From: an uncultured Clostridia bacterium
GTDB taxonomy: Bacteria; Bacillota; Clostridia; Christensenellales; UBA1242
Length of the DNA: 56,377 nt
Assembly: GCA_944384465.1 (NCBI GenBank)
Contig: CALWTK010000002.1
Span: 92,257 to 148,633 of the forward strand
Direction: 5' to 3'
Within the stretch, counting starts at the first letter, position 1. Each line of letters starts with the position of its first letter. Shown piece after piece: positions 1 through 56,377 of this stretch. A model generated the notes under the pieces. It did no database searches and was not told where the DNA came from. It saw only the letters and a program-made list of their open reading frames with translations. The position numbers were made by a program, and so were the translations under genes.

Positions 1-72
1 AAGTTGATAATATTGTTGGTAGCACTTCCAATTGTGACGACTGTCATTGACATGGTGGTGGCACTATTATGA
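1..72 (+). CDS. spoIIIAD: Stage III sporulation protein AD, C-terminal fragment
   Basis: Only the last 23 codons are inside the window, read in frame 1 to a TGA at 70-72. The residues are hydrophobic, with a ...ALPIVTTVID... segment that fits the end of the last membrane helix of SpoIIIAD. The stop overlaps the ATG of spoIIIAE (ATGA, 69-72), which is the coupling expected inside the spoIIIA operon. SpoIIIAD is one of the membrane proteins of the mother-cell to forespore channel apparatus. The identification rests mostly on its place immediately before spoIIIAE; the fragment alone would not be enough. Confidence 0.75.
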   Translation, partial: KLIILLVALPIVTTVIDMVVALL

Positions 73-1286
73 CAAAATTAAAGAAGATAAAAGAAAATAA
101 ATGCACAATAATTGCCATGGTGATACTGATATCACTTTTGTCAATTTTGACGCCGATGCAGACGTTTTGTACGGACACTGATATTGTACAAATCAGCGAA
201 GATTTAAACAATTCAATCATTGACGAATTGGATGAAATTGATTTTTCTGGACTAAATGAAGTCATAGTAGAATTTCAAAACAACAATACAAATATCTTCT
301 CTATAGATAACATAAAAAGTAAAATTTACTCAATTATTTCTGGAGAAAATGCCATAAGTTATTCTTCATTTTTCGCCAGCATTTTTTCAATATTTTTGGA
401 TCTTATCCTAAAATATTTGCCTCTATTGTCTCTGATTATCGCGATAGGGGTGATAAGCAATTTACTGTCCGGCATAAAAAGTAAATTCAATGAAAAATCC
501 ACATCTAGTCTGATACATCTTGTTTGTTTTCTAGCTGTAGTTATATTGATGATAAGTATGATCACAAACTTGGCGACCGTCAGCAGTGACTCAATCAACA
601 ATATGGTGGGGCAGATGAATGCGCTATTCCCAATCCTTCTCACGCTGATGGTGGGGATTGGCGCCAACGCGAGCGTTGGGGTATTTCAGCCCATTGTAGC
701 AATTATCTCTACATATGTAGCGGATTTCTTCACTTATCTAATTTTGCCTTTGTTTATGATCAGTTTTGTATTCAACATTATTACAAACTTATCTGACAAT
801 ATCAAATTGGATAAATTCAGTTCGTTCATTTCAAGTCTATTCAAATGGTGTGTTGGACTTGTATTTACACTATTCTTCGCTGTATTTACTATTCAAGGCA
901 TTTCTGCTGGCACATTCGATAGTCTCAGCATACGGACAACTAAATATACTATCAAAAGTTATGTTCCAATAATGGGTGGGTACTTGTCTGACGGAATGGA
1001 TTTGATTTTATCCAGCACTATATTGATAAAAAATGCGGTTGGGCTGGTCGGAGTTTTGATGATAATCACAACAATACTTTCACCTTTGCTTGAAATTGTC
1101 GTGTTTAGTTTGCTATTAAAACTGGTATCGGCAATACTTCAACCTATGGGGAATAATAAAACTTCTAATTTCTTGATGTCGACATCAAAGTCTATCACAA
1201 TGCTCTCTACCTGTATCATTGCGGTGGGGTTCATGTATCTGATTTCAATAGGACTTGTCATGACGACATCAAATGTGGTGATGTGA
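69..1286 (+). CDS. spoIIIAE: Stage III sporulation protein AE
   Basis: A 405-residue polytopic membrane protein, close to the roughly 400 residues usual for the family. It has an N-terminal hydrophobic signal-like segment (about residues 13-33), a short polar stretch, then many hydrophobic helices from about residue 100 to the C-terminus. The region GQMNALFPILLTLMVGIGANASVGVFQP has the Gly/Ala-rich look of SpoIIIAE helices. In Bacillus, SpoIIIAE is a mother-cell membrane component of the SpoIIIA-SpoIIQ channel linking mother cell and forespore during engulfment. Position between spoIIIAD and spoIIIAF confirms the call. The start ATG overlaps the spoIIIAD stop. Transcription should be by the mother-cell sigma factor from a promoter left of the window. 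Confidence 0.93.
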   Translation: MTKLKKIKENKCTIIAMVILISLLSILTPMQTFCTDTDIVQISEDLNNSIIDELDEIDFSGLNEVIVEFQNNNTNIFSIDNIKSKIYSIISGENAISYSSFFASIFSIFLDLILKYLPLLSLIIAIGVISNLLSGIKSKFNEKSTSSLIHLVCFLAVVILMISMITNLATVSSDSINNMVGQMNALFPILLTLMVGIGANASVGVFQPIVAIISTYVADFFTYLILPLFMISFVFNIITNLSDNIKLDKFSSFISSLFKWCVGLVFTLFFAVFTIQGISAGTFDSLSIRTTKYTIKSYVPIMGGYLSDGMDLILSSTILIKNAVGLVGVLMIITTILSPLLEIVVFSLLLKLVSAILQPMGNNKTSNFLMSTSKSITMLSTCIIAVGFMYLISIGLVMTTSNVVM

Positions 1287-1287
1287 T

Positions 1288-1761
1288 ATGGCAGGATATA
1301 TTTTAAGTATATTAGGAATAGTTATCGCGGGGATCATCATAGATATAATTGTCCCTAGTGGGAATATCAACAAGTATATCAAAAGCATATATGCCATTTT
1401 TGTGGTGGCGGTCATATTGAGTCCCTTGATAAACTATTTAAATAAGGAACATGACTTGTCACTGCACTACGAAGATTATCAGGTGAGTGAACAGTTATTA
1501 AACTATATTTCAAAGCAAAAAGTTTCTTCGCTAGAACTACAGATTGAAAATAGTCTCAATGAAGAAGGATTTAGCAATGTCGACATAAAAATTAATTATT
1601 CTATAGAAAATAACGAATTGTCGATAAATTCTTGTACAGTAAATTTGCAAAATTTGGTCATTGTTGCGGACAAGCAGCATATAAATAAATATGAATTCAT
1701 TATTGAAGTCGTGCAAGAACATACGAATTTGACAGAAGAGGTGATAATATTCTATGAGTGA
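1288..1761 (+). CDS. spoIIIAF: Stage III sporulation protein AF
   Basis: A 157-residue protein, shorter than the roughly 206 residues of the Bacillus protein. Two hydrophobic helices fill the first 55 residues or so (GYILSILGIVIAGIIIDIIV and a second around residues 31-49), followed by a soluble C-terminal part, as in SpoIIIAF. The ATG at 1288 lies one base after the spoIIIAE stop, so translation is probably coupled. The 3' end overlaps spoIIIAG by 8 bases. The role is as a membrane-anchored component of the SpoIIIA channel. Sequence conservation is low in this family, so the call depends partly on gene order. Confidence 0.88.
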   Translation: MAGYILSILGIVIAGIIIDIIVPSGNINKYIKSIYAIFVVAVILSPLINYLNKEHDLSLHYEDYQVSEQLLNYISKQKVSSLELQIENSLNEEGFSNVDIKINYSIENNELSINSCTVNLQNLVIVADKQHINKYEFIIEVVQEHTNLTEEVIIFYE

Positions 1762-2203
1762 AAATGAAAAAAAATCAGGTTTCAAATGGTTAGACAGGCT
1801 AAAAAAAATCAAACACATTGAAGTCTATATTGCCATTATCTTCGTCGTAATATTGTTGCTTATCTATATGTCAAATTTTGCTGGCAATGGTTCGGGTGAT
1901 GACGCGACAACAACAAATGAATTGTCAATAACAACATATGTAGACAATCTAGAGACGAATTTGGAGAATATTCTATCCAACATTGGAGGTGTGTCAAATG
2001 TTAAAGTCATGATAACATTAGATATGAACCAAGCGACTGTATCTAACTCACAGATAGTTTTGGATGATTTCCCAGCGATCAAGGGAGTGATAGTTACAGC
2101 GAAAGGGGTGAATGACACTTCAATAAGACTAAAAGTACTACACGCAGTGGAAGCAGTTCTTGACATTACAAATGGAAGTATTGAAATTTTATCAAGTGAT
2201 TAG
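1754..2203 (+). CDS. spoIIIAG: Stage III sporulation protein AG
   Basis: A 149-residue single-pass membrane protein: a charged N-terminus, one helix at about residues 23-42, a Gly/Thr/Asn linker, then a conserved domain containing GGVSNVKVMITLD and a later AIKGVIVTAKGV segment. SpoIIIAG forms the large ring of the channel in the intermembrane space, with a secretin/FliF-like ring-building fold. It is much shorter than the Bacillus protein (about 229 residues); the linker that forms the extended barrel there is mostly absent. The start overlaps spoIIIAF by 8 bases. Confidence 0.9.
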   Translation: MSENEKKSGFKWLDRLKKIKHIEVYIAIIFVVILLLIYMSNFAGNGSGDDATTTNELSITTYVDNLETNLENILSNIGGVSNVKVMITLDMNQATVSNSQIVLDDFPAIKGVIVTAKGVNDTSIRLKVLHAVEAVLDITNGSIEILSSD

Positions 2204-2211
2204 GAGGATAT

Positions 2212-2700
2212 ATGAAAACATTATCAAAAAAGAAAAAAATAATTATTTTGACAGTCATGATAGCATTATTATTAGTCACAGGTTATGTCAATGTCGCCTT
2301 AAATAGCACAATATCTGATGGCTTGTCTACAGAGACAAATGCTAGTGCCAGTGCCAATTTCTACACATCCTATAGGACAGAAAGAGAAGCTACTAGGACT
2401 CAAGAAATACAATTCTATGACTCAATAATTGCAAGCGCTACTTCTAGTGATGATGCAAAGCAGGAAGCAGAAGCGAACAAATTGGCTTTGATTACTCAAA
2501 TGGAAAAAGAACTTGTGACTGAAGGTATCATTCGTGGAAAAGGCTTCGAAGATGCGATTGTGACATCTAGCAGTTCGAATGTAAATGTATTCGTCAAATG
2601 TGCAGAATTGACGTCTAGTGAAGTAGCTCAAATCACATCTGTCGTCACTGAACAGCTGGGAGTAGAGATAGATAAAGTTATTATTATACCGTCAGAATAA
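2212..2700 (+). CDS. spoIIIAH: Stage III sporulation protein AH
   Basis: A 162-residue protein with one N-terminal helix (about residues 9-28) and an extracytoplasmic domain with a helical, acidic segment followed by a compact alpha/beta ring-building region (VTEGIIRGKGFEDAIV ... VFVKCAELTSSEVAQI). SpoIIIAH is the mother-cell partner of SpoIIQ and resembles the YscJ/FliF ring-forming proteins. A GGAGG-like ribosome site (aggaggat) lies just upstream of the ATG. It is the last gene of the spoIIIA operon; a new sigma-A promoter starts at its stop codon. Confidence 0.92.
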   Translation: MKTLSKKKKIIILTVMIALLLVTGYVNVALNSTISDGLSTETNASASANFYTSYRTEREATRTQEIQFYDSIIASATSSDDAKQEAEANKLALITQMEKELVTEGIIRGKGFEDAIVTSSSSNVNVFVKCAELTSSEVAQITSVVTEQLGVEIDKVIIIPSE

Positions 2701-2729
2701 TTGCTAAAAATAATTTGATATGGTATAAT
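2701..2729 (+). promoter_or_regulatory. Sigma-A promoter of the Asp23-family gene
   Basis: TTGCTA at 2701-2706, a 17-base spacer, and an extended -10 TGG-TATAAT at 2721-2729. The predicted transcript starts near 2736, downstream of the ATG at 2734, which rules out that upstream start and supports the ATG at 2752 with its own ribosome site. Confidence 0.8.
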
Positions 2730-2751
2730 ACACATGAAGAGGAATAAAATT

Positions 2752-3111
2752 ATGGCACAAATAAAAAAGATCAACGGCGAGACCAATACTTATGTAAATA
2801 AGAATATGGTCGTATCAATAGTGAGCCTTGCTACGAAAGAAATTGCTGGCGTCATAGACGTATATCAACCTACCAAACTTTCTATAAAACGTCTATTCAA
2901 TAGGAATGTTGGGAAAGGGGTCAGAATTAAATATACGAAACTAGGTATTCTAATTGATATCTATATAATTGTTGATACCGGATGTGAAGTGAATGATGTG
3001 GTATTCAAAATTCAGCAAAACGTAAAGAATAGCATAACTTCACTTTTGCCAATCAAAATCAAAGCCATCAATGTTCACATTATGGACGCTGAAAAGAAAG
3101 ATTCTCTCTAA
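2752..3111 (+). CDS. Asp23/Gls24 family envelope-stress protein
   Basis: A 119-residue protein of the Asp23/Gls24 family (YqhY/AmaP type). The typical features are an N-terminal VSIVSLATKEIAGVIDV segment, a basic KGVRIKYTKLG strand, IDIYIIVDTGCEVNDVVFKIQQNV, and a C-terminal VNVHIMDA-like strand. In the Bacillus chromosome a member of this family sits between the spoIIIA-accBC block and nusB, exactly as here. The function is not settled in most species; Asp23 in Staphylococcus is membrane-associated and linked to cell-wall stress. The start at 2752 is chosen over 2734 because GAGGA lies 8 bases before it and because the promoter -10 ends only 5 bases before 2734. Confidence 0.85.
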   Translation: MAQIKKINGETNTYVNKNMVVSIVSLATKEIAGVIDVYQPTKLSIKRLFNRNVGKGVRIKYTKLGILIDIYIIVDTGCEVNDVVFKIQQNVKNSITSLLPIKIKAINVHIMDAEKKDSL

Positions 3112-3127
3112 TATAGAGAGAGTTTTT
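3102..3127 (+). terminator. Intrinsic terminator overlapping the Asp23-gene stop
   Basis: Stem CTCTCTA (3104-3110) pairs with TAGAGAG (3114-3120), extendable by two pairs, and is followed by TTTTT. The TAA stop (3109-3111) lies inside the hairpin, so a ribosome finishing the gene would cover the stem. Confidence 0.75.
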
Positions 3128-3145
3128 GTCATTTAGGAGAAAGAT

Positions 3146-3526
3146 ATGAAAAGATGTGAGATGAGAGAATTAGCCTTCAAGACCATATATTCAAAGTTTT
3201 TTAATCCATCTGAAGATGATTTTGAAAAGATATTTGACAAAGCGGACAAAGACAGTCTAGAATTCACGTCAGATATATTAAAGAATTTTGCAGAGCATTA
3301 CGATGAAATCAACGAAATAATATCCAAAAATTTGAAGGGATATACAGTAGATAGACTATTTAAAATAGATCTAGCGATTTTAATTGTTGCTGTGATTGAA
3401 TTAAAATATTTGAAGAACCCAAAAGAAGTAGTCATTAATGAAGCCGTGGAATTGGCAAAAAAATATTCTACAGACAAAAGTCCGAAATTCATCAATGGAC
3501 TGCTCGCTGATATTGTGAAACAATGA
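3146..3526 (+). CDS. nusB: Transcription antitermination factor NusB
   Basis: A 126-residue all-alpha protein with the NusB pattern: an N-terminal MRELAFKTIYSKFF helix, a central VDRLFKIDLAILIVAVIEL segment (the family's W/DRLxxIDRAILRLAxYEL signature), then PKEVVINEAVELAKKYSTDKSPKFINGLLADIV at the C-terminus. NusB binds NusE (ribosomal protein S10) and boxA RNA to support transcription of rRNA operons. A clear ribosome site AGGAGA precedes the ATG. The stop overlaps the xseA start (ATGA). The first half is more divergent than in Bacillus NusB but the C-terminal half is unmistakable. Confidence 0.95.
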   Translation: MKRCEMRELAFKTIYSKFFNPSEDDFEKIFDKADKDSLEFTSDILKNFAEHYDEINEIISKNLKGYTVDRLFKIDLAILIVAVIELKYLKNPKEVVINEAVELAKKYSTDKSPKFINGLLADIVKQ

Positions 3527-4722
3527 AAGTTTTTACCGTAAGTCAAATCAATAGAATAATTAAAGATCTAATAGACAATGAAATTATTTTAGAAGATATA
3601 AATGTCACTGGGGAATTGTCTAGTTTTTCTATCACTAGAAATATAGCATATTTTACTCTAAAGGACAATGACAATCTGCTTTCATGCGTGCAGTTTAATT
3701 GCAAGACCGAGTTTAAAATAGGGGATATGGTGCAATGCCGTGGGAATATCAAATATTATCCAAAAGGCGGAAAATTGACATTCAATGTTTTGACTATAGA
3801 GTCGATAGGTCAGGGTGAATTGTATCAACAATTCTTGAAACTAAAACAGAAGTTAGAACAAGAAGGGCTGTTCGACGAAGAAAATAAAATTCCTATTCCA
3901 AAATTTATCAATTCAATAGGCGTTGTGACTAGTAAAACTGGGGCGGTGTTGCAAGATATAAAAAACATCACTTCTAGGCGCAATCCTAATTTGGACATTT
4001 ATGTATATGACACTCAAGTCCAGGGCAATTTTGCCGTAAAACAAATAATTGAAGGTATAACTTATTTTGACAATTTGTCCGATGTCGATGTTATAATTGT
4101 TGCCCGTGGTGGCGGGAGTATAGAAGATTTAGCTCCGTTCAATGATGAAAATTTAGCAAGAATAGCATATATCTGCAACAAACCCTTAATAAGCGCAGTC
4201 GGGCATGAGACTGATTTTACCATTTTAGACTTTGTCGCTGACATGCGAGCCCCGACACCGAGTGCCGCAGCAGAATTGGTGACCTTTGATTATCTTGATA
4301 TGATAGCTAGCATTAAAGATCTAAAAAATCGTATGGATATGTCAATTTCAAATTATATAGACACCATGCAAAATAATTTAAATTACTTTAGCCTGCATAT
4401 AGAAAATAACATAAACTCTATTGTGAATGATGAAATATTGTATGTAAACGATTTAATTAGTTCAATAGATACCGTTGTCAATAAAAAAGTTGAAAATACT
4501 ATATATAGTGTAAATATTATTTTAAATACACTGGATAAATTGAATCCTATACGCTTACTTAAACAAGGATATTCGGTTGTGAATAAAGATAATTTACCTA
4601 TAAATGAAAACAATGTTGCAATCCATGATATAATTGATATACATACATACGACTCAAAAATCAGAGCAGAAATTCTAGCAATAGAAAAGGAGAAAAAAGA
4701 AAATGTTAGAGCAAAACATTAA
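3523..4722 (+). CDS. xseA: Exodeoxyribonuclease VII large subunit
   Basis: A 399-residue protein. Domains in order: an OB fold (about 1-100, with LSSFSITRNIAYFTLKD), the catalytic region (about 125-260, with VVTSKTGAVLQD at 134-145, ARGGGS at 194-199, GHETD at 227-231 and MRAPTPSAAAE just after), and a helical C-terminal part ending in a short strand (RLLKQGYSVV). XseA with several copies of XseB forms exonuclease VII, which degrades single-stranded DNA to short oligonucleotides. The start overlaps the nusB stop by 4 bases and the end overlaps xseB by 20 bases, so the three genes are translationally coupled. Confidence 0.97.
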   Translation: MKVFTVSQINRIIKDLIDNEIILEDINVTGELSSFSITRNIAYFTLKDNDNLLSCVQFNCKTEFKIGDMVQCRGNIKYYPKGGKLTFNVLTIESIGQGELYQQFLKLKQKLEQEGLFDEENKIPIPKFINSIGVVTSKTGAVLQDIKNITSRRNPNLDIYVYDTQVQGNFAVKQIIEGITYFDNLSDVDVIIVARGGGSIEDLAPFNDENLARIAYICNKPLISAVGHETDFTILDFVADMRAPTPSAAAELVTFDYLDMIASIKDLKNRMDMSISNYIDTMQNNLNYFSLHIENNINSIVNDEILYVNDLISSIDTVVNKKVENTIYSVNIILNTLDKLNPIRLLKQGYSVVNKDNLPINENNVAIHDIIDIHTYDSKIRAEILAIEKEKKENVRAKH

Positions 4723-4900
4723 AAGATTAGAAGAGATAGCAAAAATTCTAGAAAATGGCACAAATCTGGATGAGAGTTTGAAACTCTATGAAGAAGGATG
4801 CAAGTTGGCTAAAGCATGCTTAAAAGATTTGGAGAAAGCCAAAGGTAAAATAGTCATGATAAAGAAAAATTTTGATGAAAAGGATGATAAAAATGAATAA
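4703..4900 (+). CDS. xseB: Exodeoxyribonuclease VII small subunit
   Basis: A 65-residue helical protein with the family pattern: IKRLEEIAKILENGTNLDESLKLYEEGCKLAKAC, where the small subunit forms a two-helix coiled hairpin that wraps the large subunit. Length is normal (about 60-80). It starts inside the end of xseA, with GGAG 8 bases before the ATG, and its stop overlaps the preferred proS start. Confidence 0.95.
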   Translation: MLEQNIKRLEEIAKILENGTNLDESLKLYEEGCKLAKACLKDLEKAKGKIVMIKKNFDEKDDKNE

Positions 4901-6317
4901 ACAATTTGTAAACGAATTAGCGGACATAAATACAAATTTCGCGCAATGGTACACTGACGTCATATTGAAAACGGATATGGTGGACTACGGACCAGTAAAA
5001 GGCACAATGGTCATCAAACCATATGGCTATGCAGTATGGGAAAATATTCAACAATATTTAGATAAAGAATTCAAAAAGCGTGGCGTGCAGAATGCTTATT
5101 TCCCACTATTAATCCCTGAAAGTTATTTGAAAAGGGAGGCAGAACATGTAGAAGGATTCGCTCCCGAAGTGGCAGTCGTTACTTATGCTGGCGGGGAAGA
5201 GTTGAGCGAAAAACTAATTATACGACCAACTAGCGAAACAATCATATGCGAGATGTATGCAAAGTGGATTAAGTCATATAGAGATTTACCAATGGTGATG
5301 AATCAATGGTGTAATGTAATGCGTTGGGAGAAGACAACTCGTCCATTTTTGCGAACAAGCGAATTTTTGTGGCAAGAAGGACACACCGTGCAGTCTTGTC
5401 CTGAAGATGCTGAAAAAGACGTGCAAGAAATGTTGAAAGTATATGTTGGTTGCCTACGAAATCTTATGGCTATCCCAACTTTGCAGGGAAGAAAAACTGA
5501 GAAAGAAAAATTCGCCGGTGCGGTGGCGACCTATGGCATGGAAGCAATCATGAAAGACGGGAAATGTTTGCAAGCAGGAACCACCCATAATTTAGGGCAA
5601 AACTTTGCTAAAGCTAGCAATATCAGATTCTTGAACAAAAATGGAGAATTAGAATATGGATATTCTACCAGTTGGGGCGTCAGCACTAGATTGATTGGGG
5701 CGCTTGTGATGGTGCATGGTGATGAACGCGGATTGCGTATGCCACCAAATATTGCTCCTATTCAAGCGGTAATTGTTCCTATTGCAAATCATAAACCAGG
5801 CGTCAATGAAAAGTGTGAAGAAGTATTTAATCTATTGAAAAAGGCAGATGTTAGGGTAAAACTTGACAATACAGACAACACTCCAGGTTGGAAATTTAAT
5901 GAATATGAGATGAAAGGAGTTCCTGTACGTCTAGAGATTGGACCAAGGGATATAGAAAATAATGTTTTGACCGCTGTAAGACGTGACACGCATGAAAAGC
6001 TGACATTAAATCTAGGCAATATAGTTGAAGAAATACAGAGTTTACTAAAAGATGTACAAGACAACATGTTGAAACAGGCAGAAGACAATTTGAAAGCGTC
6101 TTTGATTGAGACTGATGATTTTGATGAACTTGTAAAATCAGTAAATGATGGAAAAGTCGCATTGGCATATCATTGTGGAGACGAAAAGTGTGAAGAAGAA
6201 ATAAAACAAAAAACAACCATAAAGACACGTGTAATTTACGCATATGATGACTCACACAAATGTATTTATTGCAACAAACCTAGCAAATATCGCGTCTATT
6301 TTGGCAAACAATATTAA
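4893..6317 (+). CDS. proS: Prolyl-tRNA synthetase, archaeal/eukaryote-like short type
   Basis: A 474-residue class II aminoacyl-tRNA synthetase of the short form that lacks the bacterial editing insertion. Motif 2 region TRPFLRTSEFLWQEGHT lies at about 149-165, RPTSET at 111-116, the anticodon-binding domain follows at about 285-390, and a zinc-binding C-terminal domain has Cys pairs (YHCGDEKC ... CIYC) and ends in Tyr, as is typical for this type. Upstream TTG and ATG codons in frame (4872, 4875, 4884) are less likely; AAAGGA sits 8 bases before the ATG at 4893. That ATG overlaps the xseB stop. This ProS type occurs in many Clostridia. It takes the place held by ispA after xseB in Bacillus. 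Confidence 0.96.
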   Translation: MNKQFVNELADINTNFAQWYTDVILKTDMVDYGPVKGTMVIKPYGYAVWENIQQYLDKEFKKRGVQNAYFPLLIPESYLKREAEHVEGFAPEVAVVTYAGGEELSEKLIIRPTSETIICEMYAKWIKSYRDLPMVMNQWCNVMRWEKTTRPFLRTSEFLWQEGHTVQSCPEDAEKDVQEMLKVYVGCLRNLMAIPTLQGRKTEKEKFAGAVATYGMEAIMKDGKCLQAGTTHNLGQNFAKASNIRFLNKNGELEYGYSTSWGVSTRLIGALVMVHGDERGLRMPPNIAPIQAVIVPIANHKPGVNEKCEEVFNLLKKADVRVKLDNTDNTPGWKFNEYEMKGVPVRLEIGPRDIENNVLTAVRRDTHEKLTLNLGNIVEEIQSLLKDVQDNMLKQAEDNLKASLIETDDFDELVKSVNDGKVALAYHCGDEKCEEEIKQKTTIKTRVIYAYDDSHKCIYCNKPSKYRVYFGKQY

Positions 6318-6445
6318 GAAATAAGAATATTTTATACTAAACTGCAAATTAAATTTTTATAGTTTTTTAATAATTAAAATCCATTAGTTTAAATATAAAA
6401 TAAACAATTTTAGCATATATATAAATAGATAAATTAAAAAATCTA

Positions 6446-6474
6446 TTGTATTTTTGCTAATTGTATGTTAAAAT
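6446..6474 (+). promoter_or_regulatory. Promoter of the unknown membrane protein gene
   Basis: Extended -10 TGT-TAAAAT (6466-6474) with a weak -35 TTGTAT (6446-6451) and a 17-base spacer. The first usable ATG after the -10 is at 6485, ten bases downstream, giving a leader of only about four bases and no ribosome site. Confidence 0.55.
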
Positions 6475-6484
6475 GTTTGGACTT

Positions 6485-7171
6485 ATGAGAAATTTAATAA
6501 GGAAATTCAAAAACATTCCAGAAGAGAAGAAAATTATTTGGTATGGCAGGTTGTCTTTTTTCAAGAACCTGTTTTATTTCTTATTCAAAATAATCGTCGG
6601 TTTTGTATACAGCTCATATTTCCTTATTGCTATCGCAATTTACAGTTTATTCATTGGATATGTCAAAGAAAATTGTTCAAGAGGGCTGAAGAAAAATAAG
6701 GAAAATATCCTTGATATTTACTCATACATTCGCGGTGGGGTCGTGTTAAGTATGTCTAGTATATTTTACATCGCATATACGATTGTTCAGATCTTCTATC
6801 CATCAAACTTTCAATACAACAGCATAATCGCAATAGCTATCGCAGCGTTTGCTTTCTATAGTATCACTATGTCAATCATTGGAGTAGTGAAAGCAAGGGG
6901 TAAAACTATGCTGATAAAAGAATACAAATTGACCAATTTTGCCACTGCTTTTAACAACATTGTCCTTGCTCAAATCGCCATCTTGTCATTTACAACAAGT
7001 GAAAATATGGCTGCATACAATGGAGTTGTTGGAGTTATAGTTGGTATAATTGTCTTAGGGATAGGTCTATATCTAGTCATTGATGGCATGATAAAAAAGA
7101 AAAGATATTATCAAATCACAAAAAAATATCCCGCAATTTTAAATTATATCAACGACACAGAAAACACTTAA
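6485..7171 (+). CDS. Unknown membrane protein
   Basis: A 228-residue protein I do not recognise. It has a basic N-terminus, then about six hydrophobic segments in two blocks: LFYFLFKIIVGFVYSSYFLIAIAIYSLFIG, then SMSSIFYIAYTIVQIF, an IIAIAIAAFAFYSITMSIIGVV helix, AFNNIVLAQIAILSF, and VVGVIVGIIVLGIGLYLVIDGMI near the end. The C-terminus is basic and cytoplasmic-looking. It stands alone between proS and a divergent unit and ends in a bidirectional terminator. Starts at 6461 (TTG) and 6473 (ATG) are possible on paper, but the first precedes and the second overlaps the -10 hexamer, so 6485 is preferred. No catalytic motif is visible. Confidence 0.7.
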   Translation: MRNLIRKFKNIPEEKKIIWYGRLSFFKNLFYFLFKIIVGFVYSSYFLIAIAIYSLFIGYVKENCSRGLKKNKENILDIYSYIRGGVVLSMSSIFYIAYTIVQIFYPSNFQYNSIIAIAIAAFAFYSITMSIIGVVKARGKTMLIKEYKLTNFATAFNNIVLAQIAILSFTTSENMAAYNGVVGVIVGIIVLGIGLYLVIDGMIKKKRYYQITKKYPAILNYINDTENT

Positions 7172-7200
7172 AAAAGAACTTGAAATTCAAGTCTTTTTTT
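7172..7200. terminator. Bidirectional terminator between convergent genes
   Basis: ACTTGA (7178-7183) pairs with TCAAGT (7187-7192), flanked by A-runs on the left and a T7 run on the right, so it can serve the unknown membrane protein on + and the HAD gene on -. Confidence 0.7.
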
Positions 7201-7232
7201 ATTAGATTATAATTTTAAATAATCCGTATAAA

Positions 7233-8006
7233 TTATAATTTCAAAATGTCTTTGAATGCATATATTAAACCATTATCATTCAAATTTTTTGTCACATAGG
7301 TTGTCAATTTTTTTATATCCGGGCTGGAATTTCCCATAGCTATTGATATATCTGTATTTTCAAACATTGCAATATCGTTTATAGAATCGCCGATCGAGAC
7401 GGTAATATATCCTGGATACATTGTCTTAAAGAAGTCAATACATTTTGCTTTTGATGCAGTTTTTAAAGCGACATCCGTATATTTGAATGGCATTTTATAG
7501 AAAGCTAAATCAGGATAGCGAACTTCTTCATCTTCTGGCAAATACCCATCAAATAACATCTGTATTATATTGCCATTATTTAAATCATTCAAAAATTCAT
7601 CTTTTTCAATAAATTTTACACCTGCTTTTTTCTTTAAAGATTCAAAATCTTTGAACAATGATTTTTCTATAAATATATCTTTGTATGACCAAAATTGATT
7701 TGAATTATCAAGAGTCCTAATGAGATTCAATACGACATTTTTGGGTATACTTTCGGGTTTTGTCAAAAGGCACCTATCCGCAGTGCGATAAATACACTGA
7801 CCAAGAAGGACGGATAAATACTGAAAGACTTCTATACCTTGTATAGCTAACGTTGCATTCATCGCTCTTCCTGTAGAGACTACAAAAATGTGACCATCAT
7901 TTTTGAGTCTTTTTATCTCTTGAACTATTTTGGGAGACAAGTTAGTTTTACCCGTTTCAATCAATGTCTCATCCACATCAATAAAAAAAATATATTTGTT
8001 ATCCAT
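7233..8006 (-). CDS. HAD superfamily (Cof-type) phosphatase
   Basis: A 257-residue haloacid-dehalogenase hydrolase. Motif I is DVDET at residues 10-14, motif II is the Ser/Thr in VVSTGR, the Lys of motif III lies in TASKAKCIDFF, and motif IV is GDSINDIAMF. The insertion between motifs II and III is the C2-type cap of Cof-like sugar and nucleotide phosphatases. The substrate cannot be read from the sequence. AGGGG precedes the ATG at a normal distance. The gene lies 34 bases after tRNA-Glu on the same strand with no separate promoter seen, so it may be transcribed by read-through from the tRNA. Confidence 0.88.
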   Translation of the reverse strand: MDNKYIFFIDVDETLIETGKTNLSPKIVQEIKRLKNDGHIFVVSTGRAMNATLAIQGIEVFQYLSVLLGQCIYRTADRCLLTKPESIPKNVVLNLIRTLDNSNQFWSYKDIFIEKSLFKDFESLKKKAGVKFIEKDEFLNDLNNGNIIQMLFDGYLPEDEEVRYPDLAFYKMPFKYTDVALKTASKAKCIDFFKTMYPGYITVSIGDSINDIAMFENTDISIAMGNSSPDIKKLTTYVTKNLNDNGLIYAFKDILKL

Positions 8007-8040
8007 TCAACCCCTGAATTCACTAAATACAATAAAAAAA

Positions 8041-8115
8041 TGGTAGCCCTATGGGGAATCGAACCCCAGTCTTAGCCGTGAGAGGGCCATGTCCTAACCT
8101 CTAGACTATAGGGCC
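8041..8115 (-). tRNA. tRNA-Glu (CTC)
   Basis: The complement folds as a 75-base tRNA with encoded CCA (complement of 8041-8043). The acceptor 5' GGCCCTA pairs with TAGGGCT (a G-U closes it), the D arm contains GTCTAGAGG, the T arm is GGGGTTCGATTCCCC, and the anticodon stem pairs TGGCC with GGCTA around loop CTCTCAC, giving anticodon CTC. The D-arm sequence is typical of tRNA-Glu. A T-run follows the CCA directly. The anticodon reads GAG only, so a TTC tRNA-Glu must exist elsewhere. Confidence 0.93.
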
Positions 8116-8133
8116 ATACAATATGACAATATT

Positions 8134-8162
8134 ATTATAGCATATTTTTTATCTTTTTTCAA
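8134..8162 (-). promoter_or_regulatory. Promoter of tRNA-Glu
   Basis: Read on the - strand: TTGAAA (8157-8162), 17-base spacer, extended -10 TGC-TATAAT (hexamer 8134-8139), about 18 bases before the tRNA 5' end. Confidence 0.8.
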
Positions 8163-8192
8163 GTACATTTGCTTAATTTATGACAAAATTTA

Positions 8193-8201
8193 TGATATAA
8201 T
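8193..8201 (+). promoter_or_regulatory. Extended -10 promoter of comEC, leaderless geometry
   Basis: TGA-TATAAT at 8193-8201. Six bases separate it from the ATG at 8208, so transcription should start at the A of the start codon. No ribosome site is present. The -35 region is poor, which an extended -10 can tolerate. Confidence 0.7.
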
Positions 8202-8207
8202 CTCAAA

Positions 8208-9722
8208 ATGAAGTCAAGATGGTTTAATTATCGACCGTTATGTTTAATATTTGTATTCCTATTGCTAGGAAGCATTTTTTCATATTTTATAACAAAGCAA
8301 TTAACTTTTACAATCACGGTGGCGGTTATCATTCTCGTACTATTTATAATTTTGACTATCATAAAGAAAAAGATTAAATATTTACTCATACCATTAATCT
8401 CCTTCATAATTGGAGCAGGATTATACAATATAGCAATATATTCTTTTGAAAATGGAGTAGAAGAAAAGCCTAATTCTATTCAAGCACGTATTTACAATGT
8501 CAGCAAGCCAGAAGATGGTTCAATAAGACTCCATGCGGATAGTTGTAAATTCAATGGCGAAAAGGTAGATGAAAATATCATCATATATGTTTATGATAAT
8601 TCAAACTTATTCGAAGATTTGGCAATCGGTAGCATAATTGAATTCACTCCTAGCAATTTCTACAAGACAGACTTGTTTTACTTCGGTACGCCAAATTCTA
8701 GCTATTATTCAAAAAATTTAAAGTATAGTGCCACTGTAAGTTACAGCAATATTGAATTTTTGTCCTTTGATAGAACTTTAGCTGAGACTATAAAAGCAAA
8801 AATAAAAGAAAATTTAGCGAACGGTCTAACGAATGAAAATGTTGAAATCGCTTATTCAGCACTGTTCGGTGATACGAACTTGCTGTCTGACAATCAGTAT
8901 AATGCGTATAAATTATCTGGGGTCGCTCACTTACTGGCGGTTTCAGGTCTCAATGTTGCCATAATTGTTACAATTGTCTATAAGATTTTAGACTGGCTAC
9001 ATATAAAGCGCTGGTACAAATTGGCAATTGTCTCTGTTTTTATTCTAGCATATATGTATTTATGTAACTTTTCTGTATCAATTGTCAGAGCGACAATAAT
9101 GTACCTAATATTACTCTCGGCTCCTATGTTCTATAGGGAATATGACCCATTATCTTCTATAGCATTGGCAGGGATTATTATATTCCTATACAATCCGCTG
9201 TCCGCATTTGATATAAGTTTCTTGATGAGTTTTTCTTGCGTAGCTGGAATAACCATGTTATATAAACCATTCAAAAGTGCACTTAGTCACACTAAACTAC
9301 CAAAAACCATCGTTGATAGTCTGGCAGTCAGTGCTGCTACTATGCTGACGCTGATATTTATCATGGCACATTATTTTAATACTCTAAATATTATATCCTT
9401 GCTTTCAAATATAATTTTAATTCCAATTTTTACTTTTGCATTTATTATTCTTTTCGTCGTGTCACTACTTTCTTTATGTATCCCTGTGATTACATATTTA
9501 CTGTTACCTATAAATCAGATATTCAATGCAATTAATATTATTGCGACAATTTTAGGCGGGTTATCTATATCCAATTTTACTACAATACAATTTGATTACA
9601 TAGCGATTGTTCTATACTTTATATTGCTGTTGTTGATAAGTAGAATCTGCACCGCCAAGAAAGAAATAAAAGTGATGTTGAGTTTGCCAACAGTTGCATT
9701 GTTGATCGTATGTTTGGTATAA
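8208..9722 (+). CDS. comEC: ComEC/Rec2-type competence membrane protein
   Basis: A 504-residue polytopic membrane protein. Residues 1-70 hold N-terminal helices, then a soluble OB-like segment (about 85-190), then the competence domain with the family motif HLLAVSGLNVAIIV near residue 245 and a long run of helices to the C-terminus. It carries the N-terminal and competence parts but lacks the C-terminal metallo-beta-lactamase-like domain of long ComEC proteins. ComEC conducts single-stranded DNA through the cytoplasmic membrane during natural transformation. The neighbours holA and rpsT follow comEC in Bacillus as well, which supports the call. The stop TAA lies inside the holA -10 hexamer. 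Confidence 0.9.
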   Translation: MKSRWFNYRPLCLIFVFLLLGSIFSYFITKQLTFTITVAVIILVLFIILTIIKKKIKYLLIPLISFIIGAGLYNIAIYSFENGVEEKPNSIQARIYNVSKPEDGSIRLHADSCKFNGEKVDENIIIYVYDNSNLFEDLAIGSIIEFTPSNFYKTDLFYFGTPNSSYYSKNLKYSATVSYSNIEFLSFDRTLAETIKAKIKENLANGLTNENVEIAYSALFGDTNLLSDNQYNAYKLSGVAHLLAVSGLNVAIIVTIVYKILDWLHIKRWYKLAIVSVFILAYMYLCNFSVSIVRATIMYLILLSAPMFYREYDPLSSIALAGIIIFLYNPLSAFDISFLMSFSCVAGITMLYKPFKSALSHTKLPKTIVDSLAVSAATMLTLIFIMAHYFNTLNIISLLSNIILIPIFTFAFIILFVVSLLSLCIPVITYLLLPINQIFNAINIIATILGGLSISNFTTIQFDYIAIVLYFILLLLISRICTAKKEIKVMLSLPTVALLIVCLV

Positions 9723-9723
9723 T
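9715..9723 (+). promoter_or_regulatory. Extended -10 promoter of holA, leaderless geometry
   Basis: TGG-TATAAT at 9715-9723, laid over the last codons and stop of comEC, with six bases to the holA ATG at 9730. No ribosome site precedes the ATG. Confidence 0.65.
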
Positions 9724-9729
9724 GATATT

Positions 9730-10644
9730 ATGAAGTTTATTGATTTGAACAAAAACTTAAAACAAAAAATAGCACACACTTATTCTATTGTGGGCAATGA
9801 TTTTTTCTTGATTAAACAATCTATATCTATATTAAAATCTCACCTTATTCACGAGGCAGAAGATTTTAATTATATCAAACTTGATGCGGAAAAATTGAAA
9901 AAAGAGGACGTGTCAATTCAACTGTCGACTTTGCCTTTCAACAACGAATATCGTTTAGTGGTGTTATCTAATCCTAATAATGATATAATAAAATTATTGA
10001 ATGATTTTTATTTTTCTGATCTGCCTGTAGTTTTGGTATGCATCAACGCAGATAAATTCAAAGCAGAAGAGATCGTTGACTGTACCAAACTTGATAGGGC
10101 AGACATAGTTAAATATATCCTAAATCATTTAGCAAAATCGAACTTATCAATAGAAGAACGCGCTTTAGATTATTTAATTGATACAACAAGCGGCGTCATG
10201 TCAAATATAGTAAATGAATTGAATAAGATCACTGCTTTCGGCATGGATGAAAAATCTATTACATTAGATATGGTAACCAATATCGTGTCTGACTCAAACG
10301 AATATGTCATTTTCATGCTCACAAACGCAATAGATAAAAAGGACTATACTGAGTACCAAAAGATTTTGAACACAATGTCAAAATCACAAACATATTCCGA
10401 GATATTTTCTTATCTAGGGAAATATTTTAGAAGGATGCAATACATTTCGCTCAGCAAAAATGATGATGAATTGTCTAGCATTCTAAACATTAAACCTTAT
10501 GCAATCAAAATGTCTAGACAAAATATAGCAAAAAATGGTATTAAATACTATATCAACCTATATCAAAAATATACCGATTTGGACTATCAAATAAAGTCTG
10601 GTGAAATTACGCCATACAACGCATTGTATGAACTTATATTTTAA
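9730..10644 (+). CDS. holA: DNA polymerase III delta subunit
   Basis: A 304-residue protein of the HolA/YqeN family: an AAA-like N-terminal domain, here starting with an IVGNDFFLIKQSISILKSHL segment, a middle region with LPFNNEYRLVVLSNP, and a helical C-terminal clamp-loader collar domain with AIDKKDYTEYQKILN and SYLGKYFRRMQ. The delta subunit opens the sliding clamp in the clamp loader. Its place directly after comEC and before rpsT is the Bacillus arrangement, with the DUF45 gene inserted here. Divergent from Bacillus HolA but length and pattern fit. Confidence 0.85.
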   Translation: MKFIDLNKNLKQKIAHTYSIVGNDFFLIKQSISILKSHLIHEAEDFNYIKLDAEKLKKEDVSIQLSTLPFNNEYRLVVLSNPNNDIIKLLNDFYFSDLPVVLVCINADKFKAEEIVDCTKLDRADIVKYILNHLAKSNLSIEERALDYLIDTTSGVMSNIVNELNKITAFGMDEKSITLDMVTNIVSDSNEYVIFMLTNAIDKKDYTEYQKILNTMSKSQTYSEIFSYLGKYFRRMQYISLSKNDDELSSILNIKPYAIKMSRQNIAKNGIKYYINLYQKYTDLDYQIKSGEITPYNALYELIF

Positions 10645-10652
10645 AGGACAAT

Positions 10653-11327
10653 ATGAACGATATAAACTCATTACTGATTCCAAAACAAATCATAAGATCA
10701 AATAGAAAAAGTATATCCTTAATAGTCAATAAAAGTGGGGAATTGATTGTCCGTGCTCCTTTGTTTTGCAAAGACAAACTGATATTTGATTTTATCAACA
10801 AAAAGGCTAAATGGATTATTGCAAAAAAGAGCGAACTAGCAAAAAATGATAAATATTCACCTTTGACATTTACAAAGGAAGAGACGATATATATTATTGG
10901 TAAACCTTATAAAATTGTTTTATTGCCAATTAAACGAGTGAAGCTAAAAGATGATGAGATATTTGTACCAAATCTAAACCCTATGATGTCGTTAAAAAAT
11001 TGGCTGATAAAACTAGCTAAAGTCCATGTAACAAATATGGTGGCGGAGTATAGCAAAAAATACAATTTAAAATACACCTCCATTTCAATAACAAGTGCAA
11101 GGACACGCTGGGGTTCATGTAGTTATAAAAATCATCTCAATTTTACTTATAGGTTGGTTATGTGTCCGCAAGCTGTGATAGAATACATAGTCATACATGA
11201 ATTATGCCATACGCTTGAAAAGAATCACAGCAAACAATTTTGGAATAGAGTAGAGAGTTTGTGTCCAGATTATAAAATGTGCGAAAAGTGGCTAAAGGAT
11301 AACCGTAGAATAATGGATGTCATATAA
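10653..11327 (+). CDS. YgjP-like (DUF45) metal-dependent hydrolase
   Basis: A 224-residue protein of the YgjP/DUF45 family, which has a SprT-like zincin fold. The zinc motif is HELCH at 182-186 with a third ligand His at about 192 (KNHSKQFW), and the conserved TRWGSC lies at 151-156 before it. The N-terminal half is a beta-rich region with SNRKSISLIVNKSGELIVRAP, typical of the family. The physiological substrate is not known. The start is 8 bases after the holA stop, with AGGA in front. Confidence 0.92.
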   Translation: MNDINSLLIPKQIIRSNRKSISLIVNKSGELIVRAPLFCKDKLIFDFINKKAKWIIAKKSELAKNDKYSPLTFTKEETIYIIGKPYKIVLLPIKRVKLKDDEIFVPNLNPMMSLKNWLIKLAKVHVTNMVAEYSKKYNLKYTSISITSARTRWGSCSYKNHLNFTYRLVMCPQAVIEYIVIHELCHTLEKNHSKQFWNRVESLCPDYKMCEKWLKDNRRIMDVI

Positions 11328-11334
11328 ACAAAAT

Positions 11335-11365
11335 AAAAAACGGATGAACTCCGTTTTGTTTTTTC
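11335..11365. terminator. Bidirectional terminator between the DUF45 gene and rpsT
   Basis: AAAACGGA (11337-11344) pairs with TCCGTTTT (11350-11357), with T-rich sequence on the right and A-rich sequence on the left, so it can serve both convergent units. Confidence 0.75.
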
Positions 11366-11376
11366 TTTATCTTTTA

Positions 11377-11631
11377 TTACTTATTACCATACATGCTTAA
11401 TCTAGCTTTCTTTCTATTAGCAGTAGCTTTTTGAAGAATACCTTTTGACACAGCTGAATCAATTAATGAAAATGTTTCGCTCAAAATCTTTGAAGCATTC
11501 TCATCTTTATTATCAACAGCAAACTTATATTTTTTCACATAAGTAGCGATCTTTGATTTATATGCTTTGTTCTCTAAAGTTTGTCTATCGATAACTTCAA
11601 TACGTTTCTTAGCTGATTTAATATTAGCCAT
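11377..11631 (-). CDS. rpsT: Small ribosomal subunit protein S20
   Basis: An 84-residue basic helical protein starting MANIKSAKKRIEV, with the conserved N-terminal KSAKKR block and C-terminal LQKATANRKKARL. S20 binds 16S rRNA at the base of the 30S subunit. The true ATG is at 11631, not the upstream one, because GGAGGT lies four bases before it. It is convergent with the comEC unit and divergent from murI. Confidence 0.97.
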   Translation of the reverse strand: MANIKSAKKRIEVIDRQTLENKAYKSKIATYVKKYKFAVDNKDENASKILSETFSLIDSAVSKGILQKATANRKKARLSMYGNK

Positions 11632-11652
11632 ACAAACCTCCATATAGATTTT

Positions 11653-11681
11653 AGTATAGCAAAGATTATTTTAAATTGCAA
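11653..11681 (-). promoter_or_regulatory. Promoter of rpsT
   Basis: On the - strand: TTGCAA (11676-11681), 17-base spacer, extended -10 TGC-TATACT (hexamer 11653-11658), followed by a short leader with GGAGGT. Confidence 0.75.
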
Positions 11682-11722
11682 GTGCTTTCGCACAATATTT
11701 TGACAAAATCATAAACTATTAT

Positions 11723-12391
11723 ATGTTGAATAAATTAAAACCAACCATAGCTATCATAGATAGTGGTATAGGTGGAATAAGTATTTTAAAGCAATTGATA
11801 GAACGCTATCATTGTGGGAATTATGTATACTTTGCTGATAATCTATATATGCCGTACGGGCGACTAAAGAAAAAATTTTTACAAAAAAGGCTAAATTCAA
11901 TCATCAATATCTTAAAAGAAAAATATAAAGTAGATAAAATAATCATTGCTTGCAACACGGCGTCAGCAGTCCTAAAAGAATTCCCAACAAGAGACATAAT
12001 CACAATGAATTTTATTGATAATTATACATATATAGCGACTCCGCTTACAAAAAAAACGCTTCCAAATTTAAACATCATTTCAAACGGCACTTTAGCTAAA
12101 AAAATTGAAGCAAATATCTTCAATCCAAAGTTAGAAAAAATTACTTTAAAGTTTATTAAAAGATACAAACTTGATAATCTTAATTCTTTTGTCCTAGGGT
12201 GCACTCACTATGAATTGGTAGAAGAAATATTTAGAAAATATTGTCCAAATTCAAAAATATATTTAAATAGTCAATTCGCCATAAAAGATCTTGACTACGA
12301 GCCGGATGACGAAAATTTATCAATTTTATTCTTGCAGTCAAGACAAAGCAAAAACTACATTGACAAGTTAAACAAATTGATAGGGAGATAA
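11723..12391 (+). CDS. murI: Glutamate racemase
   Basis: A 222-residue Asp/Glu racemase. The motifs IDSGIGG (about 12-18), ADNLYMPYG, ACNTAS (catalytic Cys at about 77) and LGCTHYEL (second catalytic Cys at about 160) give the two-Cys active site. It makes D-glutamate for peptidoglycan. It is about 40 residues shorter than usual, mainly in the middle and C-terminal parts; the usual PVxGxxxP stretch is replaced by ITMNFIDN. No ribosome site precedes the ATG, and no convincing promoter is seen at the leaderless distance. It is one base from glmS, so the two cell-wall precursor genes form a pair. Confidence 0.9.
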   Translation: MLNKLKPTIAIIDSGIGGISILKQLIERYHCGNYVYFADNLYMPYGRLKKKFLQKRLNSIINILKEKYKVDKIIIACNTASAVLKEFPTRDIITMNFIDNYTYIATPLTKKTLPNLNIISNGTLAKKIEANIFNPKLEKITLKFIKRYKLDNLNSFVLGCTHYELVEEIFRKYCPNSKIYLNSQFAIKDLDYEPDDENLSILFLQSRQSKNYIDKLNKLIGR

Positions 12392-12392
12392 T

Positions 12393-14075
12393 ATGTGCGG
12401 TATATATGGTTACATTGGTAAATTAGATGCCTATAATGAAGTTTACAACGGATTAAATATGTTACAATATAGGGGATATGACTCTTGTGGAATAGCATAT
12501 TATCATAAATCTAAATTTGAGATAAACAAAGCAATTGGTGTATTAAATGAGTTGAAAAACCCAGATATTGAGACTCATATCGCTTTTGGACACACTAGAT
12601 GGGCTACTAATGGCGAAGTGAATTTGCTAAACACTCATCCGCATGTTTCATATGATAAAGAGTTCACAATAGTACATAACGGTATCATCACAAATGCCAA
12701 TATGATAAAAAATGAACTAATAAAAAACAAGATTAAATTTTATTCCGAGACAGATACCGAAGTCATAGCGAATGTACTAGCATGTTTCAATGGTGATATT
12801 AGAAAAAAATTGCAAAGCGTATATGATATATGCAAGGGTAGTTTTTCTCTAATCATAGGATGCAAAAATGGGGATATATATTTGCTAAAAAGATTCTCTC
12901 CTCTAAATATACTAAAATCTGAAGACGGAATATATATTTCTAGCGATGTGGGCAGTCTAAAAGAAGGCGAACTATATAGTCTAGAAGATGGTGATATCAT
13001 TAAAATCTCTAATGGCGCGGTAACAAGCTTAACTGATAATGAAACTAGATTTTTACCGCATCAAAACACTATAAAATCTTTCAAATTAGGCAAATACAAG
13101 CATTACATGATAAAAGAAATCTATGAAACGCCAGAAAGCATAATGAATACATATAAATTTATATCGACCAAAGATATTCGAAAAATATTTAAACATATCA
13201 ATAAAGTGACGTTGATAGGATGTGGGACGGCGTACAATTCATGCTTAATAGGCGAACAATTGATAAAAGAAAACCTGCATTTAGATATAGATTCTCATCT
13301 AGCATCTAATTATAATATAGATAAAAAAATAAATAGACGTCATCTACACATAATTGTCAGCCAGAGCGGTGAGACGGCAGATTGCATCAAGGTGGCGGAA
13401 CAGGTAAAACAAAACGCAGGAAAACTACTTATAATAACCAACGAAGAGAGTAGCACAATAACCAAATATGCGGATTTTATTTTGCCGACAAAAGCGAATA
13501 AAGAATTAGCTATCGCCAGCACCAAAACATATTGCTGTCAATTGTTTGTGTTCGCCTATATGTGTATGGTGCTGAAAAATAAGAATTACGCTATAGATAT
13601 CTGTTCATTGAAATTAGAGATAGAAAATTTCATAGAAAAAATCAATATTAAACCCTTAGTCAAAAAACTAATAGACAAAGATAAATTGATCATGATAGGG
13701 AAAGATATAGATTATCTCACTTTGATAGAAGCGAGCTTAAAGATACGTGAGATAGATTATGTCTATACAATACCTATGTATTCAGGTGAGTTGAAGCACG
13801 GAACTCTCTCTTTGATTGACAAAGATAGCATCGTCCTATCCTTAAACACAGATGAAAATATCTATAGACTGGATACAGCAAAAAATGAGATAAATTCACG
13901 TGGTGGTGAGGTGATAGAGATGTCAAAATTCATTCCTAAAGTCAATATAGAAAAATGTTATAAACCAATTCTTGCTATCATCCCATTCCAACTGTTGAGT
14001 TATCATATTGCTCTAGAACAGGGCAGAAACCCCGACATGCCTAGAAATCTAGCTAAAAGTGTCACCGTTGAATAA
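12393..14075 (+). CDS. glmS: Glutamine-fructose-6-phosphate aminotransferase (isomerizing)
   Basis: A 560-residue protein starting MCGIYGYIG, where the Cys becomes the N-terminal nucleophile of the glutaminase domain (about 1-215, with HTRWATNG and HNGIITN). Two SIS sugar-isomerase domains follow (GCGTAYNSCLIGEQL and SQSGETADC in the first, YSGELKHGTLSLI in the second), and the protein ends with the family's PRNLAKSVTVE. It makes glucosamine-6-phosphate for peptidoglycan. At 560 residues it is about 40 shorter than typical GlmS. GGGAGA precedes the ATG. No glmS ribozyme is possible because only one base separates it from murI. Confidence 0.96.
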   Translation: MCGIYGYIGKLDAYNEVYNGLNMLQYRGYDSCGIAYYHKSKFEINKAIGVLNELKNPDIETHIAFGHTRWATNGEVNLLNTHPHVSYDKEFTIVHNGIITNANMIKNELIKNKIKFYSETDTEVIANVLACFNGDIRKKLQSVYDICKGSFSLIIGCKNGDIYLLKRFSPLNILKSEDGIYISSDVGSLKEGELYSLEDGDIIKISNGAVTSLTDNETRFLPHQNTIKSFKLGKYKHYMIKEIYETPESIMNTYKFISTKDIRKIFKHINKVTLIGCGTAYNSCLIGEQLIKENLHLDIDSHLASNYNIDKKINRRHLHIIVSQSGETADCIKVAEQVKQNAGKLLIITNEESSTITKYADFILPTKANKELAIASTKTYCCQLFVFAYMCMVLKNKNYAIDICSLKLEIENFIEKINIKPLVKKLIDKDKLIMIGKDIDYLTLIEASLKIREIDYVYTIPMYSGELKHGTLSLIDKDSIVLSLNTDENIYRLDTAKNEINSRGGEVIEMSKFIPKVNIEKCYKPILAIIPFQLLSYHIALEQGRNPDMPRNLAKSVTVE

Positions 14076-14086
14076 CGACAATAAGA

Positions 14087-16345
14087 TTAAACATACCATT
14101 TCTTTTTCCCGCTGATTATTTGACTGTTCAAATAGTTCATAATGTAATCTTTTGGTCGTATCTTCACCACATCTGATTTTTGGTCCTGATTGTCAATTAC
14201 AAAATATTCAATCTCTTCATCTTTGAATATATCCGCATCTAAAATATTTATATCCCCAGATTGTTCTTTAATAGTCTTCAATAGTATCTCATCTTCATCA
14301 ACAATTTTATATATATTATAAATTTTATTTTTCTTAGCTTTGAAATTGATGTTGGCACCAGATTTGTCAAGATTGATAGTCATATCAAACTTTTGGTCAT
14401 TATTATTCTGTATTGGAGCATTGTCAGTTTTGAAATAATCATAAGCAATGAAGCGATCTAGATCTTGAGTGGGGGATACCAATATATGATTTTCTTCTAA
14501 TTCTACAATATCATAAGGATATTTTTCGACCCCATCCGGCTTTTTGAAATCTGCAACGCAAGTATTTTTATACAACGCTTGTAATATCTCTTTGTTTATC
14601 TGAGTAGGCTCAGCCGAACTATACATCATTGATGGTAGAATGTTGTCATGTAGATCTGCTATCCATGTCAAAATTGTGTGTTCTGTAGTATATGCAATAT
14701 TATATAAATCAGTATTGTTCCCATTATATGATGCCGTCCCTGTCTTGCTCGCTATTGGCAAATCAAGCGAATTTAGTCTCTTTGCTGTACCAGTTTTTGC
14801 CGCATCCTTTAACATATCTGTCATAAGGAAACAATCTCTTTTGTCAAAAACGCGTTCATTTAAATCTTGATACGAATAGATGACATTGCCATTTTCGTCC
14901 AATATCTTGTCTACAAAATTCATCCCATAATATTTACCTTGATTTGCTATAGTAGAGTAGGCAGAGACTAAACTTAGTAACGAAACTCCATCTTTTAAAC
15001 TGCCTAGTGCCAAAGATAAATTCATATCGCTAGTATCTATATTTATGCCAAAATCATTAAGACATGTCCTTGATCTTTGATAACCTAAATATTCTAGCGC
15101 TTTAACAGCTGGGATATTGAGTGATTGCGAGACTGCATCACGAACGCTAACATAACCGTGAAATTTGTTGTCCGCATTTTTAGGAGAAAATCCATTATAG
15201 TCAATTTCTTCATCCAATATTGTTGTAGCTGGCGTCAATATATTGTGTATTATACAAGGTAAATACACCGCTAATGGTTTAAGCGTGGACGCTGGTTGTC
15301 GTTTCATATTATGTAGACTATAATAACTATTTGCATAATATGCCAACACTTTTCCATCATTGCTTGCCACAATTGATACGCTGTCAAGGGGAGTATCATA
15401 AGTTTTTTCGCATGTTTCAATATTTTCATTGTTGATTATTATTAATTCTTGTTGCAAATCATCATCTTTAAATGTATATATTTGATACTTTTTGTTGATC
15501 AAATCTCGTTCACTGATATTCAATAATCTACATGCCTCATATATCGCTTCTTCTTCAAACGAGTGATCATAATCGTTATATTCTGCAACATCTATCCCAG
15601 ATGATGCGACTTCATTATATTCATCTTGCGTTATGTGTCCCGCGTCAAACATAGCGCGTGCAACTATGTTTTTCCTTTTCAGCGCATTTTCATAATTGGT
15701 CTTAGGGGAATATGTATTTGGAGATTTTATCAGTCCCGCTAGACAGCAAGCTTCGTTAATGGTCAAATCTGTTGCCGACTTGTTGAAGTATATTTTGCTC
15801 GCATTTTCAATTCCATAAGCGTTAGAGCCAAAATATATTGTGTTCAGATACATTTCTAATATTTCATCTTTAGTGAACATTTTTTCCATTTTGATAGACA
15901 GGACTATCTCTTTGACTTTTCTTGAATAAGTTTTTTCGTTGGATAGTAGGGCGTTCTTTATCAATTGTTGACTGATTGTGGATGCACCTTGAGATTTTGA
16001 ATTTGTTGTCATGTTCACAAAACTTGCCTTGATTATTCGTTTTATGTCATAACCATTATGCGAATAAAAACGCTTATCTTCGGTGTCAATAAAAGCATTT
16101 TTCACATATTCCGGCAAGCTATCTATAGTTATAATAGAACGGTTTGTATTATACAGCGTATTGTCCTGACCCGAGGCAGAATATACTCTGACACCATTAT
16201 TTAAACTAGTCAATTTGTTGATATCCAAATCGTATTTATTGTACACTATCGTCACAAAAGCAATGCAGGAAAGAAATAATATGATAATGAAAATTGAGAT
16301 TATCAATAGTGCTTTTTTCAACTGACTTTTCTTCGTTTTTGACAT
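14087..16345 (-). CDS. Class A penicillin-binding protein (transglycosylase/transpeptidase)
   Basis: A 752-residue bifunctional peptidoglycan synthase: a cytoplasmic basic N-terminus, one helix at about residues 12-35, a GT51 transglycosylase domain (EDKRFYSHNG, GASTISQQLIKN, RKVKEIVLSIKMEK, YLNTIYFGSNAYG), then a transpeptidase domain with ASTLKPL (SxxK), SQSLN (SxN) and KTGTAS (KTG). It polymerises and cross-links glycan strands outside the membrane. The gene converges on glmS with 11 bases between stops. The ATG at 16345 is preferred to the TTG at 16348; six bases separate it from a GATAAT hexamer, and no ribosome site is seen. Confidence 0.95.
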   Translation of the reverse strand: MSKTKKSQLKKALLIISIFIIILFLSCIAFVTIVYNKYDLDINKLTSLNNGVRVYSASGQDNTLYNTNRSIITIDSLPEYVKNAFIDTEDKRFYSHNGYDIKRIIKASFVNMTTNSKSQGASTISQQLIKNALLSNEKTYSRKVKEIVLSIKMEKMFTKDEILEMYLNTIYFGSNAYGIENASKIYFNKSATDLTINEACCLAGLIKSPNTYSPKTNYENALKRKNIVARAMFDAGHITQDEYNEVASSGIDVAEYNDYDHSFEEEAIYEACRLLNISERDLINKKYQIYTFKDDDLQQELIIINNENIETCEKTYDTPLDSVSIVASNDGKVLAYYANSYYSLHNMKRQPASTLKPLAVYLPCIIHNILTPATTILDEEIDYNGFSPKNADNKFHGYVSVRDAVSQSLNIPAVKALEYLGYQRSRTCLNDFGINIDTSDMNLSLALGSLKDGVSLLSLVSAYSTIANQGKYYGMNFVDKILDENGNVIYSYQDLNERVFDKRDCFLMTDMLKDAAKTGTAKRLNSLDLPIASKTGTASYNGNNTDLYNIAYTTEHTILTWIADLHDNILPSMMYSSAEPTQINKEILQALYKNTCVADFKKPDGVEKYPYDIVELEENHILVSPTQDLDRFIAYDYFKTDNAPIQNNNDQKFDMTINLDKSGANINFKAKKNKIYNIYKIVDEDEILLKTIKEQSGDINILDADIFKDEEIEYFVIDNQDQKSDVVKIRPKDYIMNYLNSQIISGKKKWYV

Positions 16346-16351
16346 CAATTT

Positions 16352-16357
16352 ATTATC
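16352..16357 (-). promoter_or_regulatory. Probable -10 of the PBP gene
   Basis: GATAAT on the - strand ends six bases before the ATG, the same spacing as comEC, holA and rnhA. No good -35 or extended TGn is present, so this is the weakest of the set. Confidence 0.35.
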
Positions 16358-16397
16358 TGCAGTAAACTAAATTTAATAACTTATTTGTAAAATTTAG

Positions 16398-16426
16398 TTG
16401 AAAAATAGTCCTATTTATATTATAAT
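16398..16426 (+). promoter_or_regulatory. Promoter of the miaB-mutS-mutL-miaA-ynbB operon
   Basis: TTGAAA (16398-16403), 17-base spacer, TATAAT (16421-16426). The predicted start is near 16433, leaving about four leader bases before the miaB ATG at 16437. The TTG that could be read as an upstream start codon is this -35 hexamer. Confidence 0.8.
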
Positions 16427-16436
16427 ATTATCTGTT

Positions 16437-17762
16437 ATGAATAGTTACGAAGGAAAGGCTTATCATGTAGTTACATATGGCTGTCAAATGAATGTCCACG
16501 AATCTGAAAAAATTCGTGGTATTTTGTCAACTCTAGGCATGCTGGAAATTGACGATATTGAAAAAGCAGATGTGGTAGTGTTCAATACCTGCTGTATCCG
16601 CGAAGGAGCAGAAGATAGAGCGTACAACAATATTATGGCGCTAAAAAAAGTGAAAGAAGCAGATCCAAATAAGATAATCGTGGTGTGTGGCTGTATGCCT
16701 CAACAAAAGCAAGGCAAATATAATCTGAAAGAGAGACTACCGTTTGTCGACATCATCATTGGCACACACAACATAAACGCTTTGGCGCAATATTTGCTAA
16801 AATTTGCGATCAACAAGACTCGCATTTATGACATCATTGATAGACCAATTGCTAGTATGGATACAAATGAATGCATACGCGATGATAATATAAACGCGTA
16901 TGTCAATATCATATATGGCTGCAACAAATTTTGCACATACTGTATAGTCCCTTATGTCCGCGGTAGGGAGATGAGTAGACAACCACAGGACATCTACAAT
17001 GAAGTTAGGGACCTTGTTCAAAACAAAGGGTATAAATACATCACTTTGCTAGGTCAAAATGTCAACTCATATGGAAAAGATTTAAAAGAACCTACCACAT
17101 TTAGCGAATTACTTACTTATCTATGCAAAATTGAAGGAGACTTCAAAATTAAATTCATGACTTCACATCCTATGGATTTTAGCGATGAATTAATAAAGGT
17201 CATGAAAAAGGAAGATAAGATAGCAAAAGCACTTCACCTGCCTGTGCAGTCTGGTAGCAGTAGAATTTTAGAAAAGATGAATAGGCATTATGACATAAAA
17301 CACTACATGTCTATAATCAAAAAAGTCAAACGCGCTATGCCCAATATTTCACTGTCTACTGATATCATTGTAGGTTTCCCAGGCGAAACTGAAAAAGACT
17401 TCAATCTGACCATGAAACTATTAAAAAAGGTCAAATATGACCAAGTGTTCGCGTTCATGTATTCAAAACGCAGCGGGACCCCTGCCGCACAATTTAAAGA
17501 TCAAATAGACGAAAAAGAAAAGAACAAAAGAGTAAACAAACTATTAAGACTACAAAAATTGATTCAAAAGGATCAAATAAAAAAATATTTCAATAAAACG
17601 TATGATTGTTTGATTAGACATATCAATGGCGTAGCTGTAGGCATAACGGATGGGGGAAAGGAGATATATATCCCTAATTATAAATATGTCAACCAAAATT
17701 ATTTTGCAAAAGTTAAAGTCGAAGATATACGCAATCACAAATTGTCAGGAGAAATCAAATGA
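16437..17762 (+). CDS. miaB: tRNA-2-methylthio-N6-dimethylallyladenosine synthase
   Basis: A 441-residue radical-SAM methylthiotransferase. The N-terminal domain supplies three Cys (GCQMN, NTCC, CGCM) for the auxiliary cluster; the radical SAM motif is in CNKFCTYC followed by VPYVRGREMSR; a TRAM domain ends the protein. MiaB converts i6A37 to ms2i6A37 in tRNAs reading U-starting codons, so it acts after MiaA, whose gene is in the same operon. The transcript is nearly leaderless. The stop overlaps the mutS ATG by 4 bases. Confidence 0.97.
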   Translation: MNSYEGKAYHVVTYGCQMNVHESEKIRGILSTLGMLEIDDIEKADVVVFNTCCIREGAEDRAYNNIMALKKVKEADPNKIIVVCGCMPQQKQGKYNLKERLPFVDIIIGTHNINALAQYLLKFAINKTRIYDIIDRPIASMDTNECIRDDNINAYVNIIYGCNKFCTYCIVPYVRGREMSRQPQDIYNEVRDLVQNKGYKYITLLGQNVNSYGKDLKEPTTFSELLTYLCKIEGDFKIKFMTSHPMDFSDELIKVMKKEDKIAKALHLPVQSGSSRILEKMNRHYDIKHYMSIIKKVKRAMPNISLSTDIIVGFPGETEKDFNLTMKLLKKVKYDQVFAFMYSKRSGTPAAQFKDQIDEKEKNKRVNKLLRLQKLIQKDQIKKYFNKTYDCLIRHINGVAVGITDGGKEIYIPNYKYVNQNYFAKVKVEDIRNHKLSGEIK

Positions 17763-20311
17763 AAAAATCAAATAAAAAAATCTCTCCAATGATACAACAA
17801 TATTTACAGACAAAGGAACAATATCCTGATTGTATTTTGTTTTATAGACTTGGGGATTTCTATGAGATGTTCTTTGATGACGCAAAACTTGTCAGCAAAG
17901 AATTAGATCTGACCTTGACGGGCAAAGACTGTGGTATGGAAGAACGCGCCCCTATGTGCGGCATTCCATATCATGCTTATGAGTCTTACGCCCAAAAATT
18001 GATTGAAAAAGGTTATAAAATTGCCATTTGTGAGCAGACAGACAACATTGTCAATAAATTGGTTCAACGTCAGGTTGTGAGGATAATAACTCCCGGTACA
18101 GTCATAGATTCATCAATGTTGAATGAAAATTGCAATTCCTATATAATGTGTGTGTATTATAATAAAAACACAATATCTTATGCTTATAGCGACATTTCGA
18201 CTGGTGAAATGTATGTTGGAGAATATTCGGGTAAAAATATTGTAGGTTATATCAATGATCAAATAATACGTGTCATGCCTGCCGAAATCATCTGCAACCC
18301 AGCTACAAAAGAGATAGAAAAAGATATCCCTTGTATCCAATCCAATGATAAGTACCGCCTGAATGAATATTATGAATGGGCTTTTAATTTGAACAATGCA
18401 GAAAAAAATATCACTAAACAATATGGTCTAGATTCTATCAAGGGATTTGATTTTGACACAAAAGATTGCATCATTGCAATAGGTGCACTTTTAGAATACT
18501 TCAAAGAGACTCAAAAACGTGAATTGCACCATTTGAAGATGCCAAAATTGTTAAGAGATGAACAATTCATGTATGTGGACACAAACACTCGTCGAAATTT
18601 AGAGATTGAGCAGACTATGCATGAAGGTAGCAAATATGGAAGTCTTTTATGGGTGCTGGATGATACCTGCACTAATGGGGGCTCTAGAATGTTGAGGAAT
18701 TGGGTTAGGCAACCTTTGCAGGACAAGTCGGCTATAAATAATCGCCTAGATATGGTCGAGACATTATATAATGATGCTCTTTGTCGTGCTGACTTGAAAC
18801 AGACATTGTCCAAAATACAGGATATTGAGCGCATAGTGGGGAAAATCTCTTACGGCAACATTTCTCCAAAAGATTGTATTGCGCTCGCTAATTCGTTGTC
18901 ACAAACTCCTGACATCAAGAAAATCCTCTATAGAACCAACAACCCTAGTTTGATAACACTTGCGAATAATCTAGTAGACACCAGTAGTATATCAAATCTT
19001 ATCAATATGACAATAAGTGAAAATCCGCCCGCATTGATGAAAGATGGGGGATATATCCGCGCTGGGTTCAATGAAAATCTAGATAGACTTAGAAACATGA
19101 AGCAAAATGCGGAAGACTACATACTTCAAATGCAAGCACACGAAAGAGAGGCTACAGGAATCAAGAATTTGAAAATTGGCTACAATAAGGTATTTGGCTA
19201 CTATATAGAAGTAAACAAAATGTATAATGATTTGGTACCTTATAGTTATATTAGAAAACAGACTGTCTCGAATAACGAGCGTTATATAACAGAAGAATTA
19301 AAAAAGTTCGAAGAAGAAGTTTTGACCAGTCATGAAGATGCTTTGAGATTGGAAGAATCCATTTTCAAAGAATTGAAAGCTCAGCTGCTTCAGAACACTG
19401 AGGTTATGCAAAAGGTCGCAATGACTATTTCGACCATTGATTGCTTGTATTCTTTGAGTAGCGTTGCAGTTAGCAATGACTATCATAGACCTACCATTGT
19501 CGATGACAAGACAATTAATATCGTTGATGGTCGCCATCCTGTAATAGAAAAAATGATAAAATCATCCGATTTTATTCCTAACGACTGCAAGTTGAATGAT
19601 ACAGATCAACGTACAATCATTTTGACTGGGCCAAACATGGCTGGTAAATCGACATATATGCGTCAGGTTGCGCTGATTACATATCTAGCTCATATTGGAA
19701 GCTTTGTCCCCGCAAAAAGTGCAGAGATATGTATTGTGGATAGAATATTTACTCGTATTGGCGCGAGTGATGACTTAGCGGTCGGACAATCAACTTTCAT
19801 GGTAGAGATGATTGAAGTCGCCAATATCTTGAATTTTTGCACCAACAATAGTTTAATCATTCTCGATGAAGTAGGCAGAGGAACATCAACATTTGATGGA
19901 CTATCAATCGCATGGGCAGTGGTAGAATATTTATCCAAAAAATTAAATGCAAAGACACTTTTCGCCACCCATTATCATGAATTGATGCAACTTGAAGGAT
20001 TGTATGACGGAGTGAAAAATTTCTGCATATCAATCAAAGAGATTGGCGGTAAACTCGTATTTTTAAGGAAAATTATGCGTGGTAGTGCTACCAGAAGTTA
20101 TGGTGTGGAGGTTGCTAGTCTGGCAGGACTCCCTGACGAAATTATCGTTCGCGCAAAAGAACTTATCAAAGAATTTGAAGCTGAAAAAATAAATGATTCA
20201 GTTCAAAAAGAAAGTGAAATAATTGATATACTAAAGAGTATTGATATCAACAAATTGACGCCTATGACCGCTTTTGACACTTTAGCTCATCTCATAGAAA
20301 TAGTTAAATAA
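17759..20311 (+). CDS. mutS: DNA mismatch repair protein MutS
   Basis: An 850-residue MutS1. The mismatch-binding domain has FYRLGDFYEMFFDDA (the F-x-E wedge), followed by connector, lever and clamp domains, then the ATPase with Walker A TGPNMAGKST, the TFMVEM segment, Walker B LIILDEVGRGTSTFDG and ATHYHEL. The C-terminus is a dimerisation helix. It recognises mispairs and passes the signal to MutL, whose gene follows 19 bases later. The ATG overlaps the miaB stop. Confidence 0.98.
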   Translation: MKKSNKKISPMIQQYLQTKEQYPDCILFYRLGDFYEMFFDDAKLVSKELDLTLTGKDCGMEERAPMCGIPYHAYESYAQKLIEKGYKIAICEQTDNIVNKLVQRQVVRIITPGTVIDSSMLNENCNSYIMCVYYNKNTISYAYSDISTGEMYVGEYSGKNIVGYINDQIIRVMPAEIICNPATKEIEKDIPCIQSNDKYRLNEYYEWAFNLNNAEKNITKQYGLDSIKGFDFDTKDCIIAIGALLEYFKETQKRELHHLKMPKLLRDEQFMYVDTNTRRNLEIEQTMHEGSKYGSLLWVLDDTCTNGGSRMLRNWVRQPLQDKSAINNRLDMVETLYNDALCRADLKQTLSKIQDIERIVGKISYGNISPKDCIALANSLSQTPDIKKILYRTNNPSLITLANNLVDTSSISNLINMTISENPPALMKDGGYIRAGFNENLDRLRNMKQNAEDYILQMQAHEREATGIKNLKIGYNKVFGYYIEVNKMYNDLVPYSYIRKQTVSNNERYITEELKKFEEEVLTSHEDALRLEESIFKELKAQLLQNTEVMQKVAMTISTIDCLYSLSSVAVSNDYHRPTIVDDKTINIVDGRHPVIEKMIKSSDFIPNDCKLNDTDQRTIILTGPNMAGKSTYMRQVALITYLAHIGSFVPAKSAEICIVDRIFTRIGASDDLAVGQSTFMVEMIEVANILNFCTNNSLIILDEVGRGTSTFDGLSIAWAVVEYLSKKLNAKTLFATHYHELMQLEGLYDGVKNFCISIKEIGGKLVFLRKIMRGSATRSYGVEVASLAGLPDEIIVRAKELIKEFEAEKINDSVQKESEIIDILKSIDINKLTPMTAFDTLAHLIEIVK

Positions 20312-20330
20312 TTTAATTAAGGAGTAATAC

Positions 20331-22223
20331 ATGGCAATCAATATTTTAGATAGTATGATCATCAATCGTATTTCTGCTGGTGAAGTGGTAGAAAGCCCTT
20401 TTTCTATCGTTAAAGAGTTGATTGATAATGCTTTGGATGCCAATGCTACTAAAATTTCGGTTGAAATCAAAAATGGCGGCATAGACTCCATAATAGTCAA
20501 AGATAATGGAAAAGGAATTCAATTTGACGACATCAAAAAAGCTTTTTTGCCACACGCTACCAGTAAAATTAAGAATTTAGATGATTTGGATGCTATTTAC
20601 ACTCTTGGGTTCAGGGGAGAAGCTTTGGCAAGTATATCTAATGTTAGTCAAACCAACATGATATCCAAGACGCCTGATGCCGATTGTGCGTATACTATAG
20701 ACGTGAATGGAGGAGTATTTAGCGAAATTACACCTATGTCTGCGGATGTCGGCACAAAAATTGAAGTAAATAATCTATTTTATAATACTCCTGCTAGAAG
20801 AAAATTTTTGAAACGTCCAAAGACAGAAGAAGCACAAATCACCAATATTATAGCTAGATATATTTTGGCACATCCCGAGATAGAATTTAAATATACTGCG
20901 GACAATAAAACTGTATATAAAACAACTGGAAAAACACTCTTAGACGCAATATATTGTGTGTATGGAGAAGAAACTACACGTAATATTATGCCAGTGGAAA
21001 AGACTGTTGGAAATTTGAAATTGTCCGGATATGTCTCCAAGATAGGATACAGCAAACCAAATACTACATATCAGACATTAATTATCAACGGGCGATATGT
21101 CATAGATGAAATTGTGTCAAAAGCGGCATATATGGCTTTTGAAGAATATTTGATGACAAGACAATTTCCGTTCTATGTACTGAACTTGACCATGCCAAAC
21201 GTTGATGTAGATGTCAATGTGCATCCTAGCAAAATGAATGTAAAATTCGCCAGTCCTAGTAAAATATATGATTTAGTATATACCGCTATACGTGGAGCTA
21301 TATATGAGTTTTTGAACCCCAATAAGCATACTCCTGTTGATATAAAATCAATTGAGACTCCGCAAGATAACTTAATTAAAACCGATATCAATTCTTTAAA
21401 AGAAATTGAAATCGAACCTAGCATAAAGCCATTTAACAACAACAAAGTAGAATTGAGGCAGACATCTTTTTCGCCAATAACTTTCTTTGATTTGAAAAGA
21501 GAAACAGACGAGACAAAAGTAGCTCCAATAAACAACGTAGATTCAAATCAAACTACCGAACAGCAAAATAAACTTGCTAACAGCAATATAGGTGCAAATT
21601 CAGCGTCCAATGAAGAGCAAAACAATACATACCAAAATATTGACGAATTTGTAGACTATAAAATTGTAGGAGAATTATTTAATGAATTCTTGATACTTGA
21701 GAAGAATGATAAAATGATTTTACTTGATTTTCATGCCGGTCACGAACGCCTAAATTATGATAAATTCACTAAAATGGTGAAAGCACGCGATGTGGTCATA
21801 CAAGACCTGCTCATTCCATATGTCCAGGAGTTGAGCGAACCCGAAGTTGAATTTATCTTGGATTTAAAACCAAATTTAAGCGATTTAGGCTTTGATATTG
21901 ACGCCTTTGGGGATAAAAAAATAATCATAAATTCCGTCCCTATGCAATTAAAGGATATTAATTTAAAAGATTTCATTGACGATTTGGTCCACGATATGAA
22001 GAATTTAAAACCCACTATGAATAATGAAATTCGCCACTATCTGATGCAAAAAGCATGCAAAAGCAGCGTAAAATCAGGTATGAAACTAAACGAAATGGAA
22101 ATAAAAGAATTGTTGAAAAATTTAGATATAAATAATCCCGTCCTTTTGTGTCCACATGGTAGACCGGTCGTAACTATTATCTCGCGTGCTCAAATTGAGA
22201 AATGGTTCAAACGTATAGTTTAA
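20331..22223 (+). CDS. mutL: DNA mismatch repair protein MutL
   Basis: A 630-residue GHKL ATPase. The N-terminal motifs are ELIDNALDANAT, DNGKGI, GFRGEALASI and a VDVNVHPSKMNVKF loop; a low-complexity linker rich in Asn and Gln runs from about 335 to 440. The C-terminal endonuclease-type domain has LLDFHAGHERLNYD in place of the usual DQHAxxER motif, plus ACKSSVKSG and CPHGRP, the other metal-site motifs of nicking MutLs. Replacement of the usual Gln by Phe in this motif is worth noting, but the acidic and His ligands remain. AAGGAG precedes the ATG. Confidence 0.97.
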   Translation: MAINILDSMIINRISAGEVVESPFSIVKELIDNALDANATKISVEIKNGGIDSIIVKDNGKGIQFDDIKKAFLPHATSKIKNLDDLDAIYTLGFRGEALASISNVSQTNMISKTPDADCAYTIDVNGGVFSEITPMSADVGTKIEVNNLFYNTPARRKFLKRPKTEEAQITNIIARYILAHPEIEFKYTADNKTVYKTTGKTLLDAIYCVYGEETTRNIMPVEKTVGNLKLSGYVSKIGYSKPNTTYQTLIINGRYVIDEIVSKAAYMAFEEYLMTRQFPFYVLNLTMPNVDVDVNVHPSKMNVKFASPSKIYDLVYTAIRGAIYEFLNPNKHTPVDIKSIETPQDNLIKTDINSLKEIEIEPSIKPFNNNKVELRQTSFSPITFFDLKRETDETKVAPINNVDSNQTTEQQNKLANSNIGANSASNEEQNNTYQNIDEFVDYKIVGELFNEFLILEKNDKMILLDFHAGHERLNYDKFTKMVKARDVVIQDLLIPYVQELSEPEVEFILDLKPNLSDLGFDIDAFGDKKIIINSVPMQLKDINLKDFIDDLVHDMKNLKPTMNNEIRHYLMQKACKSSVKSGMKLNEMEIKELLKNLDINNPVLLCPHGRPVVTIISRAQIEKWFKRIV

Positions 22224-22236
22224 TAGCGGGGTAGTT

Positions 22237-23136
22237 ATGGCACAAAAAATTTTAATTATTACTGGTCTCACATGTAGTGGGAAAAGCAATTTAGCGATGG
22301 AAATTGCAAAAGAATACAATGGCGAAATCATTTCTGCCGACAGTGTACAAGTATATAAAGGATTAGACATTGGAAGTGCAAAGGAAAGTAAAGAAAATCG
22401 AACAAATATCAAACACCATTTGATAGATATAAAACACTTTTTTGATAATTATAATGTTGGAGAATTTTTGTTTGACTGCAAAACGGCATTAAACAAAATT
22501 TTATCTAAACACAAATTACCTATTATTGTGGGCGGAACTGGATTATATATAAAAGCGCTCATGCAAGGATATTCTTTAGGCGGGACTAGCAAAGATGCAG
22601 AATTTAGAAAAAAATATATTCAACTTGCAAAAGAAAAGGGCAATAAATTTGTGTGGCAACATCTCTACGACATAAATCCTGAAAAAGCAGAAGCAGTCCA
22701 CTACAACAATCTCAAACGAGTGATCAGATATCTAGAGATAGAAGAGCATGGATGTAGCGCAAATAAAGTGAATATTCTCGATGATTATGAGATCTTAGCA
22801 GTAGGAATTGTGGCAGATAGAGAAGAGATATACAATAAAATCAACGCTAGAGTAGACAAGATGATTGACGCTGGGCTAGAGCAAGAGGTTAGACACCTGA
22901 TTGATGACGGCGCTACAAAAGACATGCAGGCATTTAATTCAATAGGGTACAAAGAATGGTTTGATTATTTTGATGGGATTCAAGACAAGGAAACAACTAT
23001 TGAACTTATAAAACAACATTCTAGAAACTATTGCAAAAGGCAATTGACTTTTTTAAAGACTATACCTGATTTAATACTTTGCGATATAGACACCGCAAGG
23101 ACGAAGATAAAGGAGTATTTGAATGATCAAAATTGA
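22237..23136 (+). CDS. miaA: tRNA dimethylallyltransferase
   Basis: A 299-residue P-loop protein: GLTCSGKSNLA near the N-terminus, then EIISADSVQVYKGLDIGSAK (the D-S-x-Q-x-Y motif), GGTGLYIKALMQG, and AFNSIGYKEW. It transfers the dimethylallyl group to A37 of tRNAs reading U-starting codons, providing the substrate for MiaB. The ribosome site is weak (GCGGGG). In Bacillus hfq follows miaA; here ynbB follows directly and overlaps by 14 bases. Confidence 0.97.
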   Translation: MAQKILIITGLTCSGKSNLAMEIAKEYNGEIISADSVQVYKGLDIGSAKESKENRTNIKHHLIDIKHFFDNYNVGEFLFDCKTALNKILSKHKLPIIVGGTGLYIKALMQGYSLGGTSKDAEFRKKYIQLAKEKGNKFVWQHLYDINPEKAEAVHYNNLKRVIRYLEIEEHGCSANKVNILDDYEILAVGIVADREEIYNKINARVDKMIDAGLEQEVRHLIDDGATKDMQAFNSIGYKEWFDYFDGIQDKETTIELIKQHSRNYCKRQLTFLKTIPDLILCDIDTARTKIKEYLNDQN

Positions 23137-24364
23137 TAACGATATTTTAAACTTTATTAATGATTGCGAGAAAGATTGTTTGATAAAATTTCAAGAGATT
23201 GAAGCGATCGAATTTCACAATCAACTGAAAGTGTTAAACGCATTTAACAAAAATCATATCCAAGCATACCACTTTATCGGAAGTAGCGGATATGGGCATA
23301 ATGATATTGGCAAAGAAAAAATATCAGACATATTTAAAGATATTTTCAATACAGAATCCGCTTTTGTTAGTCCTTTAATCAGTTGTGGTACAGAAGCGAT
23401 CAGTCAAACTTTATTCGGCATATTGAGGCCGAATGACTGTATGCTGTCCATATCAGGTACACCATATGACACACTTAAACAAGTGATCTGGGGGGTAGAA
23501 GGGAAGAATATTGGCTCGCTAAAAGATTACAATATTGGCTATTACGAAGTGCCCCTAAAAGGTGATGAATTTGATGAGCCGGAAATCGTTAAGGCAATCT
23601 TAAAGTACAATCCTAAAATAGTCTATATCCAAAGGTCTAGGGGATATTCACTTCGAAATGCACTCTCTATCAAACAGATAGAAGACATCATTAAGACTGT
23701 CAGGAATCATACAAAAGCGTACATTGTGGTGGACAATTGTTATGGCGAATTTACAGAAGAAAAAGAACCTACCGATGTAGGAGCTGATCTAGTAGTCGGT
23801 TCACTTTTAAAAAACATGGGTGGGGGTATAGCACCTACAGGCGGCTATATCGCTGGCAAACAAGAATTGATTGAACTAATATCATATAAACTCACAAGTC
23901 CGGCTCTTGGAGTAGATACCGGCTCATATGAAGCGGGATATAAATCATTTTTCCAGGGAGTATTTTTGTCGCCACATGTTGTCGCTCAAGCAAAAAAATT
24001 GGTAGTTTTGGCAAGTGTAGTTTTATCCAAACTTGGCTATGATACAGTGCCAAAACTGACGGATAATATTTCTGATATAGTCTGCTGTATCAAATTTAAT
24101 GATAAAAACAAACTCATAAACTTCACGCGAGCAATACAACAGGCTAGTGCAATAGACAGCGATTCAGTTTTGGAAGCAGGCGAGATGGACGGCTATGAAG
24201 ATTTGATTATCATGGCTAGCGGTAGCTTTAATCAGGGTAGCAGTATAGAACTAAGTTGTGATGGTCCAATGCGCGAGCCTTATGCAGGATACTTACAAGG
24301 TTGTCTAAGTTACCAACATGGTAAAATCGGTCTAATCAATGCAATTAAAACATTGATCAGATAA
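23123..24364 (+). CDS. ynbB: YnbB-like PLP-dependent methionine gamma-lyase family protein
   Basis: A 413-residue fold-type I PLP enzyme of the family annotated as methionine gamma-lyase family or aluminium resistance protein. It has FHFIGSSGYGHND-like and FVSPLISCGTEAISQTLFGILRPND segments, a VVDNCYGEFTEEKEPTDVGADLVVGSLLKNMGGGIAPTGGYIAG block where the Lys of SLLKN holds PLP, and CDGPMREPYAGYLQGCLSYQH at the C-terminus. The reaction in vivo is not established for the family. Its place after mutS-mutL-miaA is conserved in Firmicutes. An ideal AAGGAG lies before the ATG inside miaA. Confidence 0.9.
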   Translation: MIKIDNDILNFINDCEKDCLIKFQEIEAIEFHNQLKVLNAFNKNHIQAYHFIGSSGYGHNDIGKEKISDIFKDIFNTESAFVSPLISCGTEAISQTLFGILRPNDCMLSISGTPYDTLKQVIWGVEGKNIGSLKDYNIGYYEVPLKGDEFDEPEIVKAILKYNPKIVYIQRSRGYSLRNALSIKQIEDIIKTVRNHTKAYIVVDNCYGEFTEEKEPTDVGADLVVGSLLKNMGGGIAPTGGYIAGKQELIELISYKLTSPALGVDTGSYEAGYKSFFQGVFLSPHVVAQAKKLVVLASVVLSKLGYDTVPKLTDNISDIVCCIKFNDKNKLINFTRAIQQASAIDSDSVLEAGEMDGYEDLIIMASGSFNQGSSIELSCDGPMREPYAGYLQGCLSYQHGKIGLINAIKTLIR

Positions 24365-24379
24365 AAGAAAACTCAAATT

Positions 24380-24415
24380 GACTTCTACTCAAAAAGGGGT
24401 AGGAGTCTTTTTTTT
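24380..24415 (+). terminator. Terminator of the miaB-ynbB operon
   Basis: An 11-pair stem, GACTTCTACTC (24380-24390) with GGGTAGGAGTC (24397-24407), followed by T8 (24408-24415). Confidence 0.9.
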
Positions 24416-24510
24416 GTTTAAATTAAGTGTAAACTAAAGCTATAAGGGCGTGGTTTAAAGGTTTAGCGTGCTTGTGGAAGAATGTAGGGCAGTGTGGAAT
24501 TTTACATCCA

Positions 24511-24546
24511 TATCTTTGCGCAAAACAACACTTTTACGCAAAGATA
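24511..24546. repeat. Dif-like inverted repeat, candidate Xer recombination site
   Basis: Left arm TATCTTTGCGCAAAA (24511-24525) and right arm TTTTACGCAAAGATA (24532-24546) are reverse complements with one mismatch in 15, separated by CAACAC (24526-24531). The inner 11-6-11 bases match the geometry of dif sites, where two Xer monomers bind 11-base arms around a 6-base crossover region. A XerS-like recombinase gene lies 2.3 kb away. Confidence 0.6.
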
Positions 24547-24929
24547 AGCGAAAAATTGCAAAAAAAGCTGTGGAAATCACTAAATTTATCCACCAAATCG
24601 TTTTTACTTACTAATATACATCATATTTCGACAAACTGTACCTAAACATGTCCACATTTCAAAAATTGATAGTTTGTTTATAAGTTTCGTTAAATTAATT
24701 GCATACGTCTAAAACATTTTACAAATAGGATGACCAAATTATTCATCCAAAACAAATTCAATTCGTGTGAGACAAGATTTGGCTAAACAATTTTAACTAA
24801 CTGCATATTTGATTCTGTATCGATAGATAATTGATCTTATCTTCAGCTTATCTTATTAATCATGTTGTTGATTCATTATAAAATATTTTTGCAAATTTTT
24901 TAGAATAGATACGAATTATAGTATTTCCA

Positions 24930-24944
24930 TATCTTTGCGTAAAA
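24930..24944 (+). repeat. Single copy of the dif-like arm
   Basis: TATCTTTGCGTAAAA, identical to the reverse complement of the right arm at 24532-24546, preceded by CCA as in two other copies. No second arm lies at the expected distance. Confidence 0.7.
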
Positions 24945-25002
24945 ACCTAAAATTATCATTTTTACAATTTCCATTCGTTCATATAAGGAATTTGATATTA
25001 TA

Positions 25003-25040
25003 AAAAACTAACCATCCGCTATACAACAAAATGGTTAGTC
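25003..25040 (-). terminator. Terminator of serS
   Basis: On the - strand ACTAACCAT (complement of 25031-25039) pairs with ATGGTTAGT (complement of 25008-25016), followed by a T-run (25003-25007). It lies about 90 bases after the serS stop. Confidence 0.8.
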
Positions 25041-25126
25041 TTTTCTATTTCATTATATTATAAATACTATTTCTAAATTGTATCTTTATTTATCCTATAA
25101 GGTCGCATGCCCTTCTTTCTACCCTA

Positions 25127-26416
25127 TTATTTTTTTGGCATAATTTGTTTCATTCCTCCCATGTATGGTTGCAGAACTGTTGGAATATTCACGCTACCGT
25201 CAGCGTTTAGGTTGTTTTCAAGGAACGCAATCAACATACGTGGTGGTGCCACAACAGTGTTATTTAGCGTATGTGCCAATTCATTATTACCGCTAGAAGT
25301 CTTGTACCTAATTTTTAACCTTCTAGCTTGTGCGTCTGTCAAATTGCTACATGAACAAACTTCAAAATACTTTTTCTGCCTTGGGCTCCATGCTTCGACA
25401 TCTAGGCTTCTATATTTTAGATCCGCTAAATCGCCTGAACAGCATACAAGTGTTCTAACTGGAATATTCATTGACCTAAACAATTCGACTGAATAGTTCC
25501 ACATTTTGTCATACCACTTGTCACTATCTTCCGGCTTACAGATGACTATCATCTCTTGTTTTTCGAATTGATGCACGCGATAAATACCTCGCTCTTCTAT
25601 CCCGTGAGCGCCAATTTCTTTTCTGAAACATGGACTATAAGAGGTCAGGCACAAAGGCAATTTTTCTTCTGGTATAATGGTGTCCATAAATCTACCTATC
25701 ATGCTATGCTCGCTAGTACCAATCAAGAACAAATCTTCGCCTTCAATTTTGTACATCATATTTTCCATTTCTTCAAAGCTCATCACGCCGTTGACCACGC
25801 TACTATGAATCATAAAAGGTGGTATACAATAGGTAAATCCCTTATTTATCATAAAGTCACGAGCATAAGATAAAATTGCAGAATGCAGACGTGCAACATC
25901 TCCAGTTAGATAATAAAACCCCTGACCAGACGTCTTTCTTGCGGCAGCAAAATCAGCTCCATCCAATTTCTCTATAATGTCAGCGTGATATGGAATCTCA
26001 AATTCGGGCACAAAAGGTTCGCCATATACATTGCCTTGAACATTCTTGCTATCATCTTCACCTATAGGAACATCGTCAGCAATAATGTTAGGAATGGACA
26101 TCATAGCTTGTTTTATCTTTTCGTCAAGTTCGGCGACTTCTTTTTCAATAACTGCAATGCGTTCATTATTCTTGACGACTTCCGCCTTGATTGTGTTCGC
26201 TTCTTCAAGCTTTTTTTCTTTCATAAAAACGCCTATCTTGCTAGACAAACTATTGCGCTTGCTCCTCAAGTCATCGCCTTCTTGTTTCAAGAGACGAACT
26301 TTGGCATCCATCTCAAGTACATCATCAACGAGATGCAATTTTTGGTCTTGAAATTTTTTCTTAATATTTTCTTTCACTTTGTTTGGATTGGTCCTAATCA
26401 AATTTATATCTATCAT
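25127..26416 (-). CDS. serS: Seryl-tRNA synthetase
   Basis: A 429-residue class II synthetase. The N-terminal coiled-coil arm (about 25-105, charged heptads) binds the long variable arm of tRNA-Ser. The catalytic domain has GTSEHSMIGRF and CFRKEIGAHGIEERGIYRVHQFEKQEM (motif 2), CSCSNLTDAQARRLKIRY, and AFLENNLNADGSVNIPTVLQPYMGG near the end (motif 3). The start is the ATG at 26416, with AAGGAG five bases before it, not the upstream in-frame codon. Expression is controlled by a T-box leader. It stands alone on the - strand between + strand operons. Confidence 0.98.
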   Translation of the reverse strand: MIDINLIRTNPNKVKENIKKKFQDQKLHLVDDVLEMDAKVRLLKQEGDDLRSKRNSLSSKIGVFMKEKKLEEANTIKAEVVKNNERIAVIEKEVAELDEKIKQAMMSIPNIIADDVPIGEDDSKNVQGNVYGEPFVPEFEIPYHADIIEKLDGADFAAARKTSGQGFYYLTGDVARLHSAILSYARDFMINKGFTYCIPPFMIHSSVVNGVMSFEEMENMMYKIEGEDLFLIGTSEHSMIGRFMDTIIPEEKLPLCLTSYSPCFRKEIGAHGIEERGIYRVHQFEKQEMIVICKPEDSDKWYDKMWNYSVELFRSMNIPVRTLVCCSGDLADLKYRSLDVEAWSPRQKKYFEVCSCSNLTDAQARRLKIRYKTSSGNNELAHTLNNTVVAPPRMLIAFLENNLNADGSVNIPTVLQPYMGGMKQIMPKK

Positions 26417-26442
26417 AATTACTCCTTTTAGTTTTGTAGCTA

Positions 26443-26480
26443 ATAAAAAAATATCCACCCCTTAATTTAGAGGTGATATT
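26443..26480 (-). terminator. T-box regulatory terminator
   Basis: On the - strand AATATCACCTC pairs with GGGGTGGATATT (one bulged G), followed by a T7 run (26443-26450). It overlaps the T-box antiterminator element. Confidence 0.8.
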
Positions 26481-26681
26481 TACCACTGTGCCACTCTATT
26501 TGAGCAAATCTAACATTTGCCCCACTCGTTTTGTTGCAAATTGCGCCATGCAACCAGCCCCGCATTACCAGGTGTCATAAGGGGTAGACACATATAGTTT
26601 CCATAATTTGCTTTCACCGACCGCAAACTCTCTGATATCTCCGCTATATGCTAGTCCCTATCATAGACATATTCAATTGTT
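26443..26681 (-). promoter_or_regulatory. Serine-specific T-box leader of serS
   Basis: Read on the - strand. Stem I begins near 26670; its distal part has AGAGAG and GGTCGGTGAAAGC (26611-26633), a pattern typical of T-box stem I. The 3' side of the specifier loop contains TCTA, so the specifier is UCU (Ser), complement of 26586-26588. The T-box sequence AGAGTGGCACAGTGG (26483-26497) carries TGGC, which pairs with GCCA at the end of uncharged tRNA-Ser. A terminator hairpin follows. Uncharged tRNA-Ser should stabilise the antiterminator and raise serS transcription. Confidence 0.92.
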
Positions 26682-26687
26682 AGTATT

Positions 26688-26716
26688 ATTCTATCAACTA
26701 TAATTTAACTTGTCAA
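26688..26716 (-). promoter_or_regulatory. Promoter of the serS T-box transcript
   Basis: On the - strand TTGACA (26711-26716), 17-base spacer, extended -10 TGA-TAGAAT (hexamer 26688-26693). Confidence 0.88.
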
Positions 26717-26767
26717 ACTTTAATAAAAAAATTCTGAAAATTTAAAAAAAATTTTCATTTGTTAGAT

Positions 26768-26782
26768 TTTTACGCAAAGATA
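26768..26782 (-). repeat. Dif-like arm overlapping the recombinase promoter
   Basis: The complement reads TATCTTTGCGTAAAA with CCA before it, as in the copies at 24508-24525 and 24927-24944. It ends three bases before the -10 hexamer of the recombinase gene, so a protein bound here would cover the promoter. Confidence 0.75.
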
Positions 26783-26791
26783 TGGTATAAT
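26783..26791 (+). promoter_or_regulatory. Extended -10 promoter of the XerS-like recombinase gene
   Basis: TGG-TATAAT at 26783-26791; the -35 region is poor and the spacer is occupied by the dif-like arm. Confidence 0.7.
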
Positions 26792-26832
26792 TAATTATAG
26801 TATTTTTATATACATCATATTTAAGGGGTCAT

Positions 26833-27873
26833 ATGTCAAATAATTATTATCTAGACAGAAATCGAAACAACATGAAAAAATTGAATGAAATCTTGACTAC
26901 ATTGCCTGCATTTTGTAGTATATTTTTCATTGGAATTCAGGATACCACTACCCCATTGACTAGATTAAATTATGCTATAGATTTAAAGACATTTTTTAAT
27001 TATTTAGTCACATACGAGACTGGATTTTTCAATAGACCTATTATGCAAATCACATTACATGACATAGACAACATAGATTCACAAACAATTGAAAGATATA
27101 TGGCATATTTATCATATTACGATAAAGATAATGGCGAGATTGTGACAAATGGTGAAAAAGGTAAATTGCGAAAACTCTCTACTCTTCGTGCATTTTTTAA
27201 ATATTTTTTCAATAAAGATATGATAAAAGCGAATGTAGCTAGCAAAGTAGCTTCGCCGAAACTTCATGAGAAGCCAATCATTAGATTAGAACCGCAAGAG
27301 ACCGCTGAATTGATGTATTCTTGTGATACTCTGTCCGGATTCAGCGAACATCAAAAGAAATATAATGAAAAATATAAAGTCAGAGATAATGCCATTCTCT
27401 CACTCTTTTTGACGACGGGCATACGTGTTAGCGAATGTGTCGGACTCAATGTAGATGACATTAATTTCAATCTAAATTCGTTTAGAGTCACCAGAAAAGG
27501 TGGAAATCAAGTCATTTTATATTTTGGCGAAGAAACTGCACAGGCATTAAAAGACTATTTACATTTTAGAGAAACATTAAATCTTCCAAAAGAAGAAAGA
27601 GCTTTGTTTATTTCTAGTCAAGGCAAACGCATGATGGTTAGAACTATGGAATACCTTGTGAAAAAATATGCCAAAGTCGCTACTCCACTGAAAAATATTA
27701 CCCCACACAAACTGCGCTCCACCTATGGCACCAACTTATACAATGAGACAAAAGATATATATATCGTGGCAGAAGTTTTAGGACATAAAGATGTCAATAC
27801 GACAAAAAAACATTACGCCGCCATAAGTGACGATGTTAGAAAATCTGTGGCTGGCAAGGTAAAACTTAAATAA
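26833..27873 (+). CDS. XerS-like tyrosine recombinase
   Basis: A 346-residue tyrosine recombinase, longer than XerC/XerD (about 300) and close to XerS (about 356). The first 25 residues are a basic extension, then a SAM-like core-binding domain (about 35-125, with DLKTFFNYL and IERYMAYLSYYD), then the catalytic domain with R198 (TTGIRVSE), K222 (TRKGGN), H292 and R295 (HKLR), H318 (LGH) and the nucleophile Y328 (KHYAAI). All six catalytic positions are present. In streptococci a single XerS resolves chromosome dimers at a site beside its own gene; the setting here is similar. An integrase of a lost element is the main alternative, but no attachment site duplication or phage gene is seen. AAGGGG precedes the ATG. 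Confidence 0.88.
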   Translation: MSNNYYLDRNRNNMKKLNEILTTLPAFCSIFFIGIQDTTTPLTRLNYAIDLKTFFNYLVTYETGFFNRPIMQITLHDIDNIDSQTIERYMAYLSYYDKDNGEIVTNGEKGKLRKLSTLRAFFKYFFNKDMIKANVASKVASPKLHEKPIIRLEPQETAELMYSCDTLSGFSEHQKKYNEKYKVRDNAILSLFLTTGIRVSECVGLNVDDINFNLNSFRVTRKGGNQVILYFGEETAQALKDYLHFRETLNLPKEERALFISSQGKRMMVRTMEYLVKKYAKVATPLKNITPHKLRSTYGTNLYNETKDIYIVAEVLGHKDVNTTKKHYAAISDDVRKSVAGKVKLK

Positions 27874-27874
27874 T

Positions 27875-27899
27875 ACACAATATAAAGTGTGTTTTATTT
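27875..27899 (+). terminator. Weak terminator after the recombinase gene
   Basis: ACACA (27875-27879) can pair with TGTGT (27888-27892), followed by TTTATTT. The stem is short; the hairpin at 27978-27996 is a stronger stop for the same transcript. Confidence 0.45.
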
Positions 27900-27971
27900 A
27901 TATTATACACTGTATATATTGAATTCACAAATACTTAGAGATTTCGTTAAATAAAAAAGAGAATAATATAT

Positions 27972-27998
27972 AAAAAAGCAGTAATTAACTTACTGCCT
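27972..27998. terminator. Terminator of the structured RNA, usable in both directions
   Basis: GCAGTAA (27978-27984) pairs with TTACTGC (27990-27996). A T-run follows on the - strand and CTTTTTG on the + strand, so it can also end transcription from the recombinase gene. Confidence 0.85.
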
Positions 27999-28138
27999 TT
28001 TTGAATGGAGGTGGGCGTGCATTCCTCCCACATCGATTCAAGCGTCTCATAAGTTTATTATTATGAGTAATCCCTCAAATTAATGAGGTGACATCCGCTC
28101 GTCGGTCCTCGCACGAAATCTACCACCTCTCTATTAAT
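27972..28138 (-). ncRNA. Structured non-coding RNA, family not recognised
   Basis: A free-standing RNA of about 167 bases with a strong promoter and its own terminator on the - strand. Closing helices: GAGGTGG (complement of 28123-28129) with CCACCTC (complement of 28008-28014), then CGTGC with GCACG (28111-28115 and 28016-28020). Inside, CGAGCG (28096-28101) pairs with CGCTTG (28039-28044) through a G-U pair that would be an A-C mismatch on the other strand, so the - strand is the RNA. That helix encloses two hairpins, CCTCA...TGAGG (28073-28088) and CTCATAA...TTATGAG (28046-28067). No open reading frame of note. 6S RNA is one candidate because both ends pair and the gene is free-standing; the conserved cores of SRP RNA, tmRNA and RNase P RNA were not found. 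Confidence 0.72.
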
Positions 28139-28144
28139 AATGCT

Positions 28145-28173
28145 ATTATATGCCGAAAATTAAAAAAAGTCAA
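28145..28173 (-). promoter_or_regulatory. Promoter of the structured RNA
   Basis: On the - strand TTGACT (28168-28173), 17-base spacer, TATAAT (28145-28150): eleven of twelve consensus bases. Confidence 0.88.
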
Positions 28174-28198
28174 TATTGTTTGCAAAAAAGGTGTAAAT

Positions 28199-28252
28199 AT
28201 GAAAAAAGAAGATGTACCATTTTACAGACCTAGAAGATTTCAACGAAAATAG
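28199..28252 (+). CDS. Possible 17-residue small protein
   Basis: ATG at 28199 preceded by AAGGTG at five bases, encoding a basic peptide with PFYRPRRFQRK at its end and a TAG stop at 28250-28252. It lies between the structured RNA promoter and lexA. There is no clear promoter and no family I know. Chance occurrence is quite possible at this length. Confidence 0.28.
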   Translation: MKKEDVPFYRPRRFQRK

Positions 28253-28361
28253 CACATATCTGTGTGATACAATACATGACATACAATCCGTTTTCATATC
28301 ATCTATACGAAAACATACAAAATTTATCTTTTTTGCTATGTTTTAAATTTTTCAAAAATAT

Positions 28362-28375
28362 CGAACAAATGTTTG
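28362..28375. promoter_or_regulatory. LexA operator (SOS box) of lexA
   Basis: CGAACAAATGTTTG matches the Firmicutes SOS box CGAAC-N4-GTTYG. Its last three bases are the first three of the -35 hexamer TTGACA (28373-28378), so LexA binding blocks its own promoter. Confidence 0.88.
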
Positions 28376-28401
28376 ACAACTTTTGTATTTTTTGCTAATA
28401 T
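28373..28401 (+). promoter_or_regulatory. Promoter of lexA
   Basis: TTGACA (28373-28378), 17-base spacer, extended -10 TGC-TAATAT (28393-28401), followed by a short leader with GAGGTG before the ATG. Confidence 0.88.
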
Positions 28402-28417
28402 ACCAGTGAGGTGAAAT

Positions 28418-29002
28418 ATGGATAAGACTCAAGAGACTTATGAATTCATAGTAGATTATCTCGCGAAAAATAAATACCCACCTACTGTACGTGAAATTTG
28501 TGACAAATTAAAATTGGATTCTACATCTAGTGCCGTCTATCATTTGAAAAAATTAGAAAAATTGGGCAAAATCACGCGCAGTAGCAACAAAAATCGTGCT
28601 ATTGAGTTGACTGACAAGACCATAAATAACATCACTTTACCTGTCCTTGGAACAATTGCTGCTGGACAACCCATTTGGGCTGAAGAAAATTTATTGGGTA
28701 AAATTATAATTAATGAAAATCTATTCAATGGTAGCAATATGTTCGTCCTTAAAATCAAAGGTGATAGTATGGTAAACGTTGGGATCTATGACGGCGATTT
28801 GGTCGTGATATCCAAGCAGTCTGTCGCCAATAATGGCGAAATTGTCGCATGTTTGATTGATAATGAAGCTACCGTCAAACGTTATTATAAAGAAAATGGT
28901 TATTTTAGATTACAACCTGAAAATTCATTTATGCGCCCTATCCTTACCGACCACTTGGAGATTTTAGGGAAAGTCGTAGGGCTTATTAGAAATAAATTTT
29001 AA
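28418..29002 (+). CDS. lexA: SOS repressor LexA
   Basis: A 194-residue LexA. The winged-helix DNA-binding domain (1-65) has PPTVREICDKLKLDSTSSAVYHLKKLEKLGKI; the self-cleavage site is A82-G83 (IAAGQP); the catalytic dyad is S117 (GDSM) and K154 (ATVKRY) in the peptidase S24 domain. It represses DNA-damage genes until RecA filaments trigger self-cleavage. The LexA box overlapping its promoter supports autoregulation. Ends in its own terminator. Confidence 0.97.
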   Translation: MDKTQETYEFIVDYLAKNKYPPTVREICDKLKLDSTSSAVYHLKKLEKLGKITRSSNKNRAIELTDKTINNITLPVLGTIAAGQPIWAEENLLGKIIINENLFNGSNMFVLKIKGDSMVNVGIYDGDLVVISKQSVANNGEIVACLIDNEATVKRYYKENGYFRLQPENSFMRPILTDHLEILGKVVGLIRNKF

Positions 29003-29022
29003 TTTGTTTGATGAGTGAGTTG

Positions 29023-29058
29023 AGTGATAATAGATTTAATAAACATTATCACTTTTTT
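29023..29058 (+). terminator. Terminator of lexA
   Basis: AGTGATAAT (29023-29031) pairs with ATTATCACT (29045-29053), followed by a T-run. Confidence 0.85.
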
Positions 29059-29073
29059 CTTTGGAATTTTTTA

Positions 29074-29102
29074 TTGACTAAATGATAATTTTAATATATA
29101 AT
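29074..29102 (+). promoter_or_regulatory. Promoter of the PadR/ABC operon
   Basis: TTGACT (29074-29079), 17-base spacer, TATAAT (29097-29102); AAAGGGG precedes the ATG at 29125. Confidence 0.85.
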
Positions 29103-29124
29103 ATTTATATTTAAAAGGGGTATT

Positions 29125-30339
29125 ATGAAAACCGCAGATTTAATCCCATTGATTTTATTAGAATTAAATGAGTGTGATAAATATGGTTTTGAACTTACTA
29201 AATCTATTGAAACTAAATCTCATGGAAAAATCATAATAAAGCAACCCACTCTATACACCATTCTTAAAAAACTAGAGAAGACAAAATTCATTACATCTTA
29301 TTGGCAGGATAGTGAAATTGGAGGCAAACGCCATTATTATAAAATAACCGACAACGGAAGAATGCAAGTCGCCACCCTTCCTGACTTTGATACTCTGATT
29401 AACCTTATCACGAATTCACATGATGAAGATGATGCTGATGATGCTTATCCTGTGAAGACGCCTGCGGAGGGAAATAAGGTCAACAATTTTGACAATATTT
29501 CAATAATGGATAGTATCATTGAAGATAACAAGTCAGATGTTTTACAGGACCCTATTGAAAACACAGTATCAATACTCCCTAGCGAAGAAGTGTTTTCTGA
29601 TGATCATATAGACACGGCCACCGAGATGGAAATCAACAAAGCCAATTCTTCAATTTTAAAGACAGAAAAGGAAACTACTGAAGAAAAATTCGCAAACAAC
29701 AAGGATGTAACAAAATTCATTGAAAAGGATACCGCAGTCCCTATCACGAACAACTATAGAGACAATCTTGCTGCTCTAGTAGATGAAAAGGCAGAAAACA
29801 ATAGTTTAGATTTAGTAGACTCCCCTGCTTATGAGCAAAAATTAGATCAAATCAAATATGTAGATTATGTTGATATAAAGAAGGACTCAAAATACAAATC
29901 AGCTAAAAATACAGCTAAAAACATGTTATATAAAGTGCTGTCTACTTCTGGATATTTATTATTGTTGCTTATAATATGTGCAGTGACGACTAGTTTTACT
30001 GGGACAAGCGCTCTATACTATACATTCCTTTTAATTGGAATAATATCGTTAATCTTCTACCCTACTTTATATGCTGCTAATTACGAAAAATTTAGGATGA
30101 TTTGTGCGGACGGAAAATTCAAAAATGATTTAAAAAAGCCCGCCATAATCATGTTGGCAATCGAATTGGTTATAATAATCGTATGTATAATTGTCAATAT
30201 TAATATTGGCAACAATACTATGTCAGAACTGTTCAGTGCACGTAACTTTGCCAACCTTTATGCCCCACTGCTTTTGTCAACTACTATGTTTATAGATTTG
30301 TTATTCAATTACATATTCATGAAAAAATTGAATAAATAG
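29125..30339 (+). CDS. Membrane-anchored PadR-family regulator
   Basis: A 404-residue protein joining three parts. Residues 1-95 are a PadR-type winged helix (LILLELNECDKYGFELTKSIE, then QPTLYTILKKLEKTKFITSYW, then GGKRHYYKITDNG). Residues 96-270 are an acidic, low-complexity linker. Residues 270-404 hold about four membrane helices (GYLLLLLIICAVTTSF, FLLIGIISLIFYPTLYA, IIMLAIELVIIIVCIIV, LLLSTTMFIDLLFNYIF). Ordinary PadR proteins are 100-180 residues and soluble. It is followed ten bases later by an ABC exporter, a common PadR target, so it probably controls that operon while sensing something in or across the membrane. The inference about sensing is mine. Confidence 0.85.
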   Translation: MKTADLIPLILLELNECDKYGFELTKSIETKSHGKIIIKQPTLYTILKKLEKTKFITSYWQDSEIGGKRHYYKITDNGRMQVATLPDFDTLINLITNSHDEDDADDAYPVKTPAEGNKVNNFDNISIMDSIIEDNKSDVLQDPIENTVSILPSEEVFSDDHIDTATEMEINKANSSILKTEKETTEEKFANNKDVTKFIEKDTAVPITNNYRDNLAALVDEKAENNSLDLVDSPAYEQKLDQIKYVDYVDIKKDSKYKSAKNTAKNMLYKVLSTSGYLLLLLIICAVTTSFTGTSALYYTFLLIGIISLIFYPTLYAANYEKFRMICADGKFKNDLKKPAIIMLAIELVIIIVCIIVNINIGNNTMSELFSARNFANLYAPLLLSTTMFIDLLFNYIFMKKLNK

Positions 30340-30348
30340 GAGCAATAG

Positions 30349-31281
30349 ATGATACCAGTTTTAAGTATTAAAAATTTGACCAAAATGTATGGACAAAAAA
30401 AAGTTGTAAACGATATAACTTTTGATGTCTTTGCTGGTCAAATTTTTGGTTTTGTAGGACCTAATGGAGCTGGTAAATCTACCACTATTAGGATGATTAC
30501 TGGACTTACTCCTATCACAGAAGGTGAAATTAGAATTTGTGGTTATAGCATAAAAAAGAGCTTCAAAAATGCTATCGCGAATGTGGGCGCGGTTGTAGAG
30601 ATGCCACAACTCTACCCTTATTTGTCCGGCATGGCTAATCTTAAATTGTTCGCTAGTTTTTATGGTAAACAGGCCGTAGCACGCATCCCACAGATTGTCA
30701 AACTTGTTGGTATGGAAAATAGGATTAATGATAGACTTTCCACCTACTCTCTTGGTATGAAGCAAAGATTGGGTATCGCGCAAGCGCTACTAAATAAACC
30801 AAAATTATTGATCCTAGACGAGCCAACTAATGGGCTGGACCCTAATGGTATAGTAGAAATTCGAAATATTTTAAAGGTGCTAGCTGAAAAAGAACATATG
30901 GCTATCATAATTTCTAGTCACAATTTAGCTGAATTGGAACATACATGCGACGTCATTGGACTTATAAATAATGGTAAGATTATAGAGCACAAAACTATGC
31001 AAGAAATCAAAGGCATAGTATCATCAAAACAACATGTTCAATTCCTATGCAATTACCCTAATTACGCCGCGTTGTTGTTGAAGAAAAAATACCAATTAAC
31101 TAGCAAAGTGGTAGGCAACTCAATATTAGTCCCGTTAAAAGAAGCAAATATTGCTACCGTTATATCTTATTTAACTTTCAAAAAAATTAAGATATATAGC
31201 ATAAAGAAAATTCAAAAGTCACTCGAAGAATTGTATTTTGAATTGTTGAACAACGACAGACCTTCAACAAGTATTATTTAG
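30349..31281 (+). CDS. ABC transporter ATP-binding protein
   Basis: A 310-residue ATPase of the ABC-2 exporter type (BcrA-like). Walker A is GPNGAGKSTT (about 37-46), the signature is YSLGMKQRLGIAQAL, Walker B is KLLILDEPTNGLDPNG, and the switch His lies in ISSHNLAELEHTCD. The C-terminal 90 residues are the variable tail common in this group. AGGAG precedes the ATG. It pairs with the permease that begins 8 bases later. Substrate unknown; antimicrobial peptide or lipid export is typical for the family. Confidence 0.95.
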   Translation: MIPVLSIKNLTKMYGQKKVVNDITFDVFAGQIFGFVGPNGAGKSTTIRMITGLTPITEGEIRICGYSIKKSFKNAIANVGAVVEMPQLYPYLSGMANLKLFASFYGKQAVARIPQIVKLVGMENRINDRLSTYSLGMKQRLGIAQALLNKPKLLILDEPTNGLDPNGIVEIRNILKVLAEKEHMAIIISSHNLAELEHTCDVIGLINNGKIIEHKTMQEIKGIVSSKQHVQFLCNYPNYAALLLKKKYQLTSKVVGNSILVPLKEANIATVISYLTFKKIKIYSIKKIQKSLEELYFELLNNDRPSTSII

Positions 31282-31288
31282 GAGTATT

Positions 31289-33025
31289 ATGTTTAAAGTC
31301 ATTTCTGCTGAATTGAAAAAAATGGTGTCAAAGCCGGGAATTTACATTCTCGCTATTTTGCTCGCTATAATTTTAGTCTTGGGGGCATTTATCTATAACC
31401 CTACCGTTTATTCTAGTTCGTATATAACCCTGACAGGTAACACGGTGATGGAAAAATACACTTATTTTATAGGTGAAGGTTCGGGCGGTATAAAGTTACA
31501 AGCGGACACATCTATAACTGACGCATCCAATAAAATACTCGCCTACAATGTAGATGGGAAGAGTCAGGAAGAAAATATTGATGACTTATATGATACATTC
31601 ATGATGTATTACAACAATTATAGAGAGGCTGCTTATAATGACACTCCTGATAATGTCATTGCGACCTATAGAGCAAACCTTGTCTCAGCATTGAACAGCT
31701 TGAACGCTGCTATAGCTACTGGCGTGAACAATTCATCTGCAGGTGCTTATACTATTCTAACGACTAGGACTAATTATGATAGATACACAGCGACATATGA
31801 AAGCATAAGGAACTTGTTTAGCACCAACACATCAAACATCGCTGACATATGTCAGGAATATGAAAATAATTATAGAAATAATTTTACTTCTTCAATCGAT
31901 GCATTTATATACCCTACTTTGAGCGAAAAATTGATTAGAGATTATACAGTAAATGAAGAAGGGACAAAATTATATACCGAATTATTAAGATTAGATGAAA
32001 TCAACAATTCAATTTTGTCTATCTATAATGATGTACGTGATGGTACAAAAGATGACCAAAGCATTAATGTAATGCAAGAATTGGAAGATTTGGTCAATCT
32101 ATATGTGAACACTGCCAACACTTTTGTGAATTTAGTCAATTATGAATTGTTGTCAAATGCATTTTCGTTCGTGAGCACAAATGAGCAAATGGATCTACTC
32201 TATCTCGATAATGACACTCAATACGATTCAGACACATTGTTGATAAGATACAATTTCTTATTTGATAATAACAAGACAGAGAGCGACTATGCTCACCCAC
32301 TGACGATTGGCGTTACATCAAATGATGAAATCAATGCTTATGACTACGCTTATTTTATATTAAGGCTGTTTTCATTCATCATAATAGTCTATGCCATCAT
32401 GAGTGCATGTCACGCGATTGCAGGCGAGATTAAAGAAGGTTCTATGCGCTACTTTGCGATCAGACCGGTAAACAGATTGACCTTATATTTTGGTAAATTC
32501 CTAGCAATTATATTAATGTCATTAATTATGATTATATTCAGCGCTATTATAGCTGTATGCGTAGGCGGTGCGGTGTATGGGTTTAGTTCTGCTATCATAT
32601 TGACTATATTTAATGGCACGACGGCCATTGTCATCCACCCTATTGTGATGCTGATTATATATTTGGTTAGCTTGTTGTTAGAATTGGTTGTCTACACCAG
32701 CATTGCAATGTTATTGTCCTGCTTGTTCAAATCAGATTTACTCGCTGTCACCTTAATGATTGTATTATATCTATTGAATACTTTGCTACCTGTATTTGTA
32801 ACGGGCGCCAACAGTTGGTTGACTTACTATCCATTCTCACACATTTCGCTATATTCGTTGTTTGGAAGTTCGATATATGCAATCAGCAACAATTTCTTAA
32901 ATATGTTGTTGGGAGCTAAAGTCTACGCTGGGACAAATATTGGTCTTACTATCACAGTGATAGTGCTATTCATTGCTATTATTAACCTTTTGGCAACTGT
33001 TGTTTTCAAGAAAAAGGAATTATAA
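31289..33025 (+). CDS. ABC-2 type permease with large extracytoplasmic domain
   Basis: A 578-residue membrane protein: a first helix at about 17-37, a large soluble domain (about 40-350) rich in Asn, Asp and Tyr, then about six helices, with HAIAGEIKEGSMRYFAIRPVNRLTLYFGKF, the cytoplasmic stretch typical of ABC-2 permeases, after the second helix. The C-terminus is FKKKEL. It forms an exporter with the preceding ATPase. The big external domain suggests a substrate-binding or protection function rather than simple drug efflux. Confidence 0.9.
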   Translation: MFKVISAELKKMVSKPGIYILAILLAIILVLGAFIYNPTVYSSSYITLTGNTVMEKYTYFIGEGSGGIKLQADTSITDASNKILAYNVDGKSQEENIDDLYDTFMMYYNNYREAAYNDTPDNVIATYRANLVSALNSLNAAIATGVNNSSAGAYTILTTRTNYDRYTATYESIRNLFSTNTSNIADICQEYENNYRNNFTSSIDAFIYPTLSEKLIRDYTVNEEGTKLYTELLRLDEINNSILSIYNDVRDGTKDDQSINVMQELEDLVNLYVNTANTFVNLVNYELLSNAFSFVSTNEQMDLLYLDNDTQYDSDTLLIRYNFLFDNNKTESDYAHPLTIGVTSNDEINAYDYAYFILRLFSFIIIVYAIMSACHAIAGEIKEGSMRYFAIRPVNRLTLYFGKFLAIILMSLIMIIFSAIIAVCVGGAVYGFSSAIILTIFNGTTAIVIHPIVMLIIYLVSLLLELVVYTSIAMLLSCLFKSDLLAVTLMIVLYLLNTLLPVFVTGANSWLTYYPFSHISLYSLFGSSIYAISNNFLNMLLGAKVYAGTNIGLTITVIVLFIAIINLLATVVFKKKEL

Positions 33026-33031
33026 AAAATT

Positions 33032-33060
33032 AAAAATGGAGTTCAACGCTCCATTTTTTT
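33032..33060. terminator. Bidirectional terminator between the ABC operon and rnhA
   Basis: AAAATGGAG (33033-33041) pairs with CTCCATTTT (33049-33057), with A-run and T-run on either side. Confidence 0.88.
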
Positions 33061-33496
33061 ATTTGTGTTTTGCTATCTCGCCTGTCGCCAATTCGTCACA
33101 TCGGTTGTTGTATATGTTGTCTGCATGGCCTTTCACTTTAATCCAATTTATTCTGTGCATATTATTCAATTCAATCAATTGCTTCCAAAGGTCAACATTT
33201 AGCACAGGCTTTTTGTTCGCCGACCTAAAGCCGTTCAATTGCCATTTTGTGATCCAATCTTCTTTAAAAGCATTGATTAGATAGGCGCTATCGCTATATA
33301 AATCAACTTCACACGACTCTTTTAGCATATCCAACGCTTTGATTGCTGCGGTCAATTCCATTTGATTATTGGTCGTATTTGGATCATATCCGCTGATTTC
33401 TTTCTTCGTATCTTTATAAAACAAAATAGCACCCCAGCCACCAGCACCGGGGTTGCCACTACATGCACCATCAGTATAAATTGTAACTTTTTTCAT
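33059..33496 (-). CDS. rnhA: Ribonuclease HI
   Basis: A 145-residue RNase H. The catalytic acids lie in YTDGACSGNPGAGGWG (D8), TTNNQMELTAAIKAL (the E), DLYSDSAYLINAF (the second D) and HADNIYNNRCDELA (the last D), with VKGHAD completing the active site. It removes RNA from RNA-DNA hybrids. The ATG is six bases from a consensus -10, with no ribosome site, so the mRNA should be leaderless. Type HI enzymes with this length lack the N-terminal hybrid-binding domain. Confidence 0.97.
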   Translation of the reverse strand: MKKVTIYTDGACSGNPGAGGWGAILFYKDTKKEISGYDPNTTNNQMELTAAIKALDMLKESCEVDLYSDSAYLINAFKEDWITKWQLNGFRSANKKPVLNVDLWKQLIELNNMHRINWIKVKGHADNIYNNRCDELATGEIAKHK

Positions 33497-33502
33497 AGGA
33501 TT

Positions 33503-33531
33503 ATTATATCAAATATGTATTTTATAGTCAA
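33503..33531 (-). promoter_or_regulatory. Promoter of rnhA, leaderless geometry
   Basis: On the - strand TTGACT (33526-33531), 17-base spacer, extended -10 TGA-TATAAT (hexamer 33503-33508), then six bases to the ATG. This is the clearest leaderless case because both hexamers are near consensus. Confidence 0.88.
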
Positions 33532-33562
33532 TTATGTAAAATCGTAAAACAATAATTATATA

Positions 33563-33593
33563 TTAAAAAAATAAACCCTATCAAAAGGTTTAA
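33563..33593 (-). terminator. Terminator of tRNA-Trp
   Basis: TAAACC (complement of 33587-33592) pairs with GGTTTA (complement of 33572-33577), followed by ATTTTTTT on the - strand. Confidence 0.75.
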
Positions 33594-33601
33594 ATTTATT
33601 T

Positions 33602-33676
33602 TGGCAGGGGAGACGCGATTCGAACACGCAACCAATGGTTTTGGAGACCACTACTCTACCGTTGAGCCACTCCCCT
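33602..33676 (-). tRNA. tRNA-Trp (CCA)
   Basis: A 75-base tRNA on the complement with encoded CCA (complement of 33602-33604). Acceptor AGGGGAG pairs with CTCCCCT and the discriminator is G. The anticodon stem GTGGT/ACCAT holds loop CTCCAAA, giving anticodon CCA. D arm GGCTCAACGGTAGAG and T arm with GTTCGAATC are normal. Confidence 0.95.
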
Positions 33677-33685
33677 ATATTTTTT

Positions 33686-33714
33686 ATTATACTAAAATCG
33701 AAAATTATTGTCAA
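33686..33714 (-). promoter_or_regulatory. Promoter of tRNA-Trp
   Basis: On the - strand TTGACA (33709-33714), 17-base spacer, TATAAT (33686-33691): full consensus. Confidence 0.9.
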
Positions 33715-33728
33715 CAATTATTTGCATA

Positions 33729-33758
33729 CAAAAAAGAACAGTAATGAGAGTTACTGCC
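33729..33758 (-). terminator. Terminator of rny
   Basis: On the - strand CAGTAA (complement of 33751-33756) pairs with TTACTG (complement of 33739-33744), followed by TTCTTTTTT. Confidence 0.75.
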
Positions 33759-33769
33759 CTTTATATTGA

Positions 33770-35365
33770 TTATTTTGCTACGTCACTGAATCTAGACTCA
33801 CGAATGACAATCACTTTTATGTGCCCTGGATATTCTAATTTTGCTTCTATCTCTTTAGCTATATCATGCACCAAAACTTGTGCTTCATCGTCATTGATTT
33901 GATCTGGCTTTACCATCACACGAATTTCACGCCCCGCTTGGATTGCATAAGTCTTTTCAACACCTTTAAATCCATTTGCAATAGTTTCTAAATCTTGAAG
34001 TCGTTTGATGTAGTTCTCAATAGACTCACGCCTTGCGCCCGGCCTTGCGCTTGAAATAGCGTCTGCTGCCTGTACAATGACTGCCTCTAGCGTCCTTGGT
34101 TCAACATCGTTGTGATGCGCTTCTATACAATGGATTACCGCTTCGCTCTCCTTATATTTTCTAGCTAACTCCACGCCGATAGAAACGTGTGTTCCTTCCA
34201 CTTCATGGTCGACCGCTTTACCTAAGTCGTGCAACAAGCCACCGCGCCTTGCGACTTTTTCATTAGCTCCGATCTCAGCTGCCAACATCCCCGCGATGTA
34301 TGAAACTTCTAGTGAATGGTTGAGCACATTTTGCCCATAACTTGTCCTATATTTTAGCCTACCTAAGACTTTGACAATCTCTGGATGAATATTATGAATG
34401 TCTGCATCGAAACATGCATTTTCGCCCGCTTCTTTGATAGTCTCTTCTATGTCTTTCTGTACTTTTTGTACCAATTCTTCAATTCTAGCTGGATGAATAC
34501 GTCCGTCCAAAATCAATTTTTCTAACGCAATTCTAGCGACTTCACGTCTCACTGGATCAAAGCCAGACAGCGTGATTGTCTCTGGCGTATCATCAACGAT
34601 GAAATCAACTCCAGTAGCTGCTTCTAGCGCCCTAATATTCCTACCTTCACGTCCAATAATGCGTCCCTTCATCTCTTCACTAGGTAAAGTTACCGAACTG
34701 GTCGTAATCTCGCTAGTCTGATCAACCGCACATTTCTGTACCGCTAAAGTGATGATGTTCCTAGCCTTTTTGTCCGCTTCTTCTCTTGCTTTATCTTCAA
34801 TTTCTTTTACAATCTTGACGGCATCAATTTTAGCTTCTTCAGTATATCTGTCTATGATCACTTGCTTCGCTTCATCTTTGGTCATAGCGCTGACTTTTTC
34901 CAATTCTTTGATGATGTTTTCTTGCATCTCATCAAGTGCATTTTCTTTGCTGTTGAGTGCTTCGATTTGATTGTGCACTCTCTCTTTTGATGCTTCCAAT
35001 TCTTCCACTTTTTTGTCAAGAGCGGTCTCTCGTTTGTTCAGCATCTCTTCGCGCAAATACAGTCTTTCTTCGCTTCGTTTCGCTTCTTCTCTTCTCTCTT
35101 TATTCTCCTGTTCAAAAGTAGATTTTAAAATACTAATTTCTTTATTGGTCTGTTCGACCTGTTCTTTTTTGATTTTGTCTGCTTGAGTATAAGCATCTTC
35201 AATAATTTTATCTGCTTTCGCCTTAGCTGATTTAGATTTTTTATTCATAACAATAGCATAGATGCCAACTCCTACACCTAATCCTACTGCCAACATTATT
35301 ATAGATAAAACTACGGTCGTTGTAACACTTACACTACATAGCAAACTCAAATTCACTATGTTCAT
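33770..35365 (-). CDS. rny: Ribonuclease Y
   Basis: A 531-residue endoribonuclease: an N-terminal helix (about 15-40), a long coiled coil (about 45-200, [20 protein letters not shown] and Glu/Lys heptads), a KH domain with [21 protein letters not shown], and an HD domain with [18 protein letters not shown]. It starts bulk mRNA decay from the membrane in Firmicutes. AAGGTAGGT precedes the ATG. It stands as its own unit between thiI and tRNA-Trp. Confidence 0.98.
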
Positions 35366-35405
35366 GTTTACCTACCTTTCATGTTGTAAAACATACAACA
35401 TAATA

Positions 35406-35435
35406 ATTATAATATAATTTAACGATAAAAGTCAA
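35406..35435 (-). promoter_or_regulatory. Promoter of rny
   Basis: On the - strand TTGACT (35430-35435), 18-base spacer, TATAAT (35406-35411). Confidence 0.75.
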
Positions 35436-35518
35436 GTGTCGCTAACAACTTTTATAAGTAGTTTAATGAATTGAGCAAAACATGTTTACAATAATTTATA
35501 TATAATGGGTAGATATAA

Positions 35519-35546
35519 CAAAAAACACACTGTATATTGTGTGTTT
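35519..35546 (-). terminator. Terminator of nifS-thiI
   Basis: AAACACAC (35523-35530) and GTGTGTTT (35539-35546) form an 8-pair stem; on the - strand a T-run follows. The hairpin touches the thiI stop codon. Confidence 0.75.
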
Positions 35547-36691
35547 TATTCTAATGAGATTATTTCAATATTTTTTATTACTTCATCAATTAAATAATCC
35601 AAATTAATTTTTTCTTCTTCACGTTCAGCATCTTTTATCTTAGGTTTGATAATAGGATTTCTAGGTAAAAATACTGTACAGCAGTCTTCATAAGGTAGAA
35701 TACTGGTCTGATAAGTCCCAATTTCTTTAGCAATATCAATGATTTCATCCTTATTGAAACTTATCAATGGTCGCAATACGGGATATTTTGTGACTGCATT
35801 TGTTGTCGTTAGGCTTTCTATCGTTTGGCTGGCTACTTGCCCTAGGCTCTCACCTGTTACTATGGTCTTGTATCTATATTTTTCGCATAGTATATTGGCT
35901 ACTCTTATCATTGACCTTCGCAGTAAATTAATAGCATATTCGGTATTGCATTTTATATGGAACTCTTCCTGTAATTTCGTCATGCTACAAATATACATAT
36001 ATTTTGAGCCTGTGAATTTCTTTATTGCTCGCGCGAGAGTTATGACTTTTTCTTTTGCCTGCGGGCTAGTATAAGGAAAACTATCAAAATGCAGAATATC
36101 CTGCCTTAACCCACGTTTCGCCATGCAAAATCCCGCCACCGGACTATCAATTCCCCCACTCAACAGCAACAATCCGTCTCTCGTCTCCCCTAATGGCAAT
36201 CCAGAATACGCGTATATTATTTCATGGAATATGAACGTCTTCCCGTTCTCACGAATGTCAACATATATAATAGTCTCAGGAGAATGTATGTCCACTTTGA
36301 TTTTATTGTTTTTCAGTATCAACTCCCCCAATCTCGCTGCAAAATCATTGGATTTTATTGGGAATGATTTGTCCGCTCTATTTACTTCACATTTAAACGT
36401 CTTGCTGTCTAAACGTATATTTGACACAAATTCTTCAATTAGATCAACGTCATTGTCCAGTTCGACTGCTTTTGATATAGAATGTATGCCAAATACGCAT
36501 TTCAAATTTTCTACTATTCCGTCTTCATCATTATAATCACGAACAACTAGGCGGTTTTGTATATCTTCAATCTTGCAATCGAAATCTTTTAGCGCTGTCT
36601 TTATATTGTTGTGAAGCAGTTTTATAAAATATTTTTTGTTACCACCTTTTAGATGAATTTCATTGAACCTTATTAAAATCACTCTATTCAT
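35546..36691 (-). CDS. thiI: tRNA 4-thiouridine synthase ThiI, short form
   Basis: A 381-residue protein: an N-terminal ferredoxin-like and THUMP region (1-165) and a PP-loop ATPase domain with LLSGGIDSPVAGF, then RPLISFNKDEIIDIAKEIG and YEDCCTVF. It adenylates U8 of tRNA and inserts sulfur. The C-terminal rhodanese domain of the E. coli enzyme is missing, as is usual in Firmicutes, where a dedicated NifS-like desulfurase passes sulfur directly. That partner gene lies immediately upstream. AAAGGA precedes the ATG. Confidence 0.96.
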   Translation of the reverse strand: MNRVILIRFNEIHLKGGNKKYFIKLLHNNIKTALKDFDCKIEDIQNRLVVRDYNDEDGIVENLKCVFGIHSISKAVELDNDVDLIEEFVSNIRLDSKTFKCEVNRADKSFPIKSNDFAARLGELILKNNKIKVDIHSPETIIYVDIRENGKTFIFHEIIYAYSGLPLGETRDGLLLLSGGIDSPVAGFCMAKRGLRQDILHFDSFPYTSPQAKEKVITLARAIKKFTGSKYMYICSMTKLQEEFHIKCNTEYAINLLRRSMIRVANILCEKYRYKTIVTGESLGQVASQTIESLTTTNAVTKYPVLRPLISFNKDEIIDIAKEIGTYQTSILPYEDCCTVFLPRNPIIKPKIKDAEREEEKINLDYLIDEVIKNIEIISLE

Positions 36692-37795
36692 TTAATTAAT
36701 CCTTTTATTATACTGTTTTACCGCATTCGATATCAAAATAGCAAGGTTTTTGCAATCATCCTTCGTCACTTCGTCGTCAAAACTTATGCGTATGGCGCCA
36801 CTAAGATATTCTTTAGGTACAATGCTACTTAAAACTCTATTGTATCCTGCTTTGCTGTTGCATGCTGAACCTGTACCTATCAAATATCCATTCGTCTCCA
36901 GCATATGTTCAATTGTCTCGCCACGCACTCCTTTAAAACATATCGAAATGATATTATCTACGCAAGTGTCATCCGATACCAAAATATAGTCTCCAGAAAG
37001 ATTGTCTATTATTGTCTGTTTCCTTTCATGATAATCAATTATAGATAGGTTGTCTATTGCCGTCTTCATAGCTAAAATATTAGATGTATTTTCAGTGCCT
37101 GCTCTAAGCCCCATCTCTTGCTCCCCGCCAAAGATAAATGGTTTAAACTTATTTTTATTCGCAATATACAATGCTCCTATCCCTTTAGGTCCGTGTATCT
37201 TATGAGCAGAGATAGTATAATAATCTACGCCTAGACTTTTCAAATCTACATTGATTTTTCCCAACGCTTGCACGCCGTCGCTGTGGATGATAATGTTGGG
37301 ATTGATATTCTTTGCGTATCTACATATCTCCTTTATGTCATTGACCGCACCCGTCTCATTGCTGACATGTATGATGGAAATAAATGCAGTATCTTTGTCT
37401 ATCATATTTTTTAGTCTGTTTATATTTACGCTTCCGTTTTTGGTTAAAGGAGCGAATTCTATATTGTAACCCGCTTCCAAATATTTTTTCGCGGTCGTAT
37501 ATATTGAACTATGTTCGCCAGCGCTGATAATGTATTTCTTGTCTTTGCGTGTGATACTACTGTTCAAAACGGCGTTGTTAGCTTCGGTCGCCGAACCTGT
37601 GAATATTAATGTTGAACCTGCTATGCCTTTCAAAAACTTTAATATTGAAGCTCTGGCTGATTCAATCTTACTTTTTACCGTGACAGATTGTTTATATAGC
37701 GAACTTGGATTGAAAAACAACTCACTTGCTTCTATATATGACGCAAGTGATTGCTCGCTTATCTTGGTCGTTGATGCGTTATCAAAATAGATCAT
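36692..37795 (-). CDS. Cysteine desulfurase (NifS family) dedicated to ThiI
   Basis: A 367-residue fold-type I PLP enzyme. It opens with IYFDNASTT, has GSATEANN and EHSS (PLP His), HSDGVQALGKINVD (Asp for the pyridine N), SAHKIHGPKG (Schiff-base Lys), GGEQEMGLRAGTEN and GTGSACNS with the catalytic Cys in a short loop, as in group II enzymes. It supplies sulfur for ThiI, the next gene, as NifZ does in Bacillus. Its promoter gives a leader of about three bases and no ribosome site. Confidence 0.92.
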   Translation of the reverse strand: MIYFDNASTTKISEQSLASYIEASELFFNPSSLYKQSVTVKSKIESARASILKFLKGIAGSTLIFTGSATEANNAVLNSSITRKDKKYIISAGEHSSIYTTAKKYLEAGYNIEFAPLTKNGSVNINRLKNMIDKDTAFISIIHVSNETGAVNDIKEICRYAKNINPNIIIHSDGVQALGKINVDLKSLGVDYYTISAHKIHGPKGIGALYIANKNKFKPFIFGGEQEMGLRAGTENTSNILAMKTAIDNLSIIDYHERKQTIIDNLSGDYILVSDDTCVDNIISICFKGVRGETIEHMLETNGYLIGTGSACNSKAGYNRVLSSIVPKEYLSGAIRISFDDEVTKDDCKNLAILISNAVKQYNKRIN

Positions 37796-37804
37796 AATAT
37801 GTTT

Positions 37805-37833
37805 ATTATAGCATACTATGTCCGTTTTTACAA
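37805..37833 (-). promoter_or_regulatory. Promoter of the desulfurase-thiI operon
   Basis: On the - strand TTGTAA (37828-37833), 17-base spacer, extended -10 TGC-TATAAT (hexamer 37805-37810), then nine bases to the ATG, so the leader is about three bases. Confidence 0.78.
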
Positions 37834-37837
37834 TGAT

Positions 37838-38488
37838 TTATGGAACAAGATTTAAAGATTGACCCAAACTCCCACCATTAAGGTAGACTTCTGGAACCTG
37901 TCCGACTATCACGCTCTCTGCCAACATCACCTGATTTGTAGAGTAAACTTCATATGACTTGATAGGCAAAACAATGCTCACATGGACTTCAATATTTAAA
38001 TATATTGTATGCTGAGTCATATTGATGCCTACCGACCGAAATTGACTAGTAAAACTGCTAGTTACCGCGCCTATTGGGACCAATTTTAGTTTAACAACTG
38101 GACCGCGCCCAATCAGAAACGGAATTCCTGAAAATGTCCCTAAATTTATATTTAATCCATCTTCACCTAGATCATTCATGACATGTTGTGCTTCATTAAC
38201 GATTTCACGGGTTATGCTATTTATTTCAAATTGATTGGCAGTAAAGGAAGCAATATCTCCATTCGCATTATAGGTTATGTCAATCAACGAGTCATAACTT
38301 ATACTCCTATTAATTACATTGCTGACCGCTAAATTGACCGCTTTTTCTGTAATAGCCCTAGTTTCAGCTGCTGTATAAGTTTTGATTACCGGACTCATCA
38401 CGCAAAAATAATATAGCAAAAAAAGAAAAACTATACTAAAACTGACTACAATAATTGTAATTTTCTTTTTTAGTTTAATTTTTCTCAT
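37838..38488 (-). CDS. yunB: Sporulation protein YunB
   Basis: A 216-residue membrane-anchored protein of the YunB family: a basic start, one helix at about 9-30, then an extracytoplasmic domain with AETRAITEKAVNLAVSNVI, TANQFEINSITREIVNEAQ, GTFSGIPFLIGRGPVVKLKLVPIGAVTSSFTSQF and GINMTQHTIYLNIEVHVSIVLP. The gene is a mother-cell gene in Bacillus and needed for proper spore formation; its mechanism is not known. It lies 61 bases after spoVAE on the same strand. No good ribosome site is seen before the ATG. Confidence 0.9.
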   Translation of the reverse strand: MRKIKLKKKITIIVVSFSIVFLFLLYYFCVMSPVIKTYTAAETRAITEKAVNLAVSNVINRSISYDSLIDITYNANGDIASFTANQFEINSITREIVNEAQHVMNDLGEDGLNINLGTFSGIPFLIGRGPVVKLKLVPIGAVTSSFTSQFRSVGINMTQHTIYLNIEVHVSIVLPIKSYEVYSTNQVMLAESVIVGQVPEVYLNGGSLGQSLNLVP

Positions 38489-38549
38489 ATAATATATTTA
38501 TTTAAAATATGTTAGCAAATTCTTATTTCGTCCAAAATTTACAAATATT

Positions 38550-38927
38550 TTAATGCCCACCACGTTTAGTCTTGCTGTTAAAAATCAACGCCACAATAAA
38601 GGAAGCAAATATCGCCATAGATATTCCGCCCGCAGCAGCGGTAAGTCCACCTGTAAATATTCCAATCACGCCATATTCTTTCGCTGCCATTATTGCTCCA
38701 CGGGCAAGGGATGCTCCAAAGCCAATGATGGGTACACTGGCACCCGCTTTTGCAAATTCTTTGAATGGCGCGTAAACATTGAACACTTCTAAAATCATCC
38801 CTATAATTAAAAACAATACTAATATTCTAGCGGTCGTGATTTTTGTACGAATGACTAGTATTTGAGCTAAAAAACAGATAAAACCACCCACTAGAAAAGA
38901 TATTACATAATCCCAAACACTAATCAT
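38550..38927 (-). CDS. spoVAE: Stage V sporulation protein AE
   Basis: A 125-residue membrane protein of the SpoVAE (AEb) type with about four helices: YVISFLVGGFICFLAQILVI, ILVLFLIIGMILEVF, a Gly/Ala-rich FGASLARGAIMAAKEYGVIGIFTGGL region, and ISMAIFASFIVALIF. It is one of the channel proteins that take up and release dipicolinic acid in the spore inner membrane. The start is the ATG at 38927, nine bases after AGGA, rather than the GTG at 38933 that overlaps the spoVAD stop. Confidence 0.94.
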   Translation of the reverse strand: MISVWDYVISFLVGGFICFLAQILVIRTKITTARILVLFLIIGMILEVFNVYAPFKEFAKAGASVPIIGFGASLARGAIMAAKEYGVIGIFTGGLTAAAGGISMAIFASFIVALIFNSKTKRGGH

Positions 38928-38929
38928 AA

Positions 38930-39970
38930 TCACACATCCTTTTTTTGTTTGCTTTTAGCTACTGAATTTTTAGTATTTTCTGGTTCATACACCAATTCAA
39001 CAGCGTGAGCAATCCCCGGGATTGTCTCTCCTTGTTGCGAAGTGGTAGTACTCATCAACGCCCCAGTTGATACCAATAAGACTCTTTTAAAGTCCCCTTT
39101 CTTCATCTTATATAAAACATATGAGTTCAATACGCTGGCACTACAGCCTGCACCACTACCACCCATGAAAACACGCATAGTTTTATCAAAAATCATACAG
39201 CCACAATCTGCATAATTTTTACCCATTATGATTTTTTCATGTTCCATCAAATCTATTAAAATTTCACTGCCCAATTTCCCTAAATCTCCAGTCAGTATCA
39301 AATCATAATCGCTGACCTTTTTTTTCATGTTTGATAGATGAGCTTTTATAGTATCGCATGCCGCGGGCGCCATAGCTGCTCCCATGTTATTAATATCCGA
39401 TATACCATAATCTATGACTTTCCCAAAGGTCACTGCATTGATTCTGATTTTACTTTTTATATTTGAAATAATGCTAGCTCCGCCACCCGTGATTGTCCAT
39501 TGCGCTGTGGGCGGTCTTTGATTGGCGAATTCGAGCGGGAATCTATATTGCCTTTCCGCACTGCTAAAATGTGTACAGGTCGCAGCCACAACATTATTGC
39601 ACAAGCCACAGTCAATGAACAACGCACTTAGCGCCAAAGCTTCGGCCATTGTGGCACAAGCTGAATAGAGTCCTATAAAAGGCAAATTCAACTCACGAGC
39701 AGTATAAGACGAACTCACTATTTGATTTAGCAAATCACCCCCAAAGAAAAAATCAATATCAGAAATCTTTAGTCCCGACTTGTTTATTGCCTCTATGACA
39801 ATGTCTTGCAATAGTTTTCTTTCGCTTTTTTCAAAACTACTCTCTTTTAGCGTGTCGTCTTTTAAAATATAATCAAAATAGTCTTTCAGTGGCCCCTTGC
39901 CTTCCAGTGGTCCCACAATACTGTACCCTTCCAAAAGATAAGCTTTCTTTTTTAGTTTAATAGTCTGCAT
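38930..39970 (-). CDS. spoVAD: Stage V sporulation protein AD
   Basis: A 346-residue protein with the thiolase-like fold of SpoVAD: YSIVGPLEGKGPLKDYFD at the N-terminus, DFFFGGDLLNQIVSSSYTAREL, LYSACATMAEAL (position of the thiolase Cys), CTHFSSAERQYRFPLEF, QRPPTAQWTITGGGAS, and CGCMIFD. In Bacillus SpoVAD binds dipicolinic acid directly on the spore inner membrane. The ATG at 39970 follows AGGTGA; a longer reading frame that starts upstream inside spoVAC is a by-product. Confidence 0.97.
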   Translation of the reverse strand: MQTIKLKKKAYLLEGYSIVGPLEGKGPLKDYFDYILKDDTLKESSFEKSERKLLQDIVIEAINKSGLKISDIDFFFGGDLLNQIVSSSYTARELNLPFIGLYSACATMAEALALSALFIDCGLCNNVVAATCTHFSSAERQYRFPLEFANQRPPTAQWTITGGGASIISNIKSKIRINAVTFGKVIDYGISDINNMGAAMAPAACDTIKAHLSNMKKKVSDYDLILTGDLGKLGSEILIDLMEHEKIIMGKNYADCGCMIFDKTMRVFMGGSGAGCSASVLNSYVLYKMKKGDFKRVLLVSTGALMSTTTSQQGETIPGIAHAVELVYEPENTKNSVAKSKQKKDV

Positions 39971-39978
39971 GCTTTCAC

Positions 39979-40425
39979 CTATATAAATAGCCCGACAAAG
40001 CCGCACACAATCGAGCCCACCACACCACACACAATCACGGGACCTGCAATTGTAAACATCTTGACGCAAATACCATATATGATACCCTCTTTTTTAAACT
40101 CTACCGCCGGACTAGAAATTGAGTTTGAAAAACCAGTTATCGGAATGACCGAACCCGCGCCACCCCAAGCACCAACCACATCATATATCCCAATACCTGT
40201 GAGAAGACAGGTTATAAAGATGATAGTCATCAGCATGCATGTTGTCACTTCGCTCTCTGCTAAATTTGGAAATAAATAACTATAAAGGTCAAAAAGACCC
40301 TGACCTATCGCACAGATTATCCCACCCACTAAAAATGCTTTGAATAATGACGGCCATGCTTTTGTCTTTGGCACTTTAGACTCAACGTACAAATTATAAT
40401 TTTGATTTCGCTTATTTTTGTCCAT
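39979..40425 (-). CDS. spoVAC: Stage V sporulation protein AC
   Basis: A 148-residue protein with a basic N-terminus and about four helices, including LFKAFLVGGIICAIGQGLFDLY, MLMTIIFITCLLTGIGIYDVVG, AGAGSVIPITGFSNSISSPAVEFKKEG-like sequence (here GGAGSVIPITGF) and a Gly/Val-rich last helix. SpoVAC is proposed to be a mechanosensitive channel for dipicolinic acid release. It is the first gene of the operon; AGGAG precedes the ATG. No forespore promoter could be recognised on its strand. Confidence 0.96.
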   Translation of the reverse strand: MDKNKRNQNYNLYVESKVPKTKAWPSLFKAFLVGGIICAIGQGLFDLYSYLFPNLAESEVTTCMLMTIIFITCLLTGIGIYDVVGAWGGAGSVIPITGFSNSISSPAVEFKKEGIIYGICVKMFTIAGPVIVCGVVGSIVCGFVGLFI

Positions 40426-40493
40426 AACAACTCCTATTTGATTGTTGACATAAATATAAGTTTTATAATTTAAAAAAAATATTTTGTTTCAAT

Positions 40494-40523
40494 TAAATAA
40501 AATTTTTCAAAATAAACATACTA
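40494..40523 (+). promoter_or_regulatory. Sigma-G-like forespore promoter
   Basis: TAAATA (40494-40499, one base from the TGAATA -35), 17-base spacer, CATACTA (40517-40523, exact sigma-G -10). It points to the Asn-rich lipoprotein gene, not to spoVAC. Confidence 0.7.
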
Positions 40524-40555
40524 TTCTTAAGGATTTAAACAAAAGGAGTTATAAT

Positions 40556-42316
40556 ATGAAAAAAATAATGCCTATAATATCTTTAATAAGTGCTGGATTA
40601 ATGCTAACTGGATGCAATTTTTCAATATCAAGTGTTGAAACTGACAATTTAAAAACTAATGTTGAAACTTTTGAAAAAAATATGGATGAATACACCGCTA
40701 ATAATGATAACTTAAATAAACTCGCTTTGAATAAATATAAATTATCGTTTTCAGTCCCCGAAAATTTAAAATTGAACTTACTTGAAAATGATGAAAAAAG
40801 TGACGGAAAAAATGCTACTGAAACATCAGTAACAGACAACAATATAAATAGTTCAAACTTAACACAAAATTCAAATAAAGATAGTAAAAATACTATTAAT
40901 AATACTAATAGCAACAATATAAATACAACTCAAAATACTAATCTTGACAACAGTTTAAATGAAAATAGGGAAATAATCAAAAATAATTTGAACACTACAA
41001 AAAATAGATTGTCAAATAATGTGGAGACAAAAAATATTGTAGACGGTACAGAAAAGACAAATAATCTCGTTAAAAGTGATGATACATCAAACAATTCAAA
41101 CGCAGAAATCACACCTGACACCACAGAAAATGAAGAGACAACTGACAATAACAACAATAACGATGAGCAGTTAGAATCAATCTCCACTCTATATTCACTA
41201 TCTACAGACATTGATGATTCATGCGAAGAATTTTGTGAATTGAAAGAGGATTTGATAGACGCTATAACCGAGACTCAAAATTTGATCACTAAAGTGCAAA
41301 ATAAAGAAATAGAATTGACTAATGAACAAAGAATGCTAGTTCGCGAACAGTCTAATCAACTAAAAGATTTGAGTAGAAATCTATCAAGAATTACGAACGA
41401 ATTATCTATAAATTTAAGCGATATATCTCAAATGATGCGTGATAGCAATGGTGATATAGATGCTCTTTCTTTAAAATATCTAGTTGTTTTAGAAAATTTA
41501 TTAAATGGCAATGACATGCTAGAAAATGGACTTTATTCTCTGAGACTCATTAACAAAATGTTCAATATCAATGACAATATGACACCGAACAACTATGGAC
41601 GCGTGTTGTATGGTTTCAAAAGAAATAATGAGCCTGCGATTATCAAAGATTATATGATAGATGAAAATGGAAATATCACTGAAAACAATATTGCCAACAA
41701 TGCTCAAAACAGCAGCGAAAGTGAAACAAACAACTCAGCTCAAAGCGACAATCAAAACAGTACAAATCAAGCCAACAATACGACGACATCAAATATTGAC
41801 ACTTTTAGTGACAGAAAACTAAAAACAAATATTGATACATTTGGAAACAATAGACAGAATACTGATACCTTTTTCAACACAGCTCTATTGGATAATGAAT
41901 TTATGTTCGGAAGAAATGGTTACGGATATAATAATATGATGGGTAATCCATACGTTAATCCTAATATCCAAAATCAAAATGTGAATCTAACTAATAGAAA
42001 TAATAATAACAATGAAAATAATGCCACTGAAAATAACACAACAACACATAGTGTTGATACAACAAATAATACACAACAATTAGAAGAAAATAAAAATCAG
42101 ACTGACACAGAGACAAAAGCTAAAAAGTCAAAATTGAAAAAAAATATTGACACTTATAGAAATGAAAACACACCTAGTTTACGTTCAAAATTCAAAAATT
42201 TCAAACAATCTGTTTCAAAATTTTTTAGCAAATTTTCAAAACCTAAAAATGACACTGTAAATCCTGTATATAGATTTAAAGTTGATGTAAAAGATGATAA
42301 TTCATTTATGAATTAA
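40556..42316 (+). CDS. Asn/Thr-rich lipoprotein, probably spore-specific
   Basis: A 586-residue protein starting MKKIMPIISLISAGLMLTGC, a lipoprotein signal with lipobox LTGC at residues 17-20. Two low-complexity regions rich in Asn, Thr, Asp and Ser (about 75-215 and 375-545) flank a helical domain (about 220-350, with ELKEDLIDAITETQNLITKV and SNQLKDLSRNLSRI). A motif NIDT(F/Y) is repeated in the second half, and the end is basic. AAGGAG precedes the ATG. The sigma-G-like promoter, the divergent spoVA operon and the convergent spoIIA operon all point to a forespore membrane or spore role. I know no named family for it. Confidence 0.85.
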   Translation: MKKIMPIISLISAGLMLTGCNFSISSVETDNLKTNVETFEKNMDEYTANNDNLNKLALNKYKLSFSVPENLKLNLLENDEKSDGKNATETSVTDNNINSSNLTQNSNKDSKNTINNTNSNNINTTQNTNLDNSLNENREIIKNNLNTTKNRLSNNVETKNIVDGTEKTNNLVKSDDTSNNSNAEITPDTTENEETTDNNNNNDEQLESISTLYSLSTDIDDSCEEFCELKEDLIDAITETQNLITKVQNKEIELTNEQRMLVREQSNQLKDLSRNLSRITNELSINLSDISQMMRDSNGDIDALSLKYLVVLENLLNGNDMLENGLYSLRLINKMFNINDNMTPNNYGRVLYGFKRNNEPAIIKDYMIDENGNITENNIANNAQNSSESETNNSAQSDNQNSTNQANNTTTSNIDTFSDRKLKTNIDTFGNNRQNTDTFFNTALLDNEFMFGRNGYGYNNMMGNPYVNPNIQNQNVNLTNRNNNNNENNATENNTTTHSVDTTNNTQQLEENKNQTDTETKAKKSKLKKNIDTYRNENTPSLRSKFKNFKQSVSKFFSKFSKPKNDTVNPVYRFKVDVKDDNSFMN

Positions 42317-43028
42317 TTCCTTCCTTGAATTCATGCAGCACTTTATTTTCTATCCTACTCACTTGAACTTGGCTAACCCCAAGTTCTTTTGCTATCTCTG
42401 ATTGTGTCTTGTCAAAATAATAGCGCATGATTATCACTTGCTTTTCACGTGCTGACAGTTTGTTTATCATTTCCCTTATTGCCAATTTGTCTATATATTT
42501 TTCAAACGAAAAATCATCAGTCAATTTATCTAATATGGTAGTGGAATCTTCATTGTCGTTATATTTTTCATTCAATGACAATGGAGTCGTATTCGCTTCC
42601 ATAGCAAAAATAATATCGTTTTTGTCCATATTAAACTCTTTTTCAAGCATCTCAAGTGTAGGATTTTCTCCGTGCTCTTTGTTGTATTCATAAATATAGT
42701 TTTTTATCATTATCGATGTGTGTTTAAGACTCCTAGACACCTTCACACTTCCATCATCACGCAAAAAACGCTTTATTTCACCTGCTATCATTGGGACAGC
42801 GTATGTCGTAAATTTCACATTAAAACTCGGATCATAATTGTTGATTGCCTTTACAAAGCCTAGTGCACCTAATTGATATAAATCATCATACTCTATCCCC
42901 TTGTTTAAGTACCTTTTTACTATACTTTTTATCAAAGGAGAATTCAATGTAATCAATTTTTCTTTTGCTAAATCATCACCTTTTTTTGCTTGTTCTAGTA
43001 ATTCAGCAGTTTGCTCGTTCGTTAGCAT
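42306..43028 (-). CDS. sigF: RNA polymerase sigma-F factor
   Basis: A 240-residue sigma-70 family factor. Region 2 has LVKAINNYDPSFNVKFTTYAVPMIAGEIKRFLRDDGSVKVSRSLK (here FVKAINNYDP), region 3 follows, and region 4 has LSAREKQVIIMRYYFDKTQSEIAKELGVSQVQVSRIE. It is the first forespore-specific sigma factor, held inactive by SpoIIAB. It is the third gene of the spoIIA operon and starts within the end of spoIIAB. Its 3' end overlaps that of the lipoprotein gene by 11 bases. Confidence 0.96.
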   Translation of the reverse strand: MLTNEQTAELLEQAKKGDDLAKEKLITLNSPLIKSIVKRYLNKGIEYDDLYQLGALGFVKAINNYDPSFNVKFTTYAVPMIAGEIKRFLRDDGSVKVSRSLKHTSIMIKNYIYEYNKEHGENPTLEMLEKEFNMDKNDIIFAMEANTTPLSLNEKYNDNEDSTTILDKLTDDFSFEKYIDKLAIREMINKLSAREKQVIIMRYYFDKTQSEIAKELGVSQVQVSRIENKVLHEFKEGINS

Positions 43029-43459
43029 TATAGCCCCACTACATTTTTCTCTATCTCTTTTGACATGCTAACAGTGAGTCCTTCTTTGTTGTTCTTTACT
43101 TCCAATTTGTCCATAAAACTTTCCATGACAGTAAATCCCATACCGCTTCTCTCTTCATTAGGTTTGCTGGTATAAAATGGCGTCAACGCTCTCTCTATGT
43201 CTTGTATACCTATACCGTTGTCTGACACAGTGATGTTTATTTTGTTGTCATTTGTAACAATTTTCATATTTACATAACCAGTTTTATCTGGATAAGCATG
43301 AACAATGACATTTGTTATTGCTTCGTTCACAGCTGTTTTTATGTCTTCCAATTCGCTCAAACTTGGATTTAATGGCAAAATAAAACTAGCCACCACATTT
43401 CTAGCAAACGCTTCATTTTCTGCAATTGCTTTGAATTTAATTTCCATACTATTTTTCAT
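43028..43459 (-). CDS. spoIIAB: Anti-sigma-F factor SpoIIAB
   Basis: A 143-residue GHKL-type kinase: AVNEAITNVIVHAY (N box), VSDNGIGI (G1 box) and ERSGMGFTVMESFMD (G2 box). It binds sigma-F and phosphorylates SpoIIAA on a serine. It lies between spoIIAA and sigF, and its stop overlaps the sigF start. Confidence 0.97.
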   Translation of the reverse strand: MKNSMEIKFKAIAENEAFARNVVASFILPLNPSLSELEDIKTAVNEAITNVIVHAYPDKTGYVNMKIVTNDNKINITVSDNGIGIQDIERALTPFYTSKPNEERSGMGFTVMESFMDKLEVKNNKEGLTVSMSKEIEKNVVGL

Positions 43460-43470
43460 TTTCTACCCCT

Positions 43471-43782
43471 TTAAACTATTTTAGGCATAATCTCGTATAG
43501 CCCTGACATTTTAAAAATTCGCTCTGCATTTCGACTTGGATTTGTGATAAATATAGGTTTGTTGCATTCTTTCATCTTTTTGTATCTTCCAATGAGAACT
43601 CCTACCCCTGTACTATCCATGAAAGTCAGTTCAGATAAGTCCATTACTATTTGGACATAACCTTTTTGAGTGTCTAGTAGTAAATCTAGATTTTTTCTGA
43701 CTGTCTGTGCGGTGTATTCATCCAATTCTCCAGACAAAAGTATATAAAGCGTCTTGTTTACCATTCGTGATTTAATCTGCAT
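43471..43782 (-). CDS. spoIIAA: Anti-sigma-F factor antagonist SpoIIAA
   Basis: A 103-residue STAS protein. The phosphorylated Ser lies in LTFMDSTGVGVLIGRYK. Dephosphorylated SpoIIAA frees sigma-F from SpoIIAB in the forespore. AAGGAG precedes the ATG. First gene of the operon; a sigma-H promoter was sought upstream but not convincingly found. Confidence 0.97.
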   Translation of the reverse strand: MQIKSRMVNKTLYILLSGELDEYTAQTVRKNLDLLLDTQKGYVQIVMDLSELTFMDSTGVGVLIGRYKKMKECNKPIFITNPSRNAERIFKMSGLYEIMPKIV

Positions 43783-43879
43783 ACCTTACTCCTTGAAGCA
43801 ATTCTAACAGCAATATAAATAAAAAAAATAATAACAATTGTTGAATTGTAATGTTTTTTTGTTGAAGATTGTAGAGATT

Positions 43880-43907
43880 AAAAAAACAACTCAATATTAG
43901 AGTTGCT
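43880..43907 (-). terminator. Terminator of the zinc-ribbon protein gene
   Basis: CAACTC (43887-43892) and GAGTTG (43900-43905) form the stem; on the - strand a T7 run follows. Confidence 0.8.
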
Positions 43908-44939
43908 TTAATTTAAATACATAATCAATAAAATGATGCCCACAATTAGTATGCACGATAATAAAACTGTGAAGAACACTCGCACTTTGTCTTTTGGCAG
44001 TTTTCCTGTCTTTGCCGTCTGCCCATTCATCAACAGTTTGTAGTTTTTATCTTTGTATAAAGTGTTTACAAAATAGACTGGCAACAGACAATAATTATAT
44101 TTTCGATCAATATAATCAGTGTTGATATCCAATCGCTCGATATTATCACAACCATGCTTTTTTAATAATTCGTCTTTTATCCTGTTTCTCACAATTTGTT
44201 CTGCGACTTCTACGCATGCATTCAACATCTTATCTTCATATTCAAGCATATAGCCGTACATAAATTCTTTCTTGAAATCTACTGCGGCGCCATAATCAAA
44301 AGGCATAATACTGAACAAATCTTTTTGATCTAGATTGGAATTCGCTTCTACTGTAATGTTCTTAAATGTCTTATCTAGTATTCCGCTTACATTTTTATAT
44401 ATAGTCCTAGTCCTTGTCTCGCCGTTTCTGTGTTCAGTCTTTTTATAGCTGAAGATCCCAGAGTATGTTGAATACGTTACCATATCAAAAACAAATGCAT
44501 TGACATACACTCCTTTTATGTCTTTTTCTGCTATATTTTTTAATATTTTTTTATTTACATAAAACTTTTTTCTAGCGATAGCTTTAAATTTAGACAAGCA
44601 GTCCTTTTTGCTAAATGCAAAAGGTATTATTGAATCAATGTACATCAATTTTTTCGAACTATTTTTTTCAATTGTAGGACTACCACAGTATGGGCATGTA
44701 GTCTGAATTTGAAATTTGTCAAACAATACATTTGCTCCGCATGACTTACATTTCAAACTCTTCATAGATTGAGCGAATTCGTCTACCTTGGCAAAATTGT
44801 CATGCTCATCAAAGGTTTTCTTATTAAAATTATAGTTATAAGGGACTGGAAAAATGGACCCACAACTCTCACAGACGTTTCCCTTGTCCTTTGGACTAAA
44901 ATGTAATTTCCCACCACAATTTTCGCAATTCTTTAACAT
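43908..44939 (-). CDS. Zinc-ribbon membrane protein
   Basis: A 343-residue protein with two CxxC zinc ribbons in series (CENCGG...CESCGS at about 5-27 and CKSCGA...CPYCGS at about 63-87), a long soluble region with YSGIFSYKKTEHRNGETRTRTIYKNVSG, and one C-terminal helix (about 320-342). Proteins of this layout are common in Clostridia and often labelled as TFIIB-type zinc-finger proteins; their function is not known. Its consensus-like promoter ends six bases before the ATG and there is no ribosome site. Confidence 0.85.
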   Translation of the reverse strand: MLKNCENCGGKLHFSPKDKGNVCESCGSIFPVPYNYNFNKKTFDEHDNFAKVDEFAQSMKSLKCKSCGANVLFDKFQIQTTCPYCGSPTIEKNSSKKLMYIDSIIPFAFSKKDCLSKFKAIARKKFYVNKKILKNIAEKDIKGVYVNAFVFDMVTYSTYSGIFSYKKTEHRNGETRTRTIYKNVSGILDKTFKNITVEANSNLDQKDLFSIMPFDYGAAVDFKKEFMYGYMLEYEDKMLNACVEVAEQIVRNRIKDELLKKHGCDNIERLDINTDYIDRKYNYCLLPVYFVNTLYKDKNYKLLMNGQTAKTGKLPKDKVRVFFTVLLSCILIVGIILLIMYLN

Positions 44940-44945
44940 ATTAGT

Positions 44946-44974
44946 ATTGTAACAAATAATTTTTTTAATTACAA
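44946..44974 (-). promoter_or_regulatory. Promoter of the zinc-ribbon gene, leaderless geometry
   Basis: On the - strand TTGTAA (44969-44974), 17-base spacer, extended -10 TGT-TACAAT (hexamer 44946-44951), then six bases to the ATG. Confidence 0.75.
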
Positions 44975-45164
44975 CTATTTTTATATTGATAAATTAAATA
45001 ACAAAAATACTTTCCTTTTAAAAAACATATTGAGTTATTATTTTCGACAAAAATTCAAAATAAAATAAAGTTTTTACAAAATTTTTAAAAAACTTTATCA
45101 AAAATACTTTGAAATAAATAGAAATTGTTAGAAAATATAGACGTGTGTGAATTTACAACACATA

Positions 45165-45208
45165 CAAAAAACCGCTGTCTTACAGTCATCTTTTCACAGC
45201 GGTTTTTT
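45165..45208 (-). terminator. Terminator of the glycan cluster
   Basis: ACCGCTGT (45171-45178) pairs with ACAGCGGT (45196-45203), extended by flanking A/T pairs, with T-runs on both sides. It closes the long - strand operon. Confidence 0.9.
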
Positions 45209-45212
45209 CATT

Positions 45213-46511
45213 TTAATTTGATCTATTTTCTGCTCTATTATCTAAAGTATCAATATTTTTTGTCTCGGCAGAAACTGTATCTTCTTGCATATCTTTTTTA
45301 GTATCGTTTTTGCTAAATGTATATCTAACGACTTCATAAGTAAACAACGCAAATATAGCTACCGACAATAGAGATAACAAAATTGCAATCCAATTATGAT
45401 GAAATCCATTACCTATATACAAATACCAAGCAAAGTAAGTATTAATAAACTGAACGATATAGAAAAAATAGTTGATAATCAATAATTTCTTTGAATTTAT
45501 AACATGCGAAATTATGAGCATTATACCTATGACAGGCAGCATATACCTTTCGTGCATACTTGTAGACATCATAAAGATTGCAGTAACTAGATAGGCGGAT
45601 GTTAAAACAACATTCTTATCACTTGGATTTTTTATTACTAATACAACAGATAATGCAACAAATATAAATATGATACCAAAGTTAATAATATAATACCAAT
45701 TTGGATATATGTCACCATTTAGACCTAAACCTGTATACAGATTAAATGCATTGGTTGCGTATGTTTGATAATGAGTAATCTGGTCAATCAATACCCTAAA
45801 AATATAAAAGATATCACCCTGACCTAATTGTTTATAAATAAATGGTAAATATACTATAAAATATATCAATAGACATATCAATAAGTTAAGGAAAAATCTT
45901 CCTATCTTCTTCTCTTTTATATATCTATATAATATAGCGACTCCAAGTACAGGCAAAATAAATATAAATTGGATTTTCGTCAGCAGTCCTAATGTACAGC
46001 ATATCATTGAAGCAAAATATTTTTGTTCCAAAAACATCAACGTGCTAATCATGACGAAGAACATAGTAAAACAATCTACCTGCCCCCATTTTATATCAAT
46101 CATTATTGCAGGAGCAATAGCTAAAATCAATGTTAATATTAACGTTTTTTTGCTGGATATCTTGAAATGTCTCGCTATTTGATAAAACAAATATATATTA
46201 ACTACAAATATAAAAACTGTTGGTAATCTAAATAAAAAGTCCTGCCAAAATGTATTCGCATTTACTTCTCTACATATTGCAGCCATCAAAGCACATACCA
46301 ACATATATATTGGAGGATAATCGGTTGGCCTATCATACCCATATTCGTAAAAATTGCCCGTCCCCATATCAAGAATATTACCGCCCCAGGTCTTGAAGCA
46401 GTCTAAGTCATGATGAAATGCGGGTAGGCATATCATTGCAATACCAAGCACCAATCCTACTGACATGGCGATGAGCAGATTGCGGACATCTTCATTCAAT
46501 TTCATTTTCAT
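45213..46511 (-). CDS. Gpi18-like GT-C membrane glycosyltransferase, copy 1
   Basis: A 432-residue polytopic protein with about ten helices. An acidic HHDLDCFKTW (about 32-41) lies in the first external loop, the position of the GT-C metal or catalytic Asp; DRPTDYPPIYML and SMHERYMLP are typical of the Gpi18/PIG-M-like mannosyltransferases, which use lipid-phosphate sugars outside the membrane. It probably transfers a sugar from a polyprenyl-phosphate donor to a surface polymer. AAGGT precedes the ATG. The last ~40 residues are a charged tail. It is the tandem paralogue of the next gene. Confidence 0.85.
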   Translation of the reverse strand: MKMKLNEDVRNLLIAMSVGLVLGIAMICLPAFHHDLDCFKTWGGNILDMGTGNFYEYGYDRPTDYPPIYMLVCALMAAICREVNANTFWQDFLFRLPTVFIFVVNIYLFYQIARHFKISSKKTLILTLILAIAPAIMIDIKWGQVDCFTMFFVMISTLMFLEQKYFASMICCTLGLLTKIQFIFILPVLGVAILYRYIKEKKIGRFFLNLLICLLIYFIVYLPFIYKQLGQGDIFYIFRVLIDQITHYQTYATNAFNLYTGLGLNGDIYPNWYYIINFGIIFIFVALSVVLVIKNPSDKNVVLTSAYLVTAIFMMSTSMHERYMLPVIGIMLIISHVINSKKLLIINYFFYIVQFINTYFAWYLYIGNGFHHNWIAILLSLLSVAIFALFTYEVVRYTFSKNDTKKDMQEDTVSAETKNIDTLDNRAENRSN

Positions 46512-46559
46512 ATATATTTTACCTTAATTAATAATTTACTAAAAGTTTTATATATTAGT

Positions 46560-47819
46560 TTATTTTATCTCTTCTTTAGAACTAGTTCCATCTCCATAAA
46601 TATCTTGAATTTTTAATTTTTTATTGAAAGTATATCTAATGACTTCGTAAGTAAATAGCACGAATGTAGCAAATGACAACAAAGACAACACTATTGCTAT
46701 CCAATTATAATTGAATCCCGAGCCATTATACAAGAACCAAGCAAAACAAGAATTGATAAATTGCATAATATAGAACACATAGTTTACAATTAACAATTTT
46801 TTAGAGTTGATAGCATGTGCAATTATTAGCATAATGCCAATGACTGGCAACATATACCTTTCATGCATATTTGTCGACATCATGAAAATTGCTGTAAATA
46901 TATATGATGACATCAATACAACGTTTTTATCACTTGGATTCTTGATAATCAAGAATATTGACAAAGCCGCAAAAATTATAATGATCAAAAAGTTGATAGC
47001 CAAATACCAAGTTGGATACGAAACAAAATTTAAGCCAAGACCCGTATAAAGATTGAATGAATTGGCGGCGAACATTTGGAAATGTCCAATTTGATCAAAT
47101 ATAATTTTAAAGACATAGAATACATCACCCTGCCCTAATTGTTTATAGATAAAAGGTAAATATACTACAAAATATATCAATAGACAAATCAATAAGTTAA
47201 GGAAAAATCTTCCAATCTTCTTCTCTTTGATGTATCTATATAGAATAGCGACACCTAGTACTGGCAGAATGAAAACAAACTGCAATTTAGTCAGCAGACC
47301 AAATGTGCAGAATATCATTGAAGCAAGATATTTATGCTTCAAAAACATTAATATGCTGATTAGTACAAAGAACATTGTAAAGCAGTCTGCCTGCCCCCAT
47401 GCTAACTCAATTAAAATAGCAGGAGCAACGGCAAAAATCAATGTTATGATTAGTGATTTTTTACTAGACATTTTAAAGTGTTTAGCAATTTGGTAAAATA
47501 CAAAAATACAGGCAACGAAAATCAACACTGAAGGCAATCTAAACAAGAAGTCTCTCCAAAACTCATTTGCATGGACTCCTCCACAAATCAGCTCCATCAA
47601 TGCACAAATTAACATGTATAGCGGCGGGTAGTCTGTGGGTCTATCGAAACCATGTTCATAGAAATTTCCTGTTCCCATGTCGACAATATCTCCGCCCCAA
47701 GTTTTGAAATAATATAGATCGGTATGTGCTGGCAAACAAATCATCACTATTCCTAACACCAAACCAACGAACATTGTAATGAGTAGATTTCTATGGTCTT
47801 CATTTATCTTCATTTTCAT
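46560..47819 (-). CDS. Gpi18-like GT-C membrane glycosyltransferase, copy 2
   Basis: A 419-residue polytopic protein, very similar to copy 1 along its whole length, with HTDLYYFKTW, DRPTDYPPLYML and NMHERYMLP in the same places. One region (LPVLGVAILYRYIKEKKIG and the helix after it) is almost identical between the copies in DNA as well. AAGGAA precedes the ATG. The pair may act in sequence on the same chain, or one may be a diverging duplicate with a different acceptor. Confidence 0.85.
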   Translation of the reverse strand: MKMKINEDHRNLLITMFVGLVLGIVMICLPAHTDLYYFKTWGGDIVDMGTGNFYEHGFDRPTDYPPLYMLICALMELICGGVHANEFWRDFLFRLPSVLIFVACIFVFYQIAKHFKMSSKKSLIITLIFAVAPAILIELAWGQADCFTMFFVLISILMFLKHKYLASMIFCTFGLLTKLQFVFILPVLGVAILYRYIKEKKIGRFFLNLLICLLIYFVVYLPFIYKQLGQGDVFYVFKIIFDQIGHFQMFAANSFNLYTGLGLNFVSYPTWYLAINFLIIIIFAALSIFLIIKNPSDKNVVLMSSYIFTAIFMMSTNMHERYMLPVIGIMLIIAHAINSKKLLIVNYVFYIMQFINSCFAWFLYNGSGFNYNWIAIVLSLLSFATFVLFTYEVIRYTFNKKLKIQDIYGDGTSSKEEIK

Positions 47820-47821
47820 GT

Positions 47822-48925
47822 TTATTTTTCCTTTTTGTATTTAATATCAATTTGGCGAAGAAAATCATCAATTTGATTTTCGGTAACCGTTCGCATATCC
47901 TTGCCTGAAATATACTCATTCGTCCAATCTACAATCGTTTTGATAGTATCTTTGATTGAATAAATAATCTTGTAGTTCAATTTCCTTTTGATTTTTGTAA
48001 TATCCAATGTCAATTTGCTGGCTTCATGCATTGCATTTTCGTTATGTTGAACGATATATTTTGCTTTAGGTTCATATTCAACAAAATAGTCCATGATCTC
48101 TTTTACGCTAACGCAGTTCTCTATCTCTGGGCCGATATTGTAATTGTCCATATAATTTATGTCATTGTACTGCAACATAGCGACCTTTAGATACAAATAC
48201 AAAGGTTCTAGTACATGTTGGAACGGCCTTGTTGAATGCGGATTTCTTATTATGACAGGTTCGCCCTTTAAAATACTCTTCACGCAATCTGGAATTAATC
48301 TATAATCACTCCAATCTCCGCCACCTATGACGTTGCCCGCCCTACAGGTAGAAATAGCTACATGATGCTTGTCAAAATCTTTTTTGTTGAAAAAACTATT
48401 TTGATAAGAATATGTTACCAATTCACTACAAGATTTACTATTCGAATATGGGTCGTAACCACACAGTGGATCACTTTCAACAAACGCCTTACCAGAGTCA
48501 TTGTTTAAATACACCTTGTCCGTCGTTACGTTTACCACACTGCGTACAGAATCAATGTGTCTAATGGCTTCAAATAAGTTTACAGATCCTATCACATTTG
48601 TCTCAAAAGTGTATTTTGGATTTTCGTAACTGGTCAAAACTATTGGTTGAGCTGCTAAATGAATTACAATTTCGGGCTGAAATTTTTTTATAACAGCATA
48701 CAAATGATCATAATCCCTTATGTCTCCAATATGATGTTCAACCATGTTTTCACCATGAATTAGACTAAACATATTAGGGTCAGTGTATGGTTCCAAAGAA
48801 TAGCCACACACCTTAGCTCCTAATTTGTGCAAAAAACATATGAGCCAACTACCTTTGAATCCTGTGTGACCCGTGACGAATACTTTTTTGCCTTTATAAA
48901 AATTTTTTAGTTCCAAACTTTCCAT
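47822..48925 (-). CDS. rfbG: CDP-glucose 4,6-dehydratase
   Basis: A 367-residue short-chain dehydrogenase/reductase. The Rossmann start VFVTGHTGFKGSWL, HLAAQPIVLTSYENPKYTFETNVIGSVNLFEA, VNVTTDKVYLNND, YSNSKSCSEL (YxxxK) and CRAGNVIGGGDWSDYRLIPD are characteristic of RfbG. It converts CDP-glucose to CDP-4-keto-6-deoxyglucose. The ATG at 48925 follows AAGGA by 8 bases and overlaps the rfbF end; the TTG at 48946 is less likely. Confidence 0.95.
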   Translation of the reverse strand: MESLELKNFYKGKKVFVTGHTGFKGSWLICFLHKLGAKVCGYSLEPYTDPNMFSLIHGENMVEHHIGDIRDYDHLYAVIKKFQPEIVIHLAAQPIVLTSYENPKYTFETNVIGSVNLFEAIRHIDSVRSVVNVTTDKVYLNNDSGKAFVESDPLCGYDPYSNSKSCSELVTYSYQNSFFNKKDFDKHHVAISTCRAGNVIGGGDWSDYRLIPDCVKSILKGEPVIIRNPHSTRPFQHVLEPLYLYLKVAMLQYNDINYMDNYNIGPEIENCVSVKEIMDYFVEYEPKAKYIVQHNENAMHEASKLTLDITKIKRKLNYKIIYSIKDTIKTIVDWTNEYISGKDMRTVTENQIDDFLRQIDIKYKKEK

Positions 48926-49683
48926 GGTGCATTTCCTTTTTCCCAAATAGCTTCTAGGGTTGTTTTATCTTTCAATGTATCCATAGGTTTCCAAAAACCG
49001 TTGTGTTTATATGCATGAAGTTTACCTTCCTTTGCGATAGTTTGCAATGGAGTGCTTTCCCAAGGTATAGTATCACCCTCGATATAGTCAATTACTTCTG
49101 GTTCACACACGAAAAATCCTGCGTTCACCCATTGATCAGAACAAACTGGTTTTTCTTTAAAGGAAGCAATTTTTGTGTCCCCATCAAACTCCAACACACC
49201 AAATCTAGGTTCTGGCTGACAGGCGGTCAATGTGACCAATGCTTCAGTCTCTTTGTGTTGTTTGATGAGAGCGTTCAAATCTACATTAGATACGCCATCC
49301 CCATATGTAAGCAAGAAAGGTTCATTCCCAATATAATCCCTAGCTCTTTTTAACCTTCCACCTGTCATAGTATTTAATCCCGTATCAAGGACAGTAACGT
49401 TCCATTTCTCGCAATGATTTCGGTGTATTTCAAAGACATTTCCATCGATGTAATTAAAAGTTATATCACAATTTGCTAAAAAATAATCCTCAAAATATTG
49501 TTTAATTATTTCCTGTTTATATCCGCCTAGAATAATGAAATCATTATAGCCAAAACTATAATAATATTTCATAATATGCCACAATATAGGCTTGCCACCT
49601 ATTTCAATCATTGGTTTTGGTTTGAATACACTTTCTTCTCCTATTCTTGTACCAAATCCACCTGCAAAAATTACAACTTTCAT
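48907..49683 (-). CDS. rfbF: Glucose-1-phosphate cytidylyltransferase
   Basis: A 258-residue nucleotidyltransferase: VVIFAGGFGTRIGEESVFKPKPMIEIGGKPILWHIMKYY at the N-terminus with the CTP loop, then LTYGDGVSNVDL, NAGFFVCEPEVIDYI and FWKPMDTLKDK. RfbF makes CDP-glucose from CTP and glucose-1-phosphate. It is coupled to the previous gene (ATGA overlap at 49680-49683). Confidence 0.96.
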   Translation of the reverse strand: MKVVIFAGGFGTRIGEESVFKPKPMIEIGGKPILWHIMKYYYSFGYNDFIILGGYKQEIIKQYFEDYFLANCDITFNYIDGNVFEIHRNHCEKWNVTVLDTGLNTMTGGRLKRARDYIGNEPFLLTYGDGVSNVDLNALIKQHKETEALVTLTACQPEPRFGVLEFDGDTKIASFKEKPVCSDQWVNAGFFVCEPEVIDYIEGDTIPWESTPLQTIAKEGKLHAYKHNGFWKPMDTLKDKTTLEAIWEKGNAPWKVWN

Positions 49684-50207
49684 TTATTTTCCTCCTTTAT
49701 ATCCTTTTCATCTATTTTTACATCATTGTTCTCTAACAAATTTGTCTCATTCTCTACATTAACTTTTTGTTTTTTATATTTGAAAACAAAGCATTTTTGT
49801 CCAACAAAACTTATAATCATGGTAACTATAGTTGTAATGATTGCTATCACAATTTCGTTGAAGAAATCATATGTCCTTAACCAGAATTTCAACAGATAAT
49901 CTACTCCAAAAGCGACAGCATAAACTGAAATAAATTTTATTGTTTCGATCTTGCTTTTCTTTTTGCTCTCGAAAGTAAAAAATTTGTTCCATAGATAACT
50001 ATTAATCAAGCCTAGAAGTTGACTAATGATCGTCGCGACAACTACAGGAAGGACTAGACTTTCATTGTTTTGAAATATATTTACACCGAACAGCAGTAAG
50101 ACAATCCAATATGAACCCACTCCTACTACAGTGTTTAATCCGCCTACTAAAATGAATTTTATACGGTAATCTAATTTTTTTAACCAATTAAACAGTTTCT
50201 TTATCAT
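49680..50207 (-). CDS. GtrA-like flippase family protein
   Basis: A 175-residue membrane protein of the GtrA/DPMS flippase family with four helices: FILVGGLNTVVGVGSYWIVLLLF, VVATIISQLLGLINSYLWNKFFTFES (the conserved N-x-x-W-N-K-x-F-x-F), FISVYAVAFGVDYLLKF, and IVIAIITTIVTMIISFVGQKCFVFK. GtrA proteins are believed to flip polyprenyl-phosphate-linked sugars made by GtrB-type glycosyltransferases. The charged C-terminal tail is unusual. The ATG at 50207 follows GGGG and overlaps the preceding gene by 20 bases. Confidence 0.9.
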   Translation of the reverse strand: MIKKLFNWLKKLDYRIKFILVGGLNTVVGVGSYWIVLLLFGVNIFQNNESLVLPVVVATIISQLLGLINSYLWNKFFTFESKKKSKIETIKFISVYAVAFGVDYLLKFWLRTYDFFNEIVIAIITTIVTMIISFVGQKCFVFKYKKQKVNVENETNLLENNDVKIDEKDIKEENK

Positions 50208-51153
50208 CTTCGTCCCCAAAATTCAACCGCTCTTTCTCAATGACTAATGGTCTATGTAATTGTCGCACATTCATGTTGACCAAATACTCACCTAAAATAC
50301 CAATAAAGAATAGATTGATAAACGTAAATAATCCCAGCGCACTAAACAGGATATACATTGCGTGGATTTGCGGATAAAATATTTTCAAAATAGATAATAC
50401 TACAATCGCTACAAAAGATAGTCCGGAGAATATTGCACCTAATATTGTAGCATATCTTGGAATTTTTTTAGTATATGTGGTTATTGACAACATAGCAGCA
50501 TCGTATAAAGTCCTAAAATTGTTGCTTGATTTCCCCGCTTTTCTTTTTTGTTGTGTGTATTCTATTGTTGCTAAATTGCCACAAAATTCCGCTACCATGC
50601 CTCTTAAAAAAGGTGTTGGATCGTCAACTTTTTTTAGCGTTTCAATGAAGCTATTATCGTATAGAGCAAAACCAGTAAAATGTTCAATCTGCTGAATTGT
50701 ACTCATTTTTTTGATGAATTTATAATAGATTGTCCTAAGAAATCTCATCAATTTGTTTTCTTTACTCTTTGTCTTGATCCCTGCAACAACTTGATAACCT
50801 TCTTCCCACTTCATGACAAATTTTTTTATCATGTCGACAGGATCTTGGAAATCAGCGCACATGATGATGGTACAATCACTGCCTCCACCAATATCATTTT
50901 GCAAAAGTCCGTAAAAAGGTGAATTAAACTGTCCAAAATTTTTGGCATTGAATATTGCTTTTATTCGCCTGTTGGATTTACATAATTTTCGTATAATATC
51001 CTGAGTGTGGTCAGCGCTATTATTATCAATGAAGTGAATAAAATAGTCATATTGCGGCAACTCAGTCTCAAAATGATGGATTATTTCCTTTACTAACCCC
51101 TCAATATTTTTCTCTTCATTAAAAGTTGGTATCAATATCCTAATTCTTTTCAT
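50188..51153 (-). CDS. GtrB-like family 2 glycosyltransferase (polyprenyl-phosphate sugar synthase)
   Basis: A 321-residue GT2 enzyme. The GT-A domain has LIPTFNEEKNIEGLV, FIDNNSADHTQD and IIMCADFQDPVDMI (the D-x-D-like DFQDP); two C-terminal helices (about 230-252 and 265-290) anchor it, as in GtrB/DPM1-type enzymes. It should transfer a sugar from a nucleotide donor to polyprenyl phosphate inside the cell. AAGGGT precedes the ATG. Together with the next gene (GtrA) it makes the classic GtrB-GtrA pair. Confidence 0.92.
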   Translation of the reverse strand: MKRIRILIPTFNEEKNIEGLVKEIIHHFETELPQYDYFIHFIDNNSADHTQDIIRKLCKSNRRIKAIFNAKNFGQFNSPFYGLLQNDIGGGSDCTIIMCADFQDPVDMIKKFVMKWEEGYQVVAGIKTKSKENKLMRFLRTIYYKFIKKMSTIQQIEHFTGFALYDNSFIETLKKVDDPTPFLRGMVAEFCGNLATIEYTQQKRKAGKSSNNFRTLYDAAMLSITTYTKKIPRYATILGAIFSGLSFVAIVVLSILKIFYPQIHAMYILFSALGLFTFINLFFIGILGEYLVNMNVRQLHRPLVIEKERLNFGDEDDKETV

Positions 51154-52054
51154 ATGCTTTACCCTTTTTCAATCTCACAATGTATTCTATAGCAACATTA
51201 AACGGTGTGAACCTATTAAATCCAGTGCTTAACAATTTATTAATATCAGGATCTATGCTCACTTTTCCAGTAATAGGATAAGGAATAGCCCCAAAATTAA
51301 GATTTGATTTTGATTGTAAAATCTCTTTTATTTCATAAATAAAATCTTTTAATTGTCGAGTGTCCTTACTGCCAAAATTATATACACCATCAAAGTCATT
51401 TTCCATCAAATAGATCATTGCTTTCACGGCATCTTTGATATACATATAATTCCAATTTTGATCTGCTAATGTATAATTGCAATCTCTATCATACAGCATA
51501 TTTTCAATGCTGGATTCAATCAATGTGTTTGAATAATCGTTCTCGCCAAAAAGTGAAAAGAACCTAGGCATAATTACTTTTAGTTTCAGTCTTTCCGCAT
51601 TGTCCAATGCATAGTCAGTGAATTTTAATTTGTATATGCCATATGCTGTGTTTGGATTTGGCGTGTCTGTTTCTTTAATCTTTTTGTTCAAGACGCCGTA
51701 TTCAGCTTGGGACCCTGCCCCTATAAAATACTGGCAACCAATCTCGCTGGCGACTTCTAAAACATCCTTTGAATAGACAAAATTGCTTTTCTGTTTTTCT
51801 TCATCATTTCTAGCATCGCCCCTTGTCCCATTCCATGACAAATGGAACATCGCAAAACATGGTTTCTCTATAAATTTGCCTAAATCTTTGTATTCATCCA
51901 AATTTAAATAGATAGTTTTTACATGAGATGAATTAAATTTAACAGGGGACCCTTTTCTCAAAATCGCGTAAACAAAATAACCTTTCTCAATCAACTCATT
52001 GATTAAAGGTTTACCAATAAAACAACTTGCCCCTGTCACAATTACATTTTTCAT
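51140..52054 (-). CDS. NAD-dependent epimerase/reductase (nucleotide-sugar SDR)
   Basis: A 304-residue extended short-chain dehydrogenase: VIVTGASCFIGKPLINEL at the N-terminus, FHLSWNGTRGDARND, FIGAGSQAEYG, NTAYGIYKLKF (YxxxK), then a helical substrate domain. It is not close to a family with a fixed reaction; reductase or epimerase on the CDP-4-keto sugar is the best reading from the context. AAGGG lies nine bases before the ATG. Its 3' end overlaps the glycosyltransferase start by 14 bases. Confidence 0.82.
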   Translation of the reverse strand: MKNVIVTGASCFIGKPLINELIEKGYFVYAILRKGSPVKFNSSHVKTIYLNLDEYKDLGKFIEKPCFAMFHLSWNGTRGDARNDEEKQKSNFVYSKDVLEVASEIGCQYFIGAGSQAEYGVLNKKIKETDTPNPNTAYGIYKLKFTDYALDNAERLKLKVIMPRFFSLFGENDYSNTLIESSIENMLYDRDCNYTLADQNWNYMYIKDAVKAMIYLMENDFDGVYNFGSKDTRQLKDFIYEIKEILQSKSNLNFGAIPYPITGKVSIDPDINKLLSTGFNRFTPFNVAIEYIVRLKKGKAYEKN

Positions 52055-52059
52055 TTTTA

Positions 52060-52956
52060 TTATCCCTTGTTTATTTTTTCCACTACCTTTTTTATCTTAT
52101 TTTTATCTATTTTATAATGTTTCCTTAACTCTTTTTGTTTGCCAACCACACACGTAAATTCATTATGAAATGCCAAAGGAATAATCTTTGTCTCAATGCC
52201 GAAAGCATTCTTTATCTCACAAAGATATGAATACAATCCGCCAGTCAATTGATGTTCTTCTAAAGAAATGATAGTATCATATTGCTTCATAATGTTTGCT
52301 ATCATATCACTGTTTTTGAAATAATTCACCAAAGAATATATATCGACCTTGTTGTCATTCTCGCTATTATAATCAATCGCTTCTTGTAAAATTGTGCCCG
52401 AAGCAATTATAGCGACTTTAGATTTGTGATTTTCGACCACGTTAATAGTCGTGTTTGTCGGTGAGTTAAACGTCGCTCCACTCTTGTTCATACGCATATA
52501 GCTAGGTCCGCCACATGAATATATTTCGTCCATAACTAATGCCACTTCTTCTTTGCAAGATGGCGTATAAACTTTCATATTCGGTATAGCTCTAAGACAT
52601 GCAACATCTTCCGTTGAGTGATGTGTTATACCTAATGGACCATATTCCACTCCAGTGCCTACATTCAAAATGTTTACATCCAAATTGTGATAACATGTAT
52701 CGTTTCTAATCTGTTCTAGACACCTTAGTGAAGGGAATGTGGCGATACTATAACAAAATACTTTTTTATGATTCAAAGCAAGTCCAGACGCAAACAATAT
52801 CATATTTTGTTCCGCTATGCCCACATTGATTGATCGATTACCGAAAGCTTCAAATACGGGTTCAAACGCTCCAAACCCTAAGTCCGCTGTGATGAACATG
52901 ATATCATTTGACTTTTTGTTAAACTCTAATAATTTATTTATAATCGTACTACGCAT
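52060..52956 (-). CDS. Transketolase-like enzyme, C-terminal subunit
   Basis: A 298-residue protein covering the pyrimidine-binding and C-terminal domains of transketolase: ITADLGFGAFEPVFEAFG, NVGIAEQNMILFASGLAL (the catalytic E in AEQN), GPLGITHHSTEDVACLRAIPNM, and VYSLVNYF-like C-terminal parts. GGAGG precedes the ATG at 52956, which overlaps the stop of the N-terminal subunit by 8 bases. The longer reading frame starting at 53097 is rejected. The two subunits together make one thiamine-diphosphate enzyme. Confidence 0.9.
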   Translation of the reverse strand: MRSTIINKLLEFNKKSNDIMFITADLGFGAFEPVFEAFGNRSINVGIAEQNMILFASGLALNHKKVFCYSIATFPSLRCLEQIRNDTCYHNLDVNILNVGTGVEYGPLGITHHSTEDVACLRAIPNMKVYTPSCKEEVALVMDEIYSCGGPSYMRMNKSGATFNSPTNTTINVVENHKSKVAIIASGTILQEAIDYNSENDNKVDIYSLVNYFKNSDMIANIMKQYDTIISLEEHQLTGGLYSYLCEIKNAFGIETKIIPLAFHNEFTCVVGKQKELRKHYKIDKNKIKKVVEKINKG

Positions 52957-53785
52957 AATAGTCCTCCAATTCTTTGATAGCTTGTGCGGCTTGCTCTTGA
53001 TTAGGATTTCTATAATGCCACAATATATTATTTTCCATAAACGAAACGCCCTTACCCTTAATGGTGTGGGCAACGACCACGCTTGGCTTATGTTCACATA
53101 AAACTGAAAGTGAATTTACTAATTCATTGAAATTGTGCCCATCGCACGACAGCACATTAAACCCAAACGCCTTGAATCTCTCTTCTAAATTATCCAAATC
53201 TATAATGTCTTTACAATCTCCCAATGCCTGCATACTGTTCCTGTCGACTATCACATGTAGATTGTCCAATTTTAACTGTACTGCAAGCATAACCGCTTCC
53301 CAGACAGAACCTTCTTCACACTCGCCATCTCCCATCAAAACATAAACTTGGTTGCTCTTTTTATCAAGTTTAAATGAATATGCTATTCCCACAGCTAAAC
53401 CTAACCCATGCCCCAATGAACCAGTGGAGACTTCTACTCCTCTAACTTTGTGAGAAACATGCCCTGATAGTAGACTGCCGTAGGTATAATAACCTTCTAG
53501 ATCCTTTTTCTCAATCATGCCTATTTCTGCCAACGCACAATATTGAGCGACTCCTGCGTGCCCCTTGCTCAAAATAAATATATCCCTATTTTCATCTTTT
53601 GGGTTCTTTACATCGTAATGTAATATTTTACCATAAAGCGTTGCCACTATATCTGTCAATGAAAGAATCGCTCCTATATGCGACGCTCCAGACTTGCAAG
53701 TCATTTTTACAGCATTAATTTTAATGTCTTTTGCAAAATTTTTTAGTTTTTTCAATTCATCTTCACTTAAACAATCATTACTCAT
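52949..53785 (-). CDS. Transketolase-like enzyme, N-terminal subunit
   Basis: A 278-residue thiamine-diphosphate-binding domain: HIGAILSLTDIVATLYG, ILSKGHAGVAQYCALAEIG, VSTGSLGHGLGLAVGIAYS, and the diphosphate/Mg motif VLMGDGECEEGSVWEAVMLA followed by VDRNSMQALG. Split transketolases occur in nucleotide-sugar and natural-product clusters as well as in central metabolism. Its place inside a CDP-sugar cluster suggests a role in making a branched or modified sugar. The ribosome site (GAGAG) is weak. Confidence 0.92.
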   Translation of the reverse strand: MSNDCLSEDELKKLKNFAKDIKINAVKMTCKSGASHIGAILSLTDIVATLYGKILHYDVKNPKDENRDIFILSKGHAGVAQYCALAEIGMIEKKDLEGYYTYGSLLSGHVSHKVRGVEVSTGSLGHGLGLAVGIAYSFKLDKKSNQVYVLMGDGECEEGSVWEAVMLAVQLKLDNLHVIVDRNSMQALGDCKDIIDLDNLEERFKAFGFNVLSCDGHNFNELVNSLSVLCEHKPSVVVAHTIKGKGVSFMENNILWHYRNPNQEQAAQAIKELEDYYA

Positions 53786-53842
53786 TTTTTACTCTCTTTT
53801 TTAGTTTATCATATCAATTTTCTTTAGTCAAATAAATTATAT

Positions 53843-55864
53843 TTAATTAACAATAAGTTTTGAATAGGTGAATCGCCAGCCGAAAAACTCAACATCTCCA
53901 CTACTCTCAACATCTATATTGTCGTATTCGTCTATATAATAATAGACGTCCTTATCTGCCCTGTCATTGACATCAATCATATTTAGATTTGTACCCGAAT
54001 GAAAATCAATAAAATAATAAGTGTAACCTTGGCTTAAGATTGCTTCTAAGTCATAATCCTCCATCAGCAATTCATATTTTATCATCTCATCTTCATTGTC
54101 TGTACGATACCTTCTGCCTTTAGTTGCGTCCCAGCCTAAGTTTTCAATAAAATATGAACTATGTGCTCCAGATAATAAACATATATTTGTATTATAATCT
54201 ATTTCATTTAACAATTTATCAAAGGCAAGTTCATAATAATTTGCTTGTTTGTTATAAACAGCACAGTCATGAAATTTCGCAAAATCAGGGGCGTAGCTTA
54301 TCCACTTTGTTGAAACCATATAATTGTTAGCCGTTCCCATATAAACTTTATTGTTGGCCAATTTCATCACAGGATCTATGGTAAAATATGACTGCCCTAT
54401 CAATAATGGTAAAATTAGAACTAAAATAAGGTGTTGAAATTTGAAATTAAATTTCTTGAATTTGACATCTTTGAATAAATCATACAAAGCAAAAAATGCT
54501 AATAGATATAACGCCAATATTTCTATCAAATGATAGCGTGGGTGGTTCCATGTGATGACAATGAAATTAAACATCAACATGACTATACCAACAGTAAGAA
54601 TTTGACTTAAAACGATATTGTCTTGCATGAATTGTTTAAATGATTGTTGTTTTCTTATAAACTGAATAATTAATTTTATTATATCAATGACGATAATAGC
54701 GAGCAAGAGCCAGTTAAAATTGATTGTGATGATGTTGTTTAATGAATTTAGAATATGATGACCATCTATTGCGAATTCATACCAGCCACCATCCTGTGCC
54801 CAATTCCCTAACAGGAATATTACCACGAAAGCAATATGGAATATTACCTCACAAATATTAAAAGTTGTTATTTGTTGTTTCAATTCTTGTTTGAAATTTT
54901 TCATTTTGATAGATTTTATTAATCTATACAATATAGGAATAAAGATCAAAATAAATGTTAACAATATTCCCTGTTCTTTTGAGAACATCAAAAACAATGA
55001 TGATATTGCGATTAAATTTTTATTATTTATAGCACATGAATACAAGAAAAATAAACATGCATACATCAACACATAATCAAGCGAAATATAGCCATTCATG
55101 CCGAAAGTAAATGGCGAAAATGCGAAAACCAAACTACACAGATACGCATAAATTTTGTTGGCATTTGGACATATCAATTTGACAAATTTGTAGACGCAAA
55201 CCGCCCCAAATATATTCAAAAGGATATTTAGCAACGTAGCGGCTACAAACATATCCCCTATGCAACAATATGCAATATAGACAAAAATAGCATATACAAC
55301 ACTTATATGATTGCATAATTTCAAGACACCGATGTCATTGAACGAATTAATATTCATTTCCAACATCGCATTGTAATAGGCATTTGAATCCCATTTTGGA
55401 TACATGAAAAAATCATCAATACTAAAGACGAAAACTAGAATACCTATAATAAAGATAGGTAAATATTCTAAAATCACCTTTTTATCTATCCTATTAAAAA
55501 CTTTAAATTTGAAAAGTAAAAAGATTGAAACACCCATTAAAGCAACAATAAAGATTGCAAGAAAAATAAACTCTACTAAATGTGTATCTAAAACAAATTG
55601 AATATTTCTGCCAACCACAAAAATCGAGGACAAAGCAATAAAAATATTATAAATTGCTATATACTTAACCGCTCTCTTATCTTGGAAAGACACTTGTTTG
55701 TCGTTAGATTTAGTCTTCAAAAAAACAATTACAATTGACACTACAAAGCACAACAAAACACTTAAAAAAAACGCCCAATACGAATTTAGACAAAACGTTA
55801 AAAAAGTAATTGTCAACGACAAAAAGAAAAGGTTATTTAAATTAAAATTTTTTAATTTTTCCAT
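53843..55864 (-). CDS. Large GT-C-like membrane protein
   Basis: A 673-residue polytopic protein with about a dozen helices in residues 1-500 and a soluble extracytoplasmic C-terminal domain (about 510-673). An acidic KWDSNAYYNAMLEMN segment follows the fourth or fifth helix, the position of the GT-C catalytic region, and FAFSPFTFGMNGYISLDYVLMYACLFFLYS resembles PMT/GT39-like proteins. It is the first gene of the cluster. Start ATG 55864 is preferred to TTG 55891; the -10 hexamer lies eight bases before it. Donor and acceptor cannot be read. Confidence 0.8.
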   Translation of the reverse strand: MEKLKNFNLNNLFFLSLTITFLTFCLNSYWAFFLSVLLCFVVSIVIVFLKTKSNDKQVSFQDKRAVKYIAIYNIFIALSSIFVVGRNIQFVLDTHLVEFIFLAIFIVALMGVSIFLLFKFKVFNRIDKKVILEYLPIFIIGILVFVFSIDDFFMYPKWDSNAYYNAMLEMNINSFNDIGVLKLCNHISVVYAIFVYIAYCCIGDMFVAATLLNILLNIFGAVCVYKFVKLICPNANKIYAYLCSLVFAFSPFTFGMNGYISLDYVLMYACLFFLYSCAINNKNLIAISSLFLMFSKEQGILLTFILIFIPILYRLIKSIKMKNFKQELKQQITTFNICEVIFHIAFVVIFLLGNWAQDGGWYEFAIDGHHILNSLNNIITINFNWLLLAIIVIDIIKLIIQFIRKQQSFKQFMQDNIVLSQILTVGIVMLMFNFIVITWNHPRYHLIEILALYLLAFFALYDLFKDVKFKKFNFKFQHLILVLILPLLIGQSYFTIDPVMKLANNKVYMGTANNYMVSTKWISYAPDFAKFHDCAVYNKQANYYELAFDKLLNEIDYNTNICLLSGAHSSYFIENLGWDATKGRRYRTDNEDEMIKYELLMEDYDLEAILSQGYTYYFIDFHSGTNLNMIDVNDRADKDVYYYIDEYDNIDVESSGDVEFFGWRFTYSKLIVN

Positions 55865-55872
55865 CCAAATTA

Positions 55873-55901
55873 AGAATATCACACATGACAAAAAGAAGCA
55901 A
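55873..55901 (-). promoter_or_regulatory. Probable promoter of the glycan cluster
   Basis: On the - strand TTGCTT (about 55896-55901), 17-base spacer, extended -10 TGA-TATTCT (hexamer 55873-55878), then eight bases to the ATG, giving almost no leader. Confidence 0.5.
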
Positions 55902-56042
55902 CTAAAATTATTATAAACAACAATTCTTAATTAAAAAATAAATTTATTAATGTAAAAATTTAACAAAGGTCATAAGAAAGAGAATAAATCAAAACATAAC
56001 TTAAAAAATATAAATAATATACAAAATATAGTGTAAAAATAT

Positions 56043-56066
56043 TAAAAAACACCACATAAGTGGTGT
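56043..56066 (-). terminator. Terminator after tRNA-Thr
   Basis: ACACCAC (56049-56055) and GTGGTGT (56060-56066) form the stem, followed by a T-run on the - strand; it lies four bases past the tRNA. Confidence 0.88.
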
Positions 56067-56069
56067 ATT

Positions 56070-56144
56070 TGGAGCTAGTGAAGGGAATCGAACCCCCAAC
56101 CTGCTGATTACAAGTCAGCTGCTCTACCGTTGAGCCACACTAGC
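56070..56144 (-). tRNA. tRNA-Thr (TGT)
   Basis: A 75-base tRNA on the complement with encoded CCA (complement of 56070-56072). Acceptor GCTAGTG pairs with CACTAGC; anticodon stem GCTGA/TCAGC holds loop CTTGTAA, giving anticodon TGT. D arm GGCTCAACGGTAGAGC and T arm GGGGGTTCGATTCCC are normal. Confidence 0.95.
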
Positions 56145-56271
56145 ATATTTAATATTTAGCAGCTGACGAAGTAACCATCATCAACATGCCACTTTACGAG
56201 TGACAATCAATATCACATGTTCACATATACATTCATTTAAGCTTTAGGATGTTTACATGAAATTGCATACC

Positions 56272-56288
56272 GCTCTATCACACTAGCA
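56272..56288 (-). pseudogene. Possible tRNA relic
   Basis: The complement reads TGCTAGTGTG followed by ATAGAGC, matching the 5' acceptor and the 3' side of the D arm of tRNA-Thr with the middle of the D arm missing. It lies between tRNA-Tyr and tRNA-Thr, and no complete tRNA can be folded from it. Confidence 0.35.
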
Positions 56289-56300
56289 TTACCAGATGTC

Positions 56301-56377
56301 TGGTGGGAAGAGGTGGATTCGAACCACCGAAGACGAAGTCGACGGATTTACAGTCCGTTGCATTTGGCCGCTCTGCA
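56301..56377 (-). tRNA. tRNA-Tyr (GTA), 5' end outside the window
   Basis: The complement shows the encoded CCA (complement of 56301-56303), T arm GGTGGTTCGAATCCACC, a long variable arm, and anticodon stem ACGGA/TCCGT with loop CTGTAAA, giving anticodon GTA. The long variable arm and anticodon identify tRNA-Tyr. The first part of the acceptor and D arm lies beyond the window edge. Confidence 0.93.

Follow-up and report, generated by a model that had tools for sequence, protein, structure and literature searches.

Several bacterial groups use one Xer recombinase at dif in place of the XerC and XerD pair. In streptococci and lactococci this is XerS, a protein of about 350 aa, and its site difSL lies beside the gene at the terminus and comprises 31 bp, its unequal arms separated by an 11-bp centre (PMC5357621). 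In Helicobacter and Campylobacter, XerH/difH likewise consists of a single recombinase with dif near its gene (PMC5357621). XerL/dif is an order-wide single-recombinase system of the Legionellales with long uninterrupted inverted-repeat arms, and its dif was discovered via an element inserted at it (PMC9765430). Integration at dif by host Xer is also described for Enterogokushovirus, a microvirus found at E. coli dif (PMC7062461). A literature search on dif and Xer in the Christensenellales found no report. Here, a 56,377-nucleotide stretch of DNA (the window) from this order was analyzed. The window genome and its close relatives belong to the genus Candidatus Onthoplasma, all genomes of which are metagenome assemblies. 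The inverted repeat at 24511-24546 is very probably the dif of a single-recombinase system, with the product of ORF 26833-27873 as its only recombinase.

The site reads TATCTTTGCGCAAAA-CAACAC-TTTTACGCAAAGATA. As stated in the preliminary description, it has two 15-base arms (24511-24525 and 24532-24546) that are reverse complements with one mismatch; 14 of the 15 positions pair across the 6-bp centre CAACAC (24526-24531), and the 11-6-11 geometry of the inner part was seen again when the sequence was re-checked. This corresponds to the layout of dif-type sites, which span about 28 bp with two 11-bp arms and a centre of 6-8 bp. The core is located in a non-coding gap (24365-25126) flanked by convergent genes, and the recombinase ORF starts 2.29 kb away, in agreement with the 2.3 kb given earlier. 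The 1.07-Mb genome has four exact copies of the 14-base arm ATCTTTGCGYAAAA, which all fall in a 2.3-kb part of the window: two form the palindrome (24512 and 24532) and two stand alone (24931 on the plus and 26768 on the minus strand). A reversed-pattern control gave zero matches in the 1.07-Mb genome. Because the arm occurs only four times in the genome, all of them here, and the control not at all, the palindrome is not a chance occurrence. The two exact single half-sites, at 24931-24944 (+) and 26768-26781 (-), had been overlooked in the preliminary description.

Several further elements surround the core. On its left, the terminator hairpin of the convergent gene, followed by a T-run, was found in the sequence at 24380-24407 (+). 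A flank alignment revealed the motif TGTGGAA at 24473-24479 (+), which reads TGTGGATAA in several relatives and is copied in a prophage attachment site. Just left of dif and pointing at it lies the polar octamer GGGCAGTG (24487-24494, +), which resembles KOPS; a similar G-rich motif was present left of most cores in the alignment. On three contigs of the genus, GGGNAG[TG]G was counted 30 times on the leading and 0 times on the lagging strand, and AGGGTAG 43 times and once, respectively. The octamer is a candidate KOPS of the lineage, with part of the strand bias explained by GC skew. The right flank carries a DnaA-box-like inverted repeat, TGTGGA...TTATCCACC (24569-24594), which is conserved in the genus. 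The DnaA-box-like motifs TGTGGA and TTATCCACC on both sides of dif are conserved across the genus, but no counterpart was seen in the family's remaining genera. The stretch from dif to the recombinase gene contains serS, encoding seryl-tRNA synthetase (25127-26458, -; TIGR00414, 405.6 bits), which is a bystander. A T-box leader of serS was detected at 26466-26673 (-) with 72 bits (E 8e-15), less than the gathering score of 93, and the intergenic region in which it lies also holds the recombinase promoter. For the intergenic region of dif, a T-box or small RNA was considered and rejected, as none was found there and the T-box belongs to serS.

The core had been predicted to lie near the GC-skew switch and to occur once per chromosome. 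In three contigs from three genomes the maximum of the cumulative skew was only 13-33 bp away from it: on contig C2 of the window genome the 14-mer core begins at 116,768, 15 bp past the peak at 116,753, and the corresponding positions of peak and core are 139,445 and 139,458 in G171 and 69,416 and 69,449 in G148. Skew values on these contigs are roughly +0.12 to +0.16 to one side of the core and -0.12 to -0.17 to the opposite side, and the genes on both sides converge on it. In G274, a complete 2.77-Mb chromosome from another family, the core (1,211,332) lies about 850 bp from the skew peak and 113 bp upstream of the recombinase gene. The core was single in the window genome and in all eight same-genus genomes of the family sample. 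Several copies per genome would have spoken against a dif; a generic core pattern was found in 129 of 198 genomes of the order and was single in 128 of these, while its reversed control matched 1 of the 198. The other 69 had no exact match to the generic pattern, their sites being degenerate or unassembled.

Conservation of the repeat in relatives, expected of a dif, was observed within the genus, across the family, where the site takes the form AWCTATTCGCAAAA-N6-TTTTGCGAATAGWT, and in other families of the Christensenellales. The site was near the recombinase in 31 of 39 family loci examined, nearly all from different genera, and for 20 of 29 loci in other families the core was no more than 1.3 kb upstream of the gene. 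Among the 48 genomes listed in which both core and recombinase were located, the two shared a contig in 46. In 41 of these 46 order genomes the core was 41-1997 bp upstream of the recombinase; in the remaining five, all of family f3, the distance was 28-54 kb. One Onthoplasma subclade now has TTTTCG in the core arm, with TTTGCG retained in its single half-sites, indicating that core and half-sites are not perfectly co-evolving.

The recombinase (26833-27873, +) is a protein of 346 aa with the Pfam domain PF00589. As described before, it retains all catalytic residues, which are R198, K222, H292, R295, H318 and Y328 when aligned to E. coli XerD. Its designation as XerS-like could be upheld, given that XerS NF003462 was the best NCBIfam model, but it is not XerS proper: the score of 176 bits (range reported 172-176) is below the curated cut-off of 267, and the protein falls into a clade of its own. 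An XerS-like protein was found in 144 of 151 order genomes, and none of the 151 yielded a score above the NF003462 cut-off, which a Lactococcus control exceeded. In a phylogenetic tree that covered the order's proteins, XerS from one non-streptococcal family only, XerC/XerD and integrases, the recombinases of the order formed one clade (SH-aLRT 96), separate from both NF003462-positive XerS and XerC/XerD; the long branches of this tree make its deeper branching order unsure. The enzyme would work like XerS, yet the tests of XerS membership applied here place it outside. An ortholog was present in 127 of 144 family genomes sampled, with a single match in all but two of these, and at the scale of the phylum such XerS-like matches were rare (5/199). 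Proteins with 382-385 bits, well above the XerS cut-off, were encountered in three genomes of family f55 (L173-L175, in G334, G413 and G376); these genomes are of 5.6-7.3 Mb and belong to another class, and no palindrome was seen close upstream.

The use of one recombinase rather than XerC and XerD, as proposed earlier, was supported as well. XerD-like matches occurred in 13 of 121 order genomes, none of them past the XerD cut-off (XerD model only), and in the near-complete relatives G148, G049, G149 and G171 the XerS-like protein was the sole tyrosine recombinase found. The window genome has three further PF00589 matches, which are two mobile-type integrases and one fragment at a contig end. 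An FtsK with a gamma domain was present according to a protein domain check. The neighbors of the recombinase gene are housekeeping genes, namely serS, lexA, mutL and miaA.

Temperate prophages were found at dif in three relatives (L122, G161:C10:23500-35700; L123, G049:C3:49000-56500; L125, G166:C100). G161 contains two tandem 5.17-kb prophages, 97.9% identical, between half-copies of dif, and G049 contains one prophage of 5.34 kb at dif; the left prophage junction of G166 is the same as in these two. The prophages are assigned to the gokushovirus type by a recognizable pilot protein and by matches to phrog_514 and phrog_942 among their major capsid and replication proteins. The left junction consists of the host flank, the host left arm and the 6-bp centre, after which phage DNA begins, and the right junction is a complete core, so that a complete dif is retained after insertion. 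Since the left junction ends after the centre and the right one is a complete core, strand exchange takes place in or at the centre. Thus, the junctions in three relatives show that the core recombines in nature, presumably through the recombinase of the host. In both fully read cases about 40-60 bp of host sequence on the left of the core, with the TGTGGA motif and the KOPS-like octamer, are copied in the phage, and because of this copied flank the functional site may exceed 28 bp. A search of IMG/VR for microvirus genomes with the attachment sequence gave eight matches; the one that was read (L172) is a tailed-phage fragment carrying a terminase-like gene.

Single copy, position at the skew switch, linkage to the recombinase, lack of XerD matches past the cut-off and prophage insertions together bear out the earlier proposal of a chromosome-dimer resolution site served by one recombinase. 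Four monomers of one enzyme would bind two copies of dif, which would meet when FtsK pulls a dimeric chromosome through the septum, and the enzyme would cleave at the borders of the central 6 bp. Given the near-identical arms, only the asymmetric centre would give the site its direction. From the sequence we infer binding by the window recombinase and dependence on FtsK, as well as the autorepression discussed below. A second, diverged Xer elsewhere in the genome, with which the enzyme would form an XerC/XerD-type heterodimer, is extremely improbable. The three additional PF00589 matches in the window genome could be taken as candidates, one of them being only the contig-end fragment, but the other two are integrases with a different N-terminal half that the tree places far outside Xer; moreover, near-complete relatives have only one tyrosine recombinase, and near-identical arms fit one enzyme.

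It is also very unlikely that the palindrome is only an operator, bound by a transcription factor or by a recombinase acting as a pure regulator of nearby genes. Half-sites do overlap the recombinase promoter, and one is accompanied by the promoter-like sequence TTTACG-17-TATAAT on the minus strand; however, such an operator would hardly be situated exactly at the skew switch and, in the window, between two convergent gene ends, occur once per genome throughout the order and form the exact crossover point of integrated prophages. These insertions could in turn be read as a sign that the site is the attachment site of a mobile element with the 346-aa recombinase as its integrase, since gokushoviruses do insert at the core and the PF00589 domain is common to phage integrases. 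Against this, the inserted phages carry capsid, pilot and replication genes and no integrase among the ORFs read, while the recombinase is single-copy in nearly all family genomes and flanked by the four housekeeping genes. Furthermore, the joint absence of recombinase and site from a relative, with element boundaries around the pair, was not encountered, and we consider there to be hardly any chance that this explanation holds.

The single half-site at 26768-26781 (-) is positioned in the recombinase promoter between -35 and -10, followed by the extended -10 box TATAAT (TGGTATAAT; 26786-26791, +) at a conserved spacing. Across the genus the promoter half-site TTTTTTACGCAAAGAT precedes the start codon by 30-84 bp in 20 of 21 loci and by 270 bp in one, and TATAAT or TAAAAT followed it after exactly 4 nt in 20 of 21 loci. 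In about 10 of 31 loci from other genera an exact single arm was present at most 100 bp upstream of the recombinase gene, mostly in the opposite orientation; those of the arms that were found by a neutral pattern match the arm variant of their own genus. The recombinase would bind the lone half-site and thereby repress itself. As a protein on this half-site would block the polymerase, autorepression is the simplest reading, and the position between -35 and -10 with a fixed 4-nt spacing to the -10 box makes it likely. We therefore regard 26768-26781 as a probable autorepression operator on the basis of promoter anatomy. At loci with dif 60-300 bp upstream of the gene, dif itself could serve as the operator. 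A literature search for Xer autoregulation found nothing relevant, and the review used here does not mention it.

In addition to the promoter half-site, single half-sites flank the core. In the window this is ATCTTTGCGTAAAA (24931-24944, +), 419 bp right of the core with its AAAGAT side toward dif. Each of the 21 genus loci whose core is perfect has a right-hand half-site at a distance of 354-1045 bp, and left-hand half-sites were present at 237-397 bp in some genus loci. Some flanking half-sites lie within the T-run of terminator hairpins of neighboring genes. Two isolated half-sites far from dif (G169 and G011) were rejected as background, as they mismatch the single-site consensus, and a function of the flanking half-sites as promoters was also dismissed, because TTTACG-17-TATAAT occurs only in the window and its closest relative and is thus not general. 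Two other isolated half-sites, 17 and 40 kb from dif (L130 and L131; G148:C2:86507 and 109495), match the flanking-site consensus and have the same inward polarity.

The flanking half-sites may be accessory binding sites, roadblocks or relics, and a function in recombination or terminus organization is possible rather than probable. That they are decayed dif copies or chance sequence without function is likewise conceivable, if somewhat doubtful: they were not clearly seen beyond the genus and its near sister, and their distance to the core varies. On the other hand, 14-16 bp of the half-site are invariant in the genus loci although both neighboring flanks have diverged, the orientation is constant and inward-pointing (left on the minus, right on the plus strand), and they differ systematically from the core arms (GCGTAAAAAAC versus GCGCAAAA). 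We tentatively put forward that the Onthoplasma dif is composite, with one Xer acting also on inward half-sites and on its own promoter, which would resolve dimers, autoregulate and organize the terminus. The terminus role might perhaps be that of a topological filter like TnpI-IRS or of a polar roadblock to forks or transcription. In TnpI-IRS of Tn4430 a tyrosine recombinase binds a palindromic core and separate single motifs, which adjoin the core at no more than about 100 bp and serve to resolve transposon cointegrates. The flanking half-sites described here, in contrast, are conserved across a genus at 237-1045 bp from the core, and their binding is putative.

Taken together, an entire order of gut Clostridia seems either to have exchanged XerC/XerD for another system or never to have used the pair, and it adds a further independent-looking single-recombinase clade to XerS, XerH, XerA and XerL, which suggests that single-Xer systems are commoner than in the textbook picture. 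For these mostly uncultured genomes the dif sequence offers a simple marker of the terminus and allows temperate microviruses to be matched to their hosts. With the promoter half-site, Xer autoregulation becomes directly testable, and a nearly symmetric dif with one enzyme provides a clean case for how the order of strand exchange is set.

Compared with the described systems, the locus differs from XerCD/dif in that none of 121 order genomes has an XerD match past the cut-off and several genomes have a single recombinase. With Enterogokushovirus it shares a microvirus integrated at dif, but the host belongs to the Christensenellales and has one recombinase, and the phages copy 40-60 bp of flank besides arm and centre. 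It resembles XerL/dif as an order-wide system with long uninterrupted arms; in L. pneumophila, however, dif and xerL are more than 400 kb apart and the site sequence is different (PMC9765430). The similar length of the recombinase and the nearby dif also recall XerH/difH (PMC5357621), which belongs to another sequence family and has other arm sequences. In common with XerS/difSL, the window has the only Xer recombinase of its genome, linkage of this gene to dif over 2.3 kb and arms that end in AAAA/TTTT, the arm TTTCCGAAAA being similar to TTTGCGCAAAA (PMC5357621). It is set apart from this system by a centre of 6 instead of 11 bp, by almost perfectly symmetric arms, and by the interval from dif to the recombinase gene, which contains serS as well as a promoter half-site.
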